NCBI RefSeq assembly: GCF_000712295.1
Contig: NZ_JMKI01000037.1
Coordinates: 1 to 64,000, forward strand
Direction: 5' to 3'
DNA from: Synergistes jonesii
Lineage (GTDB): Bacteria; Synergistota; Synergistia; Synergistales; Synergistaceae
Length of the DNA stretch: 64,000 nucleotides
The notes below the pieces were generated by a model. It searched no databases. It saw only the letters and a program-made list of their open reading frames with translations, and was not told where the DNA came from. Below, piece after piece: positions 1 through 64,000 of this stretch (position 1 is its first letter; every line of letters begins with the position of its first letter). The position numbers were made by a program, and so were the translations under genes.

Positions 1-3000
1 TCATCTGCGCGTCTCCGAGTCGATGAAGACCGCTCCGTTGCCCATCTGGAATTTGGCTCCGCCGCCGGCGATGAACTCGCCGCCCGCGCCTAACTGTATC
101 TTGCTGTGCGCGGCTATTTTGTCGCCGATTATCCAGCCGGTGGCATCGGCGTAGCCGCCGTTTTTCAGCGCCTGCACGAAAAAGTTGCCCTCGATGACTA
201 CTTTCGGGTCGTTCGGGTCGCTGGCGTCCACCGCGAAGGGCTGCACGAGCTCGCCGTTTTTGTCTTTCACGAGGTAGAATCTGTCGGCCAATATGACGAA
301 TTCCGAGCCGTTGCCGGCGGTAGCCAAAAGCCCGAGCCCCGCGACGACTTTTCTGCCGCCGCTCGATACCTGCGTTTTAAGCCACGTGGCGGCCGCCGCC
401 TGCGCCTTGAAGTCTGTCAGCTCTTTGTCGGTGCACTTGACCCATGCGGCGCCGTTCCAGCGGCTTATCTCGTTGTTGGGGTTTATCCATAAGTCGCCCA
501 ATTTCAGCGGCTTGTCCACCGTGCCCGCCGGCGCGGTCGCCTGATTGTAGATGTCGGGCTTGCCGGCAGTGACTTCGGAGAGCGTCTGTATCGCGGCTTC
601 GTTGCCGCCGGATTTGGCCTCTACGGTGCTCACTCGGCTCGCGAGTGCGTTGTCCGCGTTTACGCGCGCGGTGCGCTCGTCCTGTATCGCCGCCTTGCGT
701 TCGGTCTCTTCCGTCGTCACCTTGGCCTGCACGGTGGTGATGGTGCTTGCCAGCGCGCCGTCCCTATCGGCCCGCACTATTTTCTCGGTCTCTATCGCCG
801 CCTGCGCCGCCGCCAGTTTGGCCGCCATAAGTTCGCGCGCCTGCGCCTCCGAAAGCAGCCCCTGCTTGATGCGCGTGTCCAGCGTGTTGTAGTAGACCGC
901 GAATTGTTCGGTCAGCTTCCGGCCGATGTCGTGGGCCAGCATCGCCGCGTAGAGCGCCGCTTCGCCCGCATCTTCGTCGCTCGCGGCTATCATCGCCGTG
1001 CCCAGCCGTCCGTACGCTTCGTCTTTGTCGGCCCGCGTCTGCGCCTCTTCGGTTATCGCGGACATCGCGCCGCCTACGTCTGAGACGAGCGTGTTTATGC
1101 GGCTCGACAATGCGTTGTCGCCGCTTACGCGCGCCTCCCGTTCTTCGCGGACGGCGGCTATACGCGCCGCGGCTTCGTTGTCTATCGCCTGTTGGCGGGC
1201 CGTGGCTTCCGTCTGTATGGCTGCGATGCGCGCGTTCTCTTCGGCCGTGAGGGCCGTACCGCGCGCGGCGGCCTCCGCCTCTATCGCCGCTATGCGCGCG
1301 TCAGCCTCGGACTGTATCGCGGCGGCAGCCTCGCTTTTATTGCTCCCGACGGTCGCGGTGAGCGTGTCCACTCTGCTCGCGGCGGCCGCGTCCGCGGAGG
1401 CCCGCGCTTCTTGTTCGGCGATTATCGCGGCATTGGCGTCGCCCACTTCGGCGAATAGAGTCTGTATGTCTTTGGCAAGCGCCTCGTTTTTGTCCGCCAG
1501 CACGTACTGTTCGCGCTTTATCGCCGCGATGTTGCCGTCCATCATCACTATCAGGGCTTCACGGTCTTCCGCTTGGGCGACCCCCAGCTCGTTCACGCGC
1601 GAGTCGAGGTATTCATAATGCGCGGCGAGGCGCCTCTTCTGCTCTTTGAGCGCGTTTTCGTTGCTGAGCAGCGCTTCCATCAGCGCTTCGCCGGCCGCCT
1701 CTTGGCTGTCGGCGATCTGGAAGGAGAGCAGCGTGCCGTAGCTTTCGAGCCCCTTGCTGTTGGCTTCGCGCACTTCCATTACGTCGGCCGTGCGCTGACG
1801 CCTTTCTTCGCCTACCGCTTCGTCTATCGCGGCAGACCTGTCGGCCGCCTCCTGCTGTATGGCTGCGATGCGCGCGTTCTCTTCGGCCGTGAGGGCCGTA
1901 CCGCGCGCGGCGGCTTCCGCCTCTATAGCCGCGATGCGCGCCTGCGACTCGGCCGCTATCGCGTCGAGCAATTCCTGCTTGTCGATGGAGGAGCCGGCGC
2001 TTATGCCGCTGATCTGCGTGGCGAGCGCGCCGTATTGGTCGGCGCGGGCCTGCGCCTCTTCGGTTATAGCGGCTTTGGCGTCGCCTACTTCGACGAAGGC
2101 GTTGTCTATGCGCAGGGCGAGCGCTTCGTTTTCCGCCGCGCGGACGAGTTGTTCGGTTTCTATCAGCGCTTTGTTTTCGTTCATCTGGGCGACGAGGGCT
2201 TCGCGTTTCGTCGCTTCGGCGATTTCGTTTTCTTTTACGCGCGTATCAAGGTCGCTGTAAAATCCGGCCATCTGCCGGCGTATGGACTGCTCGCCCCTGA
2301 ATCCGGATATGAGGGCGGCTAAATCCGCGTCGCCGGCCGAGTCGTCTACGCTCGCTATCATGGCGTTGTGCATTTTTCCATAGGCTTCGTCTCTGTCGGC
2401 CCGCAGCTCGGCTTCTTCGATTATCGCCGCGCGGTTTGAATCGACGTCGACTATCACGCGGTCTACGAGCGTGGCGATGGCTTCGTCCTCCCGCGCGCGC
2501 AGTTCTTTTTCGGAGATGAGCGAGGCGGCGGCGTTTTTTATCTGCGCTTCGAGTATGAGCCTCGACGCCGCTTCGGCTTCGAGTCGCCCGTCGACTATGT
2601 TGAGCCGCCCGATGAGTTCCTGTTTGGCGTAGGCGATGGCTTGTCTGGTCGCTTTGTCGTTCTCAAATTGGTTGGAGGCGTTCTGTATGACGCCTTCCGC
2701 GAGCGCGTCGAAGTCGTCCGCGTACTGCCCGACGAAGCCGCTTATGGTGCCGTTCTGCGCGTCTATTTTCACTTCGGCCGCCTCTATGCGCGCCACGGCC
2801 AGGTCGAGTTCGACGAGGGAGGCTTTGAGCGCTATGGCCGCGTCGAGCCCCTGCAGGTCGGCTTCCGCCTGCGCGATGCGCGCGGTGTGTTCCTGTACGA
2901 TAACGCTCGACGCTTTGCTTTTGAGCTCGACTTTTTGTGCGTCCAGTTCCTGCGATACGTCGTCTATGCGCGCGTTGACGCCTTCGAGCAGCAGTTGTCC

Positions 3001-6000
3001 GACGTTGTCGAACGCCATGCCGGCGATGCGCTCGTCTACCTGCGCGAGTGTGACTTTCTGCGAGATTTTCGCGGCTTGCGCGTCGAGCATTATTTCGGCG
3101 TTGGAGATGCGCAGGTCTGTTTCTCGCCGCAGCACGTCGAGCCCGTAGATGCGCACTTCTCCGTTGTCCGGGTCTACGTATACGCCGGCGTCGGATAGAC
3201 GGTCGCCCACGTCTTTGACCATGCTTAATGTGCCTATCACGGCTTCGGACAGCGCGTCGAGCTGTTCCATCATTTCGTCTGTGAGGTTCCTGGACTCGCC
3301 GCGCAGCAGCGCCTTCGCCGCTTCGACGTTCGCGGCCGCCTGTTGCGCCGCCGCGCTGATGTCGCCAGACAGACGGGATACGGCAGTATCCGTTGCGTCG
3401 GATAGGTCGCTCAGCTCCTGCGCCGTGGCGTCGGTTTTCTGCTCTACGAGCGCGATGTCGCCCTGCAAGCCCTCTTTTATCGTGTTTACGTCGCTTCTTA
3501 TCCGCGCCTCGCGCGCAGCCACGTCGTCTACTATCTCCGATATGTCTACCTCGATGTCGGGGATTTTCGCTATCTCCGTCTGCAACGCCGACGCAAGATG
3601 CGACTCCTGTATCGTGCCGTCGGGAAGGTCGGAGGCTTGCAGCGCGTTCGTCGTGGCCGATACGGGACCTACTGTGTCGCTGTATATCCCGTTGTCCGCG
3701 TAGGATACGGAACGTACCCAAAACCAGCGTGTATCGAGCACGCCGAGCCCGTAGACGTCGAAGCTCGCGCCGTATATCTTGCCTACGACGGCGGCATCAG
3801 CGACGTCTTCGCTCGATGCCATCAGCACCTCGAAGTAGCCGATGAGCGGGTCGTCGGGCATGTCCCATGCGACCGTCGCGCAACGGAAGCCGCCCGTCGC
3901 CCTGAGATTTACCGGAGCCTTCGGGATAAGCGCTATCCCGCCGAGCGTATAGCTTTTTTCGGCCCACTCCGAATAGCGCCCGTCCAACGAACAGGCGCGC
4001 ACGCGGAAAAGCCATTCTCCGGGCACGGCGGCCGGAATGTCTACCGACGACGTCCGCTGCGCCGCAAAATTGTTCCACGAGCCGGACGGGGTCTTGTAAC
4101 ACGCTTCGTACAGCGCGGCGTCCGAATCGCCGGAAGCCGACCATGAGAAAGTTAGCCGCTGCCTCGGCGTGCCGTTGTCGAAATAGGTGTTGGCATATAC
4201 TTCCAGCCCCGTAGGAGCCGCAATATAGCCGTGCGGGCTCTTTATGCGCACCGGCGGGCGCTTGAGTACTATCCCGCTTTCAAGCTGGAGATACTTGCCG
4301 GAATTGACCTCGCGCAGCGAGACCTCGACGCGTCCGTCCTGCTTTTCCTTGAGCGAGCGCACCGCGAATTCACGCGGGGCCGCGTCCGTGCCGCTGATGC
4401 TCCACGCCGGATTGTCGGAGAACGTCTTCGAAAAGGGCGCGGAAACGTTGACGACGTTGGAAGTCCCGCGGCTCGTTATCTCCCGCGACTCCTCCGTGCC
4501 GTCGTCGGCCACGATGTACAGCGTGTACGTTTCGCCGACTGTAAGGCTCACCGGCGCGTCGAGCGTAACGGAATCCACTCCGATGTTCACGGCCCGACCG
4601 GAGTAGCGGATACCCATTATGTTCGGGTCGGCGATTTTTATCACCGTGCCCGGCATCAGGTCATAGCCTTCGAGCCCCTGCTCAAGCGTGCACTGCCACT
4701 GTTCGTCTTCCGTCAGCAGCGTCCACAGCCCGTGGCGGTACGCCTGCCCGCGGCTGTAGCAGCCGTAGGCGGTGACCTTGACCTCGCTCTTGCCGTAACG
4801 CTGGTATTTGTCCCAATCGACGACGGTCTCAATAGTCGCTTCGCCGTAGTTGTCGGGGTCGTACCACGTGACCAACGCGACGCTGTGTATCTCCCGCGCG
4901 CTGCCGGTGGAATAGGACAACGTACCGTCGTTTATCGTGCTCTGGTTGAGCGTCCGCAGCGGGTCGGTAGGATAGTCGCACGTCGCGTACATCAGCGCGC
5001 TCCCCCAATAGGTCATACCGTGGAATACGGAGGCGATAGACTGCACGACCTCGCGCGCCTCGCCGGCGCCCATTATCTGTCCGTTGAAAGTGTAACGCGG
5101 CTCCGTGCCCCCGAAGCCGTCGTCGACGCTCTCGTCGCAGATTTTGGCTATCTCGTAGAGCGTCCACTTGTCCATCAGCGGGTTTATCCAGCGCGGCGGG
5201 AAAAACTTCTTGAGCCCGTATCTGTCGCTCTCGATCAGGTCGCGCAAAATCCACGCGGGGTTGTCCGTCCATGCGTTTTGGAATGTACCGTCCCAGATGC
5301 CGCTATATGTCCGCGTCGCAGGGTCGTAGTTGCCCGGCACCTCGACGATGAGGCCCTTCACGCGGTACGCCCTCGACGGTATCGAGCTGCCGAAAGTCTC
5401 GGCGTTGCCTCGCACCATCATCAGCGCCGTGTGCGGGTATATCATCTTCCGGTTGATGATTTCCGTATAGCTGCTCCAATAGAGGTCGTTCTTAATGTTC
5501 GACTTCTCATTGTCGTCGTGAAGCTTCGTCACCGTCACCGTCCACGGAGCGCCGCCCGAGAGGGCATATTTTATCGACCACTGGGCCTGCGACATAGTCT
5601 TGTCGGTGCGGCTCTGGTCATCGCGCACGACGACGTTGTTGTCCTTGTCCTTGACGGTGACGCGATAGCTCACCGTTTCGCCTTCTGTGTCGCCGCTGCG
5701 GTCTTCGTCGTCCAATATCTGCCGATAAAGCCCCTGCACGCCGAGCGTGACGCGGACGTGCGTCACGTTTGGGTTCGTGATGGTACGGGTCACGGCGCCC
5801 GAGCCGCTGCCCGACGCGCGCGGGAAGTATTTCGTGACTTCTACGCCGACGCCGGTTTCTGATTCGGTGCCGGCGACGTCCGCGAACGGCTCCTGGTCTG
5901 GCAGCCCGAGCCGAATATCCCAGCTCACATTCTGATATGTGAACGCGCCTTCCGGCGTCTTGAGCGGGTTTTTATTCAGCGCGATGCTCTTTTCGTCGCC

Positions 6001-6120
6001 GGTGTACAGTCCTACGATGGGGCCCTCGGATATAGCCTCGACGATAGTGACCTCCTGCATCGACTGTAGCGTGTTCGGCGCTTCGACCGGCGCGCGGTAA
6101 CCCGAAGAAGAACTGCCCAT
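1..6120 (-). CDS. Tail tip / host-specificity protein J-like (2039 aa)
   Basis: This is the tail-tip protein that contacts the host receptor. The N-terminal ~600 residues match the lambda J type, about residues 640-830 form two fibronectin-III-like domains, about 850-1880 are a very long coiled coil rich in Ala/Glu/Arg heptads, and the C-terminal ~150 residues end in a DUF1983-like tail-fibre module with Gly-rich repeats. At 2039 aa it is much longer than lambda J (1132 aa), mainly because of the coiled coil, which has about three copies of a ~120-residue unit and a 60-bp exact DNA repeat. The ATG follows a GGAGGTG site that overlaps the end of the upstream gene. It is the last tail gene of the leftward operon. 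The family call is firm; the receptor is unknown. Confidence 0.93.
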   Translation of the reverse strand: MGSSSSGYRAPVEAPNTLQSMQEVTIVEAISEGPIVGLYTGDEKSIALNKNPLKTPEGAFTYQNVSWDIRLGLPDQEPFADVAGTESETGVGVEVTKYFPRASGSGSGAVTRTITNPNVTHVRVTLGVQGLYRQILDDEDRSGDTEGETVSYRVTVKDKDNNVVVRDDQSRTDKTMSQAQWSIKYALSGGAPWTVTVTKLHDDNEKSNIKNDLYWSSYTEIINRKMIYPHTALMMVRGNAETFGSSIPSRAYRVKGLIVEVPGNYDPATRTYSGIWDGTFQNAWTDNPAWILRDLIESDRYGLKKFFPPRWINPLMDKWTLYEIAKICDESVDDGFGGTEPRYTFNGQIMGAGEAREVVQSIASVFHGMTYWGSALMYATCDYPTDPLRTLNQSTINDGTLSYSTGSAREIHSVALVTWYDPDNYGEATIETVVDWDKYQRYGKSEVKVTAYGCYSRGQAYRHGLWTLLTEDEQWQCTLEQGLEGYDLMPGTVIKIADPNIMGIRYSGRAVNIGVDSVTLDAPVSLTVGETYTLYIVADDGTEESREITSRGTSNVVNVSAPFSKTFSDNPAWSISGTDAAPREFAVRSLKEKQDGRVEVSLREVNSGKYLQLESGIVLKRPPVRIKSPHGYIAAPTGLEVYANTYFDNGTPRQRLTFSWSASGDSDAALYEACYKTPSGSWNNFAAQRTSSVDIPAAVPGEWLFRVRACSLDGRYSEWAEKSYTLGGIALIPKAPVNLRATGGFRCATVAWDMPDDPLIGYFEVLMASSEDVADAAVVGKIYGASFDVYGLGVLDTRWFWVRSVSYADNGIYSDTVGPVSATTNALQASDLPDGTIQESHLASALQTEIAKIPDIEVDISEIVDDVAAREARIRSDVNTIKEGLQGDIALVEQKTDATAQELSDLSDATDTAVSRLSGDISAAAQQAAANVEAAKALLRGESRNLTDEMMEQLDALSEAVIGTLSMVKDVGDRLSDAGVYVDPDNGEVRIYGLDVLRRETDLRISNAEIMLDAQAAKISQKVTLAQVDERIAGMAFDNVGQLLLEGVNARIDDVSQELDAQKVELKSKASSVIVQEHTARIAQAEADLQGLDAAIALKASLVELDLAVARIEAAEVKIDAQNGTISGFVGQYADDFDALAEGVIQNASNQFENDKATRQAIAYAKQELIGRLNIVDGRLEAEAASRLILEAQIKNAAASLISEKELRAREDEAIATLVDRVIVDVDSNRAAIIEEAELRADRDEAYGKMHNAMIASVDDSAGDADLAALISGFRGEQSIRRQMAGFYSDLDTRVKENEIAEATKREALVAQMNENKALIETEQLVRAAENEALALRIDNAFVEVGDAKAAITEEAQARADQYGALATQISGISAGSSIDKQELLDAIAAESQARIAAIEAEAAARGTALTAEENARIAAIQQEAADRSAAIDEAVGEERRQRTADVMEVREANSKGLESYGTLLSFQIADSQEAAGEALMEALLSNENALKEQKRRLAAHYEYLDSRVNELGVAQAEDREALIVMMDGNIAAIKREQYVLADKNEALAKDIQTLFAEVGDANAAIIAEQEARASADAAAASRVDTLTATVGSNKSEAAAAIQSEADARIAAIEAEAAARGTALTAEENARIAAIQTEATARQQAIDNEAAARIAAVREEREARVSGDNALSSRINTLVSDVGGAMSAITEEAQTRADKDEAYGRLGTAMIAASDEDAGEAALYAAMLAHDIGRKLTEQFAVYYNTLDTRIKQGLLSEAQARELMAAKLAAAQAAIETEKIVRADRDGALASTITTVQAKVTTEETERKAAIQDERTARVNADNALASRVSTVEAKSGGNEAAIQTLSEVTAGKPDIYNQATAPAGTVDKPLKLGDLWINPNNEISRWNGAAWVKCTDKELTDFKAQAAAATWLKTQVSSGGRKVVAGLGLLATAGNGSEFVILADRFYLVKDKNGELVQPFAVDASDPNDPKVVIEGNFFVQALKNGGYADATGWIIGDKIAAHSKIQLGAGGEFIAGGGAKFQMGNGAVFIDSETRR
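1213..1914 (-). repeat. 60-bp exact direct repeat inside the J gene (1213-1272 and 1855-1914)
   Basis: Positions 1213-1272 and 1855-1914 are identical over 60 bases. The offset is 642 bp, exactly 214 codons, so recombination between the copies would shorten the coiled coil while keeping the frame. Both copies encode the same Ala-rich stretch around 'RGTALTAEENARIAAIQ'. Confidence 0.9.
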
Positions 6121-6714
6121 TTAGTTCACCTCCTGCGTGTCGAAGCCGCAGGAAGCGACCAGCGAGCCGGCCCACGGCGCGCCGTACACCAGCGGAATGA
6201 CGTTGCCCTCTTCTTCAAGGTTTTGTGCTCCGGAGAAGAGATAACTCGGCCTTGAATCCGGGCTCTCGTTGCTGTCTATCGTAGGAGTCGGCGAAAGCAG
6301 CTGCCCCAGCCCGTTTAGGAGCATGCCCGCGCCCATCGCGAGCATGTGCCCGGCCGTGACGCTTCCGAATACGACGTTGCTCATTCCCGCCATGCTCCAG
6401 CCGGCGACTGCGAAACTGACGCCTATCAGCACGACGCCGAGCACCACTTTCAGCACGCCGTTGTTTTTGCTGCCGTTCGCGACCGGCACGATGTGCAGTT
6501 CGCTGGCACCGCCCATCGTCATAAGCAGCTCGACCTCTTCAAGTTTCTCCTTATCGCGCAGCACGAAAAATTCGCCGCCGCGCACGGAAGAGGCGAAGCC
6601 CTTCAACTGCACGGACAGCGCCCGCACCGCTTCGGCCGGAGTCTGCACATCCAGTTCGAAAACTTCGCCGAACTTCTCGGCCAAATAGCCGTGGAGGCAA
6701 ACCTTCCTAAGCAT
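6121..6714 (-). CDS. Tail assembly protein I-like (197 aa)
   Basis: It resembles the lambda gpI / TAP-I family, which is needed to build the tail tip with J and K and is not kept in the virion. The N-terminal ~75 residues look like a ubiquitin-like beta-grasp fold, followed by a strongly hydrophobic Gly-rich stretch at about 85-130 and a polar C-terminus. It lies between K and J as in lambda; its start overlaps the end of K by 8 bases and its stop directly abuts the J start. Confidence 0.85.
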   Translation of the reverse strand: MLRKVCLHGYLAEKFGEVFELDVQTPAEAVRALSVQLKGFASSVRGGEFFVLRDKEKLEEVELLMTMGGASELHIVPVANGSKNNGVLKVVLGVVLIGVSFAVAGWSMAGMSNVVFGSVTAGHMLAMGAGMLLNGLGQLLSPTPTIDSNESPDSRPSYLFSGAQNLEEEGNVIPLVYGAPWAGSLVASCGFDTQEVN

Positions 6715-7414
6715 CGCGCCTCACCCACATTCGTATCATTTTCGCCCACATCGGCGCAGGGTCGCGGCGCGAGAGCCGGCGCGCCAAATGCTGCAAGAAC
6801 ATTCCGCCGCCGATGTATACCGCCGCGTGGTTCATCTCGTTGCAGTTGATGGCCATGAAGGCCACGTCTCCAATCTCTCGCTCTTGTCCGGTTACCGCGT
6901 GAAAGCCCGCGGCCGCGAAATTCTCAGCGTATAGATGCCCGCCGCTCTTCCACCATTCATCGGAGCGCGGGAACTCGGGCAGTTCTATGTCTCGTTCCAA
7001 CTTGTACCAGTCTTTTATCAGCGCGTAGCAGTCGCCCTTGCCGTCCGTCCCCGAAGGCCCGTGGCGGAACTCGCGCCTTACCAGCGGCGGAATATAACCG
7101 CCGCCCCACATATAGGGCTCGCTTGCGCCCTCTTCGCCGGCGGAGCAGAGTATCCACGGTACAGCCGTGTCTATCTGGCTTTTCATATCCGATTCGGTAG
7201 GCGCGTCCGGCGCGTCGGGGTGTGAGTGGAAAACCGCCTGCACTTCGTAATCTAAAAAAGTTCGCGCGGGCAGCGTGAAATCGTTACGGCAGTCGCAAGC
7301 CGTATTGGCGAGCGGCACATACACGCCGCCCGCAACGATGCCGCACGCCTCGAATGGATACACTTCCGCCGCGTGCGCCTTCATATGAATCTTAAGTTCT
7401 GCCGTAAGCTCCAT
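6707..7414 (-). CDS. Tail assembly protein K-like, JAMM plus NlpC/P60 (235 aa)
   Basis: It has two domains, as in lambda gpK. The N-terminal JAB/MPN part has an early Glu (FEACGIV) and the HSHP...S..D metal-binding signature near residues 60-75. The C-terminal NlpC/P60 cysteine-peptidase part has the nucleophile Cys in GDCYALIKDW and the His in NHAAVYIGGG. Such proteins act in tail-tip assembly and may cut peptidoglycan during DNA entry. A GGGGGAAT site precedes the ATG. It sits between L and I. Confidence 0.9.
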   Translation of the reverse strand: MELTAELKIHMKAHAAEVYPFEACGIVAGGVYVPLANTACDCRNDFTLPARTFLDYEVQAVFHSHPDAPDAPTESDMKSQIDTAVPWILCSAGEEGASEPYMWGGGYIPPLVRREFRHGPSGTDGKGDCYALIKDWYKLERDIELPEFPRSDEWWKSGGHLYAENFAAAGFHAVTGQEREIGDVAFMAINCNEMNHAAVYIGGGMFLQHLARRLSRRDPAPMWAKMIRMWVRRDA

Positions 7415-7415
7415 G

Positions 7416-8150
7416 TCAGATATTCCCCCGTTTCAGCCCAGGAAAGCCGCCGTAAGGCAGCGGCTCGCTGCCGTAGCGCAGCACGCAGTCGGATAAGCGG
7501 CGGCCGCATACGTCGTTCGCCGCGACCACGGTAACTTCCCCGTTCTTTGTGAAATAGGCTTCCCCCGTATAAGGGCAGCCCTGCGAGCCGGCGGGGACGT
7601 ATTCGAATTGCCCGCTGTCGGCGTTCCAGTGCCGGTATATCCACGGGCACGAATCGCGCAGCGCCTGACGGCTCGGCAGGCTGCAATGCGGCAGATCCAG
7701 CGGGGATATTAGCTCCCACTGGATAGAGCTTTTCGTCAGCGCCAAAATGCGGTCTACGATGAACAAATCGCGCGGGAACTCTATCCCTGTGCCCGCGTCC
7801 TCGTGTCCGTCCAAAAAGCGCGCGAATGTGCGTATACGGTAGAGCAGTGCGCCCTGACCTCCGCGAAAGCCTATGGCCAAATCAAGGAAGCGGCTTGGGA
7901 GCCCCCCGTCGCTTGCTATACTCGCCGTGATTTTCGGGCGCGGCGGGGTGTCTCCGTCCCAGGCAAAGCCCTCGACCGCGAAGTTGAGCGGGGGGTATTC
8001 GACACCCTCATATCTGATGTTGCCTCCGTCTGCTTCTGCGCTGCTCGCCCAACGCAAGATGCCCCCGCCGATAACGGAGGCGTCGAGGATATAAAGCGAT
8101 ATGAACGGGCTCGGCGCAGGCGACTGCGCTTCCTGAACGATAGTCGTCAT
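7416..8150 (-). CDS. Minor tail protein L-like, Fe-S tail tip protein (244 aa)
   Basis: It corresponds to lambda gpL, which joins the tail tip to the tube and carries an Fe-S cluster in its C-terminal domain. Cysteines are at residues 168, 192, 215 and 222; the spacing of the last three (23 and 7) equals that of the ligand cysteines described for lambda gpL, and Cys192 lies in a CPYTG motif like the lambda CPYRG. A GAGGT site precedes the ATG; the start overlaps the M stop (ATGA). Confidence 0.9.
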   Translation of the reverse strand: MTTIVQEAQSPAPSPFISLYILDASVIGGGILRWASSAEADGGNIRYEGVEYPPLNFAVEGFAWDGDTPPRPKITASIASDGGLPSRFLDLAIGFRGGQGALLYRIRTFARFLDGHEDAGTGIEFPRDLFIVDRILALTKSSIQWELISPLDLPHCSLPSRQALRDSCPWIYRHWNADSGQFEYVPAGSQGCPYTGEAYFTKNGEVTVVAANDVCGRRLSDCVLRYGSEPLPYGGFPGLKRGNI

Positions 8151-8485
8151 ATGAATACCTCACGGAGAGTGACCTGCACTTTGAACAGCCCTTTTTCCGC
8201 AGAGCTGCTCGGGTCTCCGACGACGCGCCATTTTCTGACCGGTTGAAACGGCATATAGCGCCACTCGAAAGAGGCTTCCATATGCGCGCGGAAGAACGTC
8301 AGCAGCGCCGCGCCCTCGGACGGGTTCATTGTCTCCCATGTCAGCGACAATTCGGAATACTTATCATTCAACCCGAGCCTGATATTCTGCTCGTACCCGT
8401 CGCCGAACTCGTTTTCTTGGTAGCGCGACTTTATCGTCTCCTCCGACGTCGTAGGACGACGCGCCGGGGTAAAAACATCGCTCAT
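8147..8485 (-). CDS. Minor tail protein M-like (112 aa)
   Basis: It resembles the phage minor tail protein M family, which acts between the tape measure and L. The ATG at 8485 is chosen because GAGGTGG lies 5-6 bases upstream; an in-frame GTG at 8494 would leave no room for that site. Expected features are visible: an N-terminal segment before 'SRYQENEFGDGYEQ' and a beta-rich C-terminus. It is placed between tape measure and L as in lambda. Confidence 0.85.
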   Translation of the reverse strand: MSDVFTPARRPTTSEETIKSRYQENEFGDGYEQNIRLGLNDKYSELSLTWETMNPSEGAALLTFFRAHMEASFEWRYMPFQPVRKWRVVGDPSSSAEKGLFKVQVTLREVFI

Positions 8486-8487
8486 GA

Positions 8488-11400
8488 TTACCACCTCGAC
8501 CGGTATGCGCCTGAGCGCTGGAACTGATACATGTTTTCCATGAAACGGGCGTCGACCATGTCCCTGACACCCTCTCCCAACTGCTGCGCCTGTTTGTCAC
8601 TCATTTCGCCGCCGCCGCTGTTATTGTTTGTCACATGCACAATTATGCTTGGCGCGAACACCGTGTTGCCGAACGACACGTCGCCTGCCCGCGATGCAGA
8701 AACACCGCTCAACGCTGCGAGGTCGGCGCGCAGAGGAGTTGCAATCCCGCCCACCACGCCGCCGGCGTGGTACTTGGGCAGCCCCTCCGGAAAGACAAGC
8801 TTCGCAAACGCCGCTTTCAGCCTGTCGGCAACGGAATCGCCCTTCACTTCGCCTTCCGGGCCCAGCACGCCGCCGGCCCGTAGCCTATCGGCGTCTGCTT
8901 CCGTCAGCACCACTTCATTCTTGCGCAGCAGCGCGACCTCTTCGTCAGGTTTGATGCGCCAATTTCCACCCACCACGCCGCCGGCGTGGTACTTGGGCAA
9001 AATCGTCACCGGTGTGCCGCCGCTGCCGACCACTCCGCCGGAATGGAATCCGAAGCCTTGCCCGCGTATGGCTCCTATCCACATGCCGCTATTCGGATAC
9101 AAAGAGGCAGTGCTGCCGCTGCCGCCACCAACGCCAAACCAGCTGCTTATCTGTTGCAGCAGGAGCATTTTCGTGACGGTGTAGACGATGTCCTGCCCCA
9201 GCTTTTTCAGCGCGTCGCCGAGGTTTTCGCTATAGGCTATCGCGCGCGCGAAGCTGTCGACCACACCGCCTATGACGGCGGACGCCAGCCCTTCAAAAGA
9301 CTTTTGCGCGTCGGTGAGCATTGCGCGGATTGAATCTCTAAAACTCAGCGTCGACGATTCAGCCGCTTTGATTTGCTCGGCTATCTGCTTTGCCAGCAGC
9401 GGCGTCGCCCCATACTGGACTAACAGCGCGTTTAGAGCCTCGCGGTACTCGCCGAACGTCAGCACCCCTTCCTGGAAGCGCTTGTTCAGCATTTCAATAG
9501 CCGGCTGCGCTTCGCTCGCGATGCCATGATGAAGGGCGCTGTAAGCGTCTTTCAGTTCCTGCGGCCAAAGCTGATAATTCTCTATCGCCGCGCCTGTGGA
9601 TATATACTCTTCTTTCAGGCGTTCAAAATTCTCGCGCAGTTTCTCCACGTGCTCGGCATCTGAGATAAGCCCCATATCATGCTGCCACGAAAAAGTATCA
9701 TAGAAAGCCTGCTTGAGCCGTTCAGATTCTTCGCGCAGCGATGCCATGCGTTCCTTTGTTTCTTTCAGACGTTCGAGCACCTTATCGGGCGCGAACGGGT
9801 TATTAGCCTCCGCCGCGTCCGTTATTTCGTTGTATAAATCCTTCAGCGCCTTCCAGTCGTCGGAAAGCACCTTCGTTTTCGACAGCCATGCGTCTAAAAC
9901 AGGCAGGAACGATTCGCCGTCCGCGTTGAGATATTTGATTTGGTCGCGAATGCTTTCAACGAGCTTTTCGGCGGCGGATTTGCCTTTGCCAGATTTGGAT
10001 TTATCGGTATTAGCGGCAGGAATCTTGTTCCCATTGCCGCCGCCTTCAACCGATACCGCCGCCTCGTAGAGCCTTTGTAACTCCGCTTCCTCCGCCTTGA
10101 GCTTCGTCAGCAGGTCATTATTTTCTCTAAGCCCACTCTTAGTAATCGCACTGACCGCACCGCCCACGCCGCCGAGAACGCCTTCTTTGAACATGAATTT
10201 CACAGTAGAGAGTTTTAGCATTTCTTCCTGCGTCTTGATTGCGGCCTGCGATACTAAAATCAGTTCCTTGCGGACATATTCAAGTTGACGTTTTATTGTG
10301 CTTGCGTCCGCCGTGGCAAATGTTTTGTTTACCTTAGCGACGGCATCGTCTGCTATTTTTGCGAGTCGCGCCGTCTCTTTCATTTCATTGCGCAGATTAA
10401 ACCAGTATCCGGCAGCCACTGCGAGCGTAGCCCAGCCTACGGGGCCTATCGTTGCCAAAAACGTTTTGAACGCCGCCGTCGCGCCTAATATCGCTGCTTT
10501 GAAAACTCCCATCGTTGTGCCGGCCGTAGCGATTTTAATCGACGCCATCGTATAAGCCGCGCCCATTTTAGAAACTAATGACGTGGCTCCTGGAATAAGC
10601 GCCATTCCTAAGGTAAGCTGTGCGTTAAATTTAGATAACATAGACGCGACCGCAAGCCCCCCCTGGTAGGTGGCGAAGGCAATTACAGCCGTCTTCAGCT
10701 CAGCCGCATGGTCTTTAGCAAACCTAAACGCTTCTCCGAGCTTTTTCACTCCATCGACGGCAAGTTCTATTCCGTAGACTATTCCCGACTGGATATTCTC
10801 AATCAGCTCTTTATAGCTGTCGGATTTTGTGAATTTCTCCCATTCGGAATTGATAGCGTTGATTTGGTCCTTTATCTTCTGGAACGGGCCCGAATCCTTG
10901 CCCTCTCCCATAATGTCCGTTTTGAAATTCGCCCACATGCCGCCCATCGTCGCGAGCGCGCCGCTCCATGTGGTCTTTGCTTTGTCCATCGCGCCGCCCA
11001 TCGATTTCGTCATCAACTCGATGATGCCAGCGCGGATAGAATTAATATCTTTGCTGACCTCTAAACGAATGCCGTTCGACGACAGCACCGCCTTTTTCCC
11101 CGTGCGGTCAAGCATGATGCCCAGATTGCGCAGCGGCTCGACCTCCGTAGTTACGACGGCGGCCGCCACTTCGCGCATATCCCTGTGCATCGCGGTAGCG
11201 ACGTCAGCGATCGCGCGCAGCGCTTCCTCTGAATTTTGTACGGCGGCCGTCCTGAGCCTTACGAAGGCTCCTATCGCCTCATCGGTATTTATCGGGTTTA
11301 CCGCCGCCCAGTTTTTCACGCGCTGGAATGTGGCATCGGCTTCCTCTATGCTTGAAGAGACGGCGCGGATAGAAGTTCGATAATCTTCAGCCCGTGCCGC

Positions 11401-11580
11401 TGCGACAACGAAACTCTTCGCCACCGACTTCAGCGCGATGCCGCCGACGATGCCCGCAAGCAGAGTGCGGACGCCGCCGAGCGTGTTTTTCAGGGCTCTT
11501 ATCCCTTTTTCTGTTTCGCCGAGGCCTCTCGTTTCAAATTCTGTATAGACCTGGGCTACTCTCAGGCTGTCCCCTGCCAT
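8488..11580 (-). CDS. Tail tape measure protein (1030 aa)
   Basis: It sets tail length and is packed inside the tube, then released into the cell during infection. Visible features: N-terminal amphipathic helices, hydrophobic segments at about residues 315-395, long charged helices at 400-730, and a Gly-rich C-terminus with repeated KYHAGGVVG motifs. At ~1030 residues and the usual ~1.5 angstrom per residue, a tail of roughly 150 nm is expected (inference). GGAGGTG precedes the ATG. It follows G/GT as in lambda. Confidence 0.93.
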   Translation of the reverse strand: MAGDSLRVAQVYTEFETRGLGETEKGIRALKNTLGGVRTLLAGIVGGIALKSVAKSFVVAAARAEDYRTSIRAVSSSIEEADATFQRVKNWAAVNPINTDEAIGAFVRLRTAAVQNSEEALRAIADVATAMHRDMREVAAAVVTTEVEPLRNLGIMLDRTGKKAVLSSNGIRLEVSKDINSIRAGIIELMTKSMGGAMDKAKTTWSGALATMGGMWANFKTDIMGEGKDSGPFQKIKDQINAINSEWEKFTKSDSYKELIENIQSGIVYGIELAVDGVKKLGEAFRFAKDHAAELKTAVIAFATYQGGLAVASMLSKFNAQLTLGMALIPGATSLVSKMGAAYTMASIKIATAGTTMGVFKAAILGATAAFKTFLATIGPVGWATLAVAAGYWFNLRNEMKETARLAKIADDAVAKVNKTFATADASTIKRQLEYVRKELILVSQAAIKTQEEMLKLSTVKFMFKEGVLGGVGGAVSAITKSGLRENNDLLTKLKAEEAELQRLYEAAVSVEGGGNGNKIPAANTDKSKSGKGKSAAEKLVESIRDQIKYLNADGESFLPVLDAWLSKTKVLSDDWKALKDLYNEITDAAEANNPFAPDKVLERLKETKERMASLREESERLKQAFYDTFSWQHDMGLISDAEHVEKLRENFERLKEEYISTGAAIENYQLWPQELKDAYSALHHGIASEAQPAIEMLNKRFQEGVLTFGEYREALNALLVQYGATPLLAKQIAEQIKAAESSTLSFRDSIRAMLTDAQKSFEGLASAVIGGVVDSFARAIAYSENLGDALKKLGQDIVYTVTKMLLLQQISSWFGVGGGSGSTASLYPNSGMWIGAIRGQGFGFHSGGVVGSGGTPVTILPKYHAGGVVGGNWRIKPDEEVALLRKNEVVLTEADADRLRAGGVLGPEGEVKGDSVADRLKAAFAKLVFPEGLPKYHAGGVVGGIATPLRADLAALSGVSASRAGDVSFGNTVFAPSIIVHVTNNNSGGGEMSDKQAQQLGEGVRDMVDARFMENMYQFQRSGAYRSRW
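8750..8999 (-). repeat. 31-bp exact direct repeat in the tape measure C-terminus
   Basis: Positions 8750-8780 and 8969-8999 are identical. The offset is 219 bp (73 codons), so loss of the interval would be in frame. Both encode PKYHAGGVVG; a third, weaker copy (GFHSGGVVG) lies near 9020-9050. Confidence 0.85.
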
Positions 11581-11604
11581 TAGACCACCTCCGCCGCATT
11601 ACAA

Positions 11605-11628
11605 AAGCGGCCCCAAAAGGAGCCGCTT
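11605..11628 (-). terminator. GC-rich hairpin between G/GT and tape measure
   Basis: AAGCGGC and GCCGCTT arms, with further pairing, enclose a 4-base loop; on the minus strand a short T stretch (TTTTGT) follows. It lies in the 56-base gap between the tail chaperone and tape measure genes. It is probably a partial terminator that lowers downstream expression, or a stability hairpin. It resembles the hairpin at 17372. Confidence 0.45.
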
Positions 11629-11636
11629 CACAAAAA

Positions 11637-11867
11637 TTACTTTCCGTTGCAGTCCGCCAACAGTTCGTCGACGCTGAAATCTTTCACCGTTTCTTTAGAG
11701 CCCTCTTGTTCTGACAACGCGCCGGGCTCGTTGAAGGCAAGCGCCGTATAAACGGCCCTGCGGCGCTCGTTCGCGTCGATGCGCCGCGCAAGCATCAAGA
11801 AATGTCTGTATTTCATCGCAAGAATCTCTTCGGGCAGATACCCGTAGACGAAACACATCTGCGCCAC
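11637..11867 (-). CDS. T extension of the tail assembly chaperone (reached by -1 frameshift)
   Basis: This 76-codon frame has no ribosome site of its own at the GTG and stays open upstream, across the end of the G gene, to a slippery heptamer at 11915-11921. It is therefore best read as the T part of a GT fusion: 86 residues of G plus about 92 residues after the -1 shift, ~178 aa in total. In lambda, gpGT binds the tail tube protein and the tape measure during assembly and is absent from the virion. It ends 56 bases before the tape measure gene. Confidence 0.8.
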   Translation of the reverse strand: MAQMCFVYGYLPEEILAMKYRHFLMLARRIDANERRRAVYTALAFNEPGALSEQEGSKETVKDFSVDELLADCNGK

Positions 11868-11875
11868 TATATCGG

Positions 11876-12172
11876 CTATGTCGGCATCTCCGCCTCCTTC
11901 GCCTCCGCCGGCGCGTTTTTTTCGTCGTTGCCTATGAGGTAATTGAAAATCGACGCATAGGCGCGGACGGGGACCTTTGTTATGTCGAAGCCCGGTATCA
12001 TCATATTTATGGCTTTGCCCATAACTTCAAGCTGCTCAGTCTCGCCCTTCGCTTCGCCGATCATCTTGTCGATGAGCAGGATAGTTTCGAGCGTCGGATC
12101 ATTGACTATGTACTCCGTGCCGCCAAAGACTATCTTTTTGCTTTCGCCGAGCAGTTCGTCGATATTAAGCAT
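11876..12172 (-). CDS. Tail assembly chaperone G-like (98 aa)
   Basis: It is a small acidic protein between the tail tube gene and the tape measure gene, the position of lambda G. GGAGGTTAATCGGAG precedes the ATG. Codons 84-86 (GAA AAA AAC) contain the slippery sequence A AAA AAC, so part of the ribosomes should shift into the -1 frame and make the longer GT product. The unshifted product ends 13 codons later. Confidence 0.85.
   Translation of the reverse strand: MLNIDELLGESKKIVFGGTEYIVNDPTLETILLIDKMIGEAKGETEQLEVMGKAINMMIPGFDITKVPVRAYASIFNYLIGNDEKNAPAEAKEAEMPT
11915..11921 (-). promoter_or_regulatory. -1 ribosomal frameshift site A AAA AAC
   Basis: On the minus strand the zero frame reads GAA AAA AAC, giving the classic heptamer X XXY YYZ = A AAA AAC. 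After a -1 shift the frame runs CGC GCC GGC GGA and continues without a stop into the T frame to 11637. A GGAGGCGAAGGAGGC stretch 8-25 bases downstream could act as a stalling or SD-like stimulator. Confidence 0.85.
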
Positions 12173-12178
12173 CTCCGA

Positions 12179-12736
12179 TTAACCTCCGATAGTCGCCGTG
12201 GGGTCGCCGTAGATGATAGTCTGCCCCTCCGTTGCGGTCTCTTCGCTCGGATATGCTTTGAACTCTATCGGCAGCGTGCGAAGCCCGTTTTTCGTATACG
12301 AAATTTCAATATCCGTAGAAAGCGGCGCGGCGCACGGGAAGAAGAAGTCTTTGCTCTTGTCCGAAGCAGCTTTGTCGATGGGGTGCACGCGGAGTTCTCC
12401 CTCGTTGTCCCTTACGCTGCTGCCGGCGACACTGCTGATAACTAACTTCTGTTTATTGGGGTCGCCGGCGTCCGTCACAAGAGTGGCTCCAGGGAAGGCC
12501 AGCTGCATATTCGCCATGGAAAAATCCGTGAGAGGCGCGCTTATCGTTATAACGCGCTTGGTCACTATTTCGTCCACGGGCTCAATGATCTGATCCACTT
12601 CGATTTCCTGCGTCTCGACCGTGACTTTTATTGAGACGCCGTTCGACGTATAGCCGAGGTCGACCTCCGACCCCACGCCGGAGCGCTTGAAAAAAATGCG
12701 GCATGCGCCGATTTCATAACTTTTTGTTCTCGCCAT
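12179..12736 (-). CDS. Major tail (tube) protein (185 aa)
   Basis: By position and composition this is the tail tube subunit (lambda gpV-like). It is beta-rich, of typical size, and followed by the G/GT chaperone. The ATG at 12736 (MARTKSYEIG) is preferred because GGGAG lies about 10 bases upstream; an in-frame GTG at 12757 lies upstream of that site. The C-terminal half has the alternating polar/hydrophobic pattern of tube proteins. Confidence 0.85.
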   Translation of the reverse strand: MARTKSYEIGACRIFFKRSGVGSEVDLGYTSNGVSIKVTVETQEIEVDQIIEPVDEIVTKRVITISAPLTDFSMANMQLAFPGATLVTDAGDPNKQKLVISSVAGSSVRDNEGELRVHPIDKAASDKSKDFFFPCAAPLSTDIEISYTKNGLRTLPIEFKAYPSEETATEGQTIIYGDPTATIGG

Positions 12737-12738
12737 CT

Positions 12739-13110
12739 TTAATTTTCTCCCTTCCACACCGCGCTTATCGCGGCGTTAAACTCGTGAATGTATCGCCCAT
12801 AATCGTCTTTGTCCAGATAAAACGGCTCCTGTATGGCGCGCGCCAGACCTACCACTTCGCGGTCGCATTCAGGCACCGCCCCGTCTTCTATCGCGCGAAA
12901 AGCCTGCCATGCCAGCGCTTCGGAGGCAGGGTAAGTCGCAGCCGCGCAATAGACCTGAAAACGCTGCTCTCCGACGGGCACGCCGTCATAGGGGATCGAC
13001 TCATACGGAGTGATCAGCACAGCCGCGCCCGTTTCGGGGCAGTCGATGATATAGACGTGCTGCAAGCCAGCGTCTATCAACATCTGTCGCACTGCTTCAA
13101 CAAGAGTCAT
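12739..13110 (-). CDS. Tail terminator / minor capsid type protein (123 aa)
   Basis: It sits just before the tail tube gene, the place of lambda gpU-type tail terminators that cap the growing tail. Its size and alpha/beta pattern ('EAVRQMLIDAGL', then beta strands) fit. A GGTGGGATT site precedes the ATG, which overlaps the previous stop by 4 bases. Function is inferred mainly from position. Confidence 0.7.
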   Translation of the reverse strand: MTLVEAVRQMLIDAGLQHVYIIDCPETGAAVLITPYESIPYDGVPVGEQRFQVYCAAATYPASEALAWQAFRAIEDGAVPECDREVVGLARAIQEPFYLDKDDYGRYIHEFNAAISAVWKGEN

Positions 13111-13658
13111 AATCCCACCTTCTTTTTCGCGCGGCGCAGATAAACGCCGCTCCGCATACGTTCGCCGATTTTCGGGATAGCGCGTTCAAGCCACTTATTG
13201 CGCCCGACCGCGGGTTTGGGAATCTTCTCAAGGTAGAGAACTTCATCATTATCGTCCAGCTTCACAGAGCGCGACAAAGCGTCCTTGCGCTTAGACCTCT
13301 TCCATGAGCTATACTTCCAATTGCGCGGAGTCCAAAGCGTTTCATGCAACTTGATGGCATACGGCGTGTTATAGCTCACGACCACGCACGGACGCTTCGC
13401 GTTCTTTGCGGCCGGTGCGGGCGACTCCTTGTCCTTCGCGCTCTTGCTTTTGTTCCCCTTGCCCTTCTGGGCCTCGGCGAAAACCGTTGCCGCCTGCGGA
13501 GGCGAATCGACGGTCACGACGCCGGAACGCCGCAGCGTGCCGGTATCGAGCGGGACCTCGTTCGTCGCCTGCGTCACCATGTCCTGTCCGGCCAGCCACA
13601 ACACTTCGAGGGCGACGCGCTCTATCTTCCCTAACGCCGCGTCGCCTTCCCATTTCAT
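13107..13658 (-). CDS. HK97 gp10-like neck/tail protein (183 aa)
   Basis: It has the HK97-gp10 signature: VPLDTGTLRRSG followed by a VSYNTPYAIKLHE-type segment. A Lys/Ala/Pro-rich low-complexity insert (about residues 65-90) separates these parts. The ATG at 13658 is chosen because AAGGGC lies 7 bases upstream; an earlier in-frame ATG at 13676 lacks a ribosome site and overlaps the previous gene. Expected role: joining head and tail. Confidence 0.8.
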   Translation of the reverse strand: MKWEGDAALGKIERVALEVLWLAGQDMVTQATNEVPLDTGTLRRSGVVTVDSPPQAATVFAEAQKGKGNKSKSAKDKESPAPAAKNAKRPCVVVSYNTPYAIKLHETLWTPRNWKYSSWKRSKRKDALSRSVKLDDNDEVLYLEKIPKPAVGRNKWLERAIPKIGERMRSGVYLRRAKKKVGL

Positions 13659-13668
13659 CTTGCAGCCC

Positions 13669-14019
13669 TTAGACATAACAGATGCGCCCCTGCTCGCGCC
13701 CTACGACGTCGACGATGCTTGTCACGCTCTGTACTTCGCCGCCGATTTGCCGGTCCGTCTTCGGGTCGGTGAACAATAGCGTATCCCCTTCAGAAACAGG
13801 GCTGTCAAGCATCACGCGGTTGTTATATGTTTTGCCTGCGCCCGCTCCCATCAGCCCGCCGACAAATCCGGATTCCATCTCCCAGCGACAACGTATCGTC
13901 ACCGCTGCGGAGGGCGTCGGCTGCCCGAACGCGTCATAGCCGCTTGCGCCGGTTCCCGGCGCAGAAGGACGCCGCGTCCATTGGCATTTCTGCTTTAAAA
14001 ATCCGCTTACGAGAGCCAT
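13669..14019 (-). CDS. Head closure / head-tail connector protein (116 aa)
   Basis: It is a small beta-rich protein between the adaptor-like protein and the gp10-like protein, fitting the stopper/head-closure family. Phrases such as 'GDTLLFTDPKTDRQIGGEVQ' are typical of these minor capsid proteins. AGGGGGAAAACGGC precedes the ATG, which overlaps the upstream gene by 13 bases. Function is inferred from place and pattern. Confidence 0.65.
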   Translation of the reverse strand: MALVSGFLKQKCQWTRRPSAPGTGASGYDAFGQPTPSAAVTIRCRWEMESGFVGGLMGAGAGKTYNNRVMLDSPVSEGDTLLFTDPKTDRQIGGEVQSVTSIVDVVGREQGRICYV

Positions 14020-14372
14020 GCCGTTTTCCCCCTCTTACCCCTGCCGTCTACGCCGTTCTTGATAATGCGCCACGCGGCGGGAGCAACGGCGGCGGGACGT
14101 CCCTTCAGGTCGAACGAATGGCTCAGACCAGAAAGGCTGTGCGAGGCGACGCCGCTCGCCTGCAAGTTGGCGAACGAGCCGAGCAGCCATAACGCCTGTT
14201 CGTATATCGCCGCGTCGGACGCCTCCTGCACCATGTCGGACAGGTAGGGTGAAAGCGCGTCACGCGCGCTGTTTAGGGCTTGTTCTTGGCGGGCCGCCGT
14301 TTCTTCGGTGAAGAGTTCTCCGTCGAGTCTTGCTCCAAGGTAGGCGATTGCTCCGTCGACTGTTGCGGACAT
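14007..14372 (-). CDS. Head-tail adaptor (gp6-like connector) protein (121 aa)
   Basis: It is helical with an 'AIAYLGARLDGELF' start and a helix ending in 'IYEQALWLLGSFANLQ', as in phage head-tail adaptors that bind under the portal. The ATG has AAAGGAG 10 bases upstream, although this lies inside the preceding gene, which overlaps by 100 bases in another frame. Confidence 0.7.
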   Translation of the reverse strand: MSATVDGAIAYLGARLDGELFTEETAARQEQALNSARDALSPYLSDMVQEASDAAIYEQALWLLGSFANLQASGVASHSLSGLSHSFDLKGRPAAVAPAAWRIIKNGVDGRGKRGKTAWLS

Positions 14373-14551
14373 GGCGCATCATCTCCTTTTACGCACGCGG
14401 CGTCTTGCTCCTGCACATCTCCAATAAAAGAAGCGGCGCCCGCTTCAATAAGGAACGCCGCTTCATCGGGGAGGAGGGTTGTTGTAGAGCCAGGCTTCAA
14501 GAGCCCAGCCGAGCAGTTGATGCAGGTCTGGGCCCTTATTCTCGTTTTCAT
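14273..14551 (-). CDS. Small phage protein of unknown function (92 aa)
   Basis: No family is recognised with certainty. The N-terminus (two Cys, then a 'LLPDEAAFLIEAGAASFI' segment) looks like short phage proteins often found after the capsid gene; the C-terminal third is Ser/Gln/Lys-rich and probably disordered. A GGGCGGACGAA site precedes the ATG. It overlaps the adaptor gene by 100 bases and contains a terminator-like hairpin at 14430-14464, so it could be poorly expressed or attenuated. Confidence 0.6.
   Translation of the reverse strand: MKTRIRAQTCINCSAGLLKPGSTTTLLPDEAAFLIEAGAASFIGDVQEQDAACVKGDDAPCPQQSTEQSPTLEQDSTENSSPKKRRPAKNKP
14430..14464 (-). terminator. Terminator-like hairpin inside the post-capsid gene
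   Basis: GAAGCGGCG (14430-14438) and CGCCGCTTC (14456-14464) pair perfectly with a 17-base loop. On the minus strand the stem is followed by TTTTATT. It may reduce transcription after the abundant capsid transcript. Confidence 0.5.
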
Positions 14552-14564
14552 TTCGTCCGCCCGC

Positions 14565-15614
14565 TTATGCCACTGTGGCGATAAAGATACTGCCTATCGA
14601 CGGAAGCGACGGCAACAATACGGCCGAAACTTTCGTGTTCACGTTAACGGGGTCGCTTTCACGCGTTACGGTGACGGCCGTCGCCGTGTTGATGAGCGAC
14701 ACCTGCGCATCCGTGGAGACTCCGCCCATCAGGTCGGCTTCTTCCGGCGTCGTACCGTAGAAGGTGTTGCCGAGGTCTCCGTCTGGAATAAGCGTAAACT
14801 TGTTGTCGGGGTAATACTTATAGACGCTCCCGCCTACTTCCAGCGCATACGTCTTGTCGTAAACCTCTACCGTCACCTTTGTCGCGTCGTATATATACTG
14901 CCTCACGTCGTCCGGCTTGACCTTTATGTTCGCATAGCCGACGGGGTTCATCGCCTTGCGGATACTCAGGTTATTGCGGAGATGCTTCCAAACCGTATTG
15001 TTACAGACCGCGCGGTTGGGGGCGCTGCCGCCGTCGGCGATTATAACGTCGCGCCAGCGTTCTATGTCCGCTATCGGGTCGGCCGTCTCCGTGGCGCTCC
15101 ATTTGTTAGCCGCCGCGCTGATCGTCTCCTTGTGCGCGACGGGGAACTGGTAGTCATACTCATAGTCCGCGCCGTCGCGGGTAACGCTTATCTGTCCGTC
15201 GGCGAGCAGCTGCATACGCATACGTTCAGCCGCCACGTCTACGCCTTTCACGAGATTGCCTATGTCGTCGAAGATGCGGGCGATGATGGGCTGGGCGTAT
15301 GCTTCGTTTACGCGAAGCAAATCCTGCCGGTCTTTTTCACCTATCCTCATGGCCTCCTTGAAGAACGCCATTTCCGTATCGATTTTAGCGATGCCGACGC
15401 GGTTGCGGAGTTCGGCCTTGACGTCGAAAGACGAAGCCTTGAGCTGCACCGCTACGCCCGTATGCTGCTTGAGCCACGAAAGGTCGAGCCCCGCGTTCTT
15501 CCTGTTGGGGAAGAGCGCCGCTCCGAGATAAGGGTCGTCTATCGTCGGGGCTTGCTCTTCGATGTAGCCTACGATGTTGGGCGCCGTGAACATGTCGAAT
15601 ATAGTGTTGGGCAT
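14565..15614 (-). CDS. Major capsid protein, lambda gpE family (349 aa)
   Basis: It has length and layout of the Phage_cap_E family: an N-terminal arm, an 'ITEE-like' region (YIEEQAPTIDDPYLGAALFP), an E-loop, and a long helix near residues 105-140. CAAGGAGG precedes the ATG. It follows the decoration protein gene, as in lambda D-E. It forms the icosahedral head shell. Confidence 0.93.
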   Translation of the reverse strand: MPNTIFDMFTAPNIVGYIEEQAPTIDDPYLGAALFPNRKNAGLDLSWLKQHTGVAVQLKASSFDVKAELRNRVGIAKIDTEMAFFKEAMRIGEKDRQDLLRVNEAYAQPIIARIFDDIGNLVKGVDVAAERMRMQLLADGQISVTRDGADYEYDYQFPVAHKETISAAANKWSATETADPIADIERWRDVIIADGGSAPNRAVCNNTVWKHLRNNLSIRKAMNPVGYANIKVKPDDVRQYIYDATKVTVEVYDKTYALEVGGSVYKYYPDNKFTLIPDGDLGNTFYGTTPEEADLMGGVSTDAQVSLINTATAVTVTRESDPVNVNTKVSAVLLPSLPSIGSIFIATVA

Positions 15615-15633
15615 ATTTTAGAATCCTCCTTGA

Positions 15634-16035
15634 TTAGTGTTCGATGAAGCTTATCTGCACATCGGGGGCAAACGCCGCCTTCTGCGCCGCCGTAGGGGCT
15701 GCGGGCAGCGCGTCCGTCTTCACGAAACCGTGAATAAGCAGCGCGCATGTCTTAGGTCCGTAGGTAACGTCTACGTCCTCCAGCAGCAGCCCGTCGATTA
15801 CCGCGGGACCGCTGAGCGAGCCTCCCGAATCCGCGGAAACCCTAAGCTTCTGGCTGCGGTCGGCGAATACAGACGCGCTTGCGCCGCCTACCAGCGTTCC
15901 CTTGGGCACTATTTTTTTGCCGTTCGCGCCCGCCGTTATCCCCGTGTCGTCCATCACCGCGCTTAGAGATACGTAATGGTCCTTGAACATGAGGATTTCC
16001 GCACCGTTGCCGTATTCAGTCTGAATGAATTTCAT
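15634..16035 (-). CDS. Head decoration protein, gpD-like (133 aa)
   Basis: It is of similar size to lambda gpD, with the conserved C-terminal pattern 'GLLLEDVDVTYG...ALLIHGFV'. Such proteins bind as trimers on the expanded shell and stabilise it. AAAAGGAG precedes the ATG; it lies between scaffold and capsid genes. Confidence 0.88.
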   Translation of the reverse strand: MKFIQTEYGNGAEILMFKDHYVSLSAVMDDTGITAGANGKKIVPKGTLVGGASASVFADRSQKLRVSADSGGSLSGPAVIDGLLLEDVDVTYGPKTCALLIHGFVKTDALPAAPTAAQKAAFAPDVQISFIEH

Positions 16036-16059
16036 ATTTTATCTCCTTTTCTTCTTCTG

Positions 16060-16662
16060 CTATAGCTTAAAAAAGCTCTCCGATGCCTTCTTTGCGCCTT
16101 CCGACCTGTCGAACATACTCTTGGCGAGGTTGCGCCCGTAGTCTCCGGCGGACGAATCAGGCTTATCCATCGGAGGCGTACCGCCGCCGCCGACAGCTTT
16201 CGCCGCTGACTTGACAAGGGGCTTGAGCGTCTCAATATCCGCCTTTATCGCCTCTTCGTCATCGCCATTGACGCGGTCCGCCAGCGCCGCCGGCAGGCCC
16301 GCTTCGGCTACAAGCTTCGCCTTAAGCGCGGACAGTTCCAGCGCTTTGACCTTCTCGTCCGCCGCCTTTGCTGCCGCCTGCGCCTTTTCCAAATCCGCCT
16401 TCGTCCTGTCCAGCTCGCTCAACTGCCCTGCTTTCAGCGCGTCGAGCTCTTCTTTCGCCTTCTTCAGGTCGTCATAATCCGAGTACTTCTTCCGCTCACG
16501 CTCGAGTCTGTCTTTGACTGCTTTATCGACGTCGTCCTGCGTGAAGGTCTTGCCCGCGTCCTTCGGCGTCTTGTTGGAATCCTTCGACGAGTCGGGGGCC
16601 CCTCCGCCGTCTCCGTCCGCCATGAAAAAACGCGTTGGTATTGCCTTGTCGAACTTGAACAT
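16060..16662 (-). CDS. Scaffold protein (200 aa)
   Basis: It is highly charged and helical: coiled coil from about residue 45 to 120 (Lys/Glu/Ala-rich), then a helical domain and a basic C-terminus, a typical scaffolding layout directly upstream of the head shell genes. GGGAAGGGAGC precedes the ATG. It would direct procapsid assembly and then leave the head. No protease domain is seen nearby. Confidence 0.8.
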   Translation of the reverse strand: MFKFDKAIPTRFFMADGDGGGAPDSSKDSNKTPKDAGKTFTQDDVDKAVKDRLERERKKYSDYDDLKKAKEELDALKAGQLSELDRTKADLEKAQAAAKAADEKVKALELSALKAKLVAEAGLPAALADRVNGDDEEAIKADIETLKPLVKSAAKAVGGGGTPPMDKPDSSAGDYGRNLAKSMFDRSEGAKKASESFFKL

Positions 16663-16728
16663 TTTGTTGCTCCCTTCCCCCGCTTACCGTTGCGGGTAAC
16701 GTATTTGTTGTATCGCCTGAAACGCTTG

Positions 16729-16956
16729 TTAAGCCATTATGAGCGCGTCGCCCTCGCCCTCCGCGTCGCTTGCCATGATATAGACCTCGGACACGAAATA
16801 ATCGTCCACGTCGTGTAGGTCGTTGTAATACGCAACGGTCTTTTTCGTAGCTGCGTCAAACGATTCCCCAACCACGGTCGCAGTTCTGCGAAGCCGCCAC
16901 GGGTCTTCTTGGTTTTGCTCCTCAGGGCGCGTGACGGTCACACGAAAAACCTTCAT
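16729..16956 (-). CDS. Small phage protein of unknown function (75 aa)
   Basis: It is an acidic 75-residue protein with no recognised motif. The start follows GGCGGTGAAAAACA. It overlaps the end of the metallopeptidase-like gene by 4 bases, so the two are probably co-translated. Confidence 0.65.
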   Translation of the reverse strand: MKVFRVTVTRPEEQNQEDPWRLRRTATVVGESFDAATKKTVAYYNDLHDVDDYFVSEVYIMASDAEGEGDALIMA

Positions 16957-17345
16957 TGTTTTTCACCGCCTTTGCCATCGCCGCACGGGCAGTTCTTCAG
17001 CTTCACCAGACATTTGGCGATTCTGTCTATTCCTATATCGAACAAACTGTCTTTTATGCCGTCGTCCTCGCCGTAGGTGAAGTGGGAAAAAACGAGATGG
17101 AGCAGTTCGTGAACGACAATAGCTTCCACGTCGTGCCGCTCGCTCCTGTCGAGCTGCTTGTAATCTCCCTCTCTTTTTACCCGTATCACCGCCTTTTCGG
17201 CGCAAGGCTTGAATTTTACGTCGGATTCAGCCCACGGCGTCATTTCTTCAAGGTCCTTTTCATCCGCCCAGCGGACGGCTATCTCCCAATGGGCAAGCCC
17301 CAACCTCGGCGCCCATTCTTCGCATATTTCTTTAAGGCTTTGCAC
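16953..17345 (-). CDS. HExxH zinc metallopeptidase-like protein (130 aa)
   Basis: It carries a zincin motif (VVHELLHLVFSH: two His and Glu as HELLH) in a protein otherwise like small phage metallopeptidase-fold proteins. The GTG at 17345 is chosen because AAAGGAGG lies 7 bases upstream; the earlier in-frame ATG precedes the ribosome site. It lies between the head-morphogenesis and scaffold genes, so a role in head processing is possible but unproven. Confidence 0.7.
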   Translation of the reverse strand: MQSLKEICEEWAPRLGLAHWEIAVRWADEKDLEEMTPWAESDVKFKPCAEKAVIRVKREGDYKQLDRSERHDVEAIVVHELLHLVFSHFTYGEDDGIKDSLFDIGIDRIAKCLVKLKNCPCGDGKGGEKQ

Positions 17346-17371
17346 TCGCTCGCCTCCTTTCGGCATGAAAA

Positions 17372-17395
17372 AAGCCGCCCCTTTAGGGACGGCTT
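17372..17395 (-). terminator. Intrinsic terminator within the late operon
   Basis: Minus-strand hairpin AAGCCGtCCC / GGGgCGGCTT with a 4-base loop followed by TTTTTT. It separates the terminase-portal-MuF block from the scaffold-capsid block. Leftward transcription must pass it, so either antitermination or a separate start is needed for the head genes. Confidence 0.7.
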
Positions 17396-17411
17396 GTAAA
17401 AATATGAGTTA

Positions 17412-17477
17412 CTATTTGTCGTTTTCTTTTGTTTCCGGCTCAAAGCCGTTGGCAAAATAGAACTTGTTAACCTCAGT
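17412..17477 (-). pseudogene. Possible gene fragment like the end of the MuF C-terminal domain
   Basis: A short frame ending at 17412 reads NKFYFANGFEPET without a usable start. It resembles the FYINNGFEPVS motif of the neighbouring MuF-like protein. It may be the leftover of a duplicated domain. The fragment is too short for certainty. Confidence 0.3.
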
Positions 17478-17676
17478 ACATCATGGCAAGGCAGTAGCCA
17501 GCGGCGTAAGGGTCGCTGCCATTATCAAACCTACGCTTGATAAGGGACGTGGCCTCTTCTGTCGCAAAGTAGGCGTTGACTTCATCATCGCTCAGCTTAG
17601 GCCACATAGCCTTAAAAGAATCTATAGTCTCTGCCGTATATTTTTCAAGTGTGGGAAATTCCCTCGTTCCGGGCAT
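17473..17676 (-). CDS. Small phage protein of unknown function (67 aa)
   Basis: It is a 67-residue helical protein ending in 'DPYAAGYCLAMMY'. AGGAGGTGTGAAGG gives a strong ribosome site. It lies just after the MuF-like gene (12-base gap). No motif is recognised. Confidence 0.7.
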   Translation of the reverse strand: MPGTREFPTLEKYTAETIDSFKAMWPKLSDDEVNAYFATEEATSLIKRRFDNGSDPYAAGYCLAMMY

Positions 17677-17688
17677 CCTTCACACCTC

Positions 17689-19125
17689 CTATTCTATCGA
17701 CTTGTCCCTTTCGGCTTTTGCCGCGTCATAATCTTTAGCGGCGGGCACTGCGTTTTCAAAGTCTCCTGGTTCGAGATATTTGCTCTTTTTACCTGTATAC
17801 TTATAGAAAATAATATTTTCTTTCTTCACGTGTAATTCTGCGTTGCTCTTTTGCCTCCAACTGTTGTCTCCGTCTTTAATGTTATTTGCCCTTTTCCAGT
17901 CGTCCGATGCGTAATCGTCACTCCATCTGCACCAGCTTACCGGCTCAAAGCCATTGTTGATATAAAACTCGTGGTTTCCGCTGTAACTGTCCAGCTTCAC
18001 ACCGCCGTTGTCAACCGCCAGTTTCAAAAGGTCGCTGCCACGCACTCTGTCAGACGGGTTTTTGCATACGCTTATTATATCCCCATCCGCAGTAATGGCA
18101 ACAGTACTGCCGCCCTCTGTAACGTGCAGCGCGGCGCCCGGATAATCGCCTTCGAATTCTTCCTTAGTGTGGGCCGCTACTCGCCATGCAATTTCAGGTT
18201 TGAGCGCTTCTACGTTGCCTTTTGCTGTCTTCAGCGACTCCGCGAACTCTGCACTCGTGCTGTTGTTGAACTCTGGCTGCTGGTTGTTGCCCGCGCCGTC
18301 GTCTGGGATATACAGCCCGTAGGTGTGCCGGCAGTTCGGGTGAAACAGCCCCGCCGCCTTCGCCTCTTCCATCGTCGGGTATCCCGGGGTTTCGCCGGTG
18401 AGCGACAGAACCTTGCCGTTCCACGGCGCGCACTTATCGCAGGTGGGGTAATGGCTCGACACGATGACAAGGTCTTCACCGTGCGCGAGATACTCGTTCG
18501 TTTTAGCCTGATGGAATATCTGCATCGAGGACGTACGGCAGAGCATGTCGGTGTAACTCGCCATATTCCACGAGCGCCCGCGCTTGTCGATAAACGCCGT
18601 GATACCGGCGTCTTCCGATACCTTCTGCATGTTCCGGCGCACGTTGCCGATTGCGTCGTACCCGCCGATTGCGCCCGTGAGCGCAGTATTCATCTTCAAC
18701 GCCTGATAAATATCGGACGTTGTCCTGTTCGCCTGCTGCACTACGTCCGCCATGCGGTTATAGACCTGTTCGGAATAGACTTTCATTGTCCTTGTGTTGA
18801 TGCCGCCCATTTCAAGCACTATGTCGGTCATACCGGCGCCCTTGAGCTCTTTGCGTGCTACGGCGAGCCCTCCGTTGAAGGTGTTGTTCACTATTTCGTT
18901 TACCGGTTTTTTCGTCTTGGCAAGCAGCTGTTTTAAAATCTTCTTTATCGCTTTATGCTGCTGCTCGAGCGCGCGGATAGTGAGCTTGTTTTTGTCGCCG
19001 TCAGTGGCGGCCATAGTCCGCGTTATACGCGCGGCAATATCCCGTTCCGCCTTTTCGTACAACGCTACAAGACGCGCGGCCGCTTTGTCAGCGTCTGAAA
19101 GCCCTTTCCTTTTCTTTGCGCACAT
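17689..19125 (-). CDS. MuF-like minor head protein with C-terminal extension (478 aa)
   Basis: The first ~280 residues match phage minor capsid protein 2 / MuF head-morphogenesis proteins, with a Cys/His cluster (CDKCAPWNGK ... FHPNCRHT, about residues 235-275). MuF proteins are few per head and can be injected with DNA. The remaining ~150 residues form a separate domain with 'LLKLAVDNGGVKLDSYSGN' and FYINNGFEPVS, a pattern reminiscent of GNAT-like folds. The extension may be an injected effector (inference). The start lies just after the portal stop. Confidence 0.82.
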   Translation of the reverse strand: MCAKKRKGLSDADKAAARLVALYEKAERDIAARITRTMAATDGDKNKLTIRALEQQHKAIKKILKQLLAKTKKPVNEIVNNTFNGGLAVARKELKGAGMTDIVLEMGGINTRTMKVYSEQVYNRMADVVQQANRTTSDIYQALKMNTALTGAIGGYDAIGNVRRNMQKVSEDAGITAFIDKRGRSWNMASYTDMLCRTSSMQIFHQAKTNEYLAHGEDLVIVSSHYPTCDKCAPWNGKVLSLTGETPGYPTMEEAKAAGLFHPNCRHTYGLYIPDDGAGNNQQPEFNNSTSAEFAESLKTAKGNVEALKPEIAWRVAAHTKEEFEGDYPGAALHVTEGGSTVAITADGDIISVCKNPSDRVRGSDLLKLAVDNGGVKLDSYSGNHEFYINNGFEPVSWCRWSDDYASDDWKRANNIKDGDNSWRQKSNAELHVKKENIIFYKYTGKKSKYLEPGDFENAVPAAKDYDAAKAERDKSIE

Positions 19126-19127
19126 GG

Positions 19128-20534
19128 CTATTCATCGCCGTTATCATCGCCGCCGTCGTCAAGGGGCGCGTCGGGCGAGTCGAGCATCTCCGCCTTAGAC
19201 TCCGCCTCTATCTGCCTCATTTCTTCGTCGGTCTGTTCATCGTCAAGCCCAAACGCGCGTTTCATCGCACTGCGCTTAGACGATATACCGGCCGATACAG
19301 CAGTAGACGCCATGTTGACCTGCTCCGCTTCGTCGTCGGGCAGCCCGTCCTTCCAGCCTATAACAGGGACGATAGAATTTTCGTCTTTGCCGTCAAGTAT
19401 GGCTGCGATCGTAAGCACCTCGCGCAGCGCGGGGTCGAAATTCATACGCACGCGGTTGACTTTGGCGAGCGGCGCCATGAAAAGGCGCTTGAGAGCCGAA
19501 CCCGATTCCGCAAGCCCGCTTTCGATTTTGCCAAAAACCGCCGGCGACGTCTCCGATAACATATAGAACTGTTCCATAAGCCCCTTTATTTGTGTGAACG
19601 AATGTTCAAGCTGGGCGTTCCAGACGATATATCCAGGGGGCGACTCTTCATCGTCGACCGGCCAATAGTCGCCGACGTCCGCCTTAAGCTTGCCCGTCAT
19701 TTCGTCCTTCACCAACACGCTCGACGGGCCGTACATCTTGGGGTCTCCGTGTTTGTCGAGCACTTTCGCGACCTGCGCGAAGCGGACTTCAAGCTCCTGC
19801 ATAACGCTCGTCAAATCGTCGTAGTCGTCCATGCCGTATACTGTATCGGACGTTTCGAGCCCCGGGCAGTGTACGATGAGCATGCGCCCCGCCGTGTTCT
19901 CCTCCATCGACTCGGCTATGGGCGCGCCGAGCGTGCCGCCGTGCGGGGGCAGCTTATATTCGCGGTACCCTATCGCTTCCGGCGTATGAACTTCAACATG
20001 CAGAGTGCCGTCTGTATTAAGCGGATTTTCATAGTCCTTCAGGCTCGGCCATGCTATAACATGGTGCGTTATTTCTTTCGCGTCTGTCGGAGAAACTATG
20101 GGGAACCAGAATTCAGGCGGGATAACGGATATTTTTACGTTGCCTTTATCGTCCCGGCGCACCTTGAACACAGAATCCCCGTAGCGCGACGTATCTATTG
20201 CGGCTATATATGCCGACTTCCATAAATTTATCTTGTCGGCAAGCCCTTCGAAATAGACGGAGCCGTTTTCTTTATCCTTGGAATCCGACAGCGACGGGCG
20301 CTCGCCTATCAGCAAGTCGGCCCAAAGTGTGCTTAGGCGTTTCGGCCAGTTAAGGACTATCTCGACCGAAAGCTGCCACTCGACGCGGAAAAGCCTCTGC
20401 CATATCTCTTTGAACACTTCGTGATGCTCGCCCTGGAACAGGAGCCGGTTATCTCGATAGCGCTGCAATCTTTTGCGTTCGCTCTTCGGCGGCCACAGAC
20501 GCCCATTCCCTAAAAAATCTAAATTTGTTAGCAT
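19128..20534 (-). CDS. Portal protein (468 aa)
   Basis: It matches SPP1-gp6/phage_prot_Gp6-type portals in length and in the 'DTSRYGDSVFKV' to 'SETSPAVFGK' region. It forms the dodecameric ring through which DNA enters the head. A GGAGG site precedes the ATG. Gene order terminase-portal-MuF is standard. The C-terminus is strongly acidic. Confidence 0.9.
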   Translation of the reverse strand: MLTNLDFLGNGRLWPPKSERKRLQRYRDNRLLFQGEHHEVFKEIWQRLFRVEWQLSVEIVLNWPKRLSTLWADLLIGERPSLSDSKDKENGSVYFEGLADKINLWKSAYIAAIDTSRYGDSVFKVRRDDKGNVKISVIPPEFWFPIVSPTDAKEITHHVIAWPSLKDYENPLNTDGTLHVEVHTPEAIGYREYKLPPHGGTLGAPIAESMEENTAGRMLIVHCPGLETSDTVYGMDDYDDLTSVMQELEVRFAQVAKVLDKHGDPKMYGPSSVLVKDEMTGKLKADVGDYWPVDDEESPPGYIVWNAQLEHSFTQIKGLMEQFYMLSETSPAVFGKIESGLAESGSALKRLFMAPLAKVNRVRMNFDPALREVLTIAAILDGKDENSIVPVIGWKDGLPDDEAEQVNMASTAVSAGISSKRSAMKRAFGLDDEQTDEEMRQIEAESKAEMLDSPDAPLDDGGDDNGDE

Positions 20535-20551
20535 TTCTCAACGCCTCCTGC

Positions 20552-22291
20552 CTACCAACCGGCCGGCTTTTCTATACTTCCATAATGCTGATTTCTCTTT
20601 CTGATATAGCCGTCGAGGCTATAGCGGATTGCATCGACGCAATTATGGACAAGTATTCCGTTTGCAAAAAATTCGTGGCAATCCGCCACTGTAAGGTCAT
20701 AAACCTTACTTGCACAGCCGCCACTTGTAATAGTTTGCACACGACCTACTGCAAAATCGGACATTGCTATATTTGTTTGTTGTAAATTCCTTTCCGCAAA
20801 ACTCACAATTTTTGACAATATCGTCAATGTGATTATTCCGCCTCCATTGGCTTTTGCAGTTGTTACTGCAAAATCGGCTTTCGATATATTCGCTCTTGAC
20901 CTCTGACATATAAGCACCTCGTCTTCGGGGCATAAGTCCGCTATTGCGCAGAACCCGCGTTTTGTCCATACCTTATGCTCTTTTGTTCCTACTATAAAAT
21001 TGCCTTTATCCGTTGTTATTTTGTAAACTCGGCAATTATGGCCTGATGCGCCCGCCCAAAGCACGGGCTTATAGCCCCGACGTGTTAATACCTTATCGTT
21101 GGTAGTAATTTCTTCGATAGGCTTTTCGCCCTGTTCAGTCATGATAAGCGTTCCGGCAACAAGGCAATGATTATTCTTGTCTAACACGATAGGCAGGACA
21201 TCGCCGGTTTGGCTGTCCACCTTGTACGAATAGTGGTTGAATTCATCGATCGTATGCTTACAGCGCGGGTGAATGACTACCTTTTCAAATCCCTTGATGT
21301 GGGCGATGCCGTCTTCGACGCAACCCTGCCATTTTTTTGCCCCAGAGATGTTGAATCCCTGCTTTTTCATATAACTTATAGTTTCCGGTCGCGCCGCGTC
21401 CGCTTTGATAGGCCAGCTTCGCGCCGTATCTATGCTGTCGAAAAGCTGCGCCGTTTCATCAAGTTCTACGCCGATACCGTATGCTTCTCTGTCGATGTAA
21501 AGCTTTTTACCGTCTACAAAACACCGCACCAACGTAGTAGGGTCTTGAGCGAAGCCCCAGTCGGCCCCATGGAAAAAACGGACGTTTCGCGGCGTGTCGA
21601 AAGGCTCGACGACATATTTACCGCGGAAAATGATGGCATCCGAGATTCGACGCACCTCGCCCTCCCAGATATGGAGATAGGCTTCATAATCGACTCTCTT
21701 GAGATATTCCATCTCCTGCCGCAACACGTCTGGAAACCACGGATTTTCTGACCAATTGACCTTATGGACCGCTGCGTTTGGCGGCGTATGTACGATAAAA
21801 CGCTGATATGTCGGGTCGTCTTCGTCCAGTGGGTTAAAGGATAGCCATATCTCCGAGTCTTTTTCGCGCACCGTAGGAATCAACACGCTCCATGACTCTT
21901 CGGATACGGATTGAGCCTCCTCGACCCAGCACACATTTACACCTTCGGTCGATTTCACTTCCTGCACATTAAATCGCAGCCCCTTGAAAATGAACTCCGT
22001 TCCATTTATGCCCGAAATCGCATTTTTTGTTATCTTGTATCTGCTTTCCAATTTCAGCGCATATATTTGTTCAACGAGCAGCTTGTGCACGGAATCGGCA
22101 ATGGAGTGCTGTATCTCACGGGCGCAAAGTACGCGGATTTTTCTATTTGCCCCCATGGCGACGAGGGCGCGCGCTATGGCCCAACTTTTCCCACCGCCGC
22201 GGCCTCCCCAGTAAACCTTATATCGGAAAGGGCGGAACAGGTCTTCATACACGGGGTGAAATTTGATTGTTACTCGGGGGCTCTTAGGCAT
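20552..22291 (-). CDS. terL: Terminase large subunit interrupted by an intein (579 aa precursor)
   Basis: It is a PBSX-type packaging ATPase/nuclease. Walker A GGRGGGKS is at residues 29-36, Walker B with catalytic Glu (WVEEA) at about 122-126, and the nuclease starts at [11 protein letters not shown]. Residues 376-550 are an intein placed between NNH and [11 protein letters not shown], inside the last nuclease motif; the conserved Asp of that motif is in the C-extein. Splicing would give a 404-aa enzyme of normal length. Without splicing the nuclease should be dead. The start closely follows the small terminase gene. Confidence 0.93.
20642..21166 (-). other. Mini-intein in TerL (175 aa)
   Basis: It is a class 1 splicing element: Cys1 with the [13 protein letters not shown] block, a T-x-x-H block (GTKEH, intein residues 61-64), a C-terminal block [16 protein letters not shown], and a final His-Asn followed by Cys+1. 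No LAGLIDADG or HNH endonuclease is present in the splicing frame. The middle (intein residues ~90-145) is unlike normal Hint sequence and overlaps a zinc-finger frame read one base later. Confidence 0.92.
20706..20909 (-). CDS. Zinc-finger frame nested in the intein (67 aa), gene or endonuclease relic
   Basis: Read one base off the intein frame, this stretch encodes paired finger motifs: RFCSNNC, then CEFCGKEF followed by RFCSRSC. These are typical of the DNA-binding part of HNH-type homing endonucleases. An ATG at 20909 has GAGGTG six bases upstream, so it could be translated on its own. The first finger lacks its CxxC half and no HNH core follows, which rather suggests a decayed endonuclease kept out of frame by two compensating indels. 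Confidence 0.55.
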
Positions 22292-22295
22292 CTCC

Positions 22296-22781
22296 TTAGT
22301 CGCCCTTATCGGTAAACGCTATGTTCAGCTCCACGGGCGACAACGAACTGCCGTCTGCGCCGGTGATTTCCTGACGTTCAATATAACCGCGTTTCTTGCC
22401 TTTGCATTTCAGGAGGAAGCAAATCGCTCCAAGGTCGTCCGCCAACACCAATTTGATTAAATGCTTTTCCGCGAGATCAAGGACAGACTCGTCAATGTCC
22501 TCTTTGTGTTTTTTCAGTGTCTCGCTCATCTGTATTCTTTTGCTGATCGCCTGTCTCGATATAGTCACCTTGTCTTTTTCGTTGTCAAACGGCTTGCCCA
22601 GAAGTTCATATTGCGCTTTCTTCTGTGCTGTCTTCAGCTCGCCCAACCATACGGCGGTCAAAGACTCAAAACCAGAATTCACGGTCAACCCCTGTTTTAT
22701 CTCCTCAGTCGAAACTTTTTGACATTTATAATGTTCTTTTTGTTTTCTTTTTTTCGTTGCAACCTTCTCAGCGCTGGACAT
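22296..22781 (-). CDS. terS: Terminase small subunit (161 aa)
   Basis: It lies 4 bases upstream of TerL. The C-terminal part ([19 protein letters not shown]) is characteristic of phage small-terminase-like proteins, preceded by a helical HTH region with '[10 protein letters not shown]'. It binds the packaging site and recruits TerL. The ATG at 22781 is chosen since GGGAGGTGG lies just upstream; the in-frame TTG at 22796 precedes that site. Confidence 0.8.
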
Positions 22782-22797
22782 TCCGCCACCTCCCAAT

Positions 22798-23670
22798 CTA
22801 TGTGCCTATCTCATAATCAGCAATCATGTATTCAATAGCCCTGCTGACAGCAAAATCGCCCGTTAATCTCTCGTGCGCGATAAACTCTTGTACCTTTCTG
22901 AATACAACGTCCTTTTGCTCTCTCGAAATAAACGGGATTATCGTTTTCGTCAGCGCGCCCGACAGGTGCGCCGCGATTATAAGAAACAGCAGAATCAATT
23001 CTTCTTCGTCTTCCGGCAGCGCCGCATTCAATTCCGTCAGCACTTTTTGCAGCTTTACGGCGTTGTCTGCCTTGCCTTTGATTTTCTTCACCATCTGCTT
23101 GATAGCGTCTATCGCCGACTTCGGGCCGGTTATCAGCAATGAGTCCTGCTCTTCAACCGACAACGTATCGACATAAGCCGCTTCGTTTGTCGCAGCTTCG
23201 CCGGATAACAGGTCTTCAAGGTTGGGGATATTCGCCAGACTCGCCAGCATATCAATATCCTCGCCTGCCGCAACTAATTCGCGCAGTTGAGCCTCGACCA
23301 TGTCTTCGTTGTATGCTTTGACGTTGCGGTCATACGTGATGACGAACTCTTTGATCTCTTCCCATGTTTTTATGTGCGATAAAACCTGCACGGGGACCTT
23401 GCCGTGCCCGCGCTTGGTCATTTCTTCGTAGCGGGTGTTGCCGTCAAGGATAATAAATTCACCCTCCAAATCAGGGTGGGGCGCGACAAGAATCGGTGAG
23501 CACATGCCGAACTTGTCAAGGTTTGTATTTAACCCCTTCTTGCGGTCTGCCGAGAGCGGCTTCTTCGGGTTGTCAGGGTTTATATGCACTTCCGAAATCG
23601 GAAGGATGCGGACGTCGGGTATTGTCTCCGCATGAGCTATAAGCTTTTTCTTGATTGTCGCCTTGGCCAT
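22798..23670 (-). CDS. ParB/Srx-domain protein (290 aa)
   Basis: The N-terminal half is a ParB-like nucleotide-binding domain: 'ISEVHINPDNPKKP', then ILDGNTRYEEMTKRG with the core Gly-Asn-x-Arg (DGNxR) motif. The C-terminal ~130 residues are helical and unassigned. In phages such proteins sit beside DNA-modification or packaging genes. GAGGTAGTTTG precedes the ATG at 23670. It follows a terminator and starts the terminase block. Confidence 0.8.
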   Translation of the reverse strand: MAKATIKKKLIAHAETIPDVRILPISEVHINPDNPKKPLSADRKKGLNTNLDKFGMCSPILVAPHPDLEGEFIILDGNTRYEEMTKRGHGKVPVQVLSHIKTWEEIKEFVITYDRNVKAYNEDMVEAQLRELVAAGEDIDMLASLANIPNLEDLLSGEAATNEAAYVDTLSVEEQDSLLITGPKSAIDAIKQMVKKIKGKADNAVKLQKVLTELNAALPEDEEELILLFLIIAAHLSGALTKTIIPFISREQKDVVFRKVQEFIAHERLTGDFAVSRAIEYMIADYEIGT

Positions 23671-23700
23671 CAAACTACCTCGCTATCCCCACAATAAATA

Positions 23701-23736
23701 AAACAAAGGCAGTCTATGAGAGCCCCGCCTTTGTTT
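23701..23736 (-). terminator. Intrinsic terminator before the ParB gene
   Basis: AAACAAAGGC (23701-23710) pairs with GCCTTTGTTT (23727-23736); on the minus strand it is followed by TATTTATT. It follows the 28-aa peptide gene and precedes ParB/terminase. Confidence 0.7.
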
Positions 23737-23746
23737 TTCCTTTCGA

Positions 23747-23833
23747 TTAATCGAAGTAACCGCCTACTCCCAGCGCTCGATTAACCTGCCTACGCCTATA
23801 CGTTGCAGCGCCGCCGCCTCCGCCTCCGGGCAT
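23747..23833 (-). CDS. Gly-rich 28-aa peptide
   Basis: A short frame with a strong site (AAAGGAGG, 7 bases before ATG 23833) encodes a peptide starting MPGGGGGGAATYRRRQ and ending GGYFD. It lies between two hairpins, after the radical SAM gene and before a terminator. Function is unknown; it could be a real small protein, a leader peptide, or a radical SAM substrate candidate (Gly-rich, short, beside the enzyme; inference). Confidence 0.45.
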   Translation of the reverse strand: MPGGGGGGAATYRRRQVNRALGVGGYFD

Positions 23834-23854
23834 CGCGTTCGCCTCCTTTCAGCA

Positions 23855-23882
23855 ACAGGGCCGGCAATTCAGCCGGCCCTGT
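23855..23882. terminator. Perfect 11-bp hairpin at the end of the radical SAM gene
   Basis: ACAGGGCCGGC and GCCGGCCCTGT pair perfectly around a 6-base loop. No T run follows on the minus strand, so it is more likely an RNA-processing or stability element than a terminator. Confidence 0.45.
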
Positions 23883-25324
23883 CAAAGATGTACATAATCG
23901 CTTCGTTTTCTCATGTATGTACTCAAATCGTGCTCCCGTTCCCCGTGATGCCGAGTGGACGGGTCGTATACATAGATACGATCTCCTGAACTGTTCGTCG
24001 GATAAGTGTTCGTATCGAAATCCGTCAAAATCTGCCCCATTGCTGCATACCACAGGAAATTGGGACAATCTTCGGGGTGATTGAAGAAATACCGCAGTAT
24101 CTCATATAGCGGCGCTTCATCACCCAGCCGCGCGCGGAACTCTCTATGGTCCGCAACCTGTTTCGCGTTGAACGGCACCCAGAACGGGGCCGTCTTTAAT
24201 ATTGGATTTTCAAGCCCAATTTCTTTAAAAAACTCTTCGACCGGGCGCCACGAAAACGCCACGGGGCGCGCGCCCTTCGTGACCTCGAAATCTGGCCCGT
24301 ACACAGGCGCTCCGTTCAGACTGGACTCGTGTATCCGGCGGACAAAATCGAAATTTACCGTGAACAATTTCGCCGCCTCGCCAAACCATGCGGGGTCTGC
24401 GCATTCGGGGAACATCGCTCTGTCGCCGAAATACGAATCCCAATACGGCGACGGGAAAAAGTCCAGCCCGTTATATTCCGTTGCGGCGTACCACGCTTTG
24501 AGCCGTTTGACGTGGAACATCGGAAAGACGTTCGCCTTTTGGACGTATCCTCTGTATGCAGACGCAATCTCTTCCGCCTGTCTGCCGGAAAAGTGCAACT
24601 GCTCCAACCAGACGCCGCGCGCGCCGGCCGCCTTGACCGCCACGCAGTATGCATCCGCGTCTCCGGCCCAATCCTCGAGATACGGGTTGCAGGCGACGAC
24701 TACGGGAATACCCCTATCCGACAGTTTGCGAACGAGCTCGAGGCGCGCCGTCGAAACGGGCGCGCCGGGCTCTATTTTGCGCGAGACATCGTCGTCCAGC
24801 GTAGTCAACGTGATGTAGACCGCGTCTTTTCCCGGGACGATAAGGTCGGCGTAGCGGTCGAATTCTTCCACGAGCACATTCCCCTTCGTCTGAATCCAAA
24901 GGGGAAGTCCGCGCTTCTTCGCGTACTTCAAAAACGCCTCCGTGCAGCGATATATTTTCTCTTCGCGCATGAACGGGTCCGTTGTGTTCGAAAAACAAAC
25001 CGGATACTTATTGCGCAAGAAATACCCGACTGGGTTTTTCGCGTCGGACATCGCATTCTCCATTCCCGCGATAACCTTTTCGATTGGATTTTTCTCGTGC
25101 GGCTTACGCCCCGCCGCGGCCCTATTGAGGTTGGAGAAGCAATAAAAGCATTGATTGCTGCACACTCCATAGATACTGACCTCTACGGGGAACGGCGTTT
25201 GCGGCCATATGCCGTAGAGCTTCACGGGGTTGTCGTTGAAATCGAACGAAAACAATGCACAAATCACCTCCCATTTTTCAAATTTTTGTTTGGGGTTTTG
25301 GTTTTTGGGAAAATTGCGTAGCAT
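23882..25324 (-). CDS. Phage-encoded radical SAM protein (480 aa)
   Basis: It has the [4Fe-4S] motif C-x3-C-x2-C in GVCSNQCFYCFSN, followed by a TIM-barrel-like sequence ('CFSNTTDPF', 'IQTKGNVLVEEFDRYAD', 'VYITLTTLDD') similar to the spore-photoproduct-lyase-like radical SAM group. The reaction is unknown. ATG 25324 follows GAGGT by 7 bases; the frame stays open upstream through a 12-bp repeat tract but has no ribosome site there. It lies between a small gene and ParB, so nucleic-acid modification or repair, or peptide modification, are possible roles. Confidence 0.8.
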   Translation of the reverse strand: MLRNFPKNQNPKQKFEKWEVICALFSFDFNDNPVKLYGIWPQTPFPVEVSIYGVCSNQCFYCFSNLNRAAAGRKPHEKNPIEKVIAGMENAMSDAKNPVGYFLRNKYPVCFSNTTDPFMREEKIYRCTEAFLKYAKKRGLPLWIQTKGNVLVEEFDRYADLIVPGKDAVYITLTTLDDDVSRKIEPGAPVSTARLELVRKLSDRGIPVVVACNPYLEDWAGDADAYCVAVKAAGARGVWLEQLHFSGRQAEEIASAYRGYVQKANVFPMFHVKRLKAWYAATEYNGLDFFPSPYWDSYFGDRAMFPECADPAWFGEAAKLFTVNFDFVRRIHESSLNGAPVYGPDFEVTKGARPVAFSWRPVEEFFKEIGLENPILKTAPFWVPFNAKQVADHREFRARLGDEAPLYEILRYFFNHPEDCPNFLWYAAMGQILTDFDTNTYPTNSSGDRIYVYDPSTRHHGEREHDLSTYMRKRSDYVHL

Positions 25325-25455
25325 AGTTATACCTCGAACACAAATGTTACGCAAGGGGCCAAAAAAAGGGCGAAAAAAAGGGCAAAAAAAAGTATAAAAA
25401 TGTGCGCCTTTTTCTGCACCTTTTTGCGCACCTTTTTGTGCGCAAAAAACGCACC
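25325..25455 (-). repeat. Two adjacent 12-bp tandem repeat arrays before the radical SAM gene
   Basis: On the minus strand a ~12-bp unit GTGCGCAAAAAG occurs about 3-4 times, followed by about 3 copies of CCCTTTTTTTCG-like units. If read in the gene's frame they would encode QKGA-type and FFxP-type 4-residue repeats. They may affect expression or vary in length. Confidence 0.7.
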
Positions 25456-25528
25456 CCTCCATCGGTCTCATCAGTGCCGGCCCCACCGGCAGACGCCCCG
25501 AGGGGCGTTTCGACCTATCCCCCCCTGC

Positions 25529-25819
25529 TCAGCGATTTGCGTAGTAATCCTTACGTGATGTGGTATAAACGCCCCAATCCAACCGATATAACGGGATGTC
25601 TCCCGCGACTAAACGGGCGTCGGCCCGGTATGTGCCCCCGCACAGACAGTCGGACATGCCACATAATTTTTTGTCCGCCCGCGCAATGGCGGCGTCTGAG
25701 ACGTAGACGCGGAGCCCGTCATCGTCTATTTCGCCGATAACCACGGCGGACATCGCCAAGTGGAACGTGCTGTTAAATTCTACCTTTACGTTTTTCTTTT
25801 TTTTCGCCGATCCTATCAT
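25529..25819 (-). CDS. Phage protein of unknown function (96 aa)
   Basis: It is the first gene after the consensus promoter at 25871-25899. The ATG at 25819 has GAGGAGG upstream. A Lys-rich N-terminus is followed by a beta-rich body with Cys residues (LCGMSDCLCGG, about 57-67). No family is recognised. The 200-base gap to the radical SAM gene contains only the repeat tract. Confidence 0.65.
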   Translation of the reverse strand: MIGSAKKKKNVKVEFNSTFHLAMSAVVIGEIDDDGLRVYVSDAAIARADKKLCGMSDCLCGGTYRADARLVAGDIPLYRLDWGVYTTSRKDYYANR

Positions 25820-25870
25820 CTCGTTTCCTCCTCTTTTTGTTAGGGCGTTTGCCCCTCTCATCTTGCCTAT

Positions 25871-25899
25871 ATTATATGTATCATCTATTGTTTTGTCAA
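25871..25899 (-). promoter_or_regulatory. Consensus leftward promoter (TTGACA-N17-TATAAT)
   Basis: On the minus strand -35 TTGACA is at 25894-25899 and -10 TATAAT at 25871-25876 with a 17-base spacer, a perfect sigma-70 match. It would drive the 96-aa gene, radical SAM, and perhaps the late block. Confidence 0.8.
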
Positions 25900-25904
25900 T
25901 AGAT
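25883..25904. promoter_or_regulatory. Palindromic operator candidate over the -35 box
   Basis: ATCTATTG-N6-CAATAGAT is a perfect inverted repeat covering the -35 and spacer of the leftward promoter. A related half-site, ATCTGTTG, is at 25931-25938 near the rightward promoter. The neighbouring HTH protein is the obvious candidate ligand. Confidence 0.65.
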
Positions 25905-25935
25905 AATATAGGCCTATAGACCTATTTATCATCTG

Positions 25936-25964
25936 TTGTTTCCCCATGGCATATCATATATAAT
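25936..25964 (+). promoter_or_regulatory. Rightward promoter for the HTH gene
   Basis: TTGTTT (25936-25941), 17-base spacer, TATAAT (25959-25964), then GGAGGAG at 25981 before the ATG at 25993. The -35 overlaps the second operator-like half-site. Confidence 0.55.
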
Positions 25965-25992
25965 ATTAACGACGCACACGGGAGGAGAAAAA

Positions 25993-26427
25993 ATGCCGAT
26001 CGAAATCAACGGGAAAAAATTCTTATACGCTAAAGACGTTGCTGCGATGAACGGGGTTGACCCGAATAACGTAACACTACGGTGTAGGAGCGGGGACGTC
26101 CCAGGAGTTATACGGGCCGGCAATACATGGCTTATACCGGAAGACGTCGCCCAAAAGCTTATTTTCTACCCAGAAAAAGCGGCTATAAAGCACAGGCTTG
26201 TTACAAGCGCGGAATGGGGCGCCATGGCCGCGCAAATCGACGCCGACGCCGCATATTCTGCGCGCTACATAGCCAAAGTCTTCAACGTGACGCAGCACAG
26301 CGTCGCCAAGCACATCAAAGAAGGCGGGCTCCCAGCTCAAAAGAGCGACGACGGCTACCATTGGCAGGTCAAAGGGGCTGACGCCATAACGTTTTTCAAG
26401 AAGCAATTTAACATTGCTGCCGATTGA
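25993..26427 (+). CDS. Double-HTH DNA-binding protein (144 aa)
   Basis: It is the only rightward gene in the middle of the phage. Two helix-turn-helix-like segments are seen: 'LYAKDVAAMNGVDPNNVTLR' with a following wing, and YIAKVFNVTQHSVAKHIKEG near residues 90-110, followed by an excisionase-like 'GYHWQVKGADAITFF'. The start follows GGAGGAG. It probably controls the divergent promoter pair beside it and so the late or radical SAM operon (inference). Confidence 0.7.
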   Translation: MPIEINGKKFLYAKDVAAMNGVDPNNVTLRCRSGDVPGVIRAGNTWLIPEDVAQKLIFYPEKAAIKHRLVTSAEWGAMAAQIDADAAYSARYIAKVFNVTQHSVAKHIKEGGLPAQKSDDGYHWQVKGADAITFFKKQFNIAAD

Positions 26428-26432
26428 CGGCG

Positions 26433-26969
26433 CTATTTTTTGCTGCCGTTGCCGAGCCTTTTGTAATAAATATCGCGCGCTATCTGATGAAGCGCAGAAG
26501 TTTTTTTCTCCTGCATGTTGCGGGAGCTAATGTGATATTGGAATGAGACGGAGCCCACGCTCGGGAATCGGTTGCCGCCGACAGACGACAAGTCCCGCAG
26601 CAAATCGTAGCGGTTGACGCGCCCGGACGACTTAGCACAGGCTTCATTTTCCAGTTTCGCAAAAAAATTGAAGCTTTGCCGGAAGACCTCGATCCCCCCA
26701 AAATATTCTATCAGCCCCTCGACGGTCTCCGCTTTCTCCAACATGGTCTGCGCGTAAGGGGTTCTCTCGCCGCCGTCCACGCGCCCCGCGTCCTCATTCC
26801 CGCGCGTGGCATATGTAATCATCAGCGCTAAATCCTCACGGCAAGGAAGCGGCTCCTCCCCCATAAAACAAGCAAGGCCCAGGGCATAATACCCCATAAA
26901 CAGATCAAACATCGCTATGACCTCTCTCATTTTCCGCGGCATCACCATCTGTTTTTTCTTGTTGGACAA
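26433..26969 (-). CDS. Phage protein of unknown function (178 aa)
   Basis: A helical protein; TTG start after GGGAGGG. It ends 5 bases from the convergent HTH gene. Its position before the terminase block is that of late regulators (RinA/ArpU-like) in other phages, but I see no firm sequence match. Confidence 0.65.
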   Translation of the reverse strand: MSNKKKQMVMPRKMREVIAMFDLFMGYYALGLACFMGEEPLPCREDLALMITYATRGNEDAGRVDGGERTPYAQTMLEKAETVEGLIEYFGGIEVFRQSFNFFAKLENEACAKSSGRVNRYDLLRDLSSVGGNRFPSVGSVSFQYHISSRNMQEKKTSALHQIARDIYYKRLGNGSKK

Positions 26970-26987
26970 AAGCTCGCCCTCCCGCCA

Positions 26988-27365
26988 TTATTTCAAATAA
27001 TTCCTGATCGCCTCGAACGCCTCATCGCAGCCCCTACATACGCAGGCGCGGTAGCCGGCCGCGTTCAGCGCCGCTATGTATTCTTTCTGTTCCCTCGAAA
27101 CGACCCCGCCGCGCCTGCGCTTCATCTCTATGAACAGCCCGTGCCAGCCTCCGCGCGGCAGTGCCAGAAACATGTCCGGCACGCCGCGGCGGACGCCCTC
27201 TTTTTTCAGCTTCACGGCCACTAATACGTTCCTGTCTCCGCCGTTGGGTATGGCGAAGAGCATGGCCGCCTCGCGCGGGTAGGCCGCTTCCACCATGGCC
27301 ACGAGCTGCACCTGTTCGAGATGCTCGGAGGGGCAGCCGTCAGACGACGGCATGCTCCTCGGCAT
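26988..27365 (-). CDS. VRR-NUC domain nuclease (125 aa)
   Basis: It has the phage VRR-NUC (PD-(D/E)XK type) layout: FAIPNGGDRN, KKEGVRRGVPDMFLALP with the metal-binding Asp, FIEMKRRRGG with Glu-x-Lys, and a final 'ACVCRGCDEAFEAI'. Such single-domain nucleases process branched DNA. The exact start (ATG 27365 or an upstream GTG at 27377) is uncertain. It overlaps the previous gene. Confidence 0.85.
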   Translation of the reverse strand: MPRSMPSSDGCPSEHLEQVQLVAMVEAAYPREAAMLFAIPNGGDRNVLVAVKLKKEGVRRGVPDMFLALPRGGWHGLFIEMKRRRGGVVSREQKEYIAALNAAGYRACVCRGCDEAFEAIRNYLK

Positions 27366-27615
27366 CAGTCTTCCCACACATCTTCATGATTTTGCGGCGG
27401 GCTTCTTCTTTCGTCTCCAATAACACCGCGTGAAAATCGGCTGCCGCTTCGTAAAACACAACACGACACGCATCGCAGAGGTATAGGCGCGTTGTCCGGC
27501 TTTTACCCTCTGCGCCTTTAACGCCTTCAGTATAGGTTGTTACTACCGAGTCTCCTCCGCGGTTGACGCCGTGTACTATACACCCGCACTTATCGCAGAA
27601 TTTAATTATTGCCAT
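27340..27615 (-). CDS. Small zinc-ribbon protein (91 aa)
   Basis: Two Cys pairs (FCDKCG near residue 7 and LCDACR near residue 47) could bind one zinc ion. Helical C-terminus. It overlaps both neighbours slightly. Function unknown. Confidence 0.65.
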   Translation of the reverse strand: MAIIKFCDKCGCIVHGVNRGGDSVVTTYTEGVKGAEGKSRTTRLYLCDACRVVFYEAAADFHAVLLETKEEARRKIMKMCGKTDAEEHAVV

Positions 27616-27949
27616 CGTTATGCTCCTTTAACAGCTTTATCCCCAAGACCACATACCCGGGCTCGATGCCGTGTTGCCCGCCGGTAAGTATGTAGGTGAT
27701 TTCTGCGAACATCTTGTCTGATTCGTATTCTTCTTTTGTACGCGTTTCATAATCCCCGATAGTCTGAATATACCTGCCCTCATAATAGGAGGAGTGCCCG
27801 CCGTTGTCATCAGAACAGTCGTATTTGTGGAGGCATAGACGGTCGCCTTTCTGAAGCCCCCTGTCGTCTCTGCGTACCTCAAATGACTTCTCGCCGCTCT
27901 TGACCGCGTCCCAATAGTATTTATCAAGCTTCAGGTGATGTGTCTGCAT
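27602..27949 (-). CDS. ASCH / DUF3850 RNA-binding-like protein (115 aa)
   Basis: It matches DUF3850 (ASCH-type) small phage proteins: HHLKLDKYYWDAVKSGEKSF, then 'EVRRDDRGLQKGDRL' and a C-terminal 'GYVVLGI' strand. ASCH proteins are thought to bind RNA. It lies in the early accessory block. Confidence 0.8.
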   Translation of the reverse strand: MQTHHLKLDKYYWDAVKSGEKSFEVRRDDRGLQKGDRLCLHKYDCSDDNGGHSSYYEGRYIQTIGDYETRTKEEYESDKMFAEITYILTGGQHGIEPGYVVLGIKLLKEHNDGNN

Positions 27950-28100
27950 CGTTATCCCTCCCTAAAATTCTCGTCCCGTTCGCTTCACATCTCCGCTTGT
28001 ACTCGTCGAACGGATATAGGTCGTCCCAGCCGTGGCGCAGATAGTATGCGTACAGCTCAGACTCGGTGCACTCGACGATTTTGCCTTTTTGTGCTTTCAT
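27924..28100 (-). CDS. Small phage protein (58 aa)
   Basis: A 58-codon frame starts at ATG 28100, which overlaps the previous stop (ATGA), with AGGAGG about 10 bases upstream. It begins MKAQKGKIVECTESELYAYY and is acidic. Translational coupling and codon use support it. No family is recognised. Confidence 0.6.
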   Translation of the reverse strand: MKAQKGKIVECTESELYAYYLRHGWDDLYPFDEYKRRCEANGTRILGRDNDADTSPEA

Positions 28101-28330
28101 TCGGCGGCCGCCTCCTGTCCTTCGATGTCTTCCACGAGGAACTTCAGCTCGCGCAGCGGCTCGGCGAGAGCATCAGACAATATGTCGCGAAGGCTTTCTA
28201 TCGGCTCGCCGCCTTCACACTGGATCAACTCGTTTTCTTCGTCTGCCTTTTCTCGCGGCGTTTCTTCCAGACTTTCCAGCAGCTTTTTCAGCTCGTCGAG
28301 CTGCTTTTCGGTCACGGTGTAATGTTTCAT
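28097..28330 (-). CDS. Small helical acidic protein (77 aa)
   Basis: It is very Glu-rich with heptad-like Leu spacing (about residues 7-25 and 45-70), so probably a coiled coil. It is coupled to the 58-aa gene downstream by an ATGA overlap and overlaps the methyltransferase gene upstream by 4 bases. Confidence 0.65.
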   Translation of the reverse strand: MKHYTVTEKQLDELKKLLESLEETPREKADEENELIQCEGGEPIESLRDILSDALAEPLRELKFLVEDIEGQEAAAE

Positions 28331-28794
28331 TTTTCTTCGTCTCCCTTCATAAACACAACCCAGTGTTTGCGACTTCTTCGTTCGCCGAAAAGCGCCTTAT
28401 GTCCGGCAAGCGGCAATATCTCTTTCAGCGGGACCTGCGCTTCGCTCCACTTGAAGACGAGGACGCCGTCCGGTCGAAGTACACGGAAACATTCAGCGAA
28501 GCCCTTGCGCAAATCTTCGCGCCAGTCGTTCCCGAGCACTCCGTATTTCAGCGCCAGCCATGACTTGGCGCCGGCTTTGACAAGGTGCGGCGGATCGAAT
28601 ACCACTAAGCTGAACGTCCCGTCTGGGAACGGCATCCGCCGGAAGTCGCCTACGACGTCGGGTTCGATTATCAGCGTGCGCCCGTCGCAGAGCGTCGTTT
28701 CGAGCCGGCGCTCGTCCATGTAGACGACGTCGGGGTTTTCGCGGTCGAACCAGAACATTTTCGCTCCGCAACAAGCGTCGAGGATTTTAGGCAT
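28327..28794 (-). CDS. SAM-dependent methyltransferase (155 aa)
   Basis: It is a short class I methyltransferase: motif I region LDACCGAKMFWFD, catalytic-type VVFDPPHL near residue 68, and a conserved 'ECFRVLRPDGVLVFKW'. A DPPH motif suggests methylation of a base amino group (adenine or cytosine N4) or RNA. It overlaps the cytosine methyltransferase gene by 8 bases, so they are coexpressed, likely protecting phage DNA from restriction. Confidence 0.8.
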   Translation of the reverse strand: MPKILDACCGAKMFWFDRENPDVVYMDERRLETTLCDGRTLIIEPDVVGDFRRMPFPDGTFSLVVFDPPHLVKAGAKSWLALKYGVLGNDWREDLRKGFAECFRVLRPDGVLVFKWSEAQVPLKEILPLAGHKALFGERRSRKHWVVFMKGDEEK

Positions 28795-29902
28795 TTACGC
28801 TGCTCCTTTCTAACCCGTCCATTTCCGCTATCGCCCGAAATATCGGGTACGCCTGCTGCGGGACTACTGCGTTGCCTAAGGCTTTCAGGCGTTCGACCCG
28901 GCGTTTGCTGCCTTTCACCGTGCGCGGGAATTCGTAGGGGTATTGGCCGGCTTGGGCGCGAGGCGCGCCATATGGCTCCATTCCCGCGCAATATACCTGC
29001 GTTTCGAGGTGCGTGCTTTTCTCGATCGGGCGCCCCGACGTCTTCGCCGTCATGCCGCAGGGAGCCGCGTTCGGGGTGCCCCACATTCCCATGCCCATCG
29101 GCGCGGGCCAGCCCCGCCTCGGACGCGGCTCGTCGACGTCGAGGTCCGTCCAGCCTTCGGGAAAACCCATGAGCTGCTCTACCCAGGCGGGGTTGAGGAC
29201 CCCGCCCGAGGCTTCTTCCCGCTTTATCTGCGTCGCGAGCCCGTCTCCGCTGTGGGGGCCCGCTCCGGCTCGGTTGTTGTTTCCACAGGACGTCGGCGTG
29301 GCCCACATTGCGCCGAGACCGCGTCCCGCAAACTGTTCGACAGTGGGTTCTTTCGGCGCTTCTCCATAGATTCCAGGCTCGCAGCCCCGTTGTTGTCGCT
29401 CTTCACAGGCGTCGGCCATACTTTCCCGTATCCCGACGAAGAATACGCGCATCCTCCTGTGCGGCGCTCCGACAGCCGCAGCTTCATAACACCATATCCC
29501 GACGGAGTAGCCGCGGCGCTCCAAGTCCGCACAAACGTCTCCGGCGACGTCGTCCGTGAATATTCCAGGTACGTTTTCAGCAACGACCCAAAGAGGCTCA
29601 AGCTCTCCGACCAGGCGCGAAAATTCCGGCCATAAATATCGCTCGTCGTCCCGTCCTCGCTGCCGTCCAGCCACGGAGAACGGCTGGCACGGGAACCCCC
29701 CGTGAATAACGTCGATTGTATCGGCAATGTCTTCACCTCTCAGCGTAAATACGTCGTCATGGATCGGTATGTCCGGCCAGCGCTCGGCGAGCACCCGCCG
29801 GCAGAACGGGTCTTTTTCGCAGAAGGCGGCCGTTTCTATCCCCGCCGCTTCGGCCGCCAAATCGAGCCCGCCGATTCCAGAGAAGAGCGACAGCGCTTTC
29901 AT
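28787..29902 (-). CDS. DNA (cytosine-5) methyltransferase (371 aa)
   Basis: All key motifs are present: I (SLFSGIGGLDLA), IV with catalytic Cys (GGFPCQPFS), VI (AENVPG), VIII (PHRRMRVFFVG), and a C-terminal IX-X region (LKALGNAVVPQQAYPIF). The size is normal. No restriction enzyme is beside it, so it is an orphan phage methylase. GGGAGACGAA precedes the ATG. Confidence 0.93.
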   Translation of the reverse strand: MKALSLFSGIGGLDLAAEAAGIETAAFCEKDPFCRRVLAERWPDIPIHDDVFTLRGEDIADTIDVIHGGFPCQPFSVAGRQRGRDDERYLWPEFSRLVGELEPLWVVAENVPGIFTDDVAGDVCADLERRGYSVGIWCYEAAAVGAPHRRMRVFFVGIRESMADACEERQQRGCEPGIYGEAPKEPTVEQFAGRGLGAMWATPTSCGNNNRAGAGPHSGDGLATQIKREEASGGVLNPAWVEQLMGFPEGWTDLDVDEPRPRRGWPAPMGMGMWGTPNAAPCGMTAKTSGRPIEKSTHLETQVYCAGMEPYGAPRAQAGQYPYEFPRTVKGSKRRVERLKALGNAVVPQQAYPIFRAIAEMDGLERSSVNA

Positions 29903-30273
29903 TTCGTCTCCCTTTTGAGCTTGGCGAGGAAGTCCTCGCAGCCCCTCTGAAATATATTGATCAGCGGCGCGTCAACTTCTTCGCCGTTGCATTTTATAGA
30001 GGCTGTCAGCTTATAATCTTTACAGAGCACGACGAAGCTTTTTATGAGGTCCTCCGCCTCCGGCATGAGGTTGGCGCAGGCGACCGCGTATCTGATGGCT
30101 TCATACCGAGCGGGGTATCCATTGCTGCTCCATATCGGATACGTGCCGTTTTCGACAGACCGCCGAGCCGCTTCTGTCTCCATCTTATAAGCGCATGGGG
30201 CCACCCATGTCCCGTATTCGTTATGCCCGACAGTCCACGGCAGCGGGAATTGCCTCTCAAAATCGCGGGTCAT
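29899..30273 (-). CDS. Phage protein of unknown function (124 aa)
   Basis: No motif recognised. The N-terminus (FPLPWTVGHNEYGTWV) resembles small phage proteins of unknown role. AGGCGGATGACAG precedes the ATG; its ends overlap both neighbours by 4 bases. Confidence 0.65.
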   Translation of the reverse strand: MTRDFERQFPLPWTVGHNEYGTWVAPCAYKMETEAARRSVENGTYPIWSSNGYPARYEAIRYAVACANLMPEAEDLIKSFVVLCKDYKLTASIKCNGEEVDAPLINIFQRGCEDFLAKLKRETK

Positions 30274-30488
30274 CTGTCATCCGCCTCCTGATGCCAACAA
30301 ATCCAGCAATGGATAGATTTAGGGCAGGTATGATTCATCTGCATAGGCCCGCCGATAATAAAATCGCCTGGGCAAAAGTTGGCGGCTACGGCAAGCTGAA
30401 ATTTTTCTTTCAATTGGTCCGCCAGCTCCTCCGTCAGCAGTTCCTTGTCAAGCTTGATTCTCTGCATTACTTTTTCAAGATATGTCAT
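30270..30488 (-). CDS. Small CxxCW protein, paralogue of the 37.5-kb gene (72 aa)
   Basis: The start at 30488 (MTYLEKVMQRIKLDKELL) is chosen since it aligns with the gene at 37464-37691 (MTYIDAVMRGIRIDKKLL). Both have a middle CPG and a C-terminal C-x2-C-W, likely a zinc site. Function is unknown. Confidence 0.65.
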   Translation of the reverse strand: MTYLEKVMQRIKLDKELLTEELADQLKEKFQLAVAANFCPGDFIIGGPMQMNHTCPKSIHCWICWHQEADDR

Positions 30489-30642
30489 TTTTCTCATCCT
30501 TTTCTTTTTCAACGTAAGATTTGAGGGCTTTCAGCTTCATTTTGCCCTCTATCATTTCGCAGCAAAGACAGAAGAAAAGCACGCAAAAGTAGCAGAAACA
30601 AATGACTAACGGGGCTAAGAAAATAATGTTTCTCGGGCTCAT
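30475..30642 (-). CDS. Small membrane protein (55 aa)
   Basis: A frame from ATG 30642 with GAGGGTG upstream. One strong hydrophobic segment (residues ~6-28, Cys/Phe-rich) is followed by a basic tail with heptads. It overlaps the next gene start by 14 bases. Confidence 0.55.
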   Translation of the reverse strand: MSPRNIIFLAPLVICFCYFCVLFFCLCCEMIEGKMKLKALKSYVEKEKDEKNDIS

Positions 30643-30644
30643 TT

Positions 30645-31046
30645 TTATTCACCCTCGCCAAGCGGTATTTGCTCTACCTCGCAGCAGATAAACATCTTGG
30701 ATTGGTAATTTATCTTCTTTCGCCATTCCACCACCGTGGCGTCCAGCATTTCCTGCAACAAAGAGAGCTCCGTATCCGTGATGCTTGACAAAAAAGATTC
30801 TCCGAGTTCTATACAGTAGCCGTATCTGTCATTAAGTTCACAGGCGGCATTGTTGAGTATTTCGTGGGCGTCGATGTTTATTTCGGGCGCTACAGCTTTC
30901 ATACGAGCTACAAACAAATCGGTCCAGCCATGCTCTTTAGCCGCCTCCCTGCCCGCGGCTATTGCTTCTTCACGCGTGTCATACTCTTCATCGCATTTGT
31001 TCCAAACGCCGCTTTCGTCGTCGTTGTATATCCATTTCCCGTCCAT
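30645..31046 (-). CDS. Phage protein of unknown function (133 aa)
   Basis: An acidic protein with a DUF-like alternating pattern ('YDTREEAIAAGREAAKEHG' then 'INIDAHEILNNAACELN'). GGGGAGG precedes the ATG. No firm family. Confidence 0.65.
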   Translation of the reverse strand: MDGKWIYNDDESGVWNKCDEEYDTREEAIAAGREAAKEHGWTDLFVARMKAVAPEINIDAHEILNNAACELNDRYGYCIELGESFLSSITDTELSLLQEMLDATVVEWRKKINYQSKMFICCEVEQIPLGEGE

Positions 31047-31076
31047 CGTTTCATTTCCTCCCCAATTGTTAGATTG

Positions 31077-31286
31077 CTAATACGTCCCCCACAAATACAA
31101 AAACAGTCTGAAGAACGGATAAATAAGGAAAACAGCAAACAGTATGATTTCACACAGCGCAACGTGCGCTTTCCACGCGTCGTCGGTGTTCGATGCTAAT
31201 GAAATCGACAGCAACAGCGTGTACATAAGCACGGAGCCTATGACACAAAAGCATTTATCTACCGCCGCCATCATGCTCATCGTCAT
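31077..31286 (-). CDS. Small membrane protein with two TM segments (69 aa)
   Basis: The start ATG 31286 overlaps the previous stop (ATGA) and follows GGAGGAAGGAAAACA. Hydrophobic segments lie at about residues 10-33 and 43-64. Role unknown. Confidence 0.6.
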   Translation of the reverse strand: MTMSMMAAVDKCFCVIGSVLMYTLLLSISLASNTDDAWKAHVALCEIILFAVFLIYPFFRLFLYLWGTY

Positions 31287-31726
31287 TGTTTTCCTTCCTC
31301 CGGCAAATCCAACGGACGCCAGCATATATCCGCGTAGCAGGGCTCCCCGTCTGGGTCGAGCATATCTTCCATGCACGCGATGCGCATCTTTATTTCGTCG
31401 TAATCCTGATAGCGGATAATCACCTTCGCGCCCGTCGGCGCCGGCTCTTCGCTCTGCTTGCGCCAGCGGAGTTTGTCTTTCAGCTCCGAAAGCTCCATCG
31501 ATGCATCGTCGAGCTCTACCCCCTGCCGTTTCAGGAGTGCGTCCTGCTCTTTTATCGTTTCTTTCAGCTCTGCAATATCCGCCGCCGAGTAGTCGAGCGT
31601 CTCTTCCAGTTCGGTGACTTCGTTCGTGCGGCGCACCACCGCGCGGGCTAAGAATTTCTCACGGTCCGTCCCCTCGCCCGTCTGCAATATTTTTGCTGCG
31701 AAATCAAACGCATCGCCCTTGCTCAT
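31283..31726 (-). CDS. Coiled-coil phage protein (147 aa)
   Basis: ATG 31726 overlaps the YopX stop and follows AAAGGAG. A Glu/Leu-rich coiled coil spans about residues 28-85; the C-terminus contains 'CMEDMLDPDGEPCYADICW'. Function unknown. Confidence 0.65.
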   Translation of the reverse strand: MSKGDAFDFAAKILQTGEGTDREKFLARAVVRRTNEVTELEETLDYSAADIAELKETIKEQDALLKRQGVELDDASMELSELKDKLRWRKQSEEPAPTGAKVIIRYQDYDEIKMRIACMEDMLDPDGEPCYADICWRPLDLPEEGKQ

Positions 31727-32157
31727 TTCGCTTCTCCTTTCAGCATTTCTGCGTTTTCGAACATGTTCCCGATGACTTTCAGCCCGTCCCTCGGCAGCAG
31801 GCTCAGCATCGGGCTTATGGAGCCGCGCCGATGCAGAGGGTCTTCTATCTCCCACGCGCCGGAGACGGTGTTGAATATTACGCGCGCTATGTTTTTCACC
31901 GGCACGAAGTCACCGAATTCGTCAGTCACCCAGTCTGGGAAGCTGATTATGTCGCCTTCGAATATTTCATTGCCCTGCGCGTCGTTAAATCCTGTGTATT
32001 GTCCGACGCTGTCGGGGTCTACAACCGTTGCCGTCTTAAAACGTAACGGAAGTTGCTCTTCTGTGTTGGTTATAGCCGTTTTTCCGTCTGTCGTATAAGC
32101 GAACTCGCCAAACCGCCAGCTTTCTGTGTCATGCCCCCTGAACAGTATTTCCCGCAT
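31723..32157 (-). CDS. YopX-family protein (144 aa)
   Basis: It starts MREILFRGHD and has the conserved 'VGQYTGFNDAQGNEIFEGDI' segment, the mark of the YopX family found in many prophages. The exact function is not known. An AAAGGGGTAGGAAG site precedes ATG 32157. Confidence 0.85.
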   Translation of the reverse strand: MREILFRGHDTESWRFGEFAYTTDGKTAITNTEEQLPLRFKTATVVDPDSVGQYTGFNDAQGNEIFEGDIISFPDWVTDEFGDFVPVKNIARVIFNTVSGAWEIEDPLHRRGSISPMLSLLPRDGLKVIGNMFENAEMLKGEAK

Positions 32158-32218
32158 CTTCCTACCCCTTTCAGTCCATTCCGTATAAACCTGAACTCTT
32201 TGTAAGGTGATCAATGGC

Positions 32219-32491
32219 TCAGGCATGGGCTCGCTCCGTTCTCTCCGCTTCCGGCAGGCTGTACGCCGCGGCGAACTGGTCAAGCGCGTACTGCGCGTTT
32301 TCTTCCGACTGGTAGCCGAGCGTTATTGCGGGCTCTTTGTGCGACATGTACATGCGCTCAAAGCCTTTCTTGTCCACAAAATAAACGCCCCACGCCGTGC
32401 TGTTGACCGTCTCGTATTCGCGGACGAAGAGCGTGCGTCCCTTGTAGACGTATCTTTTGCCCGTGCCTGTGCGTGTGTTTATCCTTCCCAT
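32219..32491 (-). CDS. Phage protein of unknown function (90 aa)
   Basis: A beta-rich protein with 'YETVNSTAWGVYFVDKKG' and a helical end. GGAGGAGAAAG precedes the ATG. It lies between ssb and yopX. Confidence 0.65.
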   Translation of the reverse strand: MGRINTRTGTGKRYVYKGRTLFVREYETVNSTAWGVYFVDKKGFERMYMSHKEPAITLGYQSEENAQYALDQFAAAYSLPEAERTERAHA

Positions 32492-32513
32492 CTTTCTCCT
32501 CCTTTGCTGGCGG

Positions 32514-33029
32514 TTAGAACGGTATTTCCGGGTCGCCCGCGCCAGACTCTATGTCGGAGAAATCAAGCGGGAAGTCGTCGTCGAAGTAGCTGCCGCCGGC
32601 CGCATCTGCTGCATCGCTTTTTACGTTCCCGCCGTCGCCCTGCGGCGCGCTGGAATATCCGCCACCGCCGCCCGCGCTTACGCCCTGCTGCCCGCCGCTG
32701 AGCAGGACGATGCTGTCGGCCACGACTTCGAACACCCACTTGTGCTGTCCAGTCTTGGCGTCGTCGTAGTCGCGCGTTGCGATATGCCCCTCGACAAGTA
32801 TCTGACTGCCCTTCTTCGTGTATTTTTCAAGTATTTCCGCCGTACCGCTCCACGCGGTCACGGTGATGAAATCCGTGTGGCTCTGCATTTCGCCCGTGAC
32901 TTTGTTCTTCCACTGCTTGCCGCAGCAGAGTGTTATGCGCGCCGTTTTCTGTTTGTTCGGCGTGAAGCGGACGTCTGGGTCGCGCGCCAATCGGCCGAGT
33001 AATATGGCTTTGTTGAAATCTCTTGACAT
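32514..33029 (-). CDS. ssb: Single-stranded DNA-binding protein (171 aa)
   Basis: It has an OB-fold with the typical start (MSRDFNKAILLGRLARDPD), 'WSGTAEILEKYTKKGSQILVEG', a Gly-rich linker, and an acidic tip ending DPEIPF that recruits partner proteins. ATG 33029 has GGGGAGGAG upstream and overlaps the previous stop. It serves phage replication and recombination. Confidence 0.93.
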   Translation of the reverse strand: MSRDFNKAILLGRLARDPDVRFTPNKQKTARITLCCGKQWKNKVTGEMQSHTDFITVTAWSGTAEILEKYTKKGSQILVEGHIATRDYDDAKTGQHKWVFEVVADSIVLLSGGQQGVSAGGGGGYSSAPQGDGGNVKSDAADAAGGSYFDDDFPLDFSDIESGAGDPEIPF

Positions 33030-33373
33030 CACTGTCTCCTCCCCTGTTTTTTGTTTAGTCCCATGCTCTCCATGTAGCTCACGCAGGCGTCGCAGGTATG
33101 GGCGCGAGTGTAAAAAGTCCTGAAGCCGTCGCGCGTGCCCTCCTCGCGTATCGTAAGCACCGAGCGGGAATGCCGGCATTTGCTTATGTCCGTGCAGTAG
33201 CAACAGTCGCGCTCCCATTCCTGTATCACGGCTATATCACGCGCGACCTGGTCGCTTATTTCTTCGTCGCGGACGTTCTGAAAACGCCTGTTCAGCCAGT
33301 CGAGCGCTTCGCCCCGCAGTCGCGCGAGCCTCGCCGCCGCGTCTTTGTAGTCCTGCGCCGTGAGCTCGAACAT
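33029..33373 (-). CDS. Cys-rich phage protein (114 aa)
   Basis: A helical start, then DCCYCTDISKCRHS and HTCDACVSYM, which could form a zinc site. It lies between the DUF6475-like gene and ssb, with overlapping stops and starts, so it is likely a replication accessory gene. No family recognised. Confidence 0.65.
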   Translation of the reverse strand: MFELTAQDYKDAAARLARLRGEALDWLNRRFQNVRDEEISDQVARDIAVIQEWERDCCYCTDISKCRHSRSVLTIREEGTRDGFRTFYTRAHTCDACVSYMESMGLNKKQGRRQ

Positions 33374-34035
33374 TACAGCCGCTTGGCTCCTGCAAGCGCC
33401 GCTATGTTGTCCGCGAGACGCCTTCTCTGCTGAGTCCGGTCGCCGCCTGACGAAAGCGCCGGTACTTTATCGCGCGTCACGAGCTCGCCGCTGCCTATCA
33501 TGCGCACCTTCTTGGCGGTCGGGCGTTCCGAGCCTTCGTCCTCCCATATGCCGACGAGATAGGGCGGTACCGACTCCCAGCCGCGAGCCGCTTTTTCGCC
33601 GAGCACGTAGAACTGCTTGAACTCTTTGGCGAGGAAGGCGACGTCGCGCTTGCTGCCGTCGTCGTATTTGTCGCTCAGGGTTATCCAACCGCCGAGCTTC
33701 TCGATCGCGAAATGATACGCCGGCAACGGAAAACGCACGCTTTCATACGCGCCGTTGTACGAGCTCAGCGCTTTTTCCACGAGCGCCCAAGCGAGCGCCG
33801 CGCGGTCTTCGGGTTTTCCCTCGATCTGCTCGACGATATGTGACGGGGTCGGCCAAAAACGCCCCTCGGGGCCTTGAAAATGTGCCCTGTATGCGCCCTG
33901 TACCTGCTCAAGCGAGTACTTTTTCAGCGCGTCGAAGATAAACATTATCGCGTTCTTCGTCGGCGCCGTGCGTCCCACTGCGTCAGCGGCAGCCGTCACC
34001 AGCTGCGCAAATGCCTCAAAATCGCCGTTCGTCAT
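33373..34035 (-). CDS. DUF6475-like replication accessory protein (220 aa)
   Basis: It resembles phage proteins of the DUF6475 type, with 'NAIMFIFDALKKYSLEQVQGA' and FWPTPSHIVEQIEG. Its place after the initiator-like gene is that of lambda P-type helicase loaders, but no ATPase motif is seen. ATG 34035 overlaps the previous stop and has GAGGAAT upstream. Confidence 0.65.
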   Translation of the reverse strand: MTNGDFEAFAQLVTAAADAVGRTAPTKNAIMFIFDALKKYSLEQVQGAYRAHFQGPEGRFWPTPSHIVEQIEGKPEDRAALAWALVEKALSSYNGAYESVRFPLPAYHFAIEKLGGWITLSDKYDDGSKRDVAFLAKEFKQFYVLGEKAARGWESVPPYLVGIWEDEGSERPTAKKVRMIGSGELVTRDKVPALSSGGDRTQQRRRLADNIAALAGAKRL

Positions 34036-35147
34036 GTCCATTCCTCCTCAGCCGATATTTCTATCGCGTCCAATTTCGCTTTTTCTTCCGCGTGCAGCCC
34101 GAACGGGTCGGGATAGTCTCTCAGTGCCTCTTCGTAGCTCATCTGCGTTATGTCGCGCCGCTTCCTGTCGCCGTTGGAATAACGCCCCTCCAACACGCGC
34201 GGCATGAATTTAGGCGACAACAGCCACTCGAAGTCTGCTACGAAGGGGCGGCGGTCCCCACTCGGCGGACATCGCCCCATGAGAAAATCCGACGCCCGCA
34301 CGAGCAGGAAGTAGCCCTGCCACCAGTCCAGATTTTGGCGCGCAGGGTCTTCCCTCCATCGGGCGCGGAGGGAGGCTTGCCGCCTGTCGTTCCAGACTCG
34401 CGGCTGCGGAAGCTCAGGGAGCGTCTGCGCATAAAGGGCGAGTATTTCCTCCTGGGGGCAAGGGGGAGCTTTCTGCGGAGGCGCGGCGGGCAGAATACCC
34501 TCCTGTGCCTGCGCTTCAGCTTCGCCGGCATCGCCATGAACAGGCGGAGAAGACGGAGGGACGGGCGCAGGAGAGGCAGAGCCGACAGGCTCGCAATGGC
34601 GATGTTCGCCATTATCTTTTTCTCTCCTTTCTCCTTTCTCCGTTTCAAGTTCTCCTTTCTCCGTTTCAAGTTCTCCTTTCTCCAGGGCGCCTTGGTATGT
34701 CTTAGGGCATACCAAGGTATGCCCTTGGTCAGAAGTGTTCGGTTTTTGGTTGGTATCACTCGGTTCTTGTCCTGCCGTTGGCACGTCTTTTTCTTGAGCC
34801 TGCGCCGGAATAGGCGTGTATCCTTCCGGAACAGGGGGGATAATGCTCGCCGATTCATTCCTGTGTGGCTTTTGGTGCGTTAGAAATGTCGGAATTGCGA
34901 TATATTTAGCTCCGCCGACCTCGTATCTGACGATAAGCCCACGTGTCGCGAGTTCTTTTAGCAGTTCGTCTGTATCGAATTGATCATAAGGGAATACCTG
35001 CGCGCCGATACGACGCGGCTTGTCTTCCAACCGTCCCTCTCTGTCGGCCAAACACCAGAGCCCGGTGAATAGGAGACGTGCCGCTAAAGAGCATTCGGCG
35101 AGTTGTTCGTTAATGTAAAATCCCGGCTTTATATATCTTGAACGCAT
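34032..35147 (-). CDS. Replication initiator / replisome organizer-like protein (371 aa)
   Basis: The first ~100 residues form a winged-helix domain typical of phage replisome organizers (RYIKPGFYINEQLAECSLAA ... GLIVRYEVGGAKYIAIPTF). A long Pro/Glu-rich linker with a 7-residue repeat (EKGELET) follows, and then a C-terminal domain from about 225. As with lambda O, the gene body contains repeats and palindromes that could be the origin. GGGAATAGGAG precedes the ATG. Confidence 0.75.
   Translation of the reverse strand: MRSRYIKPGFYINEQLAECSLAARLLFTGLWCLADREGRLEDKPRRIGAQVFPYDQFDTDELLKELATRGLIVRYEVGGAKYIAIPTFLTHQKPHRNESASIIPPVPEGYTPIPAQAQEKDVPTAGQEPSDTNQKPNTSDQGHTLVCPKTYQGALEKGELETEKGELETEKGERREKDNGEHRHCEPVGSASPAPVPPSSPPVHGDAGEAEAQAQEGILPAAPPQKAPPCPQEEILALYAQTLPELPQPRVWNDRRQASLRARWREDPARQNLDWWQGYFLLVRASDFLMGRCPPSGDRRPFVADFEWLLSPKFMPRVLEGRYSNGDRKRRDITQMSYEEALRDYPDPFGLHAEEKAKLDAIEISAEEEWT
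34630..34725. other. Candidate phage replication origin inside the initiator gene
   Basis: A 21-bp tandem repeat (2.6 copies, 34630-34683) is followed at once by two interlocked palindromes: CCTTGGTATG / CATACCAAGG (34690-34717) and AGGGCATACC-AA-GGTATGCCCT (34704-34725). Repeats within the initiator gene are typical for lambdoid origins. Confidence 0.5.
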
Positions 35148-35173
35148 TTTCGTCTCCTATTCCCGTTTTCCTG

Positions 35174-36091
35174 TTATGCGACCTTTTTGCTGATTGCGTC
35201 TTTGGCTGTTTTCATACAACGCGCGATTTCGACGTCCGTCAGCGATTCCATGCCTGTTATATCGTCGCGGGCAACAGTGCGCTTGATCCAATCCGCCGCC
35301 TCCGCCGCTTTTAGCCCGAGCCCCGCTTCGTCTATGAGCATCGCGGTCAGTGCTTTGATTGCACGAGCGCGGCGCTCTACATTCACACGCGTATCAGCCC
35401 CAATCGGCTGCTGCGGAGACGTCTCTTGCACATTTGCCGTTTCCAGGCTCTTCGTCTTGGGAGCCGTGTCAGGGGAAACATTCAACTTGCCCGCATTCGC
35501 CGTTTCTGGGTTATCTGCCTGCGACATCTCTTCCGTCGAATACAGCCCCGAAAGCTCCATGGGGAATGCCTTGCGCAGCGCCAAGGCTTCCGCGCACTTT
35601 GCAATCATCACGTCGGGAAACTTCCCCCACATCTGATTCGGCTTCCCGTCAAACTTAGTTTGCACATAGGATTGAAAACGCGCCGCCGCCCACAACACTT
35701 CTTTGAAATCGTGCCGCATCACGCCGACCTTCGCCGCTACAGGATACTCCCTGTCCGACAGCCAAACGTCCTTCCACGAGCCGTCCTTGCCGCACCAGAA
35801 AGGCCCCACCTGCCCCGCGTAATGTCCAGAGCGCTCGGCTACCAGACGCATTCCGTCGATTGAGACCTGTATCTGCATCACATCGCAGTTTGCTTTACGG
35901 TCAGGGCGGAACACCGGATAAATCTGCCGCATAAAAGGATCGAGCCCCGTCTTGTTGCAAGTCTCCACAAAGAGTTCGAAGTCGTCCGCCGTACACTTAG
36001 CGCACAACCCCTTGCGCAGCAGAGCCCTATCTTTATCGCTCAACTGACGGAAACGCGGCGTATCTGCCGCTTCATTAGCTTTGCTTGTCAT
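35174..36091 (-). CDS. Recombination protein Bet/RecT (305 aa)
   Basis: It matches the lambda Beta family: GLDPFMRQIYPVFRPD, IDGMRLVAERSGHYAGQ, and the 'KVGVMRHDFKEVLWAAARF' region. It anneals single strands after exonuclease resection. The C-terminal ~100 residues are less conserved. ATG 36091 has GGGAG nine bases upstream. It follows the exonuclease gene. Confidence 0.93.
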   Translation of the reverse strand: MTSKANEAADTPRFRQLSDKDRALLRKGLCAKCTADDFELFVETCNKTGLDPFMRQIYPVFRPDRKANCDVMQIQVSIDGMRLVAERSGHYAGQVGPFWCGKDGSWKDVWLSDREYPVAAKVGVMRHDFKEVLWAAARFQSYVQTKFDGKPNQMWGKFPDVMIAKCAEALALRKAFPMELSGLYSTEEMSQADNPETANAGKLNVSPDTAPKTKSLETANVQETSPQQPIGADTRVNVERRARAIKALTAMLIDEAGLGLKAAEAADWIKRTVARDDITGMESLTDVEIARCMKTAKDAISKKVA

Positions 36092-36092
36092 A

Positions 36093-37025
36093 TCACGCAA
36101 CTCCCTTCTCTATCATGTCTTTGATTCGGAATGTCCTGAACGTCGTGTCTTTCGTCGTGTAACCTTTACGGAACGTCGTTTTGTAGCTGATCTCCATGCC
36201 GTCTAAATAGCCGGTCTCCGCGTCGCCCATCGCGGCGCATATCTGCTGTTTGTAGACGTCGCGCTGCTTCTCGACCTCTTTCGCCTGTCCGTTCAGTTCC
36301 GACTTCTGCGCGTCGAGTTTTCTGTACATGTAAAGCGCCTCGGCGAGCTCGGGCGGCAGGTTGACGACCTTGCCCTGCTCGGAGGCGGGATACATCATCT
36401 TCAAGACGTCCCATGCGTTTTGGCTGCCGTCCCACGCCGGCGGGGTCTTCGTCTCGACCATGAGCCAAAATTCCGCCTCTTTTTCGATAAGGAACTCGAT
36501 AAGTTCTTCGTCGCGAGGCACGCGCCGCTGGACGTAGTTGTTGCCGCCGATGAGACAGGCCACGTCGAAAAACGGCAGTCCCGTAACGGCCATGTAATGC
36601 TGCACCTGGTAGACGTAGCCTATCGGCACGCCGTCGTCGTTCCACGGCGCGGAGTTGTGCGCGTCGGTAGTTTTGCCTTCGTAGCCGTAATGCCCTTCGG
36701 TATCTGAAAAAACTTCGCGGTCGATGTTGGCTATCATGAAGGGGCGCTCTTCGTCGATGAGGATATGGTTGTTCTTCCGCACCTTCACGCCGTTGACTTT
36801 GGCGTAGTGGCGCGCTACGACGTCTTCAAGCACCGTGCCCCAATAGGCTTTTTCGTTGTCCTCTTCGGGCTGTTTGGTTTCGCCGATTTTGTCGAGGTAG
36901 ACGGCCATCGGCGAACGGTAGGGATTTTGCCCCAGAATGGCCGCTACGTCCGAGCCGCCTATCCCGGCGCGGCGCGCGTTCAGCCATTCGTCGCGGCTCA
37001 TATCCAGTGTAGAGATTTTCTTCAT
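36093..37025 (-). CDS. YqaJ-type phage exonuclease (310 aa)
   Basis: It is a lambda-exonuclease-like (PD-(D/E)XK) enzyme: RRAGIGGSDVAAILGQNPYR near the start, Glu in YWGTVLEDVVARHY, Asp/Glu-x-Lys in 'ANIDREV...YGYEGKT', and a helical VYQVQHYMAV. It forms a recombination pair with Bet. GGAGGCTGCACG precedes the ATG. Confidence 0.93.
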   Translation of the reverse strand: MKKISTLDMSRDEWLNARRAGIGGSDVAAILGQNPYRSPMAVYLDKIGETKQPEEDNEKAYWGTVLEDVVARHYAKVNGVKVRKNNHILIDEERPFMIANIDREVFSDTEGHYGYEGKTTDAHNSAPWNDDGVPIGYVYQVQHYMAVTGLPFFDVACLIGGNNYVQRRVPRDEELIEFLIEKEAEFWLMVETKTPPAWDGSQNAWDVLKMMYPASEQGKVVNLPPELAEALYMYRKLDAQKSELNGQAKEVEKQRDVYKQQICAAMGDAETGYLDGMEISYKTTFRKGYTTKDTTFRTFRIKDMIEKGVA

Positions 37026-37303
37026 CGTGCAGCCTCCATTTCAGCTACGAGCAATTCGGCGATTTCGTCGACGTGCTCTTTAATGGTCTCGTATATCTCT
37101 TTTTTGACGCAGCCGCGCTCCCCCAGCTCAAAATCGCAGGGACAGGCCAGCTCGTCGGGCTCGGCGCGCAGCCCGCTGATTGTGATACCGCGGTCGAGAG
37201 TGACGGCGGGGCAGTTTTCGCACAGGGCAAAACTTGTCCCGTCGCTGATTGCGTTCATGATTTCAAGCGCTATTTCTTCTTTTTTTGCTGTGGTTATTAT
37301 CAT
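37022..37303 (-). CDS. Small Cys-containing phage protein (93 aa)
   Basis: It has several Cys (LCENCPAV, LACPCDF, GERGCVK), possibly a metal site, and a helical C-terminus. AGGGCGGGAAG precedes the ATG. It overlaps the exonuclease start. Function unknown. Confidence 0.6.
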   Translation of the reverse strand: MIITTAKKEEIALEIMNAISDGTSFALCENCPAVTLDRGITISGLRAEPDELACPCDFELGERGCVKKEIYETIKEHVDEIAELLVAEMEAAR

Positions 37304-37467
37304 CTTCCCGCCCTCATTTCAAACTTCGGCTTCGCGGCGTGCCAACGGGCAAGCCCTGTGAAAAAATCAGCCGTCGTGATATAATCGTTCTTGATTACTC
37401 GTTCCGTTTTGCCCCTGTCGCGGTTGGCTCCCGCGCGGGGCTTCTTTTTTGGTATCGAGCCCGTCAT
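37300..37467 (-). CDS. Small basic phage protein (55 aa)
   Basis: ATG 37467 has GGAGGTGCGCAA upstream and overlaps the previous stop (ATGA). Lys/Arg-rich; no motif. Confidence 0.55.
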   Translation of the reverse strand: MTGSIPKKKPRAGANRDRGKTERVIKNDYITTADFFTGLARWHAAKPKFEMRAGR

Positions 37468-37691
37468 TTGCGCACCTCCATTTCCTGCGCCCAGCATTCA
37501 TCACAGCCCCCATCCCAGTTGCGGGGCTCTTCTTTGTCAGGGTCGCCAGGCGCGCCCTTCCATATGTTTCCAGGGCAACGAAGAAGGATCAGCAATTCAC
37601 GGATTATCCCCTTCAAGCGCTCCTGCTCTTCTGGAGCTAACAGCTTCTTGTCGATCCTGATCCCGCGCATGACGGCGTCGATATAAGTCAT
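37464..37691 (-). CDS. Small CxxCW protein (75 aa)
   Basis: A paralogue of the 30270-30488 gene: a shared MTY..VM..I.ID K.LL start, RCPGN in the middle, and C-x2-C-W near the end. Possibly zinc-binding. Function unknown. Confidence 0.65.
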   Translation of the reverse strand: MTYIDAVMRGIRIDKKLLAPEEQERLKGIIRELLILLRCPGNIWKGAPGDPDKEEPRNWDGGCDECWAQEMEVRK

Positions 37692-37891
37692 CCTCTTACC
37701 TCCATTTTCGGCCCCCAGCAGCCGCGCCCGAGCTTTCCGCAGCCGTAGCAGTCCATATCCCGCAACTGGGCCCCTTTCGCCGTATAACGCGCCATGCCGT
37801 CCGCATTGCCGATGCGTTTTTCTTTCGCCCCGCAGGCGCAGGACAGAAACACGCCTTTCTTCGAAAATAAATCCCTGATAGCTTTCAACAT
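37688..37891 (-). CDS. Small zinc-ribbon protein (67 aa)
   Basis: Cys pairs CACG near residue 18 and CYGCG near residue 48 suggest one zinc site. GGAGGTAAACAAAA precedes the ATG. It overlaps the next gene by 4 bases. Confidence 0.6.
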   Translation of the reverse strand: MLKAIRDLFSKKGVFLSCACGAKEKRIGNADGMARYTAKGAQLRDMDCYGCGKLGRGCWGPKMEVRG

Positions 37892-37907
37892 TTTTGTTTA
37901 CCTCCTG

Positions 37908-38138
37908 TCACTTCGTTTTTGTTTCAGCCTTTGTTACACTTTTTACGTCTTCCCGCAGTACGTCCTGCGGGGTGTCGAGTAGTGTCGCAAGCTTGACCCA
38001 GAGTTCGTATTTTCCTGTTCTGGCGCCGGCTTCGATTTTGCGGTAGTAGACCTCCGAGATTCCAAGTATTTCGGACATTTCTCGTTGTGTCTTGCCGAAT
38101 GACTTACGGGCGTTGTATAGTTTGACTCTCACTATCAC
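37908..38138 (-). CDS. XRE-family HTH protein of the secondary switch, Cro-side (76 aa)
   Basis: It has an XRE helix-turn-helix (KTQREMSEILGISEVYYRKIEAG, about residues 16-38). It is the first leftward gene after a perfect consensus promoter with a palindrome in its spacer, opposite another XRE gene. A GTG start follows AAAGGAGG; a second GTG six bases later is also possible. Confidence 0.85.
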   Translation of the reverse strand: MIVRVKLYNARKSFGKTQREMSEILGISEVYYRKIEAGARTGKYELWVKLATLLDTPQDVLREDVKSVTKAETKTK

Positions 38139-38155
38139 CGTCCTCCTTTAATATT

Positions 38156-38174
38156 CCGATACTTGTTGTATCGG
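38156..38174. promoter_or_regulatory. Operator 1 of the secondary switch
   Basis: CCGATAC-N5-GTATCGG, a perfect palindrome with 7-base arms. It covers the -35 region of the rightward promoter (TTGTTG 38163-38168, 17 bases, TATATA 38186-38191). Confidence 0.8.
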
Positions 38175-38183
38175 TTTGGTTTA

Positions 38184-38212
38184 ATTATATAGATACTTTT
38201 TGTATCTGTCAA
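38184..38212 (-). promoter_or_regulatory. Consensus leftward promoter of the secondary switch
   Basis: On the minus strand TTGACA (38207-38212), spacer 17, TATAAT (38184-38189). The spacer holds operator 2. It drives the 76-aa XRE gene and probably the recombination and replication genes. Confidence 0.85.
38191..38207. promoter_or_regulatory. Operator 2 of the secondary switch
   Basis: AGATAC-N5-GTATCT palindrome, exactly between the -35 and -10 of the leftward promoter. Its centre is 34 bp from operator 1 (GATAC-N5-GTATC core in both), so two repressor dimers could bind on the same side. Confidence 0.8.
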
Positions 38213-38224
38213 GGGGTGGTTATT

Positions 38225-38446
38225 TTGCCAACTTTCTCAGTGCGAGCCCGTGAACTTCGCCGCTCTAAAAACCTTACCCAAAAACAAATTGCTTCGATTT
38301 TTGGGGTTTCGGAGATTCTTTGGCGGAAATACGAGGCGGGAGACCGTGTCCCAACTCTCGATGGGCTCATCGCCATCGCCGACTACTTCGGAGTCTCTAT
38401 CGACTACCTCGTCGGACGGACGGACAACCCTGACACGCTGCATTAA
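38225..38446 (+). CDS. XRE-family repressor of the secondary switch (73 aa)
   Basis: It is a single XRE domain: LTQKQIASIFGVSEILWRKYEAG and 'IADYFGVSIDYLVGR'. No peptidase domain, so it is not self-cleaving like CI. A TTG start after AAGGGGTGG is preferred; GTG at 38216 is possible. It faces the leftward XRE gene and overlaps the convergent DUF4406 gene end by 4 bases. Confidence 0.8.
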   Translation: MPTFSVRARELRRSKNLTQKQIASIFGVSEILWRKYEAGDRVPTLDGLIAIADYFGVSIDYLVGRTDNPDTLH

Positions 38447-38985
38447 AGTCTCCTCGTCAAAACGCCGCTGTCTGGATCTATCATCATGCTTGCAAATTTG
38501 CGCCACTCTTTCACTTGCGCGCCGTGTATCTCTTTCTGCATCAATTTGCAAAAACCGGCGATGTGCTCAACCGTCGCCGTCTGTTTTATGCGGATGCCGC
38601 TCGCTGCGTCGTTATACTCAAAGAAACGGACAAGGGGCGAAAGGCTGTCGTCCGATGCCTTATAACGTTTGCGGGTTGTAAGCCATGTCGTGATCTCCTT
38701 CATCACACCCTCGGATGTCGTCCAGTCGCCGAAGACCCACAACTCTTCACAGGCGTTGAGCAGGGATAGGCAGTAGGACATTGTCCTTTCGACATATTTC
38801 GGCTCCTTGTTTTCCGGGTCCAAGAAGGAAAAGGCTTCTATCGGCGATACGGGTACTACGTCGTCGTAGCGTGCGTCTTCCACTATTGCGCGGCAGATTT
38901 CCTTGTTCTCCTTGATGTTGGACTCTATCTCCGCCTTGCGTCCCGACACGCCCCTCAGCGGGTGCGCGATGTATACTTTTTTCAT
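38443..38985 (-). CDS. DUF4406 / nucleoside deoxyribosyltransferase-like protein (180 aa)
   Basis: It begins MKKVYIAHPLRG and has 'VVPVSPIEAFSFL' and LNACEELWVFGDW, the DUF4406 layout related to nucleoside 2-deoxyribosyltransferases. In phages it may alter nucleotide pools or NAD. ATG 38985 overlaps the previous stop. The C-terminal ~65 residues are an extra helical part. Confidence 0.75.
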   Translation of the reverse strand: MKKVYIAHPLRGVSGRKAEIESNIKENKEICRAIVEDARYDDVVPVSPIEAFSFLDPENKEPKYVERTMSYCLSLLNACEELWVFGDWTTSEGVMKEITTWLTTRKRYKASDDSLSPLVRFFEYNDAASGIRIKQTATVEHIAGFCKLMQKEIHGAQVKEWRKFASMMIDPDSGVLTRRL

Positions 38986-39785
38986 TGTTTTATTGCTGCT
39001 CCTTCCCTGTTTTTGTTTTCCCACGAACGAAATTCGATGAGCATCTGCACGCGGTTCAGCCCGCACGCGTGCTCGTGGTGCGTCAGGCGGTTCTTTATGC
39101 TCTTTACGGTCTTCCCAGTCGCCCGCGCGATTTCTTTGTCGTCGGCTCCGCGTATCGCCATATGGAACATATGCAGCGTGTCCCCGCGGATACGCGAGAA
39201 GTGTGCGTCCAGTTTGGCCCGGGCTATCTCCGCGTCGTCGGGCGCCTTCCCGCCCTGCTTGAGCCACGTTCTGTATTCCCGCATCATCTCGGTGATGCCG
39301 AGCCCGCACCGGACGGAGTAATACTTTATGGCGGAGCTTGCCTGCACCGCCGTTTTGCCGACGAGCCTACCGCACGTGGCCATTGAAGCGCCTTTTGCGC
39401 GCGCGCCCATCATTTTTCGCGCCGTTTCGTCCATCGATGCGAAGAGAATCGCGGCCGGTATCGTCATGCGCTTGGTTTTGGGTTTGGGCGCCGTTTTTCC
39501 TTCGTCGATTTCTCCTTCGTCGATTTTCACGACATCGGCGAGCCATTCGCGGTGCTCGTCGATAGCCTTCTGCGCTTTCTCCGCCGACGAGAAGAGGACT
39601 CCCTGTACGTCGCCGCTAAGTTTGAACAACTGCGGCTTCGAAACCGTGCCGTTGCAGAACGCGGGGCAGTACAGCGGCGGCTCGGGCCCATATAGGCGCT
39701 GCGGGAACATTTCGAGTCTCACCGTCAGCTTTTTCGGCGCGTCGGCGAGCGTCAGCCAGCCGTGGCAGTAGATGGGCGTCGGCAT
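38982..39785 (-). CDS. Protein with duplicated HTH-like module (267 aa)
   Basis: Two similar segments are seen: one with CGLGITEMMREYRTWL (about residues 175-190) and one with CGLNRVQMLIEFRSWE (about 245-260), each preceded by an HTH-like helix pair. So it is probably a DNA-binding regulator made by duplication. ATG 39785 has GGAGG 10 bases upstream. First half unassigned. Confidence 0.65.
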   Translation of the reverse strand: MPTPIYCHGWLTLADAPKKLTVRLEMFPQRLYGPEPPLYCPAFCNGTVSKPQLFKLSGDVQGVLFSSAEKAQKAIDEHREWLADVVKIDEGEIDEGKTAPKPKTKRMTIPAAILFASMDETARKMMGARAKGASMATCGRLVGKTAVQASSAIKYYSVRCGLGITEMMREYRTWLKQGGKAPDDAEIARAKLDAHFSRIRGDTLHMFHMAIRGADDKEIARATGKTVKSIKNRLTHHEHACGLNRVQMLIEFRSWENKNREGAAIKQ

Positions 39786-40048
39786 TATCCGCGCGCCTCC
39801 GCAAGCCGCATGTAGCCGCTCCATACCTCTTCCGCATTCCAAAAGAGCGGCGATGTTTTCCCGAAACACCCCGCAACAGCAGGCTGTTCGTTCAGCGGAC
39901 GTGGGATAAAATCCCCGAAGCGCGTCAGCGCCGTCCTGTATGCGCAGCCGTAAAGCATCTCAATATCCGGCTTTTTCAAGATGCCGGTCTTCGGCACTTT
40001 GTCGGGCTGGCAGAGCCTCTGTACTCTGCGCCGTCGTTTTATCTCCAT
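39785..40048 (-). CDS. Small basic phage protein (87 aa)
   Basis: The start ATG 40048 has GGGAGG upstream. A Lys/Arg-rich N-terminus and 'CAYRTALTRFGDFIPRP' are seen; no family known. The stop overlaps the next start. Confidence 0.6.
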   Translation of the reverse strand: MEIKRRRRVQRLCQPDKVPKTGILKKPDIEMLYGCAYRTALTRFGDFIPRPLNEQPAVAGCFGKTSPLFWNAEEVWSGYMRLAEARG

Positions 40049-40073
40049 TACCATTCCTCCCTTGTACCGCTTT

Positions 40074-40082
40074 TGTTATAAT
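40074..40082 (+). promoter_or_regulatory. Extended -10 promoter for the 51-aa gene
   Basis: TGTTATAAT (40074-40082) is a TGN-TATAAT extended -10, pointing rightward between leftward genes. The -35 is poor. Confidence 0.5.
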
Positions 40083-40116
40083 CAAGGGCGCAGCAGCCGA
40101 ACACGGGGGTGTTGAT

Positions 40117-40272
40117 GTGTCGTCAGTCCCATTTGCTCAGTTCGATAGCAGAATTTTTGACAAAATACTCGGTGAACTTAGTCAAGCCCTTGAAACATTA
40201 AGTAACCAAGAACAGCGGATTTCTGCCCTCGAAACAGAAGTCCGCAGACTTAAGGGACAGCTGAAAAACTGA
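40117..40272 (+). CDS. Rightward small coiled-coil protein (51 aa)
   Basis: A GTG start with GGGGGTG upstream. The peptide contains two heptad helices (FDKILGELSQALETL; RISALETEVRRLK). It lies on the lysogenic strand within leftward early genes, convergent with another coiled-coil gene. Possibly a small regulator. Confidence 0.55.
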   Translation: MSSVPFAQFDSRIFDKILGELSQALETLSNQEQRISALETEVRRLKGQLKN

Positions 40273-40282
40273 AATAACCAAC

Positions 40283-40510
40283 TTATTCCGGCTGCTGCAC
40301 TTTTCCCCGCATTTGTTCAATGTTGTATTCCAGCAGGTCAAGGTATGCCCTTAGGCTTTGCGTCTCACACTTCAACGCTGCAACCTCTGCGTTTATCCTC
40401 TGCCACTCCGCTTCTTTCAGCACGGAAATTTTCGCTTGCTCTTCCCGCAGTACCTCAATCCCTGGCACAAGATTCGATGCTTTTTTCTCCACGCCCTCAC
40501 CTTCTTTCAT
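40283..40510 (-). CDS. Small coiled-coil protein (75 aa)
   Basis: It has a long helix with heptads (EEQAKISVLKEAEWQRINAE ... LDLLEYNIEQM). No clear ribosome site before the ATG, so the start is uncertain. It converges with the rightward 51-aa gene (10-base gap). Confidence 0.55.
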   Translation of the reverse strand: MKEGEGVEKKASNLVPGIEVLREEQAKISVLKEAEWQRINAEVAALKCETQSLRAYLDLLEYNIEQMRGKVQQPE

Positions 40511-40562
40511 AAAACATAAGTTTTTGTTTCGCCCTGTATTCAGTTGTCATGGTGCGTTTCTG

Positions 40563-40718
40563 TTACGTCAGCGCGGCGCTTAGTGCGTTCATCAACCGAT
40601 TAGCCGCGTTTCTGGTTTCCGGTTCGTCGATGCGGCCGTCTGCTCCAAGGTCGAGCGCTTCTTCGATGCCGAAATAAAATCCCGCATACGCCTCAGAAAG
40701 CTCCCGCGCCTCGGCTAT
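40563..40718 (-). CDS. Coding-like frame without a standard start, overlapping the Cro-like stop (51 codons)
   Basis: The frame reads like a real protein (ARELSEAYAGFYFGIEEALD, then 'RIDEPETRNAANRLMNALSAALT'). There is no ATG, GTG or TTG after the preceding in-frame stop. GGAG lies 5 bases before an ATA at 40718, which overlaps the Cro-like stop as ATAG; -1 frameshifting or restart are alternatives. Confidence 0.45.
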   Translation of the reverse strand: MAEARELSEAYAGFYFGIEEALDLGADGRIDEPETRNAANRLMNALSAALT

Positions 40719-40957
40719 GCCGTCTCCGATTCCCCCTGCCGCTGCTCGGACAGGGGCGCAGTAGGGTTTGCGTCGTCGCGCAGAAGCTCGTCTACAGAGC
40801 AGTTAAGGACTTCCGCCATCTTCGACAATTCTGTCGCGCGAGGGTTACGGACTCCATTTTCATAACGAGACAATGAGACCGTCGAGATGTTTATCCTTTC
40901 GGCAAGCTCAGATTGCGTCATCTTGCGAATCTCTCTGATTTTTTTGATTGATGTCAC
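40715..40957 (-). CDS. Cro-like XRE protein of the primary switch (80 aa)
   Basis: It has an XRE HTH (MTQSELAERINISTVSLSRYENG, about residues 13-35) very similar to that of the CI gene opposite (same STVxLSRYEN recognition helix), so they should bind the same operators. A GTG start follows the strong GGGAGGTGAT. First gene of the leftward early operon. Confidence 0.88.
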   Translation of the reverse strand: MTSIKKIREIRKMTQSELAERINISTVSLSRYENGVRNPRATELSKMAEVLNCSVDELLRDDANPTAPLSEQRQGESETA

Positions 40958-40980
40958 TTAATCACCTCCCTGCCTATCCT

Positions 40981-41099
40981 TTTGTTAATCTTATCTGTAT
41001 TATACTCATCTATTCGGATATGTCAACAAGAAATATTAATGTTTGTTAATATTAACACATAAACAAATTGGGCCTTGATATATTTAACCGTTTGTTAAT
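40981..41099. promoter_or_regulatory. Primary immunity operators: three TTTGTTAAT sites
   Basis: TTTGTTAAT occurs at 40981, 41042 and 41091, all in the same direction. The middle one lies in a perfect palindrome TGTTAATATTAACA (41045-41058). They flank the leftward promoter and overlap the presumed CI promoter (TTGATA at 41075). Confidence 0.75.
40999..41026 (-). promoter_or_regulatory. Leftward early promoter (PR-like)
   Basis: TTGACA (41021-41026), spacer 16, TATAAT (40999-41004) on the minus strand, ahead of the Cro-like gene. Confidence 0.8.
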
Positions 41100-41135
41100 A
41101 ATATAAATACAATCATAAGGTGGGGGGCGATATGC

Positions 41136-41894
41136 TTGATAGGCGATAATATTCGGATGTTTCGTGAAAAAAAAGGAATGAAGCAGACTGAACTTGCAAA
41201 AGCTATCGGCATTAGTACCGTTACCCTTTCGCGATATGAAAATAATACTCGTGCGCCGAGAGCAGAAGACTTAATCCGATTAGCAGATGCACTTGATACC
41301 AGCGTAGCTGCCCTCATAGAGACTGGAGGCGCTACCAATTCGCAGGCGACCAGGGTAGGAACGCCATGGCATGTTGATGTCGGCGATGCGGACATTGAAA
41401 TACCGGCCGCCCGCATAGACTTCGCCAAAAGCGCGGGGAAATCAATCCCCGTCCCCGTGTATGGGCATGAGCTTTCAGCCTGCTGCGGAGATGGGTTTCC
41501 AGACGCTGATCAGATATTCGCCGAGGCGGAAGAGTTCATAGCAATGCCATCAAGTTTTATTGGTCCGTATGACCCTGAACGCCCGCCGTTCATAATCTAC
41601 GCTGATGGCGACAGCATGGTTGATGCAGGCATCAGCGACGGCTCACAAGTAATAATAAATCCGGCAGACCCCGTTCTCGACGGCGATGCCGCACTCGTGG
41701 AGTTCGCGGTAAACCCCGTAGTGCGTAGCATCGCCGTGAAGCGCGTATATTGGCTCGATAACCATGGCGTGGAAATACGCAGCGCCTGCGGCGACGGTTG
41801 GCGCCGAAGGTTTACCAGCGCTGACGGCGACGAAAAAAGCATCCGTATCATCGGTAAGGTAGAGTGGGCCGGGCACAAACCGAGAAGAGGATAA
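41136..41894 (+). CDS. CI-type repressor with S24 peptidase domain (252 aa)
   Basis: The N-terminal XRE HTH (MKQTELAKAIGISTVTLSRYEN, residues 15-36) is followed by a LexA/CI S24 peptidase: nucleophile Ser160 in DGDSMVDAG, general base Lys202 in IAVKRVYW, and a probable Cys117-Gly118 cleavage site. It would keep lysogeny and be destroyed in the SOS response. TTG start with GGTGGGGGG 8 bases upstream. Confidence 0.93.
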   Translation: MIGDNIRMFREKKGMKQTELAKAIGISTVTLSRYENNTRAPRAEDLIRLADALDTSVAALIETGGATNSQATRVGTPWHVDVGDADIEIPAARIDFAKSAGKSIPVPVYGHELSACCGDGFPDADQIFAEAEEFIAMPSSFIGPYDPERPPFIIYADGDSMVDAGISDGSQVIINPADPVLDGDAALVEFAVNPVVRSIAVKRVYWLDNHGVEIRSACGDGWRRRFTSADGDEKSIRIIGKVEWAGHKPRRG

Positions 41895-41925
41895 GCGCAA
41901 AATTGCGGCATAGGAGGTGTGAGTC

Positions 41926-42843
41926 ATGTACACACTAATTGGAGCTGCGCTGTTCATAGGGGCTATTTTGTATGTCTTCGAAAGCTTAATGCCGATTATT
42001 GTAATTTCAGTTATAGGCGCTGTTGTGATTGCAATATGTAATTCTGCTCCCAAAGAAAATAATAGTAACAAGCGAGCTTTAAATTTAAAAGTAAACACAA
42101 CAGGCACCCCTGATTTACGCATTAAAAGCGTCAGTGTCAACAACACAAAACAATTGACCTATATTCCGGATAAAAAAGAACCTGTTGCCCTTACGTTTGA
42201 AATGCAAAACGCAAACAAAAAGATAGATGAATTGATAAAAGATGAGTCTGTTTCTGTAAGACCACAAGAATGGAATATAAGTATTTCTTTTAGCCGCTCT
42301 CGTAGTTCAAATTTTGAGAGAGCGATGTATTTAGCCAAACACGCTCCTATATACAACGAATCTTCTGATGGTAAAAACGAGATTTTTCAGGCAACTTACT
42401 CATCTTCTGCATCAGATTATCTTGATTTTATCAAACTATATGAGCTTTCATCAAATTGGAAATCCACACACGTCGCTATTTGCGGAGAATTAGTCGATAG
42501 GAAAATAGTCGGGCAACTAAACTTTTGCTACGGCGACAAATGCAGATCAGGAAACCCCGAATTTTGTAACGGGGCCAGTATAATGACCGTAAATCCTTTT
42601 GGGTGCCATAGGCTTCAGATTAGCGCCAGCAGCAATCCTTGGGTAAGTTTTTTTGTCCCGTTGGACGACGGAAGATATTACCTCGACAAGAAGTGCATGA
42701 AACAACGCATAGATTCTTACGCATCTGTTTATAGGCTTTGCCCGTCATTTGACTATATTAAAATTCTAAAGATATTGTCGGAATTGCCTAATATAGTAAC
42801 AAAAAAGGAATATTTGAACTTTCTGACGGTAGAATTTAACTAA
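41926..42843 (+). CDS. Membrane-anchored protein of unknown function (305 aa)
   Basis: An N-terminal hydrophobic segment (residues ~3-42, probably two TM helices) is followed by a ~260-residue soluble part with several Cys. It is distinctly AT-richer than most phage genes and lies right after CI on the same strand, so it is likely expressed in the lysogen. GGAGGTGTGAGTC precedes the ATG. No family recognised; superinfection exclusion or host-fitness role is inferred. Confidence 0.7.
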   Translation: MYTLIGAALFIGAILYVFESLMPIIVISVIGAVVIAICNSAPKENNSNKRALNLKVNTTGTPDLRIKSVSVNNTKQLTYIPDKKEPVALTFEMQNANKKIDELIKDESVSVRPQEWNISISFSRSRSSNFERAMYLAKHAPIYNESSDGKNEIFQATYSSSASDYLDFIKLYELSSNWKSTHVAICGELVDRKIVGQLNFCYGDKCRSGNPEFCNGASIMTVNPFGCHRLQISASSNPWVSFFVPLDDGRYYLDKKCMKQRIDSYASVYRLCPSFDYIKILKILSELPNIVTKKEYLNFLTVEFN

Positions 42844-42944
42844 GAAGATTTTCTATCCCACGGTCGCGTGCTGAAGATAAATTAGGCATACACGGGTAGA
42901 TAGTCTATAATCAATAATAATTCAATATAAGGGGAGGTTTTATC

Positions 42945-43808
42945 GTGGCTCTTATCAAATGCTCAGAATGTGGCAAAGAGATTTCGGACAAAGCGTCCGC
43001 TTGTCCGCACTGCGGCTGCCCAATGGGCGAGATAAAAGTAACAGAGGGGGAGCGCCCCGCGCAGGAAGCACCGTCCGTGCAGGTAGAAGCTCACCCCCCG
43101 ACGGTAGAACCTCCGCACAAGAAGTCCTCCATTATGATTTTCGTGGCTTTTTTAGTCCTCATAACCGTGGTTGTGATTCTATCCGCGCTCATCGACGATA
43201 GGGAAAAAGAGACAAAGCAAAGCGGCGAAGAAATAATGGCAACAACCACCACAAGCGCCGATATTACTTATCCCGCCCCTTGGCCAGCTAAAACACAGGC
43301 TCAAATGGAAGCGGAAGAGCGCCAGCTTAAATACGATGCGAACGAAGCGCGCAAAAAGCTGAGAGCGCAGACCGATCACGTTGAGAATATTGTGTGGCGA
43401 CACTCAAAATTAACACCTAAGTATATTTCCGGCAATAGCGTGTTTTGTTATACAGGAGAGTCAGAGTGGCAAATATGGTTACGTGTTGTTTTTGGCTTCT
43501 CTAAAGACGACTGGATATTTATGGAGAAAATAGTGCTAAACATAGACGGCTCTATAGAAACAATTTACGTTCCTTATGATGAGAGAAAGACCGAAGTTAT
43601 CTATGGCGGCTCTATAAAGGAATGGGTAGATTTCCTTGGCGAGGGAGATATATACAGCTATATATCTCGAATAGCCAATAGCAAAACAACGTTGGTCAAA
43701 TTTAGGGGGGAGAAATATAGCCGCTCATTTACCGTCACGGAGAATCAAAAAAACGCAATAAAGCAAGTACTGAAGTATTACGAGGCAAAAAAATTATTAT
43801 TAAAATAA
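42945..43808 (+). CDS. Zinc-ribbon membrane protein A (287 aa)
   Basis: An N-terminal zinc ribbon (IKCSECGKEI...CPHCGCP, residues ~4-28), a Pro/Glu linker, one TM helix (~63-83), and a ~190-residue soluble domain. GTG start after GGGGAGG. It is the first of three zinc-ribbon plus TM genes in this block. Function unknown. Confidence 0.72.
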   Translation: MALIKCSECGKEISDKASACPHCGCPMGEIKVTEGERPAQEAPSVQVEAHPPTVEPPHKKSSIMIFVAFLVLITVVVILSALIDDREKETKQSGEEIMATTTTSADITYPAPWPAKTQAQMEAEERQLKYDANEARKKLRAQTDHVENIVWRHSKLTPKYISGNSVFCYTGESEWQIWLRVVFGFSKDDWIFMEKIVLNIDGSIETIYVPYDERKTEVIYGGSIKEWVDFLGEGDIYSYISRIANSKTTLVKFRGEKYSRSFTVTENQKNAIKQVLKYYEAKKLLLK

Positions 43809-43820
43809 GGAGGCTTGAAA

Positions 43821-44444
43821 ATGGCGTTGATCAAATGTCCTGAATGCGGCAGGGAGGTATCCGACAAGGCGGCAACGTGCCCTAATTGTGGTGTAACTAT
43901 TGCAAAAAGTTCAAACCAAAACGCAATGGTGCCACAAAGCGGCAATCCAGACACCCCCGCTTCTTCTGCATGGGGGATTGCAGCTATCATATGCGGCGGC
44001 GCCTCTCTCCTGCTCCCATATTTTGTATCTGCCTTCCTAATCCCCGCCGCACTAATATGCGGGGTGGTCGCATATAAAAAAGGGCAAAAAGGATTAGGAA
44101 AGCTTGGAATTATCTTTGCTATTTGTGGAATAATATGGATTGCTTATGTATCAATGCAAATGGCCGCAATTGTAGAAGACCCATTTGGAAACCACAGCAT
44201 TTTGCCATGGGGGAATCAAGAAAAGCCTATCATTACGTTAGATGAATTTGAACGCATAAAAGAAGGAATGTCTCTCCAAACCGTAGAGGCAATAATAGGA
44301 GAAAAGGGCGAATTGATCAGTAAAACAAATACTGACGGGTATAGCGTTGCTATGTATCAATGGGTAAACAAAAACGGTTCAAATATGAACGCGCTCTTCT
44401 CCAATGGGCGCTTAGACACAAAAGCTCAATTTGGGCTAAGGTAA
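43821..44444 (+). CDS. Zinc-ribbon membrane protein B with SmpA/OmlA-like end (207 aa)
   Basis: Zinc ribbon (CPECGREVSDKAATCPNCG), a hydrophobic region with two to three TM segments (~50-115), then a C-terminal ~65-residue domain 'FERIKEGMSLQTVEAIIG ... YQW' like SmpA/OmlA/BLIP-type folds. ATG 43821 has AAGGAGG upstream. The zinc ribbon closely resembles that of the gene before, so the two are probably related. Confidence 0.72.
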   Translation: MALIKCPECGREVSDKAATCPNCGVTIAKSSNQNAMVPQSGNPDTPASSAWGIAAIICGGASLLLPYFVSAFLIPAALICGVVAYKKGQKGLGKLGIIFAICGIIWIAYVSMQMAAIVEDPFGNHSILPWGNQEKPIITLDEFERIKEGMSLQTVEAIIGEKGELISKTNTDGYSVAMYQWVNKNGSNMNALFSNGRLDTKAQFGLR

Positions 44445-44476
44445 TAGGCATTATAATAGGATACCAGGAGGAGGGG

Positions 44477-44695
44477 ATGAGCGTGTCTCCAACGAGGACG
44501 ATGGAAAGAGAGAAAGCGGCAAACATATTCCTGTCGCTCGACGAAGAGAATTTCGACCGCGCCGCAAGCTACATCGCATATCTGGCGGAGATGGAGCGCC
44601 TTGAAGATGAGGAGGACATCGCTTATATTGAAGCCCATAAAGACGAGCCTTCCGTCCCGCTGTCCGATGTGTTAAAGGAGCTGGGCCTTGGGTAA
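44477..44695 (+). CDS. RelB-like antitoxin (72 aa)
   Basis: An acidic protein with an N-terminal DNA-binding-like part (TMEREKAANIFLSLDEENFD), a helical middle, and a 'PLSDVLKELGLG' end as in type II antitoxins. It overlaps the next start by 8 bases, the usual toxin-antitoxin arrangement. GGAGGAGGGG precedes the ATG. Its toxin partner looks truncated. Confidence 0.7.
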   Translation: MSVSPTRTMEREKAANIFLSLDEENFDRAASYIAYLAEMERLEDEEDIAYIEAHKDEPSVPLSDVLKELGLG

Positions 44696-45389
44696 GTACT
44701 CCGTGAGGTTGAAAAAAAGTGAAGAGAAAGCGCTCGCCTCTTTTGATGCCTCAACCCAAAGGGCCATAGCGGCGAAGCTGCTTTCTCTCGCGAAAGACCC
44801 ATACCCGCCGGGGTGCAAGAAAATTCATGGGTTAAAAAACACATGGCGTATACGCAGATGTGAACACTGCGGGGCGTTTTTAGGCGTTAGAAAATGCCCC
44901 TCCTGCGGTAAAATAAACGATATTGAACGTAGCTTCTGCCCAAGTTGCGGTTATTTATTCAAGCACACGCCGATAAAAGCAGACGCAGATAGAGACGATA
45001 CGGCTGGGAAAACTATATACCTTGCCACCATCGTCTTTTTCTTGATTATCTTTGTCGGTGCTTGTTGGTTGCTATTCGGCAACTCGCCAACAAAGAGCCT
45101 CCAAACAAGCCCACCGCCAGTAGAAACTGTTTCCAGTCCGCAGCCTGGAGTCCCATATGAATTCGCTAAAAATTTTGTTCGCGATAGGCTGTTATCGCCA
45201 AGCACGGCGAGATTTATGCCAATCTCCGAAGTTCGTTACGTCTATTACCCTGGCCAAAAGACATGGAGGTTTACTTCGTTTGTTGACAGTCAGAACGCTT
45301 TCGGGGCGATGGTGAGAACAAAGTGGTCGGTTAAGCTGATCGAGACTAAGGATACATGGAAGTTGCTGGACATAAAGTTTGAACAATAA
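44688..45389 (+). CDS. Truncated RelE toxin fused to a zinc-ribbon membrane protein (233 aa)
   Basis: Residues 1-56 are the first half of a RelE-type toxin (KYSVRLKKSEEKAL ... PYPPGCKKIHGLKNTWRIR); the second half with the catalytic core is missing. From residue 58 three CxxC pairs form zinc ribbons (58/61, 70/73, 84/87), then a TM helix (~109-130) and a C-terminal domain with 'FVRDRLLSPSTARF'. It has a TTG start. The junction looks like a recombination fusion; toxin activity is doubtful. Confidence 0.75.
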   Translation: MGKYSVRLKKSEEKALASFDASTQRAIAAKLLSLAKDPYPPGCKKIHGLKNTWRIRRCEHCGAFLGVRKCPSCGKINDIERSFCPSCGYLFKHTPIKADADRDDTAGKTIYLATIVFFLIIFVGACWLLFGNSPTKSLQTSPPPVETVSSPQPGVPYEFAKNFVRDRLLSPSTARFMPISEVRYVYYPGQKTWRFTSFVDSQNAFGAMVRTKWSVKLIETKDTWKLLDIKFEQ

Positions 45390-45422
45390 AGTTCCTTATC
45401 CTCAATGCAACAGGGACAAACA

Positions 45423-45457
45423 AAAAGGCTCCGATCCAGAAAGAATCAGAGCCTTTT
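45423..45457 (+). terminator. Terminator of the rightward block
   Basis: AAAAGGCTCcGAT and ATCaGAGCCTTTT pair (one mismatch) around a 9-base loop, with TTTT at the end. A second small hairpin follows at 45460-45473. It lies just after the fusion gene. Confidence 0.75.
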
Positions 45458-45603
45458 CTGCGGGTTTCCCGCGGCCTTAAAAGGAAGATTAACAGCACAT
45501 TAAGCGCTGCCTGTTGAAACATAGCTGTTTCCATTCCTAAGCCGATTACATAATATATCATATCGCATTTTTAATCAACACTTTTTCAAAAGCTTAAAAT
45601 AAA

Positions 45604-45627
45604 ACCCGCCCTGTGTCAGGGGCGGGT
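45604..45627 (-). terminator. Terminator of the integrase transcript
   Basis: ACCCGCCC and GGGCGGGT arms with an 8-base loop; on the minus strand TTTATTTT follows. The interval 45390-45728 otherwise holds no gene. Confidence 0.7.
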
Positions 45628-45728
45628 CCAGAGAAGGAACGTGAGAAGACTGCCAAAACCGATGAGAGAGGTATTATCTGCACGCTTCAATTATAACATT
45701 TCCCCTGAAGGGGCGGCGTTTTTTCAGG

Positions 45729-46925
45729 CTATCCGCGCTGGGGGAACGGCGGCGGTGCGGTGTCGTCGCGCAGCGAGTCAAGGTAATCGGCATACCACTG
45801 GCACATTACTCGCCGCCGCTGCATGAACTCCGCCTCGTTATAACTTGCACGCACGCTGTTGCTGTCCGCGTGCGCAAGCTGTATCTCTATCACCTGTGAG
45901 TTGAATCCCGCTTCGTATAAAAACGTAGACGCCATGCCGCGAAACCCATGCCCGACCATAACATCATGCGCATAGCCGCGCCTGCGCAGCGCTTTATTTT
46001 CGGCGTTATCAGAAATATGCCGCGAGCCGTCCCAGCAGCCCCATGCATGGAACAAGTAGCGCCCGTGTCCAGTCAATTTATAAAGCTCACTTACAAGCTC
46101 AATGGACTGCCGCGCAAGCGGGACGATGTGAACGCGGCGCATCTTCATCTTCTCGGCCGGTATCTTCCAGACTCCCGCCGCGAGGTCGAATTCCCCCCAC
46201 TCCGCTTCCCGTATCTCCTTCGGGCGCACAAAAGTATAGGCGTGCAGCTGTAAGAATATGCGCATCGTCGGGGAATGCCCCTTGTCGCGTATATCGCGCA
46301 TCAGCCGCCCCGCAAGTTCAGGGTCCGTTATCCGCGGCATATGCTTGACCTTCCGCACCTGCAACAGCCCCGTAAGCATATATGTCGGGTCGGCCGTCAC
46401 GAGCCCCGCGGCCGCTGCGAAGCGAAAGACCTGCCCAGCCGTCTGCTTTATCTTGTGGGCAGTACTATACACGCCGTCAGACTCCGCCGCTTCGATGACT
46501 CTTAGAACGTCGGATGACGTTATCTCATTTATCGGCATATCGCCGAGCATGGAAATAAAGCGCTTCATGTATATGCGCATATTTTGCAGGTATTTCTCGG
46601 TACAGACGCCTTCTACACGGCGCTTGATCAATGTTTCGAAAACTTCTCCAAAGGTCACCGCCTTCTTCTTCTCTTCATATTCTCCGGACGCAATATCGCC
46701 GCGCAGTTTGTCGCGGGCAATCCGCGCTTCCCTGAGCGACATGCCCGGGTATTCGCCTAATTTGACCTTCAGCTCTTTACCGCGCCTATCTGTAAAACGG
46801 TATCGCCAGACCATCTTGCGGCTTTTCAAAACGTCAAGGATAAAGCCCTCGTCGATTAAGATTCCCTTGCGCACGCCCTCAGGGACGGCACGTATCTCGC
46901 GCTGCATTTCCTTCTCTGTCAGCAT
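45729..46925 (-). CDS. int: P4-type tyrosine integrase (398 aa)
   Basis: It has the N-terminal DUF4102 arm-binding region, a core-binding domain, and a catalytic domain with Arg (FVRPKEIREAEW), HGFRG (His-x-x-Arg), a second His (LAHADS) and the nucleophile Tyr in VRASYN. GAGGGG precedes the ATG. It sits next to tRNA-Leu, its probable target, and its coding direction is away from the tRNA. Confidence 0.95.
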   Translation of the reverse strand: MLTEKEMQREIRAVPEGVRKGILIDEGFILDVLKSRKMVWRYRFTDRRGKELKVKLGEYPGMSLREARIARDKLRGDIASGEYEEKKKAVTFGEVFETLIKRRVEGVCTEKYLQNMRIYMKRFISMLGDMPINEITSSDVLRVIEAAESDGVYSTAHKIKQTAGQVFRFAAAAGLVTADPTYMLTGLLQVRKVKHMPRITDPELAGRLMRDIRDKGHSPTMRIFLQLHAYTFVRPKEIREAEWGEFDLAAGVWKIPAEKMKMRRVHIVPLARQSIELVSELYKLTGHGRYLFHAWGCWDGSRHISDNAENKALRRRGYAHDVMVGHGFRGMASTFLYEAGFNSQVIEIQLAHADSNSVRASYNEAEFMQRRRVMCQWYADYLDSLRDDTAPPPFPQRG

Positions 46926-47011
46926 GTTTATCCCCTCTCGCCGGAACCGTGGAGGCTTAAAACCGTATTTTTCGGCGCCGGTTCCGTCTGTGTTCCGTCT
47001 TTTCTCTTGAC

Positions 47012-47113
47012 AGAGTTTAACATACTTTGCACGAGTTTGATATGTTTAGCAAGGCAAAAGCAGGCTGTCGGTGATTTGGTTGCGCAAGTTTACAAGACTT
47101 TGGTAGAGTTTAA
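47012..47113. other. Candidate integrase arm-type sites
   Basis: AGAGTTTAA (47012 and 47105), CGAGTTTGA (47032) and CAAGTTTAC (47085) are four near-identical 9-base sites between the integrase start and the tRNA 3' end. This is where attachment arms are expected. The 46926-47122 gap holds no gene. Confidence 0.5.
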
Positions 47114-47122
47114 ACAAAGAAC

Positions 47123-47208
47123 TGGTGCCGGAGGGGAGGGTCGAACTCCCACGGGTGTTATCCCGGCGGATTTTGAGTCCGCTGCGTCTGCCATTCCGCC
47201 ACTCCGGC
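47123..47208 (-). tRNA. tRNA-Leu (CAA)
   Basis: It folds as a class II tRNA: acceptor arms GCCGGAG/CTCCGGC, anticodon loop CTCAAAA (anticodon CAA, reads UUG), a long variable arm, T-loop GTTCGACCC, and an encoded CCA. The 3' end faces the prophage and is the probable attachment site; integration kept the gene intact. Confidence 0.95.
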
Positions 47209-47347
47209 AACTGAGAGTTAATTTTATAACATCAGCTCAAGTCGGGCAATACTTTTTTTGCCGTTCGGCGCATTGCGGCAAAATTTTCTCACACGCCGCA
47301 GCAATCTATAATATAATAATCAAAACGAATCACGCAGGAGGCCTCGA

Positions 47348-47863
47348 ATGAAGACTATCACGCTTACCCATTATACAGTGAAAGACATAAATCCGACGCC
47401 GTGGACGAAGACTTGGGACAACATGATGAAGTTCGGGGAGCGCATGGCGCCGAAGCTCGCGCCGCTCGGCTTCAAGCTCAGGTTCCGCAAGATGATCATG
47501 GACGACGTGACGCAGGACAATTTGATGGCGGCGAACATGGTGACGATAGAATGCGCCGAGGCGGAGCTTCCCGAGACGCCGATCGAAAATATGTTGATGC
47601 TTGAGCTTGATTACACCGAATGCCCCGAATGCAGGACGCCGGAAGGGCAGGAATTCCCCTGCCGTACCTTTACCGATTTCAACGGCGAGGCCTGTCAGGC
47701 GCTGCCGGAGGAATTTTTCATGGAGGCGGTCCTGCGCACGGCATTCAAATCGCAGCAAGGGCGCGAGTGCCACTGCGGCGAGAGCTGCGACTCCTGCGCG
47801 AGCGGCTGCGGCGACGAAGAGATAGGCAGGCGCGCGGACGCGCGCGGGCATAAACATTTTTAG
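47348..47863 (+). CDS. Cys-rich protein of unknown function (171 aa)
   Basis: It has CPECRTPEGQEFPC near residue 93 and a dense C-terminal cluster CHCGESCDSCASGCG (about 140-154), probably binding a metal. Host chromosomal gene, 11 bases before the adenosyltransferase gene and in the same direction. GCAGGAGG precedes the ATG. The pairing suggests a cobalamin- or metal-related role (inference). Confidence 0.75.
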   Translation: MKTITLTHYTVKDINPTPWTKTWDNMMKFGERMAPKLAPLGFKLRFRKMIMDDVTQDNLMAANMVTIECAEAELPETPIENMLMLELDYTECPECRTPEGQEFPCRTFTDFNGEACQALPEEFFMEAVLRTAFKSQQGRECHCGESCDSCASGCGDEEIGRRADARGHKHF

Positions 47864-47874
47864 GAGGCGGAGAG

Positions 47875-48381
47875 ATGGCGCACTTCAACATAACGACGAA
47901 GGGCGGAGACAAGGGGACGACCTCTCTTGCAAACGGCGAGCGCGTCGCGAAGGACGATCGGGTGGTCGAGCTTTACGGCACGCTCGACGAATGTCAGGCC
48001 GCTCTTGGAATGGCGCACGCTTTCTGCGAGAACGAAGGCATCGCTAAGGATATTTATTTTGTCGAGGATTACATGTTCGGGGCTATGGCCTATTACGCCA
48101 AGTGCGACTACCCGGCGCCGGACCCGGCGATAATGGAAAATATCGCGGGCCGAGTGACGGAGGCCCTGCCCGACGCAGGAATGCACTTCGTGCGTCCCGG
48201 CGACACGAAGTGCGGCGCGGCGCTCCATCTCGCGCGCACGATAGCGAGGCGCGCCGAGCGCGTCGCTACGCCCCTTTACCGCGACGGCCGGCTCGAAGAC
48301 AAGGCCTATCAGTTCTTAAACAGGCTTTCCGACGTAATTTATCTGCTGTCGCTCGCGGTAGACGCCGAGAAAGAGAAATAG
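47875..48381 (+). CDS. PduO-type ATP:cob(I)alamin adenosyltransferase (168 aa)
   Basis: It has the family signatures: TKGGDKGTTSLANGERV for ATP binding, VELYGTLDECQAALG, the ARTIARRAER motif, and FLNRLSDVIYLLS. It makes adenosylcobalamin for B12 enzymes such as aminomutases or diol dehydratases. AGGAGGCGGAGAG precedes the ATG. Confidence 0.93.
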   Translation: MAHFNITTKGGDKGTTSLANGERVAKDDRVVELYGTLDECQAALGMAHAFCENEGIAKDIYFVEDYMFGAMAYYAKCDYPAPDPAIMENIAGRVTEALPDAGMHFVRPGDTKCGAALHLARTIARRAERVATPLYRDGRLEDKAYQFLNRLSDVIYLLSLAVDAEKEK

Positions 48382-48401
48382 CTTATATTCCGTAAGATAA
48401 A

Positions 48402-48436
48402 GGGGTGGTCCCGACAAAGGAGCCGCCCCGTTTTTT
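48402..48436 (+). terminator. Terminator after the adenosyltransferase gene
   Basis: GGGGTGG pairs with CCGCCCC (48423-48429), followed by a T6 run. Confidence 0.8.
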
Positions 48437-48460
48437 GTTTGAATTCTCTTTGTCGCGGCT

Positions 48461-49798
48461 TTAATCCCGCCGCGGATCCGACGCCTCTTTCTCGCCGCTC
48501 TGCTCCGCTTCCTCTGAAAATCTTTTCCACAGCTTTTTAAGGCGCTCTCCGATTCGCGATTCCGCGCCCAGCTTTCCCGGGAAGTAGAATCTTCTCACCT
48601 CCGGCATGTACGCCTGCGGCACCCAGTGACTCGGGTTGTCGTGCGGGTAGACGTAGCCGCTGCCGTCGTTGCGCAGGTGGCTCGGCACCTCCATGATATT
48701 TCCTTCGAGCACGTTTCGGCGCGCGGATTTTATCGCAAGGTAAGCGCTATTGCTCTTGGGCGCGGACGCGAGATAGATCACGGCCTCGCCGAGTATCAGG
48801 TCGGCCTCCGGCATACCGACGCGGTCGACGGCGGCGGAGGCGTTTTGCGCAAGGACGAGCGCCATCGGGTCGGCGAGTCCCACGTCTTCAGCGGCGAATA
48901 TGCAGAGCCGGCGGCAGATGAACCTGACGTCGTCCCCCCCTTCTAGCATCCTCGCGAGCCAGTAGAGCGCCGCGTCCGGATCGGAGCCGCGCATGCTTTT
49001 TATAAGCGCGGATATGACGGCGTAGTGATCGTTCGCGTTCCTGTCGTAACGCTGCGTCGCGGCGCCGCTGCTCTGCGCGACGATTTCTTCGGTCAGCGCG
49101 GAGCCGCCCCCCATCGCCGCCGCCGAGGCCGCGGCTTCGAGGCGCGTCAGAGCCTGCCTCGCGTCGCCGCCGGCAAGCTCGGCGATACGGCGCAGCACCG
49201 CGTCGTCCGCGCTCACGCCGAGGCGCGCGACGCCGCGCTCCCCGTCGGCCATAGCCCTCTTCAAAAGCGCGCAGAGGTCGTCGGCGCTTAGAGGCTCGAG
49301 CGTGTAGACGACCATTCGTGAAAGCAGCGTCTTGTTTATTTCGAACCACGGGTTTTCCGTGGTAGTGCCGACGAGTATGAGGTCGCCGGTCTCTACCGCG
49401 GGCAGCAGGACGTTCTGCTGTCTGCTGTTGAAGTGGTAAATTTCATCGACGAAGGCGATCGCAGCGCGGCCGGATAGGCCTTTATCGCGGCGGGCGCGCT
49501 CGACGAGGTCGCGCAGAGTCTCCACCTTTGCGCTCACGGCGTTTATTTCGAGCAGCGTCCTCTTCGTGACGCGCGCCATCAGGCGCACGAGAGTGGTCTT
49601 GCCTACGCCGGGCGGGCCGTAGAGTATGCAGCTCGGCACTCGGCCGCCCTCAAGCAGATTTCTGAGCGCCATGCCTTTGCCGAGCAGATGCCCCTGCCCG
49701 GCGTACTCGTCGAGGGTACGCGGCCTCATGCGTTCGGCAAGCGGCGCTTCGAAATTCATTTCTTCGCCGCTTAAGGAAAAAATGCTCTCCTCACCCAT
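48461..49798 (-). CDS. rarA: Replication-associated recombination protein A (445 aa)
   Basis: A RarA/MgsA clamp-loader-like AAA ATPase: PLAERMRPRTLDEYAGQ, Walker A GPPGVGKTT, Walker B FVDEIYHFNSRQQN, sensor 'LVGTTTENPWFEIN', and the C-terminal domain with HWVPQAYMP. It acts at stalled forks. ATG 49798 overlaps the HAD gene stop by 8 bases. Full length. Confidence 0.93.
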   Translation of the reverse strand: MGEESIFSLSGEEMNFEAPLAERMRPRTLDEYAGQGHLLGKGMALRNLLEGGRVPSCILYGPPGVGKTTLVRLMARVTKRTLLEINAVSAKVETLRDLVERARRDKGLSGRAAIAFVDEIYHFNSRQQNVLLPAVETGDLILVGTTTENPWFEINKTLLSRMVVYTLEPLSADDLCALLKRAMADGERGVARLGVSADDAVLRRIAELAGGDARQALTRLEAAASAAAMGGGSALTEEIVAQSSGAATQRYDRNANDHYAVISALIKSMRGSDPDAALYWLARMLEGGDDVRFICRRLCIFAAEDVGLADPMALVLAQNASAAVDRVGMPEADLILGEAVIYLASAPKSNSAYLAIKSARRNVLEGNIMEVPSHLRNDGSGYVYPHDNPSHWVPQAYMPEVRRFYFPGKLGAESRIGERLKKLWKRFSEEAEQSGEKEASDPRRD

Positions 49799-50774
49799 CG
49801 CCGCGCACTTTGCCTTCCATAAAGCCCTTAAGCTCCGACGCCTCTGCCGGCGCGCTGAGAGCTCCGCCGCGCTCGACAGAGATTCTCGCGAGCGGGAAGC
49901 GCGGCGAGAGGAAGCGGCTCGCCGCGTCACGCCATGAAAGCCCCATCAGAGCCGTGTCGAACGACGGATTCCTCTTCCAGTCGTCCGGCGTTAATATCTT
50001 TTGCGGGTCGACGTAAAATGAGCCGACGCCGAGAGCGGCCGCGCGCGCAAGCCACGCGCAGGCGTCGGGCAGGGGCCTTTCAGGCAGAGCGAGAGCGCAG
50101 GAAAACGCGCCCTTGAGCCACAGCGCGCCCTTTTCGGCAAAAATTTCCCTGTACTCCCACGGCACGAGCTCTTCTTTATTTTTAACGGCATTTACGAAAT
50201 CCGTCATCTTCGGATAAACTGCGTCGGCCCAGCACGCCCACGCGGCATTTTCGCGCTGCACGAGGACCGCGCGCATTCCTGCGCGCCTCGCGCCCTGCAG
50301 GTCGTAGAGGAAATCTCCAATATAGAGGCAGCTGCGGGGAGCCGCGCCTATTTTTTCCGCGGCCGAAAGCAGCGCGCGCGGGTCCGGCTTCACGAATTCC
50401 ATGTTGTCGCGCCCCCAGACGTATTCCGGAAGCGTAAGCCCTATGACCTCGGCGCCGCGCTCTATCACCTCCATGCAGTTGCGGGAAAGCACGCAATAGG
50501 GCGTGCCGCTCTCCGTCAGCCAGGAGATCAGCTCAAAGGCGCCGGGCACAGGCGCCGCCTTCTCCGCACCGGACATTTCGAGCTCCCTCAAATCGCGGTA
50601 AAGCGCTTTTCTCGTCTCAGGGGGCAGCGTATGCGCCTCTTCGAGCAACATGGCCCGGCGTCCGCCGTAGTACTTCTCGCGCACGCCGGAAAAATCCAGC
50701 TTCGTATCAGCTATCACGCCGTCCCAGTCGAGCAGAAAGCCTCCTACCGAAGACGGACTCCAATACGGTCCCAT
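49791..50774 (-). CDS. HAD-family phosphatase with an extra C-terminal domain (327 aa)
   Basis: The N-terminal ~215 residues are HAD: LLDWDGVIADT (nucleophile and acid Asp), VLSRN (motif II), VKPDP (Lys), YIGDFLYD (motif IV). The last ~110 residues form a second domain of unknown type. GAGGATGGTTGGTCG precedes the ATG. It lies after the structured RNA candidate and is co-transcribed with rarA. Confidence 0.85.
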   Translation of the reverse strand: MGPYWSPSSVGGFLLDWDGVIADTKLDFSGVREKYYGGRRAMLLEEAHTLPPETRKALYRDLRELEMSGAEKAAPVPGAFELISWLTESGTPYCVLSRNCMEVIERGAEVIGLTLPEYVWGRDNMEFVKPDPRALLSAAEKIGAAPRSCLYIGDFLYDLQGARRAGMRAVLVQRENAAWACWADAVYPKMTDFVNAVKNKEELVPWEYREIFAEKGALWLKGAFSCALALPERPLPDACAWLARAAALGVGSFYVDPQKILTPDDWKRNPSFDTALMGLSWRDAASRFLSPRFPLARISVERGGALSAPAEASELKGFMEGKVRGDG

Positions 50775-50863
50775 CGACCAACCATCCTCTCAAAAACGGC
50801 GGAAGCCGCTTCGTATGAATATAATTATATCCCAGCCGCACGGATTTTTTATTTCCGGAAGAT

Positions 50864-51063
50864 AAAAAAGGACCCCGCCTGGCCGTGTATGGGAGGTCTT
50901 GACCCGATCCTTAAGCAGGATATAAGAGCCCTTCCGATTAACTTGGTCGATAGCGAGTATCTCCGCCGCCGCCGGAAAAAAGCTCTTTGCGGGCAAAGTT
51001 GTTGGCTCAAGACTCAACCCATCTCACACGCACCCAGCAGGGTGTTGTGTATAGCGATTGACT
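50864..51063 (-). ncRNA. 6S RNA-like structured RNA
   Basis: Start is set by a TATAAT at 51070-51075, end by a U run at 50864-50869. The ~200-nt transcript folds as a 6S RNA: a closing stem of GUCUUGA with UCAAGAC and AUGGG/CCCAU, a central loop with a small hairpin on each side (CUUUG-CCCG-CAAAG; AUCC-N7-GGAU), and an apical stem AAGAGC...UUUUCCG / CGGAAGG...GCUCUU. 6S RNA binds RNA polymerase. Call is from structure only. Confidence 0.55.
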
Positions 51064-51069
51064 GACTAA

Positions 51070-51097
51070 ATTATAGCCCAGCGCAGAAAAAAAACAA
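51070..51097 (-). promoter_or_regulatory. Promoter of the structured RNA
   Basis: TTGTTT (51092-51097), spacer 16, TATAAT (51070-51075) on the minus strand. Confidence 0.65.
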
Positions 51098-51167
51098 GTA
51101 GCGGAAGGCATTTTGTTTAAAAGAAACGCCCGCCGCGAGGGCGGGCGCTTCCAGTTGGGAGATGTTT

Positions 51168-52316
51168 TTATATGAACGCAGGTTCAAAGAACAGATCGTT
51201 TTCCGCGAACCTTGAGAGGCGGAATCTATGCAGGTCGACGAAGGGTTTCTCGCCCATGAGAAGCTCTTTGCAGACGCGCCCGCCGGAAGGGCCGAACTGG
51301 AATCCGTGGCCGCTCCAGCCGCAGTCAAGAAGGAGCCCTCCCACCGGCGCCCAGTCGATGATCGCGTTGTGGTCGGGGGTGTTGTCGTAAGCGCCCGACC
51401 ACTGGTGGACGACGCGGACGCCCTTCAGCGCCGGTATCCTCTTAAGGACGCTCGTAGTCACCCCTTCGAGGAACTTCGCACTGTTCCCGGCCTCTACCGT
51501 ATGCGGCTCATCCTGGTCGTCGCGGCCGAGAAGGAACGTCCCGTTCGGGCACTGCTTGAAGTAGGCGCCGTCGTCGAGGCAGAGGACCATCGGACACTCA
51601 AAGACTTCGACGGGCTCTGTGATGAGGCAGTTATGGCGCTCCGGATAGACCGGCAGATCCACTCCTACAGTCTTTGCGAGCGGGGTCGACCACGCCCCGG
51701 CGCAGAGGAGCACCTTCGGCGCGTGCCACTCCTCGCCGCTCTCCGTAACTATGCCTTTGATTCTGCCGTTCTCGGCAAGAAGCTTCGCTACCGGCGTATA
51801 GGTCTTGATCGTCGCGCCGAGCCTGCGCGCCGCATAGCCGTAGGCCAGAGTCATCGTCTGCGGGTTGATATGTCCGTCCTCTCCGCAGAAAGCCGCCCCT
51901 ACTATCCCCTCAAGGTTGAGATAAGGCCAGCGTTTGTGAATCTCGGCCGGTGTCAGCATCTCCGACGGAATATCGAGACTCTTCTGCAGGTCGACGTTTT
52001 TCTGCAGCTGTGCCAATACCGAATCGGCGTAGGCGACCCACATATATCCCCACTGCGTGAACTCCAGTTTCATACCCGTGTCGAGCTCTTCTTCGAGCGT
52101 CGGGAGGACCTGAAGGTTGTACTTCGCCATGCGCAGGTTGGTCTCAGTCCCGAAATGCTGGCGCAGACCCGCGGCGCAGCGGCCTGAGCCGCCGAAGCCG
52201 AGGTACATCTGCTCGAAGAGCGCCGTTTTAACTCCGGCTTTCGCCAGTTCATAGGCGGTAGACGCTCCATGCACGCCGCCGCCAACAATGATCACATCAG
52301 CAGTTTTGATTGTCAT
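51168..52316 (-). CDS. FAD-dependent amine dehydrogenase, DAO family beta-type subunit (382 aa)
   Basis: A DAO-family flavoprotein: Rossmann motif ADVIIVGGGVHGASTAYELA and GFGGSGRCAAGLRQ near residue 45, 'LLCAGAWS', and C-terminal 'DCGWSGHGFQFGPSGG'. It resembles the beta subunit of sarcosine oxidase, HcnC or hydroxyproline dehydrogenase. It is the last gene of a five-gene operon and oxidises a secondary amine or amino acid (inference). AGGAGG precedes the ATG. Confidence 0.88.
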   Translation of the reverse strand: MTIKTADVIIVGGGVHGASTAYELAKAGVKTALFEQMYLGFGGSGRCAAGLRQHFGTETNLRMAKYNLQVLPTLEEELDTGMKLEFTQWGYMWVAYADSVLAQLQKNVDLQKSLDIPSEMLTPAEIHKRWPYLNLEGIVGAAFCGEDGHINPQTMTLAYGYAARRLGATIKTYTPVAKLLAENGRIKGIVTESGEEWHAPKVLLCAGAWSTPLAKTVGVDLPVYPERHNCLITEPVEVFECPMVLCLDDGAYFKQCPNGTFLLGRDDQDEPHTVEAGNSAKFLEGVTTSVLKRIPALKGVRVVHQWSGAYDNTPDHNAIIDWAPVGGLLLDCGWSGHGFQFGPSGGRVCKELLMGEKPFVDLHRFRLSRFAENDLFFEPAFI

Positions 52317-52329
52317 GGCTCGCTACCTC

Positions 52330-52596
52330 CTAATCTTCTTCGGCCAGAAGCATAGTCTTTATCGGCTTCACAGGCGGGCGGATCGTGCTGATCCTGAGTT
52401 CGGCGACGGGTTTGCCGGTCGCCTTAGCTATCTCGCGCAGTATGATGTCGCGGCAGCCGCGTCCCTGACAGGGGCCCATGCTGACGCGAAGGATGCGTTT
52501 CAGCTCTTCGAAATCCGTGCAGCCAGCGGCTATCCATTTACGGATCTCGTCTATCTCTATTTCTTCGCAGCGGCATATCACGTTTGCTTTCGCCAT
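52330..52596 (-). CDS. BFD-like [2Fe-2S] protein (88 aa)
   Basis: A BFD-like domain with four Cys: CRCEE near residue 8, then GCTDFEELK and GPCQGRGC. It would carry electrons from the flavin subunits. Often fused to the alpha subunit in related enzymes; here separate. Confidence 0.88.
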   Translation of the reverse strand: MAKANVICRCEEIEIDEIRKWIAAGCTDFEELKRILRVSMGPCQGRGCRDIILREIAKATGKPVAELRISTIRPPVKPIKTMLLAEED

Positions 52597-52611
52597 TTCA
52601 GCACACCACCT

Positions 52612-53118
52612 TTACTGGACCTTCACGGCGCGGATGTCGTCCGCTTTATCTTTGGGGATGAGCACGCTCAGAACGTAGGTCTTGTCTTTCGAAGGCTCCG
52701 TCACAGATGTGATTTCCCCCTCCGCCACTTCTTCGCCGACTCTGTTCAGGCATTTGACTTTCTGTCCTTTTGACGGCAGCGGCAGCATTTCGTACGGCAG
52801 TTTGATGAGAGCCTGCCCTTTTCCCACCGTAAGGTCTATCACGAAGCACGCAAGACCCGGGCAGCGCGATACGCAGATGCCGCAGCCGGTGCATTTGTCG
52901 TAGTCTATTTTCGGCGTGTCGTTTATGTCTTCGAAGGGCAGCACGGCCCCGGCGGGGCAGCTGGTGTGGCAGGGGTTGCAGGGGATGCGCTTGGGGCATT
53001 CTATCACCACGTAACCGCCTTTTTTGGCTTCCCATTTCTCTTGCGGCGGCAGCAGCGCTCCTTCCACGTGTTCTACCAGCACTCCGCTGTTGAAGAGTTT
53101 GTCTTTGTCGCAGCTCAT
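52612..53118 (-). CDS. Ferredoxin-like 4Fe-4S protein (168 aa)
   Basis: It has one set of Cys in 'CPKRIPCNPCHTSCP' and another in CTGCGICVSRCPG, giving probably two [4Fe-4S] clusters. A C-terminal beta-rich part of ~70 residues follows. ATG 53118 has GGGAGGCG upstream. It is an electron-transfer subunit of the dehydrogenase. Confidence 0.85.
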   Translation of the reverse strand: MSCDKDKLFNSGVLVEHVEGALLPPQEKWEAKKGGYVVIECPKRIPCNPCHTSCPAGAVLPFEDINDTPKIDYDKCTGCGICVSRCPGLACFVIDLTVGKGQALIKLPYEMLPLPSKGQKVKCLNRVGEEVAEGEITSVTEPSKDKTYVLSVLIPKDKADDIRAVKVQ

Positions 53119-53120
53119 TG

Positions 53121-54221
53121 TTACGCCTCCCATCCCTGTACGAGTACTTGGTTTATGCCGGCTGTGATTTTTTCTCCTACTTCGCCGGCGCGCAGGTGGT
53201 GGAGTCTCGTCCAGTATTCGTCGAATTTACCGTCGTCTACCGGAAGTCCCAGCGCTTTGGCCGCCGAGTGCCCCGCAACCCGGCCTTCTACCATCGCTGC
53301 GGAGGCTTCTTCTATGCCAGAGGCGTCTCCCGCCACCCAGATGTCGGGGTTGCTGGTGCGCATGTTTTTGTCTCTGTAGGGGACGTAGCCGCAGAGCTGC
53401 GGAACGTATTGCATTTTGCAGCCGGCCTGCCAGAAGAGTTCCGTGGTGGGCGTGAGTCCTACCGCCATGCAGATGATGTCGCACTCTATTTTCTCCGGCT
53501 CGCCTATGAGCTGGAATTTGTCGTCCAGTTCCTGGATCACGGCGCCTTCGAGTATTTTGTCTCCTATGGCCTCCACTACGGTGTGTCTTAGGAGTACGGG
53601 GATGCCCAGCCTTCTGATTTTCGCCGCGTGTACCCAGTAGCCGCCTATTTTAGGCATGGCTTCGACTACCGCCGCTACTTCCACTCCCGCCTGCTTAAGC
53701 TGGTAGCTGACTATGAGCCCTATGTTGCCCGCTCCCACCATGACGACTCTTTTGCCCGGCACTACGCCGTATACGTTCATCAGGGTCTGTACCGCTCCCG
53801 CTCCGTATACGCCGGGAAGGTCGTTGTTCGTGAAGGGGATCATTCTTTCCTGCGCCCCGGTCGCTATCACCGCTTTTTTCGCCTTGATGCGGTAGTACTC
53901 TTCTTCTCCCTGCATCACGGTGTATACCCCGTCTTCCGGGTAGTAGCCGGTGACTGTGGAGTTGCAGCTTATTTGCACTCTGTCTCCCAGCCCAGCTATC
54001 TCCTCAAGGAGGATGTCCGCTATCTTGTAGCCGCGCGTCCCCGCGTATTCGTCTTTCGAACCGAAGAATTTGTGGGTCTGTTTGACTAACTGCCCTCCGG
54101 CGTGCAGGTCGCTTTCTATAACGGTCACCTTGGCGCCGGCTCCCCCGGCTTCCGCCGCCGCGCAAAGGCCTGCGGCTCCGCCGCCTATGACCAGAAGGTC
54201 TGTCTCATATACCTTCTTCAT
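53121..54221 (-). CDS. FAD/NAD(P) oxidoreductase, alpha-type subunit (366 aa)
   Basis: Two Rossmann motifs: DLLVIGGGAAGLCAAAEA near the start and VVMVGAGNIGLIVS near residue 160, plus the 'ATGAQERMIPF' and DIWVAGDASGIEEA motifs. It resembles HcnB or hydroxyproline dehydrogenase alpha, but lacks their C-terminal 2Fe-2S part, which is encoded here by separate genes. GGAGGTAGAGAG precedes the ATG. Confidence 0.88.
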   Translation of the reverse strand: MKKVYETDLLVIGGGAAGLCAAAEAGGAGAKVTVIESDLHAGGQLVKQTHKFFGSKDEYAGTRGYKIADILLEEIAGLGDRVQISCNSTVTGYYPEDGVYTVMQGEEEYYRIKAKKAVIATGAQERMIPFTNNDLPGVYGAGAVQTLMNVYGVVPGKRVVMVGAGNIGLIVSYQLKQAGVEVAAVVEAMPKIGGYWVHAAKIRRLGIPVLLRHTVVEAIGDKILEGAVIQELDDKFQLIGEPEKIECDIICMAVGLTPTTELFWQAGCKMQYVPQLCGYVPYRDKNMRTSNPDIWVAGDASGIEEASAAMVEGRVAGHSAAKALGLPVDDGKFDEYWTRLHHLRAGEVGEKITAGINQVLVQGWEA

Positions 54222-54238
54222 CTTCTCTCTCTACCTCC

Positions 54239-54559
54239 TTAGCAGACTTCCAGGGGAACGCGTCCCTTGTCCTTCTGCGTCTCCACCTTCATGCCCGCGG
54301 AAAGCGGCGTTACGCAGGTGCGTACGTTGGGGACTCCGTCCACCACCATGAAGCAGGAGCTGCATTTGCCTATGGCGCAGAAGAAACCGCGCGTCCTCTT
54401 CATCTCCGGCGTGACGCGGTAGACCTGGACGCCGTTGGCGTGCAGCGCCATCGCTATGGGCTCCCCCTCATATCCCTTGAGCTCTTTCCCGTCGAAGGTG
54501 AATGCAACTTCCCGACCGTGGCTGTACTCCAGGATCGGATGGCTCTCGATCAGTTTCAT
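54239..54559 (-). CDS. [2Fe-2S] gamma-type subunit (106 aa)
   Basis: It is an HcnA/SoxA-N-terminal-like plant-type [2Fe-2S] protein (Fer2_4): 'YEGEPIAMALHANGVQVY', Cys in FFCAIGKCSSCFMVV and a distant Cys in VRTCVTPL. First gene of the dehydrogenase operon. GGAGGGAGAGAGA precedes the ATG. Confidence 0.9.
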   Translation of the reverse strand: MKLIESHPILEYSHGREVAFTFDGKELKGYEGEPIAMALHANGVQVYRVTPEMKRTRGFFCAIGKCSSCFMVVDGVPNVRTCVTPLSAGMKVETQKDKGRVPLEVC

Positions 54560-54670
54560 TCTCTCTCTCCCTCCTTGGATTTGGTAAATATAATCCCTTT
54601 AATAAATTAAACCAAGTAACTGAACGCTACTATAATACAACCACGTATATTATTTGAAAAATGACGATTT

Positions 54671-54710
54671 TTGTTATATATTATCGAATATATCGATATA
54701 TAAATAACAA
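54671..54710. promoter_or_regulatory. AT-rich inverted repeat between divergent transcripts
   Basis: TTGTTAT (54671-54677) and ATAACAA (54704-54710) flank a core with the palindrome ATATATCGATATAT. It is placed between the dehydrogenase operon and the cupin gene, where a regulator could act on both. The 54560-54952 gap holds no gene apart from these signals. Confidence 0.45.
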
Positions 54711-54907
54711 AAATAAATTTGATTTGTATCGCTTATAGCATAAGATTCAACGGTTTTTTATTTTTTCAGCTTTGTTGCTTTATAGCATTTTTATACAACC
54801 GTTTTAGCCACATATTGCTTATTATATTTTCCATTTTATTCACAAAATATCGTTTTCATAAATATCGAAAATATATGAATTGTATTGCAAACTATTTTTC
54901 TGCGTTT

Positions 54908-54916
54908 TGCTATAAT
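54908..54916 (+). promoter_or_regulatory. Extended -10 promoter of the cupin gene
   Basis: TGCTATAAT (54908-54916), 36 bases before the cupin ATG; the -35 is poor (TTGCAA is 20 bases away). Confidence 0.5.
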
Positions 54917-54952
54917 GTCGACATGATAAAATTTCTCGCGGAGGCTGATGCA

Positions 54953-55285
54953 ATGAAGATCGAAGGCGTTCCTTATCAGTGCGTGGACTGGAATAAGATA
55001 AAAGAAGAGCGGCACGAGGGAGAAAGCGGCGAAGCGATATGGCGCACGTTCGAGAGGGGCAACGTACGCGCGAGAGTGGTGGAATACAGCGCCGGATATC
55101 TCGCGAACCACTGGTGCCCCCGCGGGCATGTGCTTTTCGTCCTGGAGGGCTCCGTGATCTCCGAGCTGGAGGACGGCGGCAAGGAGGAGTTGCGCGCCGG
55201 CATGGGGTACGTGGCCGAGGACGACGAAAAGAAGAGGCACCGCTCGTTCTCTCCGAACGGCGCGAAGCTCTTCATCGTCGACTAA
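54953..55285 (+). CDS. Cupin-domain protein, DHCW-motif type (110 aa)
   Basis: A small single-domain cupin: ANHWCPRGHVLFVLEG (first metal motif His residues) and a second motif with 'KKRHRSFSP'. ATG 54953 has GGAGG 8 bases upstream; the open frame extends upstream but into AT-rich non-coding sequence. Divergent from the dehydrogenase operon. Substrate unknown. Confidence 0.8.
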   Translation: MKIEGVPYQCVDWNKIKEERHEGESGEAIWRTFERGNVRARVVEYSAGYLANHWCPRGHVLFVLEGSVISELEDGGKEELRAGMGYVAEDDEKKRHRSFSPNGAKLFIVD

Positions 55286-55292
55286 AGATTTT

Positions 55293-55337
55293 CCGCCGCC
55301 GCGCCGTGCGTTTCACGCGCCGCACGGCGGTTTTTTT
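55293..55337 (+). terminator. Terminator after the cupin gene
   Basis: A GC-rich hairpin with CCGCCG and CGGCGG outer arms is followed by a T7 run. It also separates the convergent helicase gene. Confidence 0.8.
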
Positions 55338-55350
55338 ATCTCCTTTACGC

Positions 55351-56916
55351 CTACGGGTTTTCTTCGGTAAGCTTTATCTTTTGTATTTTATCTTCGAAGC
55401 CGAAGACCGAGGCGTCGATTTTGTCGACGGCCGCGTCGATCTCCTCCATGTTTGAGAAGCGGTAGTCGTCGGGCAGCCGGTTCGCGAAGCGCTTCACCTT
55501 AAGCAGCGCCTGCAGATAATTTCTTTCGGTCTTTTTGAGCAGTTCGGCGCATTTCAGCGCCTCCGGCTCCCCGTATTCCGCGAAGAGGCGCGCTATCGCT
55601 ATATTCGCGCTCATTTCCATTTCGTCGCTCCATATGTCGCCGAGAATCTTTCTGACGCGCCTGCGCTCCTGCTGATTTTTTATCTGAAGCAGCGACTGCG
55701 TTATATCGTTCAGAGCGCCGGCGACTTCTTTCGTGACGGCGCGGACGCTCCTGCGCGGCATCGAGCATTCCGCTATCGTGCAGGCTTCCGTTTCGACGGC
55801 GACTTCTTTTCTCAGAAGCTTCCCTATAGCCGGCAGAAGTTTTATCTTCGCCTCTTCGCGCGGCTTTTCAAGCGTTTCAAGGTAAAGTATCGCGGTGTCG
55901 TAGTCGAAATTTTCGCATTTGCTGCGCGGTATATACGAGACGTAGCCCGTGTCGAAGTAGCCCTTGCGCCCGGCGCGCCCCGCCATCTGCATGAATTCGT
56001 TCTTCGTGAGGGGGCCGTCGATGAACTTAGCCATCTGGCCGAATACCACTGTTTCGGCGGGCAGGTTGACGCCGAGCGAAAGCGCGTCGGTGCCGGCAAC
56101 TACGTCGATTATCCTCTCGCGGAAGGCCATCTCCACGAGCAGCTTTTCCTTCGGCAGCATCGAACCGAAGTACATCCCCACGCCGCGCAGCATGGTGTCG
56201 GGGACCTTTCCGACTTCGAGTATCTGCGCCATCTCGGCGAGCCGCACGCGCTTGGCGCGCGGGATCATGCGGCGCGTCCTCGCGATTTGGGCGGCGAGCC
56301 ATTCGACGCCTTTTTTTGAAAAGGCGAAGACGAGGGCGTCGCGTATCTGTGAGAAGCGCAGGCCGCGCTGTTTGTAGACGAGCCTCGTCACGCGCTTTTC
56401 CGTCTCGAAGAGGGTGAAGCCGCGCAGCGCCATCTCCTCAAGATAAGAGCGCACCTTTTCGGGATTGCCGAAGGTCGCGGACATCACGAGTATACGGCTC
56501 TCCTCCGAGGTACGGCGGAGGCCGTCGACGTACGCGCGTGCGCGTTCAGGGTCGTTGAATATGAAGTGGAATTCGTCGATTATCACGCGCTGTCCCGGGA
56601 TATGCGCGTATTTCAGCGTGTATATCTCCTGAGTACAGCAGAGGACGAGGGCTCCGGCGTTTTTCTTGAAATCGCCGGTCTCCAGGCCGACGTCGAAGCC
56701 CATAGATTTCAATTCGAGGTAGCGCTCGTTGGAGAGCGCTTTGATCGGCGCGGTGAATATCACGCGCCCCGGCGGCATCTGAGGCGCGCCGTCCCTGTCC
56801 ATGAGGCCGGCCCATATATAGGCTACCCATGTTTTGCCGCTGCCGGTCGGAGCCGATACTATCGCGTTATCCGAGCCGATCGCGTCGAGCGCTTTTTCCT
56901 GCCATTTGTAGAGCAT
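55351..56916 (-). CDS. Ski2-like DExH RNA/DNA helicase (521 aa)
   Basis: Motif I APTGSGKTWVA, motif II IIDEFHF, motif III MSATFGNPE, motif V GTDALSLGVNLPA and motif VI QMAGRAGRKGYFDTG are present. The remaining C-terminal ~190 residues are helical. The protein is a short bacterial form of the Ski2/Mtr4 superfamily, probably RNA-related. The start overlaps the GNAT stop. Confidence 0.88.
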   Translation of the reverse strand: MLYKWQEKALDAIGSDNAIVSAPTGSGKTWVAYIWAGLMDRDGAPQMPPGRVIFTAPIKALSNERYLELKSMGFDVGLETGDFKKNAGALVLCCTQEIYTLKYAHIPGQRVIIDEFHFIFNDPERARAYVDGLRRTSEESRILVMSATFGNPEKVRSYLEEMALRGFTLFETEKRVTRLVYKQRGLRFSQIRDALVFAFSKKGVEWLAAQIARTRRMIPRAKRVRLAEMAQILEVGKVPDTMLRGVGMYFGSMLPKEKLLVEMAFRERIIDVVAGTDALSLGVNLPAETVVFGQMAKFIDGPLTKNEFMQMAGRAGRKGYFDTGYVSYIPRSKCENFDYDTAILYLETLEKPREEAKIKLLPAIGKLLRKEVAVETEACTIAECSMPRRSVRAVTKEVAGALNDITQSLLQIKNQQERRRVRKILGDIWSDEMEMSANIAIARLFAEYGEPEALKCAELLKKTERNYLQALLKVKRFANRLPDDYRFSNMEEIDAAVDKIDASVFGFEDKIQKIKLTEENP

Positions 56917-57386
56917 TATAATTTTATCCTGAGGATGGGGAGTCTGCGTTCGGGCACCTTAGGCGACTCTCGCTCGCCCAACTTTTCAGCGCCCATGTGG
57001 ACGTAAAACTCTTCGGCGTTCGGATCCGAAGTTATATATAATTCTTCCGCGCCCATCGTTTCCGTGATCTCGCATGCGTGCAGGAAGAGCTTGCTTCCGA
57101 GCCCCGTGCCTATTTCGTCGGGCACGACCCAGAGGTGTTCTATCCACCATCTGCCGTCTTTTTTCTGCAGCGCGTAAAAGCCGGCTATTTTCTCGGTCTC
57201 CTCGTGTTCGATCAGATATGTCGGGTTTCTTTCGATAAAATCCTGTTTTATCGTGAGCTGGCCGCGGAAGAGTTCCATCATCTCCGGCGGATAATCCCAG
57301 TATGATTTCGACCGCCAGGCTATATCCGCCAGTTCTTCGGCGTCTTCGGGCTTTGCGGGACGTATTCGAACGTCGTCATCGTACAT
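56916..57386 (-). CDS. GNAT-family acetyltransferase (156 aa)
   Basis: A typical GNAT: 'VRIRPAKPEDAEELADIAW' start, WWIEHLWVVPDEIGTGLGSKLF (acetyl-CoA loop), and 'FYVHMGAEKLGE'. It overlaps the helicase start by one base and is probably co-transcribed. Substrate unknown. Confidence 0.9.
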   Translation of the reverse strand: MYDDDVRIRPAKPEDAEELADIAWRSKSYWDYPPEMMELFRGQLTIKQDFIERNPTYLIEHEETEKIAGFYALQKKDGRWWIEHLWVVPDEIGTGLGSKLFLHACEITETMGAEELYITSDPNAEEFYVHMGAEKLGERESPKVPERRLPILRIKL

Positions 57387-57463
57387 TTGCGGGTATATCT
57401 CTCCTCGTCAAAAGATTCAATACGGCGTGTATTGTACCACAACCACAGCGCATCAACAGCCAA

Positions 57464-59071
57464 TCAGCGCGCTTTTTGCGAAATTTTTGCGATCAGCTTT
57501 TTCAAAAGCTCCGGCAGAACGTCGAGAGAATAAGAAAGGTAGAGCCGCTCCTCTTTTCTGTGCGGAGCGGCGCCGCTCGGGCCGAGGTTTATCACCGGAA
57601 GGCCGAGGGCCTGCATCTCTTTCAGCGGCAGGCTGTAAATCTCCCCCCAGCCGGGCATGTTTTCGGCAAGAGCCGCTATGTCGCCCTCCGAGACCTTTCC
57701 GCCGACGTAGCTCAGGTCGCAGAGGCCGGAGAAGAATTCGACCTCCGTCATCTTGAGGCCGTATTTTTCGGCGCACTCCGCCTCTATTTCGCGCGCGGCG
57801 CCCACCACGGCGGCATCGCGCGGCGAGCCGGTGAAATCCGTGCGGACTGGGAGCCACGGCGGAAGGAAGAAGACGGCGGCGTAAGGAGGCTCCGCGCCGC
57901 TGCGGTCGGCTATGAAGTCGACGACCTTTATCCCGCGCGCTCTCATATCGCCCGGCGGGAGCGACGCCGCGAAGTCGCGCAGCTCCGCGTCAAAGGCTTC
58001 TCCGGCGCGTGCCGCGGCGAGCTCCGTCAACTCGCCGAGCGTGTAGACGGCCGGCTCCGGCGCGGAAAAGGCCGAGCCGTTATAGCCCTTGGAAAGAAGT
58101 GATTTATAAGAGGCCTCCAACTGCCCGGAGCTCTCCTCAAGCGCGCGCAGCGCGACGCCCTTCATCTGCTCCATAATCTGCGCCGGCCCGTTGTTCGTCG
58201 TGAAGCAGTTGAAATAGGCGTAAGCCTTGTCTGGCACGGTGACGCTGTAGACGTCGCGCAGAGCGCCCATGTCGAGGCATATCCACGACGGCTGGCAGAC
58301 GCCGCGCGCAGGGTCGGCGAGGCAGGGATCGCCCTCGGCGGCCGCCACTGCGCGCGAGGCCGCGAGCAACGCCGAAAAGCCGTCGTAGCAGTTTCCGACG
58401 TGCGCGTCGCGTCCGCGCACGTAAAAGCCCGGCATCAGCTTGCCGAGCGTGCCGAGGAATACCATCGGGCCGGTGACGCCGGACTGTCCGGCCTCTCCCG
58501 GCTCTGTGTTCAGCGCGGCCAGGAAGTCGAGCCCTTCGCGCTCCATCTCGAAAAGCACCGGCAGCACGCCGCGCATCCCAGCGGACGAGTTCTCTTCGTC
58601 GCCGACGAGCGCCATGACGAGGTTGACGTCGAAGATCGAACGGTCTTTCGCGAACTCTTCGATAAGCGCCGTCTCGATCGCGTCGCCGCACTTCATGTCC
58701 ATCGTGCCGCGACCGTAAAGCGTATCGGCGTCCGCGCGGAAAATCTCCGCCAGCTTTTCCGTGTCGAAGGCGTGCTCGGCGATTTCGCCGTAGCATTTTA
58801 CGTCGACTACGTCGTAATGCCCTATCATCAGCACGGTGCGCGGCGTTTTTTCTGCGGCGTCTACGCGCGCTATGAGAGACTTGAGCTTGTGCGGCGAACC
58901 TTCGAGAGGCGTATCTACAAGCATCAGATGATGCGGACGCTCTTTGAAATACGAAAGCCCGCTGAGCCTTGAATAGATGATCTCGCCAGGGAGGCTCTCC
59001 TCCGCGCTCTCCGTGACGCTCGGGGCCGCGACGAGCTCTTTTATCAACGGCAAAAGATAATTTCTGTCCAT
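57464..59071 (-). CDS. M20-family peptidase, RocB (arginine utilisation) type (535 aa)
   Basis: The M20 metal sites are visible: MIGHYDVVD, DTLYGRGTMDMKCG, and GDEENSSAGMRG with the catalytic Glu pair. The length (535) and insert fit RocB-type proteins. It probably cleaves a small peptide or acyl-amino acid. ATG 59071 has AAAGGCGG upstream. The 59072-59567 gap holds no gene, only a hairpin. Confidence 0.85.
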   Translation of the reverse strand: MDRNYLLPLIKELVAAPSVTESAEESLPGEIIYSRLSGLSYFKERPHHLMLVDTPLEGSPHKLKSLIARVDAAEKTPRTVLMIGHYDVVDVKCYGEIAEHAFDTEKLAEIFRADADTLYGRGTMDMKCGDAIETALIEEFAKDRSIFDVNLVMALVGDEENSSAGMRGVLPVLFEMEREGLDFLAALNTEPGEAGQSGVTGPMVFLGTLGKLMPGFYVRGRDAHVGNCYDGFSALLAASRAVAAAEGDPCLADPARGVCQPSWICLDMGALRDVYSVTVPDKAYAYFNCFTTNNGPAQIMEQMKGVALRALEESSGQLEASYKSLLSKGYNGSAFSAPEPAVYTLGELTELAAARAGEAFDAELRDFAASLPPGDMRARGIKVVDFIADRSGAEPPYAAVFFLPPWLPVRTDFTGSPRDAAVVGAAREIEAECAEKYGLKMTEVEFFSGLCDLSYVGGKVSEGDIAALAENMPGWGEIYSLPLKEMQALGLPVINLGPSGAAPHRKEERLYLSYSLDVLPELLKKLIAKISQKAR

Positions 59072-59470
59072 ATAACGACCGCCTTTCACTTGCTACATGA
59101 TAACACAACGGCGCGCAAAAACTTCATATCGGGCAAACGACAGCGCGCTGCGAATATAGTCATTCGACTTGTATGCGATAACGTAGGACGAAAAATGAGC
59201 GCCTCGTTTGTTTTTTATGTTTTCGTCACGCGGATTTGCTCAATAGCAACGCCCTTCGCCTTTTTTTTCGTGAGCGGCGTCAGCCGCGGACAAATCCATG
59301 TGATCTACTTCGTCAATTATACAAGGAGCGTCCGTCAAGTATGTATTTTACAGCGCGTTCTCCAAGCCCTTTAGAATATACTGTCATGAGTTTCGGATAC
59401 GCCTTTTCGTTGCTCTTGTATAGTTGATGTAGTAAAAATATAAAAAATTTCCCGCCGAAAGCGGAGGCGG

Positions 59471-59520
59471 CACGGCAAACCGGACCCTGCGGGCGGGTCC
59501 GGTTATCGCTTTGCCGTTTT
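59471..59520. terminator. Large hairpin between glycerate kinase and RocB-type genes
   Basis: An outer stem ACGGCAAA / TTTGCCGT encloses an inner stem CCGGACCC / GGGTCCGG. A T run follows on the plus strand; on the minus strand it lies after the glycerate kinase gene and would end that transcript before the next. Confidence 0.65.
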
Positions 59521-59567
59521 TCAAAAAACTTCTAAAGAATAGCTTCGCGCCGTCATTCAATGGCTTT

Positions 59568-60731
59568 TCAAGAGAGGCTGCGTATGTCGCTCCGCCGCTC
59601 CTCCACCGCCTTTATCAGCCTTACGACGTCCTCGACCGTCAGCCGCAGGTCGCCCCTCGCGCGCAGGCGCGCCTCGCTGTAGGGGACGGCCACACGGTTG
59701 ATCGGGAAGACGGCGGAGACCCCTTCGTCGTAAGCGCCGCCGATATCGTCGCCGACGTCGCCGACGACGGCGATCACCGGGACGCCGAACTTCTTCGCGC
59801 GGCGCGAAACGCCGATAACGACCTTTCCGCCGAGGCTCTGCGAATCTATTTTGCCTTCCCCGGTAAAGACGCAGTCCGCCCCTCTAAGAAGCTCGTCGAA
59901 GCCCACTGCGTCAAGCACGACGTCGATGCCCATCTTCAGCTCCGCGCCCAAAAGCGCCGCCAGCCCGTAGCCCATGCCGCCGGCTGCGCCCGCGCCCCTG
60001 TCCTGCGCGCGGTCCGCGCCGAGGCAGCGCTTCACGGTATCATGGAGATGCCTCAAGCCTGCGTCGAGAAGCGGGACCGTTTCACGCGAAGCTCCCTTCT
60101 GCGGGGCGAAGACGTAAGCCGCGCCCCTTTCGCCGTAAAGCGGATTGTCGATGTCGCACATCGCCGTGATCCTGACGTCTTTCAGCTCACGCGCGAGGCC
60201 GCAGCTCTGCACCGAAGCAACCGAAGAGAGCGTGCCGCCGGTGGGGATAAAGGAACGTCCCTCGCCGTCGCGAAATACGACGCCGAGCGCCGCAGCCGCG
60301 CCGCAGCCTCCGTCGTTCGTAGCGCTGCCGCCGAGGCCGATTATCACCTGCTTTGCGCCGCCTCTGACCGCTTCCAGGATCAGCTCGCCGACGCCGAAGG
60401 TAGTGCCGCCGAGAACGTCGAGCCTCCCCTCCATGAGCGGCAGCCCCGCCGCGGCAGACATCTCCACGACCGCGGTCCTTCCGTCGGAGAGCACGCCGTA
60501 AAACGAGCTTACCTTCTCAAAGCGGGGACCGGTGACCGAACACTCGCGCCGCTCTCCGCCGACGGCGGCCAGGAAAGCTTCCACCGTCCCTTCCCCGCCG
60601 TCCGCCACGGGAATGCCGCGCACACAGGCGTCGGGAATATGCGCCTTTATGGCCTCGGCCATGATCCCGCATATTTCCGTCGAGCTCATGGTACCCTTGA
60701 ACGAATCAGGTATCAGGATAAAGCTTTTCAT
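59568..60731 (-). CDS. Glycerate 2-kinase, GarK/GlxK type (387 aa)
   Basis: It matches bacterial class II glycerate kinases: IPDSFKGTMSSTEIC start, PVADGGEGTVEAF, VIIGLGGSATNDGG, and TGEGKIDSQSL. It makes 2-phosphoglycerate from glycerate. It is 44 bases after the GntP-type permease gene, so they form one operon for glycerate or a similar sugar acid. GGGGGCGGGCGCC precedes the ATG. Confidence 0.93.
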   Translation of the reverse strand: MKSFILIPDSFKGTMSSTEICGIMAEAIKAHIPDACVRGIPVADGGEGTVEAFLAAVGGERRECSVTGPRFEKVSSFYGVLSDGRTAVVEMSAAAGLPLMEGRLDVLGGTTFGVGELILEAVRGGAKQVIIGLGGSATNDGGCGAAAALGVVFRDGEGRSFIPTGGTLSSVASVQSCGLARELKDVRITAMCDIDNPLYGERGAAYVFAPQKGASRETVPLLDAGLRHLHDTVKRCLGADRAQDRGAGAAGGMGYGLAALLGAELKMGIDVVLDAVGFDELLRGADCVFTGEGKIDSQSLGGKVVIGVSRRAKKFGVPVIAVVGDVGDDIGGAYDEGVSAVFPINRVAVPYSEARLRARGDLRLTVEDVVRLIKAVEERRSDIRSLS

Positions 60732-60775
60732 GGCGCCCGCCCCCTTCGAGAAAGAAGCAAATCTGCCCGCCGCCC

Positions 60776-62125
60776 CTATGCAAGAAGCAGATAGGCGGCA
60801 TAGACCCCTACCATCGAGGCGACGCCGATCACAAGTGTGCCCAGCGTCTGCGTCCTGTACCCCTGCTGCGGCTCCATCTCGCCGAAATTGGTGACCACCC
60901 AGAAGTAGGAATCGTTCGCGTGAGAGACCGTCATCGCGCCGGCGCCGATAGCGATGACGCAGAGCGCGCCCAGCAGCGGCGAATCAAGCCCGAGCGCCGG
61001 CAGCACCGGAGCGAGCATCCCCGCCGTGGTGGTGATCGCGACTGTGGACGAGCCCTGCGCCGTCTTGAGTATCGCCGCAAGCACAAACGGGAAGAAAATG
61101 CCTATCGTGGACAGAACGTTGGAATTGTCCGTGATATACTGCACCATCCCAGACACGCTGATGACCTTGCCGAGCACTCCCCCCGCGGCCGTAATGAAAA
61201 GGATCGGCCCGACGACCATCAGCGTGTCGTTGGTGATTCCGTAAAATTCATCCATCTTGTGCGCCGAGGCCAGCAAGACGACGCCGAGCGCCGTACCGAC
61301 GGCCAGCGCGATCATAGGCGTCCCCAAAAAGGCGATGATGGGAATGCGTATCTTCGCCATAGCCAGGCCCGAGGCCAGCGCCATCAGAACGATCGGCACG
61401 ACGATGGGGGCGAAGGACGCGCAGCCGCCCGGCAGCCTGCCGTATTCGGCGATCAGCTGTTCATAGCTCTTCACAAGCGAAGCGTCTTCGTCGTCGTCGC
61501 GCGCCTTTACCTTTCCGCCGATATAGATGGCGAAGAGACAACCGGCCACAAGCGGCGGAATCGAAAGCAGCGCGCCGAGCAGGATAACGAGCAGCAGATG
61601 GTCCCCGATGCCCAAAGAATTGGCCGCGGCTATCGGTCCCGGAGTCGGCGGGACAAAACAGTGGGAAATGTAAAGCCCCATCGAAAGAGCCACCGTCATC
61701 GCGACGCTTGAGGCGCCGGTGCGCTTGGCGAGCCCCTTTCTGATCGGATTGAGGATCACGAAGCCGCTGTCGCAGAAGACCGGTATCGAGACTATCCAGC
61801 CCATGAGCATTATCGCGATTTCGGGATGCCTTTTGCCGACGACCCTGACAACGATATCCGCCATTTTGATCGCGGCTCCGGTCTTTTCGAGCAGCATGCC
61901 GACGAGCGCGCCGAAAATAATGACGATGCCGATGCTCTTAAACGTCCCCGAGAAACCGTCGCCTATGATACCGGGCAGATCCGCTACAGGGATCCCCGCG
62001 ATCATGCCGAAAATGAGCGATACCGCCATGATCGAAAGGAACGGATGAATCTTATACTTTGAGATCGCCACGATCATCGCCACGATGGACAGCACAAATA
62101 CAACGATGAGAAGAATACCTGTCAT
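60776..62125 (-). CDS. GntP-family permease (449 aa)
   Basis: It has about 12-14 hydrophobic segments and the family motif WIVSIPVFCDSGFVILNP. GntP proteins import gluconate, glycerate or similar acids with protons; the adjacent glycerate kinase suggests glycerate or a related sugar acid. GGAGGCGAAACGA precedes the ATG. Confidence 0.92.
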   Translation of the reverse strand: MTGILLIVVFVLSIVAMIVAISKYKIHPFLSIMAVSLIFGMIAGIPVADLPGIIGDGFSGTFKSIGIVIIFGALVGMLLEKTGAAIKMADIVVRVVGKRHPEIAIMLMGWIVSIPVFCDSGFVILNPIRKGLAKRTGASSVAMTVALSMGLYISHCFVPPTPGPIAAANSLGIGDHLLLVILLGALLSIPPLVAGCLFAIYIGGKVKARDDDEDASLVKSYEQLIAEYGRLPGGCASFAPIVVPIVLMALASGLAMAKIRIPIIAFLGTPMIALAVGTALGVVLLASAHKMDEFYGITNDTLMVVGPILFITAAGGVLGKVISVSGMVQYITDNSNVLSTIGIFFPFVLAAILKTAQGSSTVAITTTAGMLAPVLPALGLDSPLLGALCVIAIGAGAMTVSHANDSYFWVVTNFGEMEPQQGYRTQTLGTLVIGVASMVGVYAAYLLLA

Positions 62126-62202
62126 TTCGTTTCGCCTCCTACATTTTTTCTACGTCAAAGCGTTTTGCAATATCAAGATAGCATGTTGAAGGAGACATAA
62201 CA

Positions 62203-62241
62203 ATATTACAGAAGACAATAATTATCGTAAATCATTGTCTT
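62203..62241 (-). promoter_or_regulatory. Promoter/operator for the gntP-glycerate kinase operon
   Basis: TTTACG (62226-62231), spacer 17, TAATAT (62203-62208) on the minus strand. The -35 lies within the inverted repeat AAGACAAT-N14-ATTGTCTT (62212-62241), a likely site for the CdaR-type regulator. Confidence 0.55.
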
Positions 62242-62255
62242 TCATAACATACAAC

Positions 62256-63404
62256 TTAAATAATATTCGACGAAATATCGCGATAAAAATGAATCGCGTT
62301 GTAGTAGAGCGAGCTGAACTTTATCGAACGCGGGTCGTAGCCCGTAGTCTCGGCCAGCCGCCGCAGCCGGTACTGCAGCGTGTTCTTATGGATGAAGAGC
62401 CGCTTCGACGCTTCGGCGACGGAGCCCTCGCACTCATAATAGAGCTCGAGCATCGATATGTAGGCGGCTATCTCCTCCGGCGAACAGTTGCGGAATATCC
62501 TTCTGATATATTCGGCCTTGACGGCGTCGGGAATCTCGCCGAGAAAAATCTCCATGTTGAGACTGTCGTAAAGGCGCGGCTGCTTCGACGGGGAGCGCAG
62601 ACAGGTGCACAGCGCCCTCTCCGCGCGCTCGAAAGCGGCCGCTATGTATTGATAGCCCCTGTATTCGGCGTCGATCCCTATCGCCAGCGAAACCTGGCAG
62701 CGCGCCTCGACCTCGCGTTTGAGCCGCGAGGCGAAAGCAAGCATCCCTTCGTCGGGCTGCGCCGGAAGAAGCAGCGCTATACGGCTGTCAAGCTTATAAA
62801 CTATGATATCCTTGCCGGCGGCGCACAGCTCCGATACGCGCCGCTCCGCCTCTTCGATAGTGACCTGCGTCCTCGTGGCGTCGTCGTTCATGAGCGGCAC
62901 GGCCGAAATAAGCAGCACCCGTCGCGGCACGGTGATATCTATATGCAGGCTTCTCGCGCCCTCGGCCAGAGTCGCGAACTCGGCCGGCGACGCGTGGACC
63001 CATTCGTTAAGAAAGCGGCTGCGCGCGCGGCTTTCGATCCACATCTGCTCCGAAAGCGCGATATCGAGGATGAGGATCTCGGTCATCTTCCTGATGATCT
63101 GCCCATACTTGCGCAGCTTCTCATAAGGACCGGTGACGCCGATCACGCCCACGATCTTATCATTAAATGTGACGGGCAGGTTTATGCCCTGCTTTGCGCC
63201 GTCGAACTCTCCGTCATAGTGTACGACGAGCTCGTCGAGCCGCTCGTCGATCAGCTTCTTGGCGCCGGCATGGAAGGTGTTCATCCGCGCCGGGTCGGTA
63301 CTCGCGATGATAACGCCCTCCGAATCCATCATATTTATCTTCTCGCCGATAACGCCCTCGATCTCCTGGACGATATTCATGGCGCTCCGCTTGGGAAATT
63401 GCAT
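62256..63404 (-). CDS. cdaR: CdaR-type sugar-diacid regulator (382 aa)
   Basis: An N-terminal diacid_rec sensor domain (AMNIVQEIEGVIGEKINMMD ... 'LPVTFNDKIVGVIGVTGP'), a middle GGDEF-like region, and a C-terminal PucR-type HTH (EASKRLFIHKNTLQYRLRRL). It activates glycerate/sugar-diacid genes in other bacteria. ATG 63404 has GGAGGTGAGGCTT upstream. Its gene leads into the permease operon. Confidence 0.9.
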   Translation of the reverse strand: MQFPKRSAMNIVQEIEGVIGEKINMMDSEGVIIASTDPARMNTFHAGAKKLIDERLDELVVHYDGEFDGAKQGINLPVTFNDKIVGVIGVTGPYEKLRKYGQIIRKMTEILILDIALSEQMWIESRARSRFLNEWVHASPAEFATLAEGARSLHIDITVPRRVLLISAVPLMNDDATRTQVTIEEAERRVSELCAAGKDIIVYKLDSRIALLLPAQPDEGMLAFASRLKREVEARCQVSLAIGIDAEYRGYQYIAAAFERAERALCTCLRSPSKQPRLYDSLNMEIFLGEIPDAVKAEYIRRIFRNCSPEEIAAYISMLELYYECEGSVAEASKRLFIHKNTLQYRLRRLAETTGYDPRSIKFSSLYYNAIHFYRDISSNII

Positions 63405-63510
63405 AAGCCTCACCTCCGCCGTCAACAACGATTATAACCTCTCCGCGCACGCTGCGGACTAAAAAGCATATCGGCGCAGTTATGGAAAAACAACAAAATA
63501 AAAATTTTTC

Positions 63511-63538
63511 TTGACATTATCCGTATACGCTGTAAAAC
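63511..63538 (+). promoter_or_regulatory. Promoter of the CoA-transferase gene
   Basis: TTGACA at 63511-63516, 16 bases, then TAAAAC. The spacer contains CGTATACG, a small palindrome. Confidence 0.5.
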
Positions 63539-63571
63539 TGGACGCAGTAATTTGAAAGGGAGCTTTAAAGA

Positions 63572-64000
63572 ATGGCGAAACCCTTTATAAAGCCCGTCGT
63601 CGCCGCGCGCGAGGCGGCGAAGTTCGTAGCGGACGGCTCTTCTCTGATGATCGGAGGTTTCAACTTCGGCGGGGCGCCTTACACGCTTATCGACGCGCTC
63701 TGCGAAAGCGGCGCGCGCGACATAGATCTGATCTGCGTCGATACGAGCTACTACGACACGAAGGTCAAGGGCCCCGTCGGCGTCGCCAGACTCGTAACCG
63801 AGGGGCGCCTGCGCTCGCTCATAGCGTCGCACATCGGGCTGAACAAAAAGACGCAGGAGCTTTACACGAGCGGCGAGCTGAAGGTCGAGCTGATACCGAT
63901 GGGGACCTTCGTCGAAAGGATCCGCGCCGGCGGCGCCGGGCTCGGCGGCGTGCTGACCCCGACCGGAGTCGACACCGTCTACGAGAAGGGGCGCGAGACG
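63572..64000 (+). CDS. CoA-transferase alpha subunit, cut by the window edge (143 codons)
   Basis: It matches family I CoA-transferase subunit A (AtoD/ScoA/CtfA-like): LMIGGFNFGGAPYTLIDAL, 'SHIGLNKKTQELYTSGEL', VELIPMGTFVERIRAGGAG and LTPTGVDT. It transfers CoA between short organic acids; the beta subunit should follow. GAAAGGGAGC precedes the ATG. Divergent from the CdaR-type gene. Confidence 0.9.
   Translation, partial: MAKPFIKPVVAAREAAKFVADGSSLMIGGFNFGGAPYTLIDALCESGARDIDLICVDTSYYDTKVKGPVGVARLVTEGRLRSLIASHIGLNKKTQELYTSGELKVELIPMGTFVERIRAGGAGLGGVLTPTGVDTVYEKGRET

Follow-up and report, generated by a model that had tools for sequence, protein, structure and literature searches.

The intein-interrupted terL gene of a Synergistes jonesii prophage, located in the 64,000-nucleotide stretch of contig NZ_JMKI01000037.1 that was analysed here (the window), raises the question of why zinc fingers are encoded within an intein in a reading frame other than the one that is read for splicing. 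The original prediction, made from the DNA letters, offered two answers: either two compensating indels had left an out-of-frame endonuclease relic that the intein tolerates, or a nested gene is translated independently. We consider it very probable that the intein is a mini-intein, the deletion remnant of an intein with a nested, out-of-frame HNH endonuclease gene, and that the history proposed below holds as a whole.

The terL gene and its intein form a single 579-codon open reading frame (ORF), and the positions of all features are collected in Table 1. The intein is inserted in a conserved motif of the C-terminal nuclease domain of TerL (...LDKNNH/CVDAIRY, with the slash marking the insertion point). 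It carries the class 1 Hint signature, composed of C1, GTKEH (the block-B TxxH motif), a terminal HN, Cys+1, and the Hint fold, and the best match of its AlphaFold model (eleven sequences) among solved structures in the PDB was the gp41-1 intein (6qaz, E 3e-9). In this model the Hint fold looks intact, and the intein is predicted to splice. The model shows the nested segment, when read for splicing, as a loose disordered loop, with the exception of ∼15 codons at its 3′ end, where the first strand of the Hint C-terminal half (residues 138–152) overlaps the last finger in frame +2. According to the model, these codons are structurally used in both frames, as a Hint strand and as finger 2. The idea of an out-of-frame endonuclease relic that the intein tolerates was borne out. 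The prophage terminase gene is adjoined by a gene for a ParB_N-domain protein (22798–23673, minus strand), and a gene for a radical SAM protein lies nearby (23882–25486, minus strand).

Table 1. Features of the intein-interrupted terL gene and of the ORF nested in it (window coordinates).
Feature	Position	Strand	Evidence
TerL gene (PBSX-type large terminase, prophage), intein-interrupted	20552..22291	-	TIGR01547 E 4e-54; Pfam Terminase_3 and Terminase_3C
Intein, 175 aa, C1...HN175, C+1	20642..21166	-	TIGR01443, TIGR01445, PF14890; AlphaFold model
Hint N-terminal half, residues 1–88, pLDDT ∼95	20903..21166	-	AlphaFold model
Splicing-frame linker, residues 91–135, mostly pLDDT <50; frame +2 here encodes most of the fingers	20762..20896	-	AlphaFold model
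Hint C-terminal half, residues 138–175, pLDDT ∼95	20642..20755	-	Sequence and AlphaFold model
Remnant nested ORF, 67 aa and stop: start region, one half of finger 1 and all of finger 2, without HNH core	20706..20909	-	Frame +2; tblastn, profile, AlphaFold
GAGGTG, Shine-Dalgarno-like, 5 nt 5′ of the inner ATG at 20909; anti-SD duplex −7.2 kcal/mol	20915..20920	-	
RFCSNNC, C-terminal half of finger 1	20856..20876	-	Sequence and alignment
CEFCGKEF...FCSRSC, finger 2, four Cys, C-x2-C-x14-C-x3-C	20739..20807	-	Sequence, alignment, model

Relative to the splicing frame, frame +2 is open from an ATG at 20969 to a stop codon at 20706–20708 (minus strand). The RFCSNNC and CEFCGKEF...RFCSRSC fingers, the inner ATG, and the GAGGTG just ahead of it were all found as the original prediction had described them, and a 67-codon +2 stretch within the open terL ORF agrees with its statement that both frames are open across ∼200 bases. 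The nested ORF contains one and a half FCS-type zinc fingers. A 14-base word that had been noticed in both finger halves is indeed present at 20747–20760 and 20864–20877 (minus strand), where it encodes the RFCS residues of the two fingers with the same codon spelling. Its interpretation as a deletion or insertion scar was rejected; it marks two equivalent RFCS codon runs. When the 67-aa peptide was used as a tblastn query, it matched the C-termini of phage HNH endonucleases (E 3e-11 to 4e-12), in agreement with the view that such fingers are typical of homing endonucleases, and some of these matches fall beneath genes that are annotated as terminase large subunit. The tblastn matches and the alignment identified the peptide as the FCS-finger C-terminus of this HNH_3 (I-HmuI-like) subgroup. 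It covers only positions 153–209 of the HNH profile, and the HNH catalytic core is absent. Searches of the finger ORF against Pfam and NCBIfam returned sub-threshold zinc-finger matches only. The AlphaFold model of the peptide (pLDDT 84.5) comprises helices and a hairpin around the cysteines, for which Foldseek detected weak zinc-finger similarity only (YacG, E 0.17). Over the remnant, the splicing frame of the window contains no stops, and none are expected after synonymous shuffling (57 codons, a length at which the comparison has no power). Because openness within the remnant alone is not significant, evidence for the use of two frames has to come from relatives.

Related loci were gathered by scans with HNH alignments and by a separate scan for which intein splicing regions were aligned, with the window intein as the lead sequence. 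At least ∼270 loci were obtained; the scans were pattern-limited, so the proportions given here describe the sample and not true frequencies. The profile HMMs were seeded from some loci of the group itself. Among 168 distinct contiguous related inteins (window included), the HNH protein, whole or in part, lies in phase +2 in 162 and in phase 0 or +1 in none. In the other six no HNH was detected by the profile, and one of these (L211) has a +2 finger according to the finger profile. Well over a hundred related viral inteins still encode the whole enzyme in frame +2. The same picture emerged from the subset found only by the intein query, in which 72 of 77 distinct inteins contain a nested HNH, 55 of them near full length. 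In three-frame translation, Acinetobacter phage Highwayman, Tetrasphaera phage TJE1, and a faecal phage each have a TerL intein with a +2 endonuclease that consists of an HNH core and two fingers, with both frames open, and the same nested arrangement is found in the viral contigs L001–L004 from the first intein scan. Complete HNH ORFs in this phase are present inside inteins of Highwayman, TJE1, MT838676, a Halobacterium plasmid, and a Rhodobacteraceae phage. In the Halobacterium plasmid (pGSL19_54.9, L308:460-2772), the gene with the intein and its complete nested HNH lies just 5′ of a phage portal gene and is annotated merely as ‘Hint domain-containing protein’; the nested arrangement therefore reaches archaeal elements. 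The complete nested relatives possess the HNH catalytic core (PF13392, HNH_3), and the HH-D-N-N-H motif is kept in 139 of 143 near-complete nested HNHs. With its endonuclease sequence in frame +2, both frames open, and a start at the end of the Hint N-terminal half, the window intein has the features of a remnant member of this nested group.

Remnants of several kinds occur among the relatives. In a natural pair of loci (L211 and L251) that are 87–88% identical around the deletion, one clean 489-bp deletion in L211 removes the HNH core and finger 1, and the ATG and finger 2 are retained. Since deletions that spare the splicing frame come in multiples of three, phase +2 is automatically preserved for the finger that survives. 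The layout of the window, with the start, Shine-Dalgarno (SD) sequence, ∼10 codons, and then finger 1 from RFCS onward, fits a deletion of the L211 type. Finger sequence is also kept in the partial remnants L209, L210, and L227, and in Brochothrix phage BL3, where the fingers lie within a split TerL; only L279 retains just the N-terminal end of the HNH. Among the complete relatives, the Hint domain nearest to that of the window intein is from L212 (∼59% identical). No close relative with the same deletion was found among 188 genomes of its phylum, so the history of the window copy is reconstructed from its cousins. Judged by its sequence, the window intein is probably a homing-dead mini-intein that has lost the HNH core, and its 67-aa finger peptide most likely represents a relic in decay that may still be translated. 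The alternative raised in the original prediction, a nested and independently translated gene, stands as a picture of the family, mostly with an ATG of its own, and does not extend to an active endonuclease in the window, where the copy is devoid of the HNH core.

A different fate for the peptide would be that of a small zinc-finger protein that is still translated and selected, for example as a DNA-binding remnant that acts at the terL site. Its start, SD sequence, and fingers are intact, its model is confident and zinc-finger-like, the C-terminal finger is the part that survives in all of the above remnants except L279, and six of the eight finger differences between L211 and L251 fall at HNH codon position 3. 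We nevertheless regard this as unlikely, since finger 1 of the window copy is cut in half, the start adjoins the Hint N-terminal half and has to persist for splicing regardless, and the L211/L251 differences include time before the deletion. Useful relatives with the same remnant, on which selection could be tested, were not found among the family, class, and phylum genomes.

The nested HNH frame appears to be equipped for initiation of its own. An ATG is located at the HNH start in 64% of the loci, compared with 5–15% at control positions or in control frames. Nested starts also show stronger SD pairing than the remaining ATGs in these loci (36% versus 10% at ≤ −5 kcal/mol, p 2e-9), although strong pairing is limited to about one-third of the nested starts; a textbook case is AAGGAGGTTACTATCATG in L110. 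In 95 of 119 loci, the HNH frame is closed by an in-frame stop within 20 codons upstream. All three observations speak against a programmed −1 frameshift from the intein frame, which would produce a fusion of the N-intein and HNH instead of a protein with its own start. Phase +2 corresponds to a −1 shift and is invariant, which would favor such a mechanism, yet we consider it improbable. The two compensating indels of the original prediction, by which the middle of an intein with a once in-frame endonuclease would have been shifted, have in their favor that an in-frame endonuclease domain is the textbook arrangement of inteins. However, no HNH was found in phase 0 in any of the 168 related inteins, many nested HNHs are intact with their own ATG, and all 162 inteins with an endonuclease have it in phase +2, so such indels are unneeded; the invariant phase leaves this scenario very little credence and in effect rules it out. 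Homologous inteins with a middle that matches in the splicing frame and with no finger in any frame, which the original prediction had named as its refutation, were not seen; the opposite was. Short alternative-frame ORFs are common, but a chance cysteine-rich reading of an unrelated frame is refuted by the tblastn matches to HNH endonucleases and by the phase shared by 162 inteins, and its probability is negligible.

In the family, both frames of the nested segment are under constraint. When codons were shuffled synonymously, with the HNH protein and codon use preserved, 186 stops were expected in the splicing frame of 85 complete nested loci, and none were observed. In the same frame of 54 free-standing or split homologues, 386 stops were observed and 385 were expected. 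The splicing frame has thus been purged of stops by selection only in those loci in which it must be read through. In each divergence bin, nested homologues share more residues in the HNH frame than they do when read for splicing (e.g. 43% versus 23% and 65% versus 39%). Their differences cluster at the third position of HNH codons, where the splicing codons have their second. In non-nested homologues, the frame that corresponds to the nested phase contains about one-third of the stops of the other forward alternative (7.2 versus 21.7 per gene), and this low stop load is a simple and possible reason for the phase bias. Across loci, the divergence of the HNH protein is more closely correlated with that of the N-extein flank (r 0.45) than with that of the Hint domain (r 0.25).

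The same endonuclease family also exists outside contiguous inteins. In Acinetobacter phage BP10 (L306), the HNH gene stands alone before terS, with 12 stops in its +1 frame, and terL is of ordinary length. The nested HNH of Highwayman (L006) is 51% identical to this free-standing protein. The TerL proteins of the two phages are only about one-third identical over their alignable part, so they are not a close pair, and we treat the comparison as a clue that an intein may have recruited a free-standing endonuclease. A split form was found in CL2, L014, L017, L024, BL3, and Vibrio 1.238, in which the N-terminal part of TerL with the Hint N-half is followed by the HNH gene or its remnant and then by a short ORF for the Hint C-half and the TerL C-terminus. 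The CL2 and BL3 deposits do not mention a split intein. Besides L014, L017, and L024, fractured terL genes were also seen in L010:96-2324, L005, and L307, and in fractured terL the reading frame of the small C-half ORF overlaps the end of the HNH gene.

The explanation that we favor, a deletion remnant of an intein with a nested HNH gene, draws on sequence, phase, homology, and the stop avoidance in relatives. The ancestor would have been a composite mobile element with two proteins written over each other. Its splicing frame would encode a Hint domain with a long loop, and the +2 frame of this loop a separate HNH endonuclease, with an HNH_3/I-HmuI-like core followed by two FCS zinc fingers. 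The enzyme would be translated from its own start codon, which in such elements is often preceded by a dedicated ribosome-binding site. From HNH and intein biology we infer that homing would be promoted by HNH cleavage of terL copies that lack the intein, and that the intein would restore TerL through protein splicing. The window copy would have lost its HNH core and one half of finger 1 through a deletion whose length is divisible by three, after which the start, ribosome-binding site, and fingers would have stayed out of frame and the splicing frame would have stayed open.

Beyond this locus, it is likely that these inteins form a large and apparently undescribed class of phage inteins, in which the homing endonuclease is a separate protein that is wholly overlapped in one fixed alternative frame, with ∼200 codons that serve two proteins under opposing constraints. 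Such inteins would decay by in-frame deletion to mini-inteins with out-of-frame fingers, and in their split relatives the endonuclease gene separates the two halves. No report of out-of-frame endonuclease genes inside inteins was found in the literature searched, which covered few subscription papers. The odd middle segments found in many phage TerL inteins would then not be junk but would mirror an endonuclease gene that overlaps them, which pipelines miss because nested genes are not called in annotation. One endonuclease family that occurs nested, free-standing, split, and deleted offers natural replicates with which both the cost of long overlaps between genes and their origin can be tested. 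Homing and splicing would be separated within a contiguous intein, and as a stand-alone protein the nuclease could act in trans or be swapped between inteins.

An endonuclease domain in frame is the usual intein arrangement (PMC11855218). Ordinary inteins and mini-inteins such as gp41-1 share the Hint fold, C1, TxxH, C-terminal HN, and C+1 with the window intein, and in ordinary inteins, as in the nested group, the endonuclease occupies its usual place between the two Hint halves. In the nested group, however, it is a separate, out-of-frame gene product and not a domain of the intein polypeptide. In the literature searched, out-of-frame HNH insertions were described only in methylases (PMC11855218, PMC12613952). 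The ShiLan domain is an out-of-frame HNH with zinc fingers in the third (+2) frame of a phage methylase; its domain order is finger-HNH-finger, an SD sequence is undetectable, and the authors' tests for an intein and for an intron were both negative, with no splicing element found (PMC11855218). We confirmed the +2 phase at the ShiLan locus (L311), which matches the present HNH profile weakly. In both systems, an HNH and fingers are hidden in frame +2 of a host gene that remains open in its own frame, but the host of the nested group is a genuine Hint intein in TerL, often with an SD sequence, and is distributed over far more lineages. The window copy further differs in the absence of the HNH core, and the out-of-frame HNH lies here in an intein, whereas the ShiLan insertion has no splicing domain. 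In profile comparison, the solved structure nearest by sequence to the nested HNH proteins is that of the HNH_3 endonuclease I-HmuI (1u3e, E 5e-5; PF13392). Unlike them, I-HmuI is intron-encoded and has other DNA-binding modules, and the window ORF is devoid of the HNH core that such enzymes share. Fractured genes, in which split inteins have a free-standing endonuclease between their halves, were reportedly described by Dassa et al. in 2009. The split relatives found here have the same order of TerL N-part, HNH gene, and C-part. In the window, the TerL and intein halves are not in separate ORFs but in a single one, and the intein, like those of the nested group, is contiguous, with an endonuclease that overlaps the halves instead of separating them.
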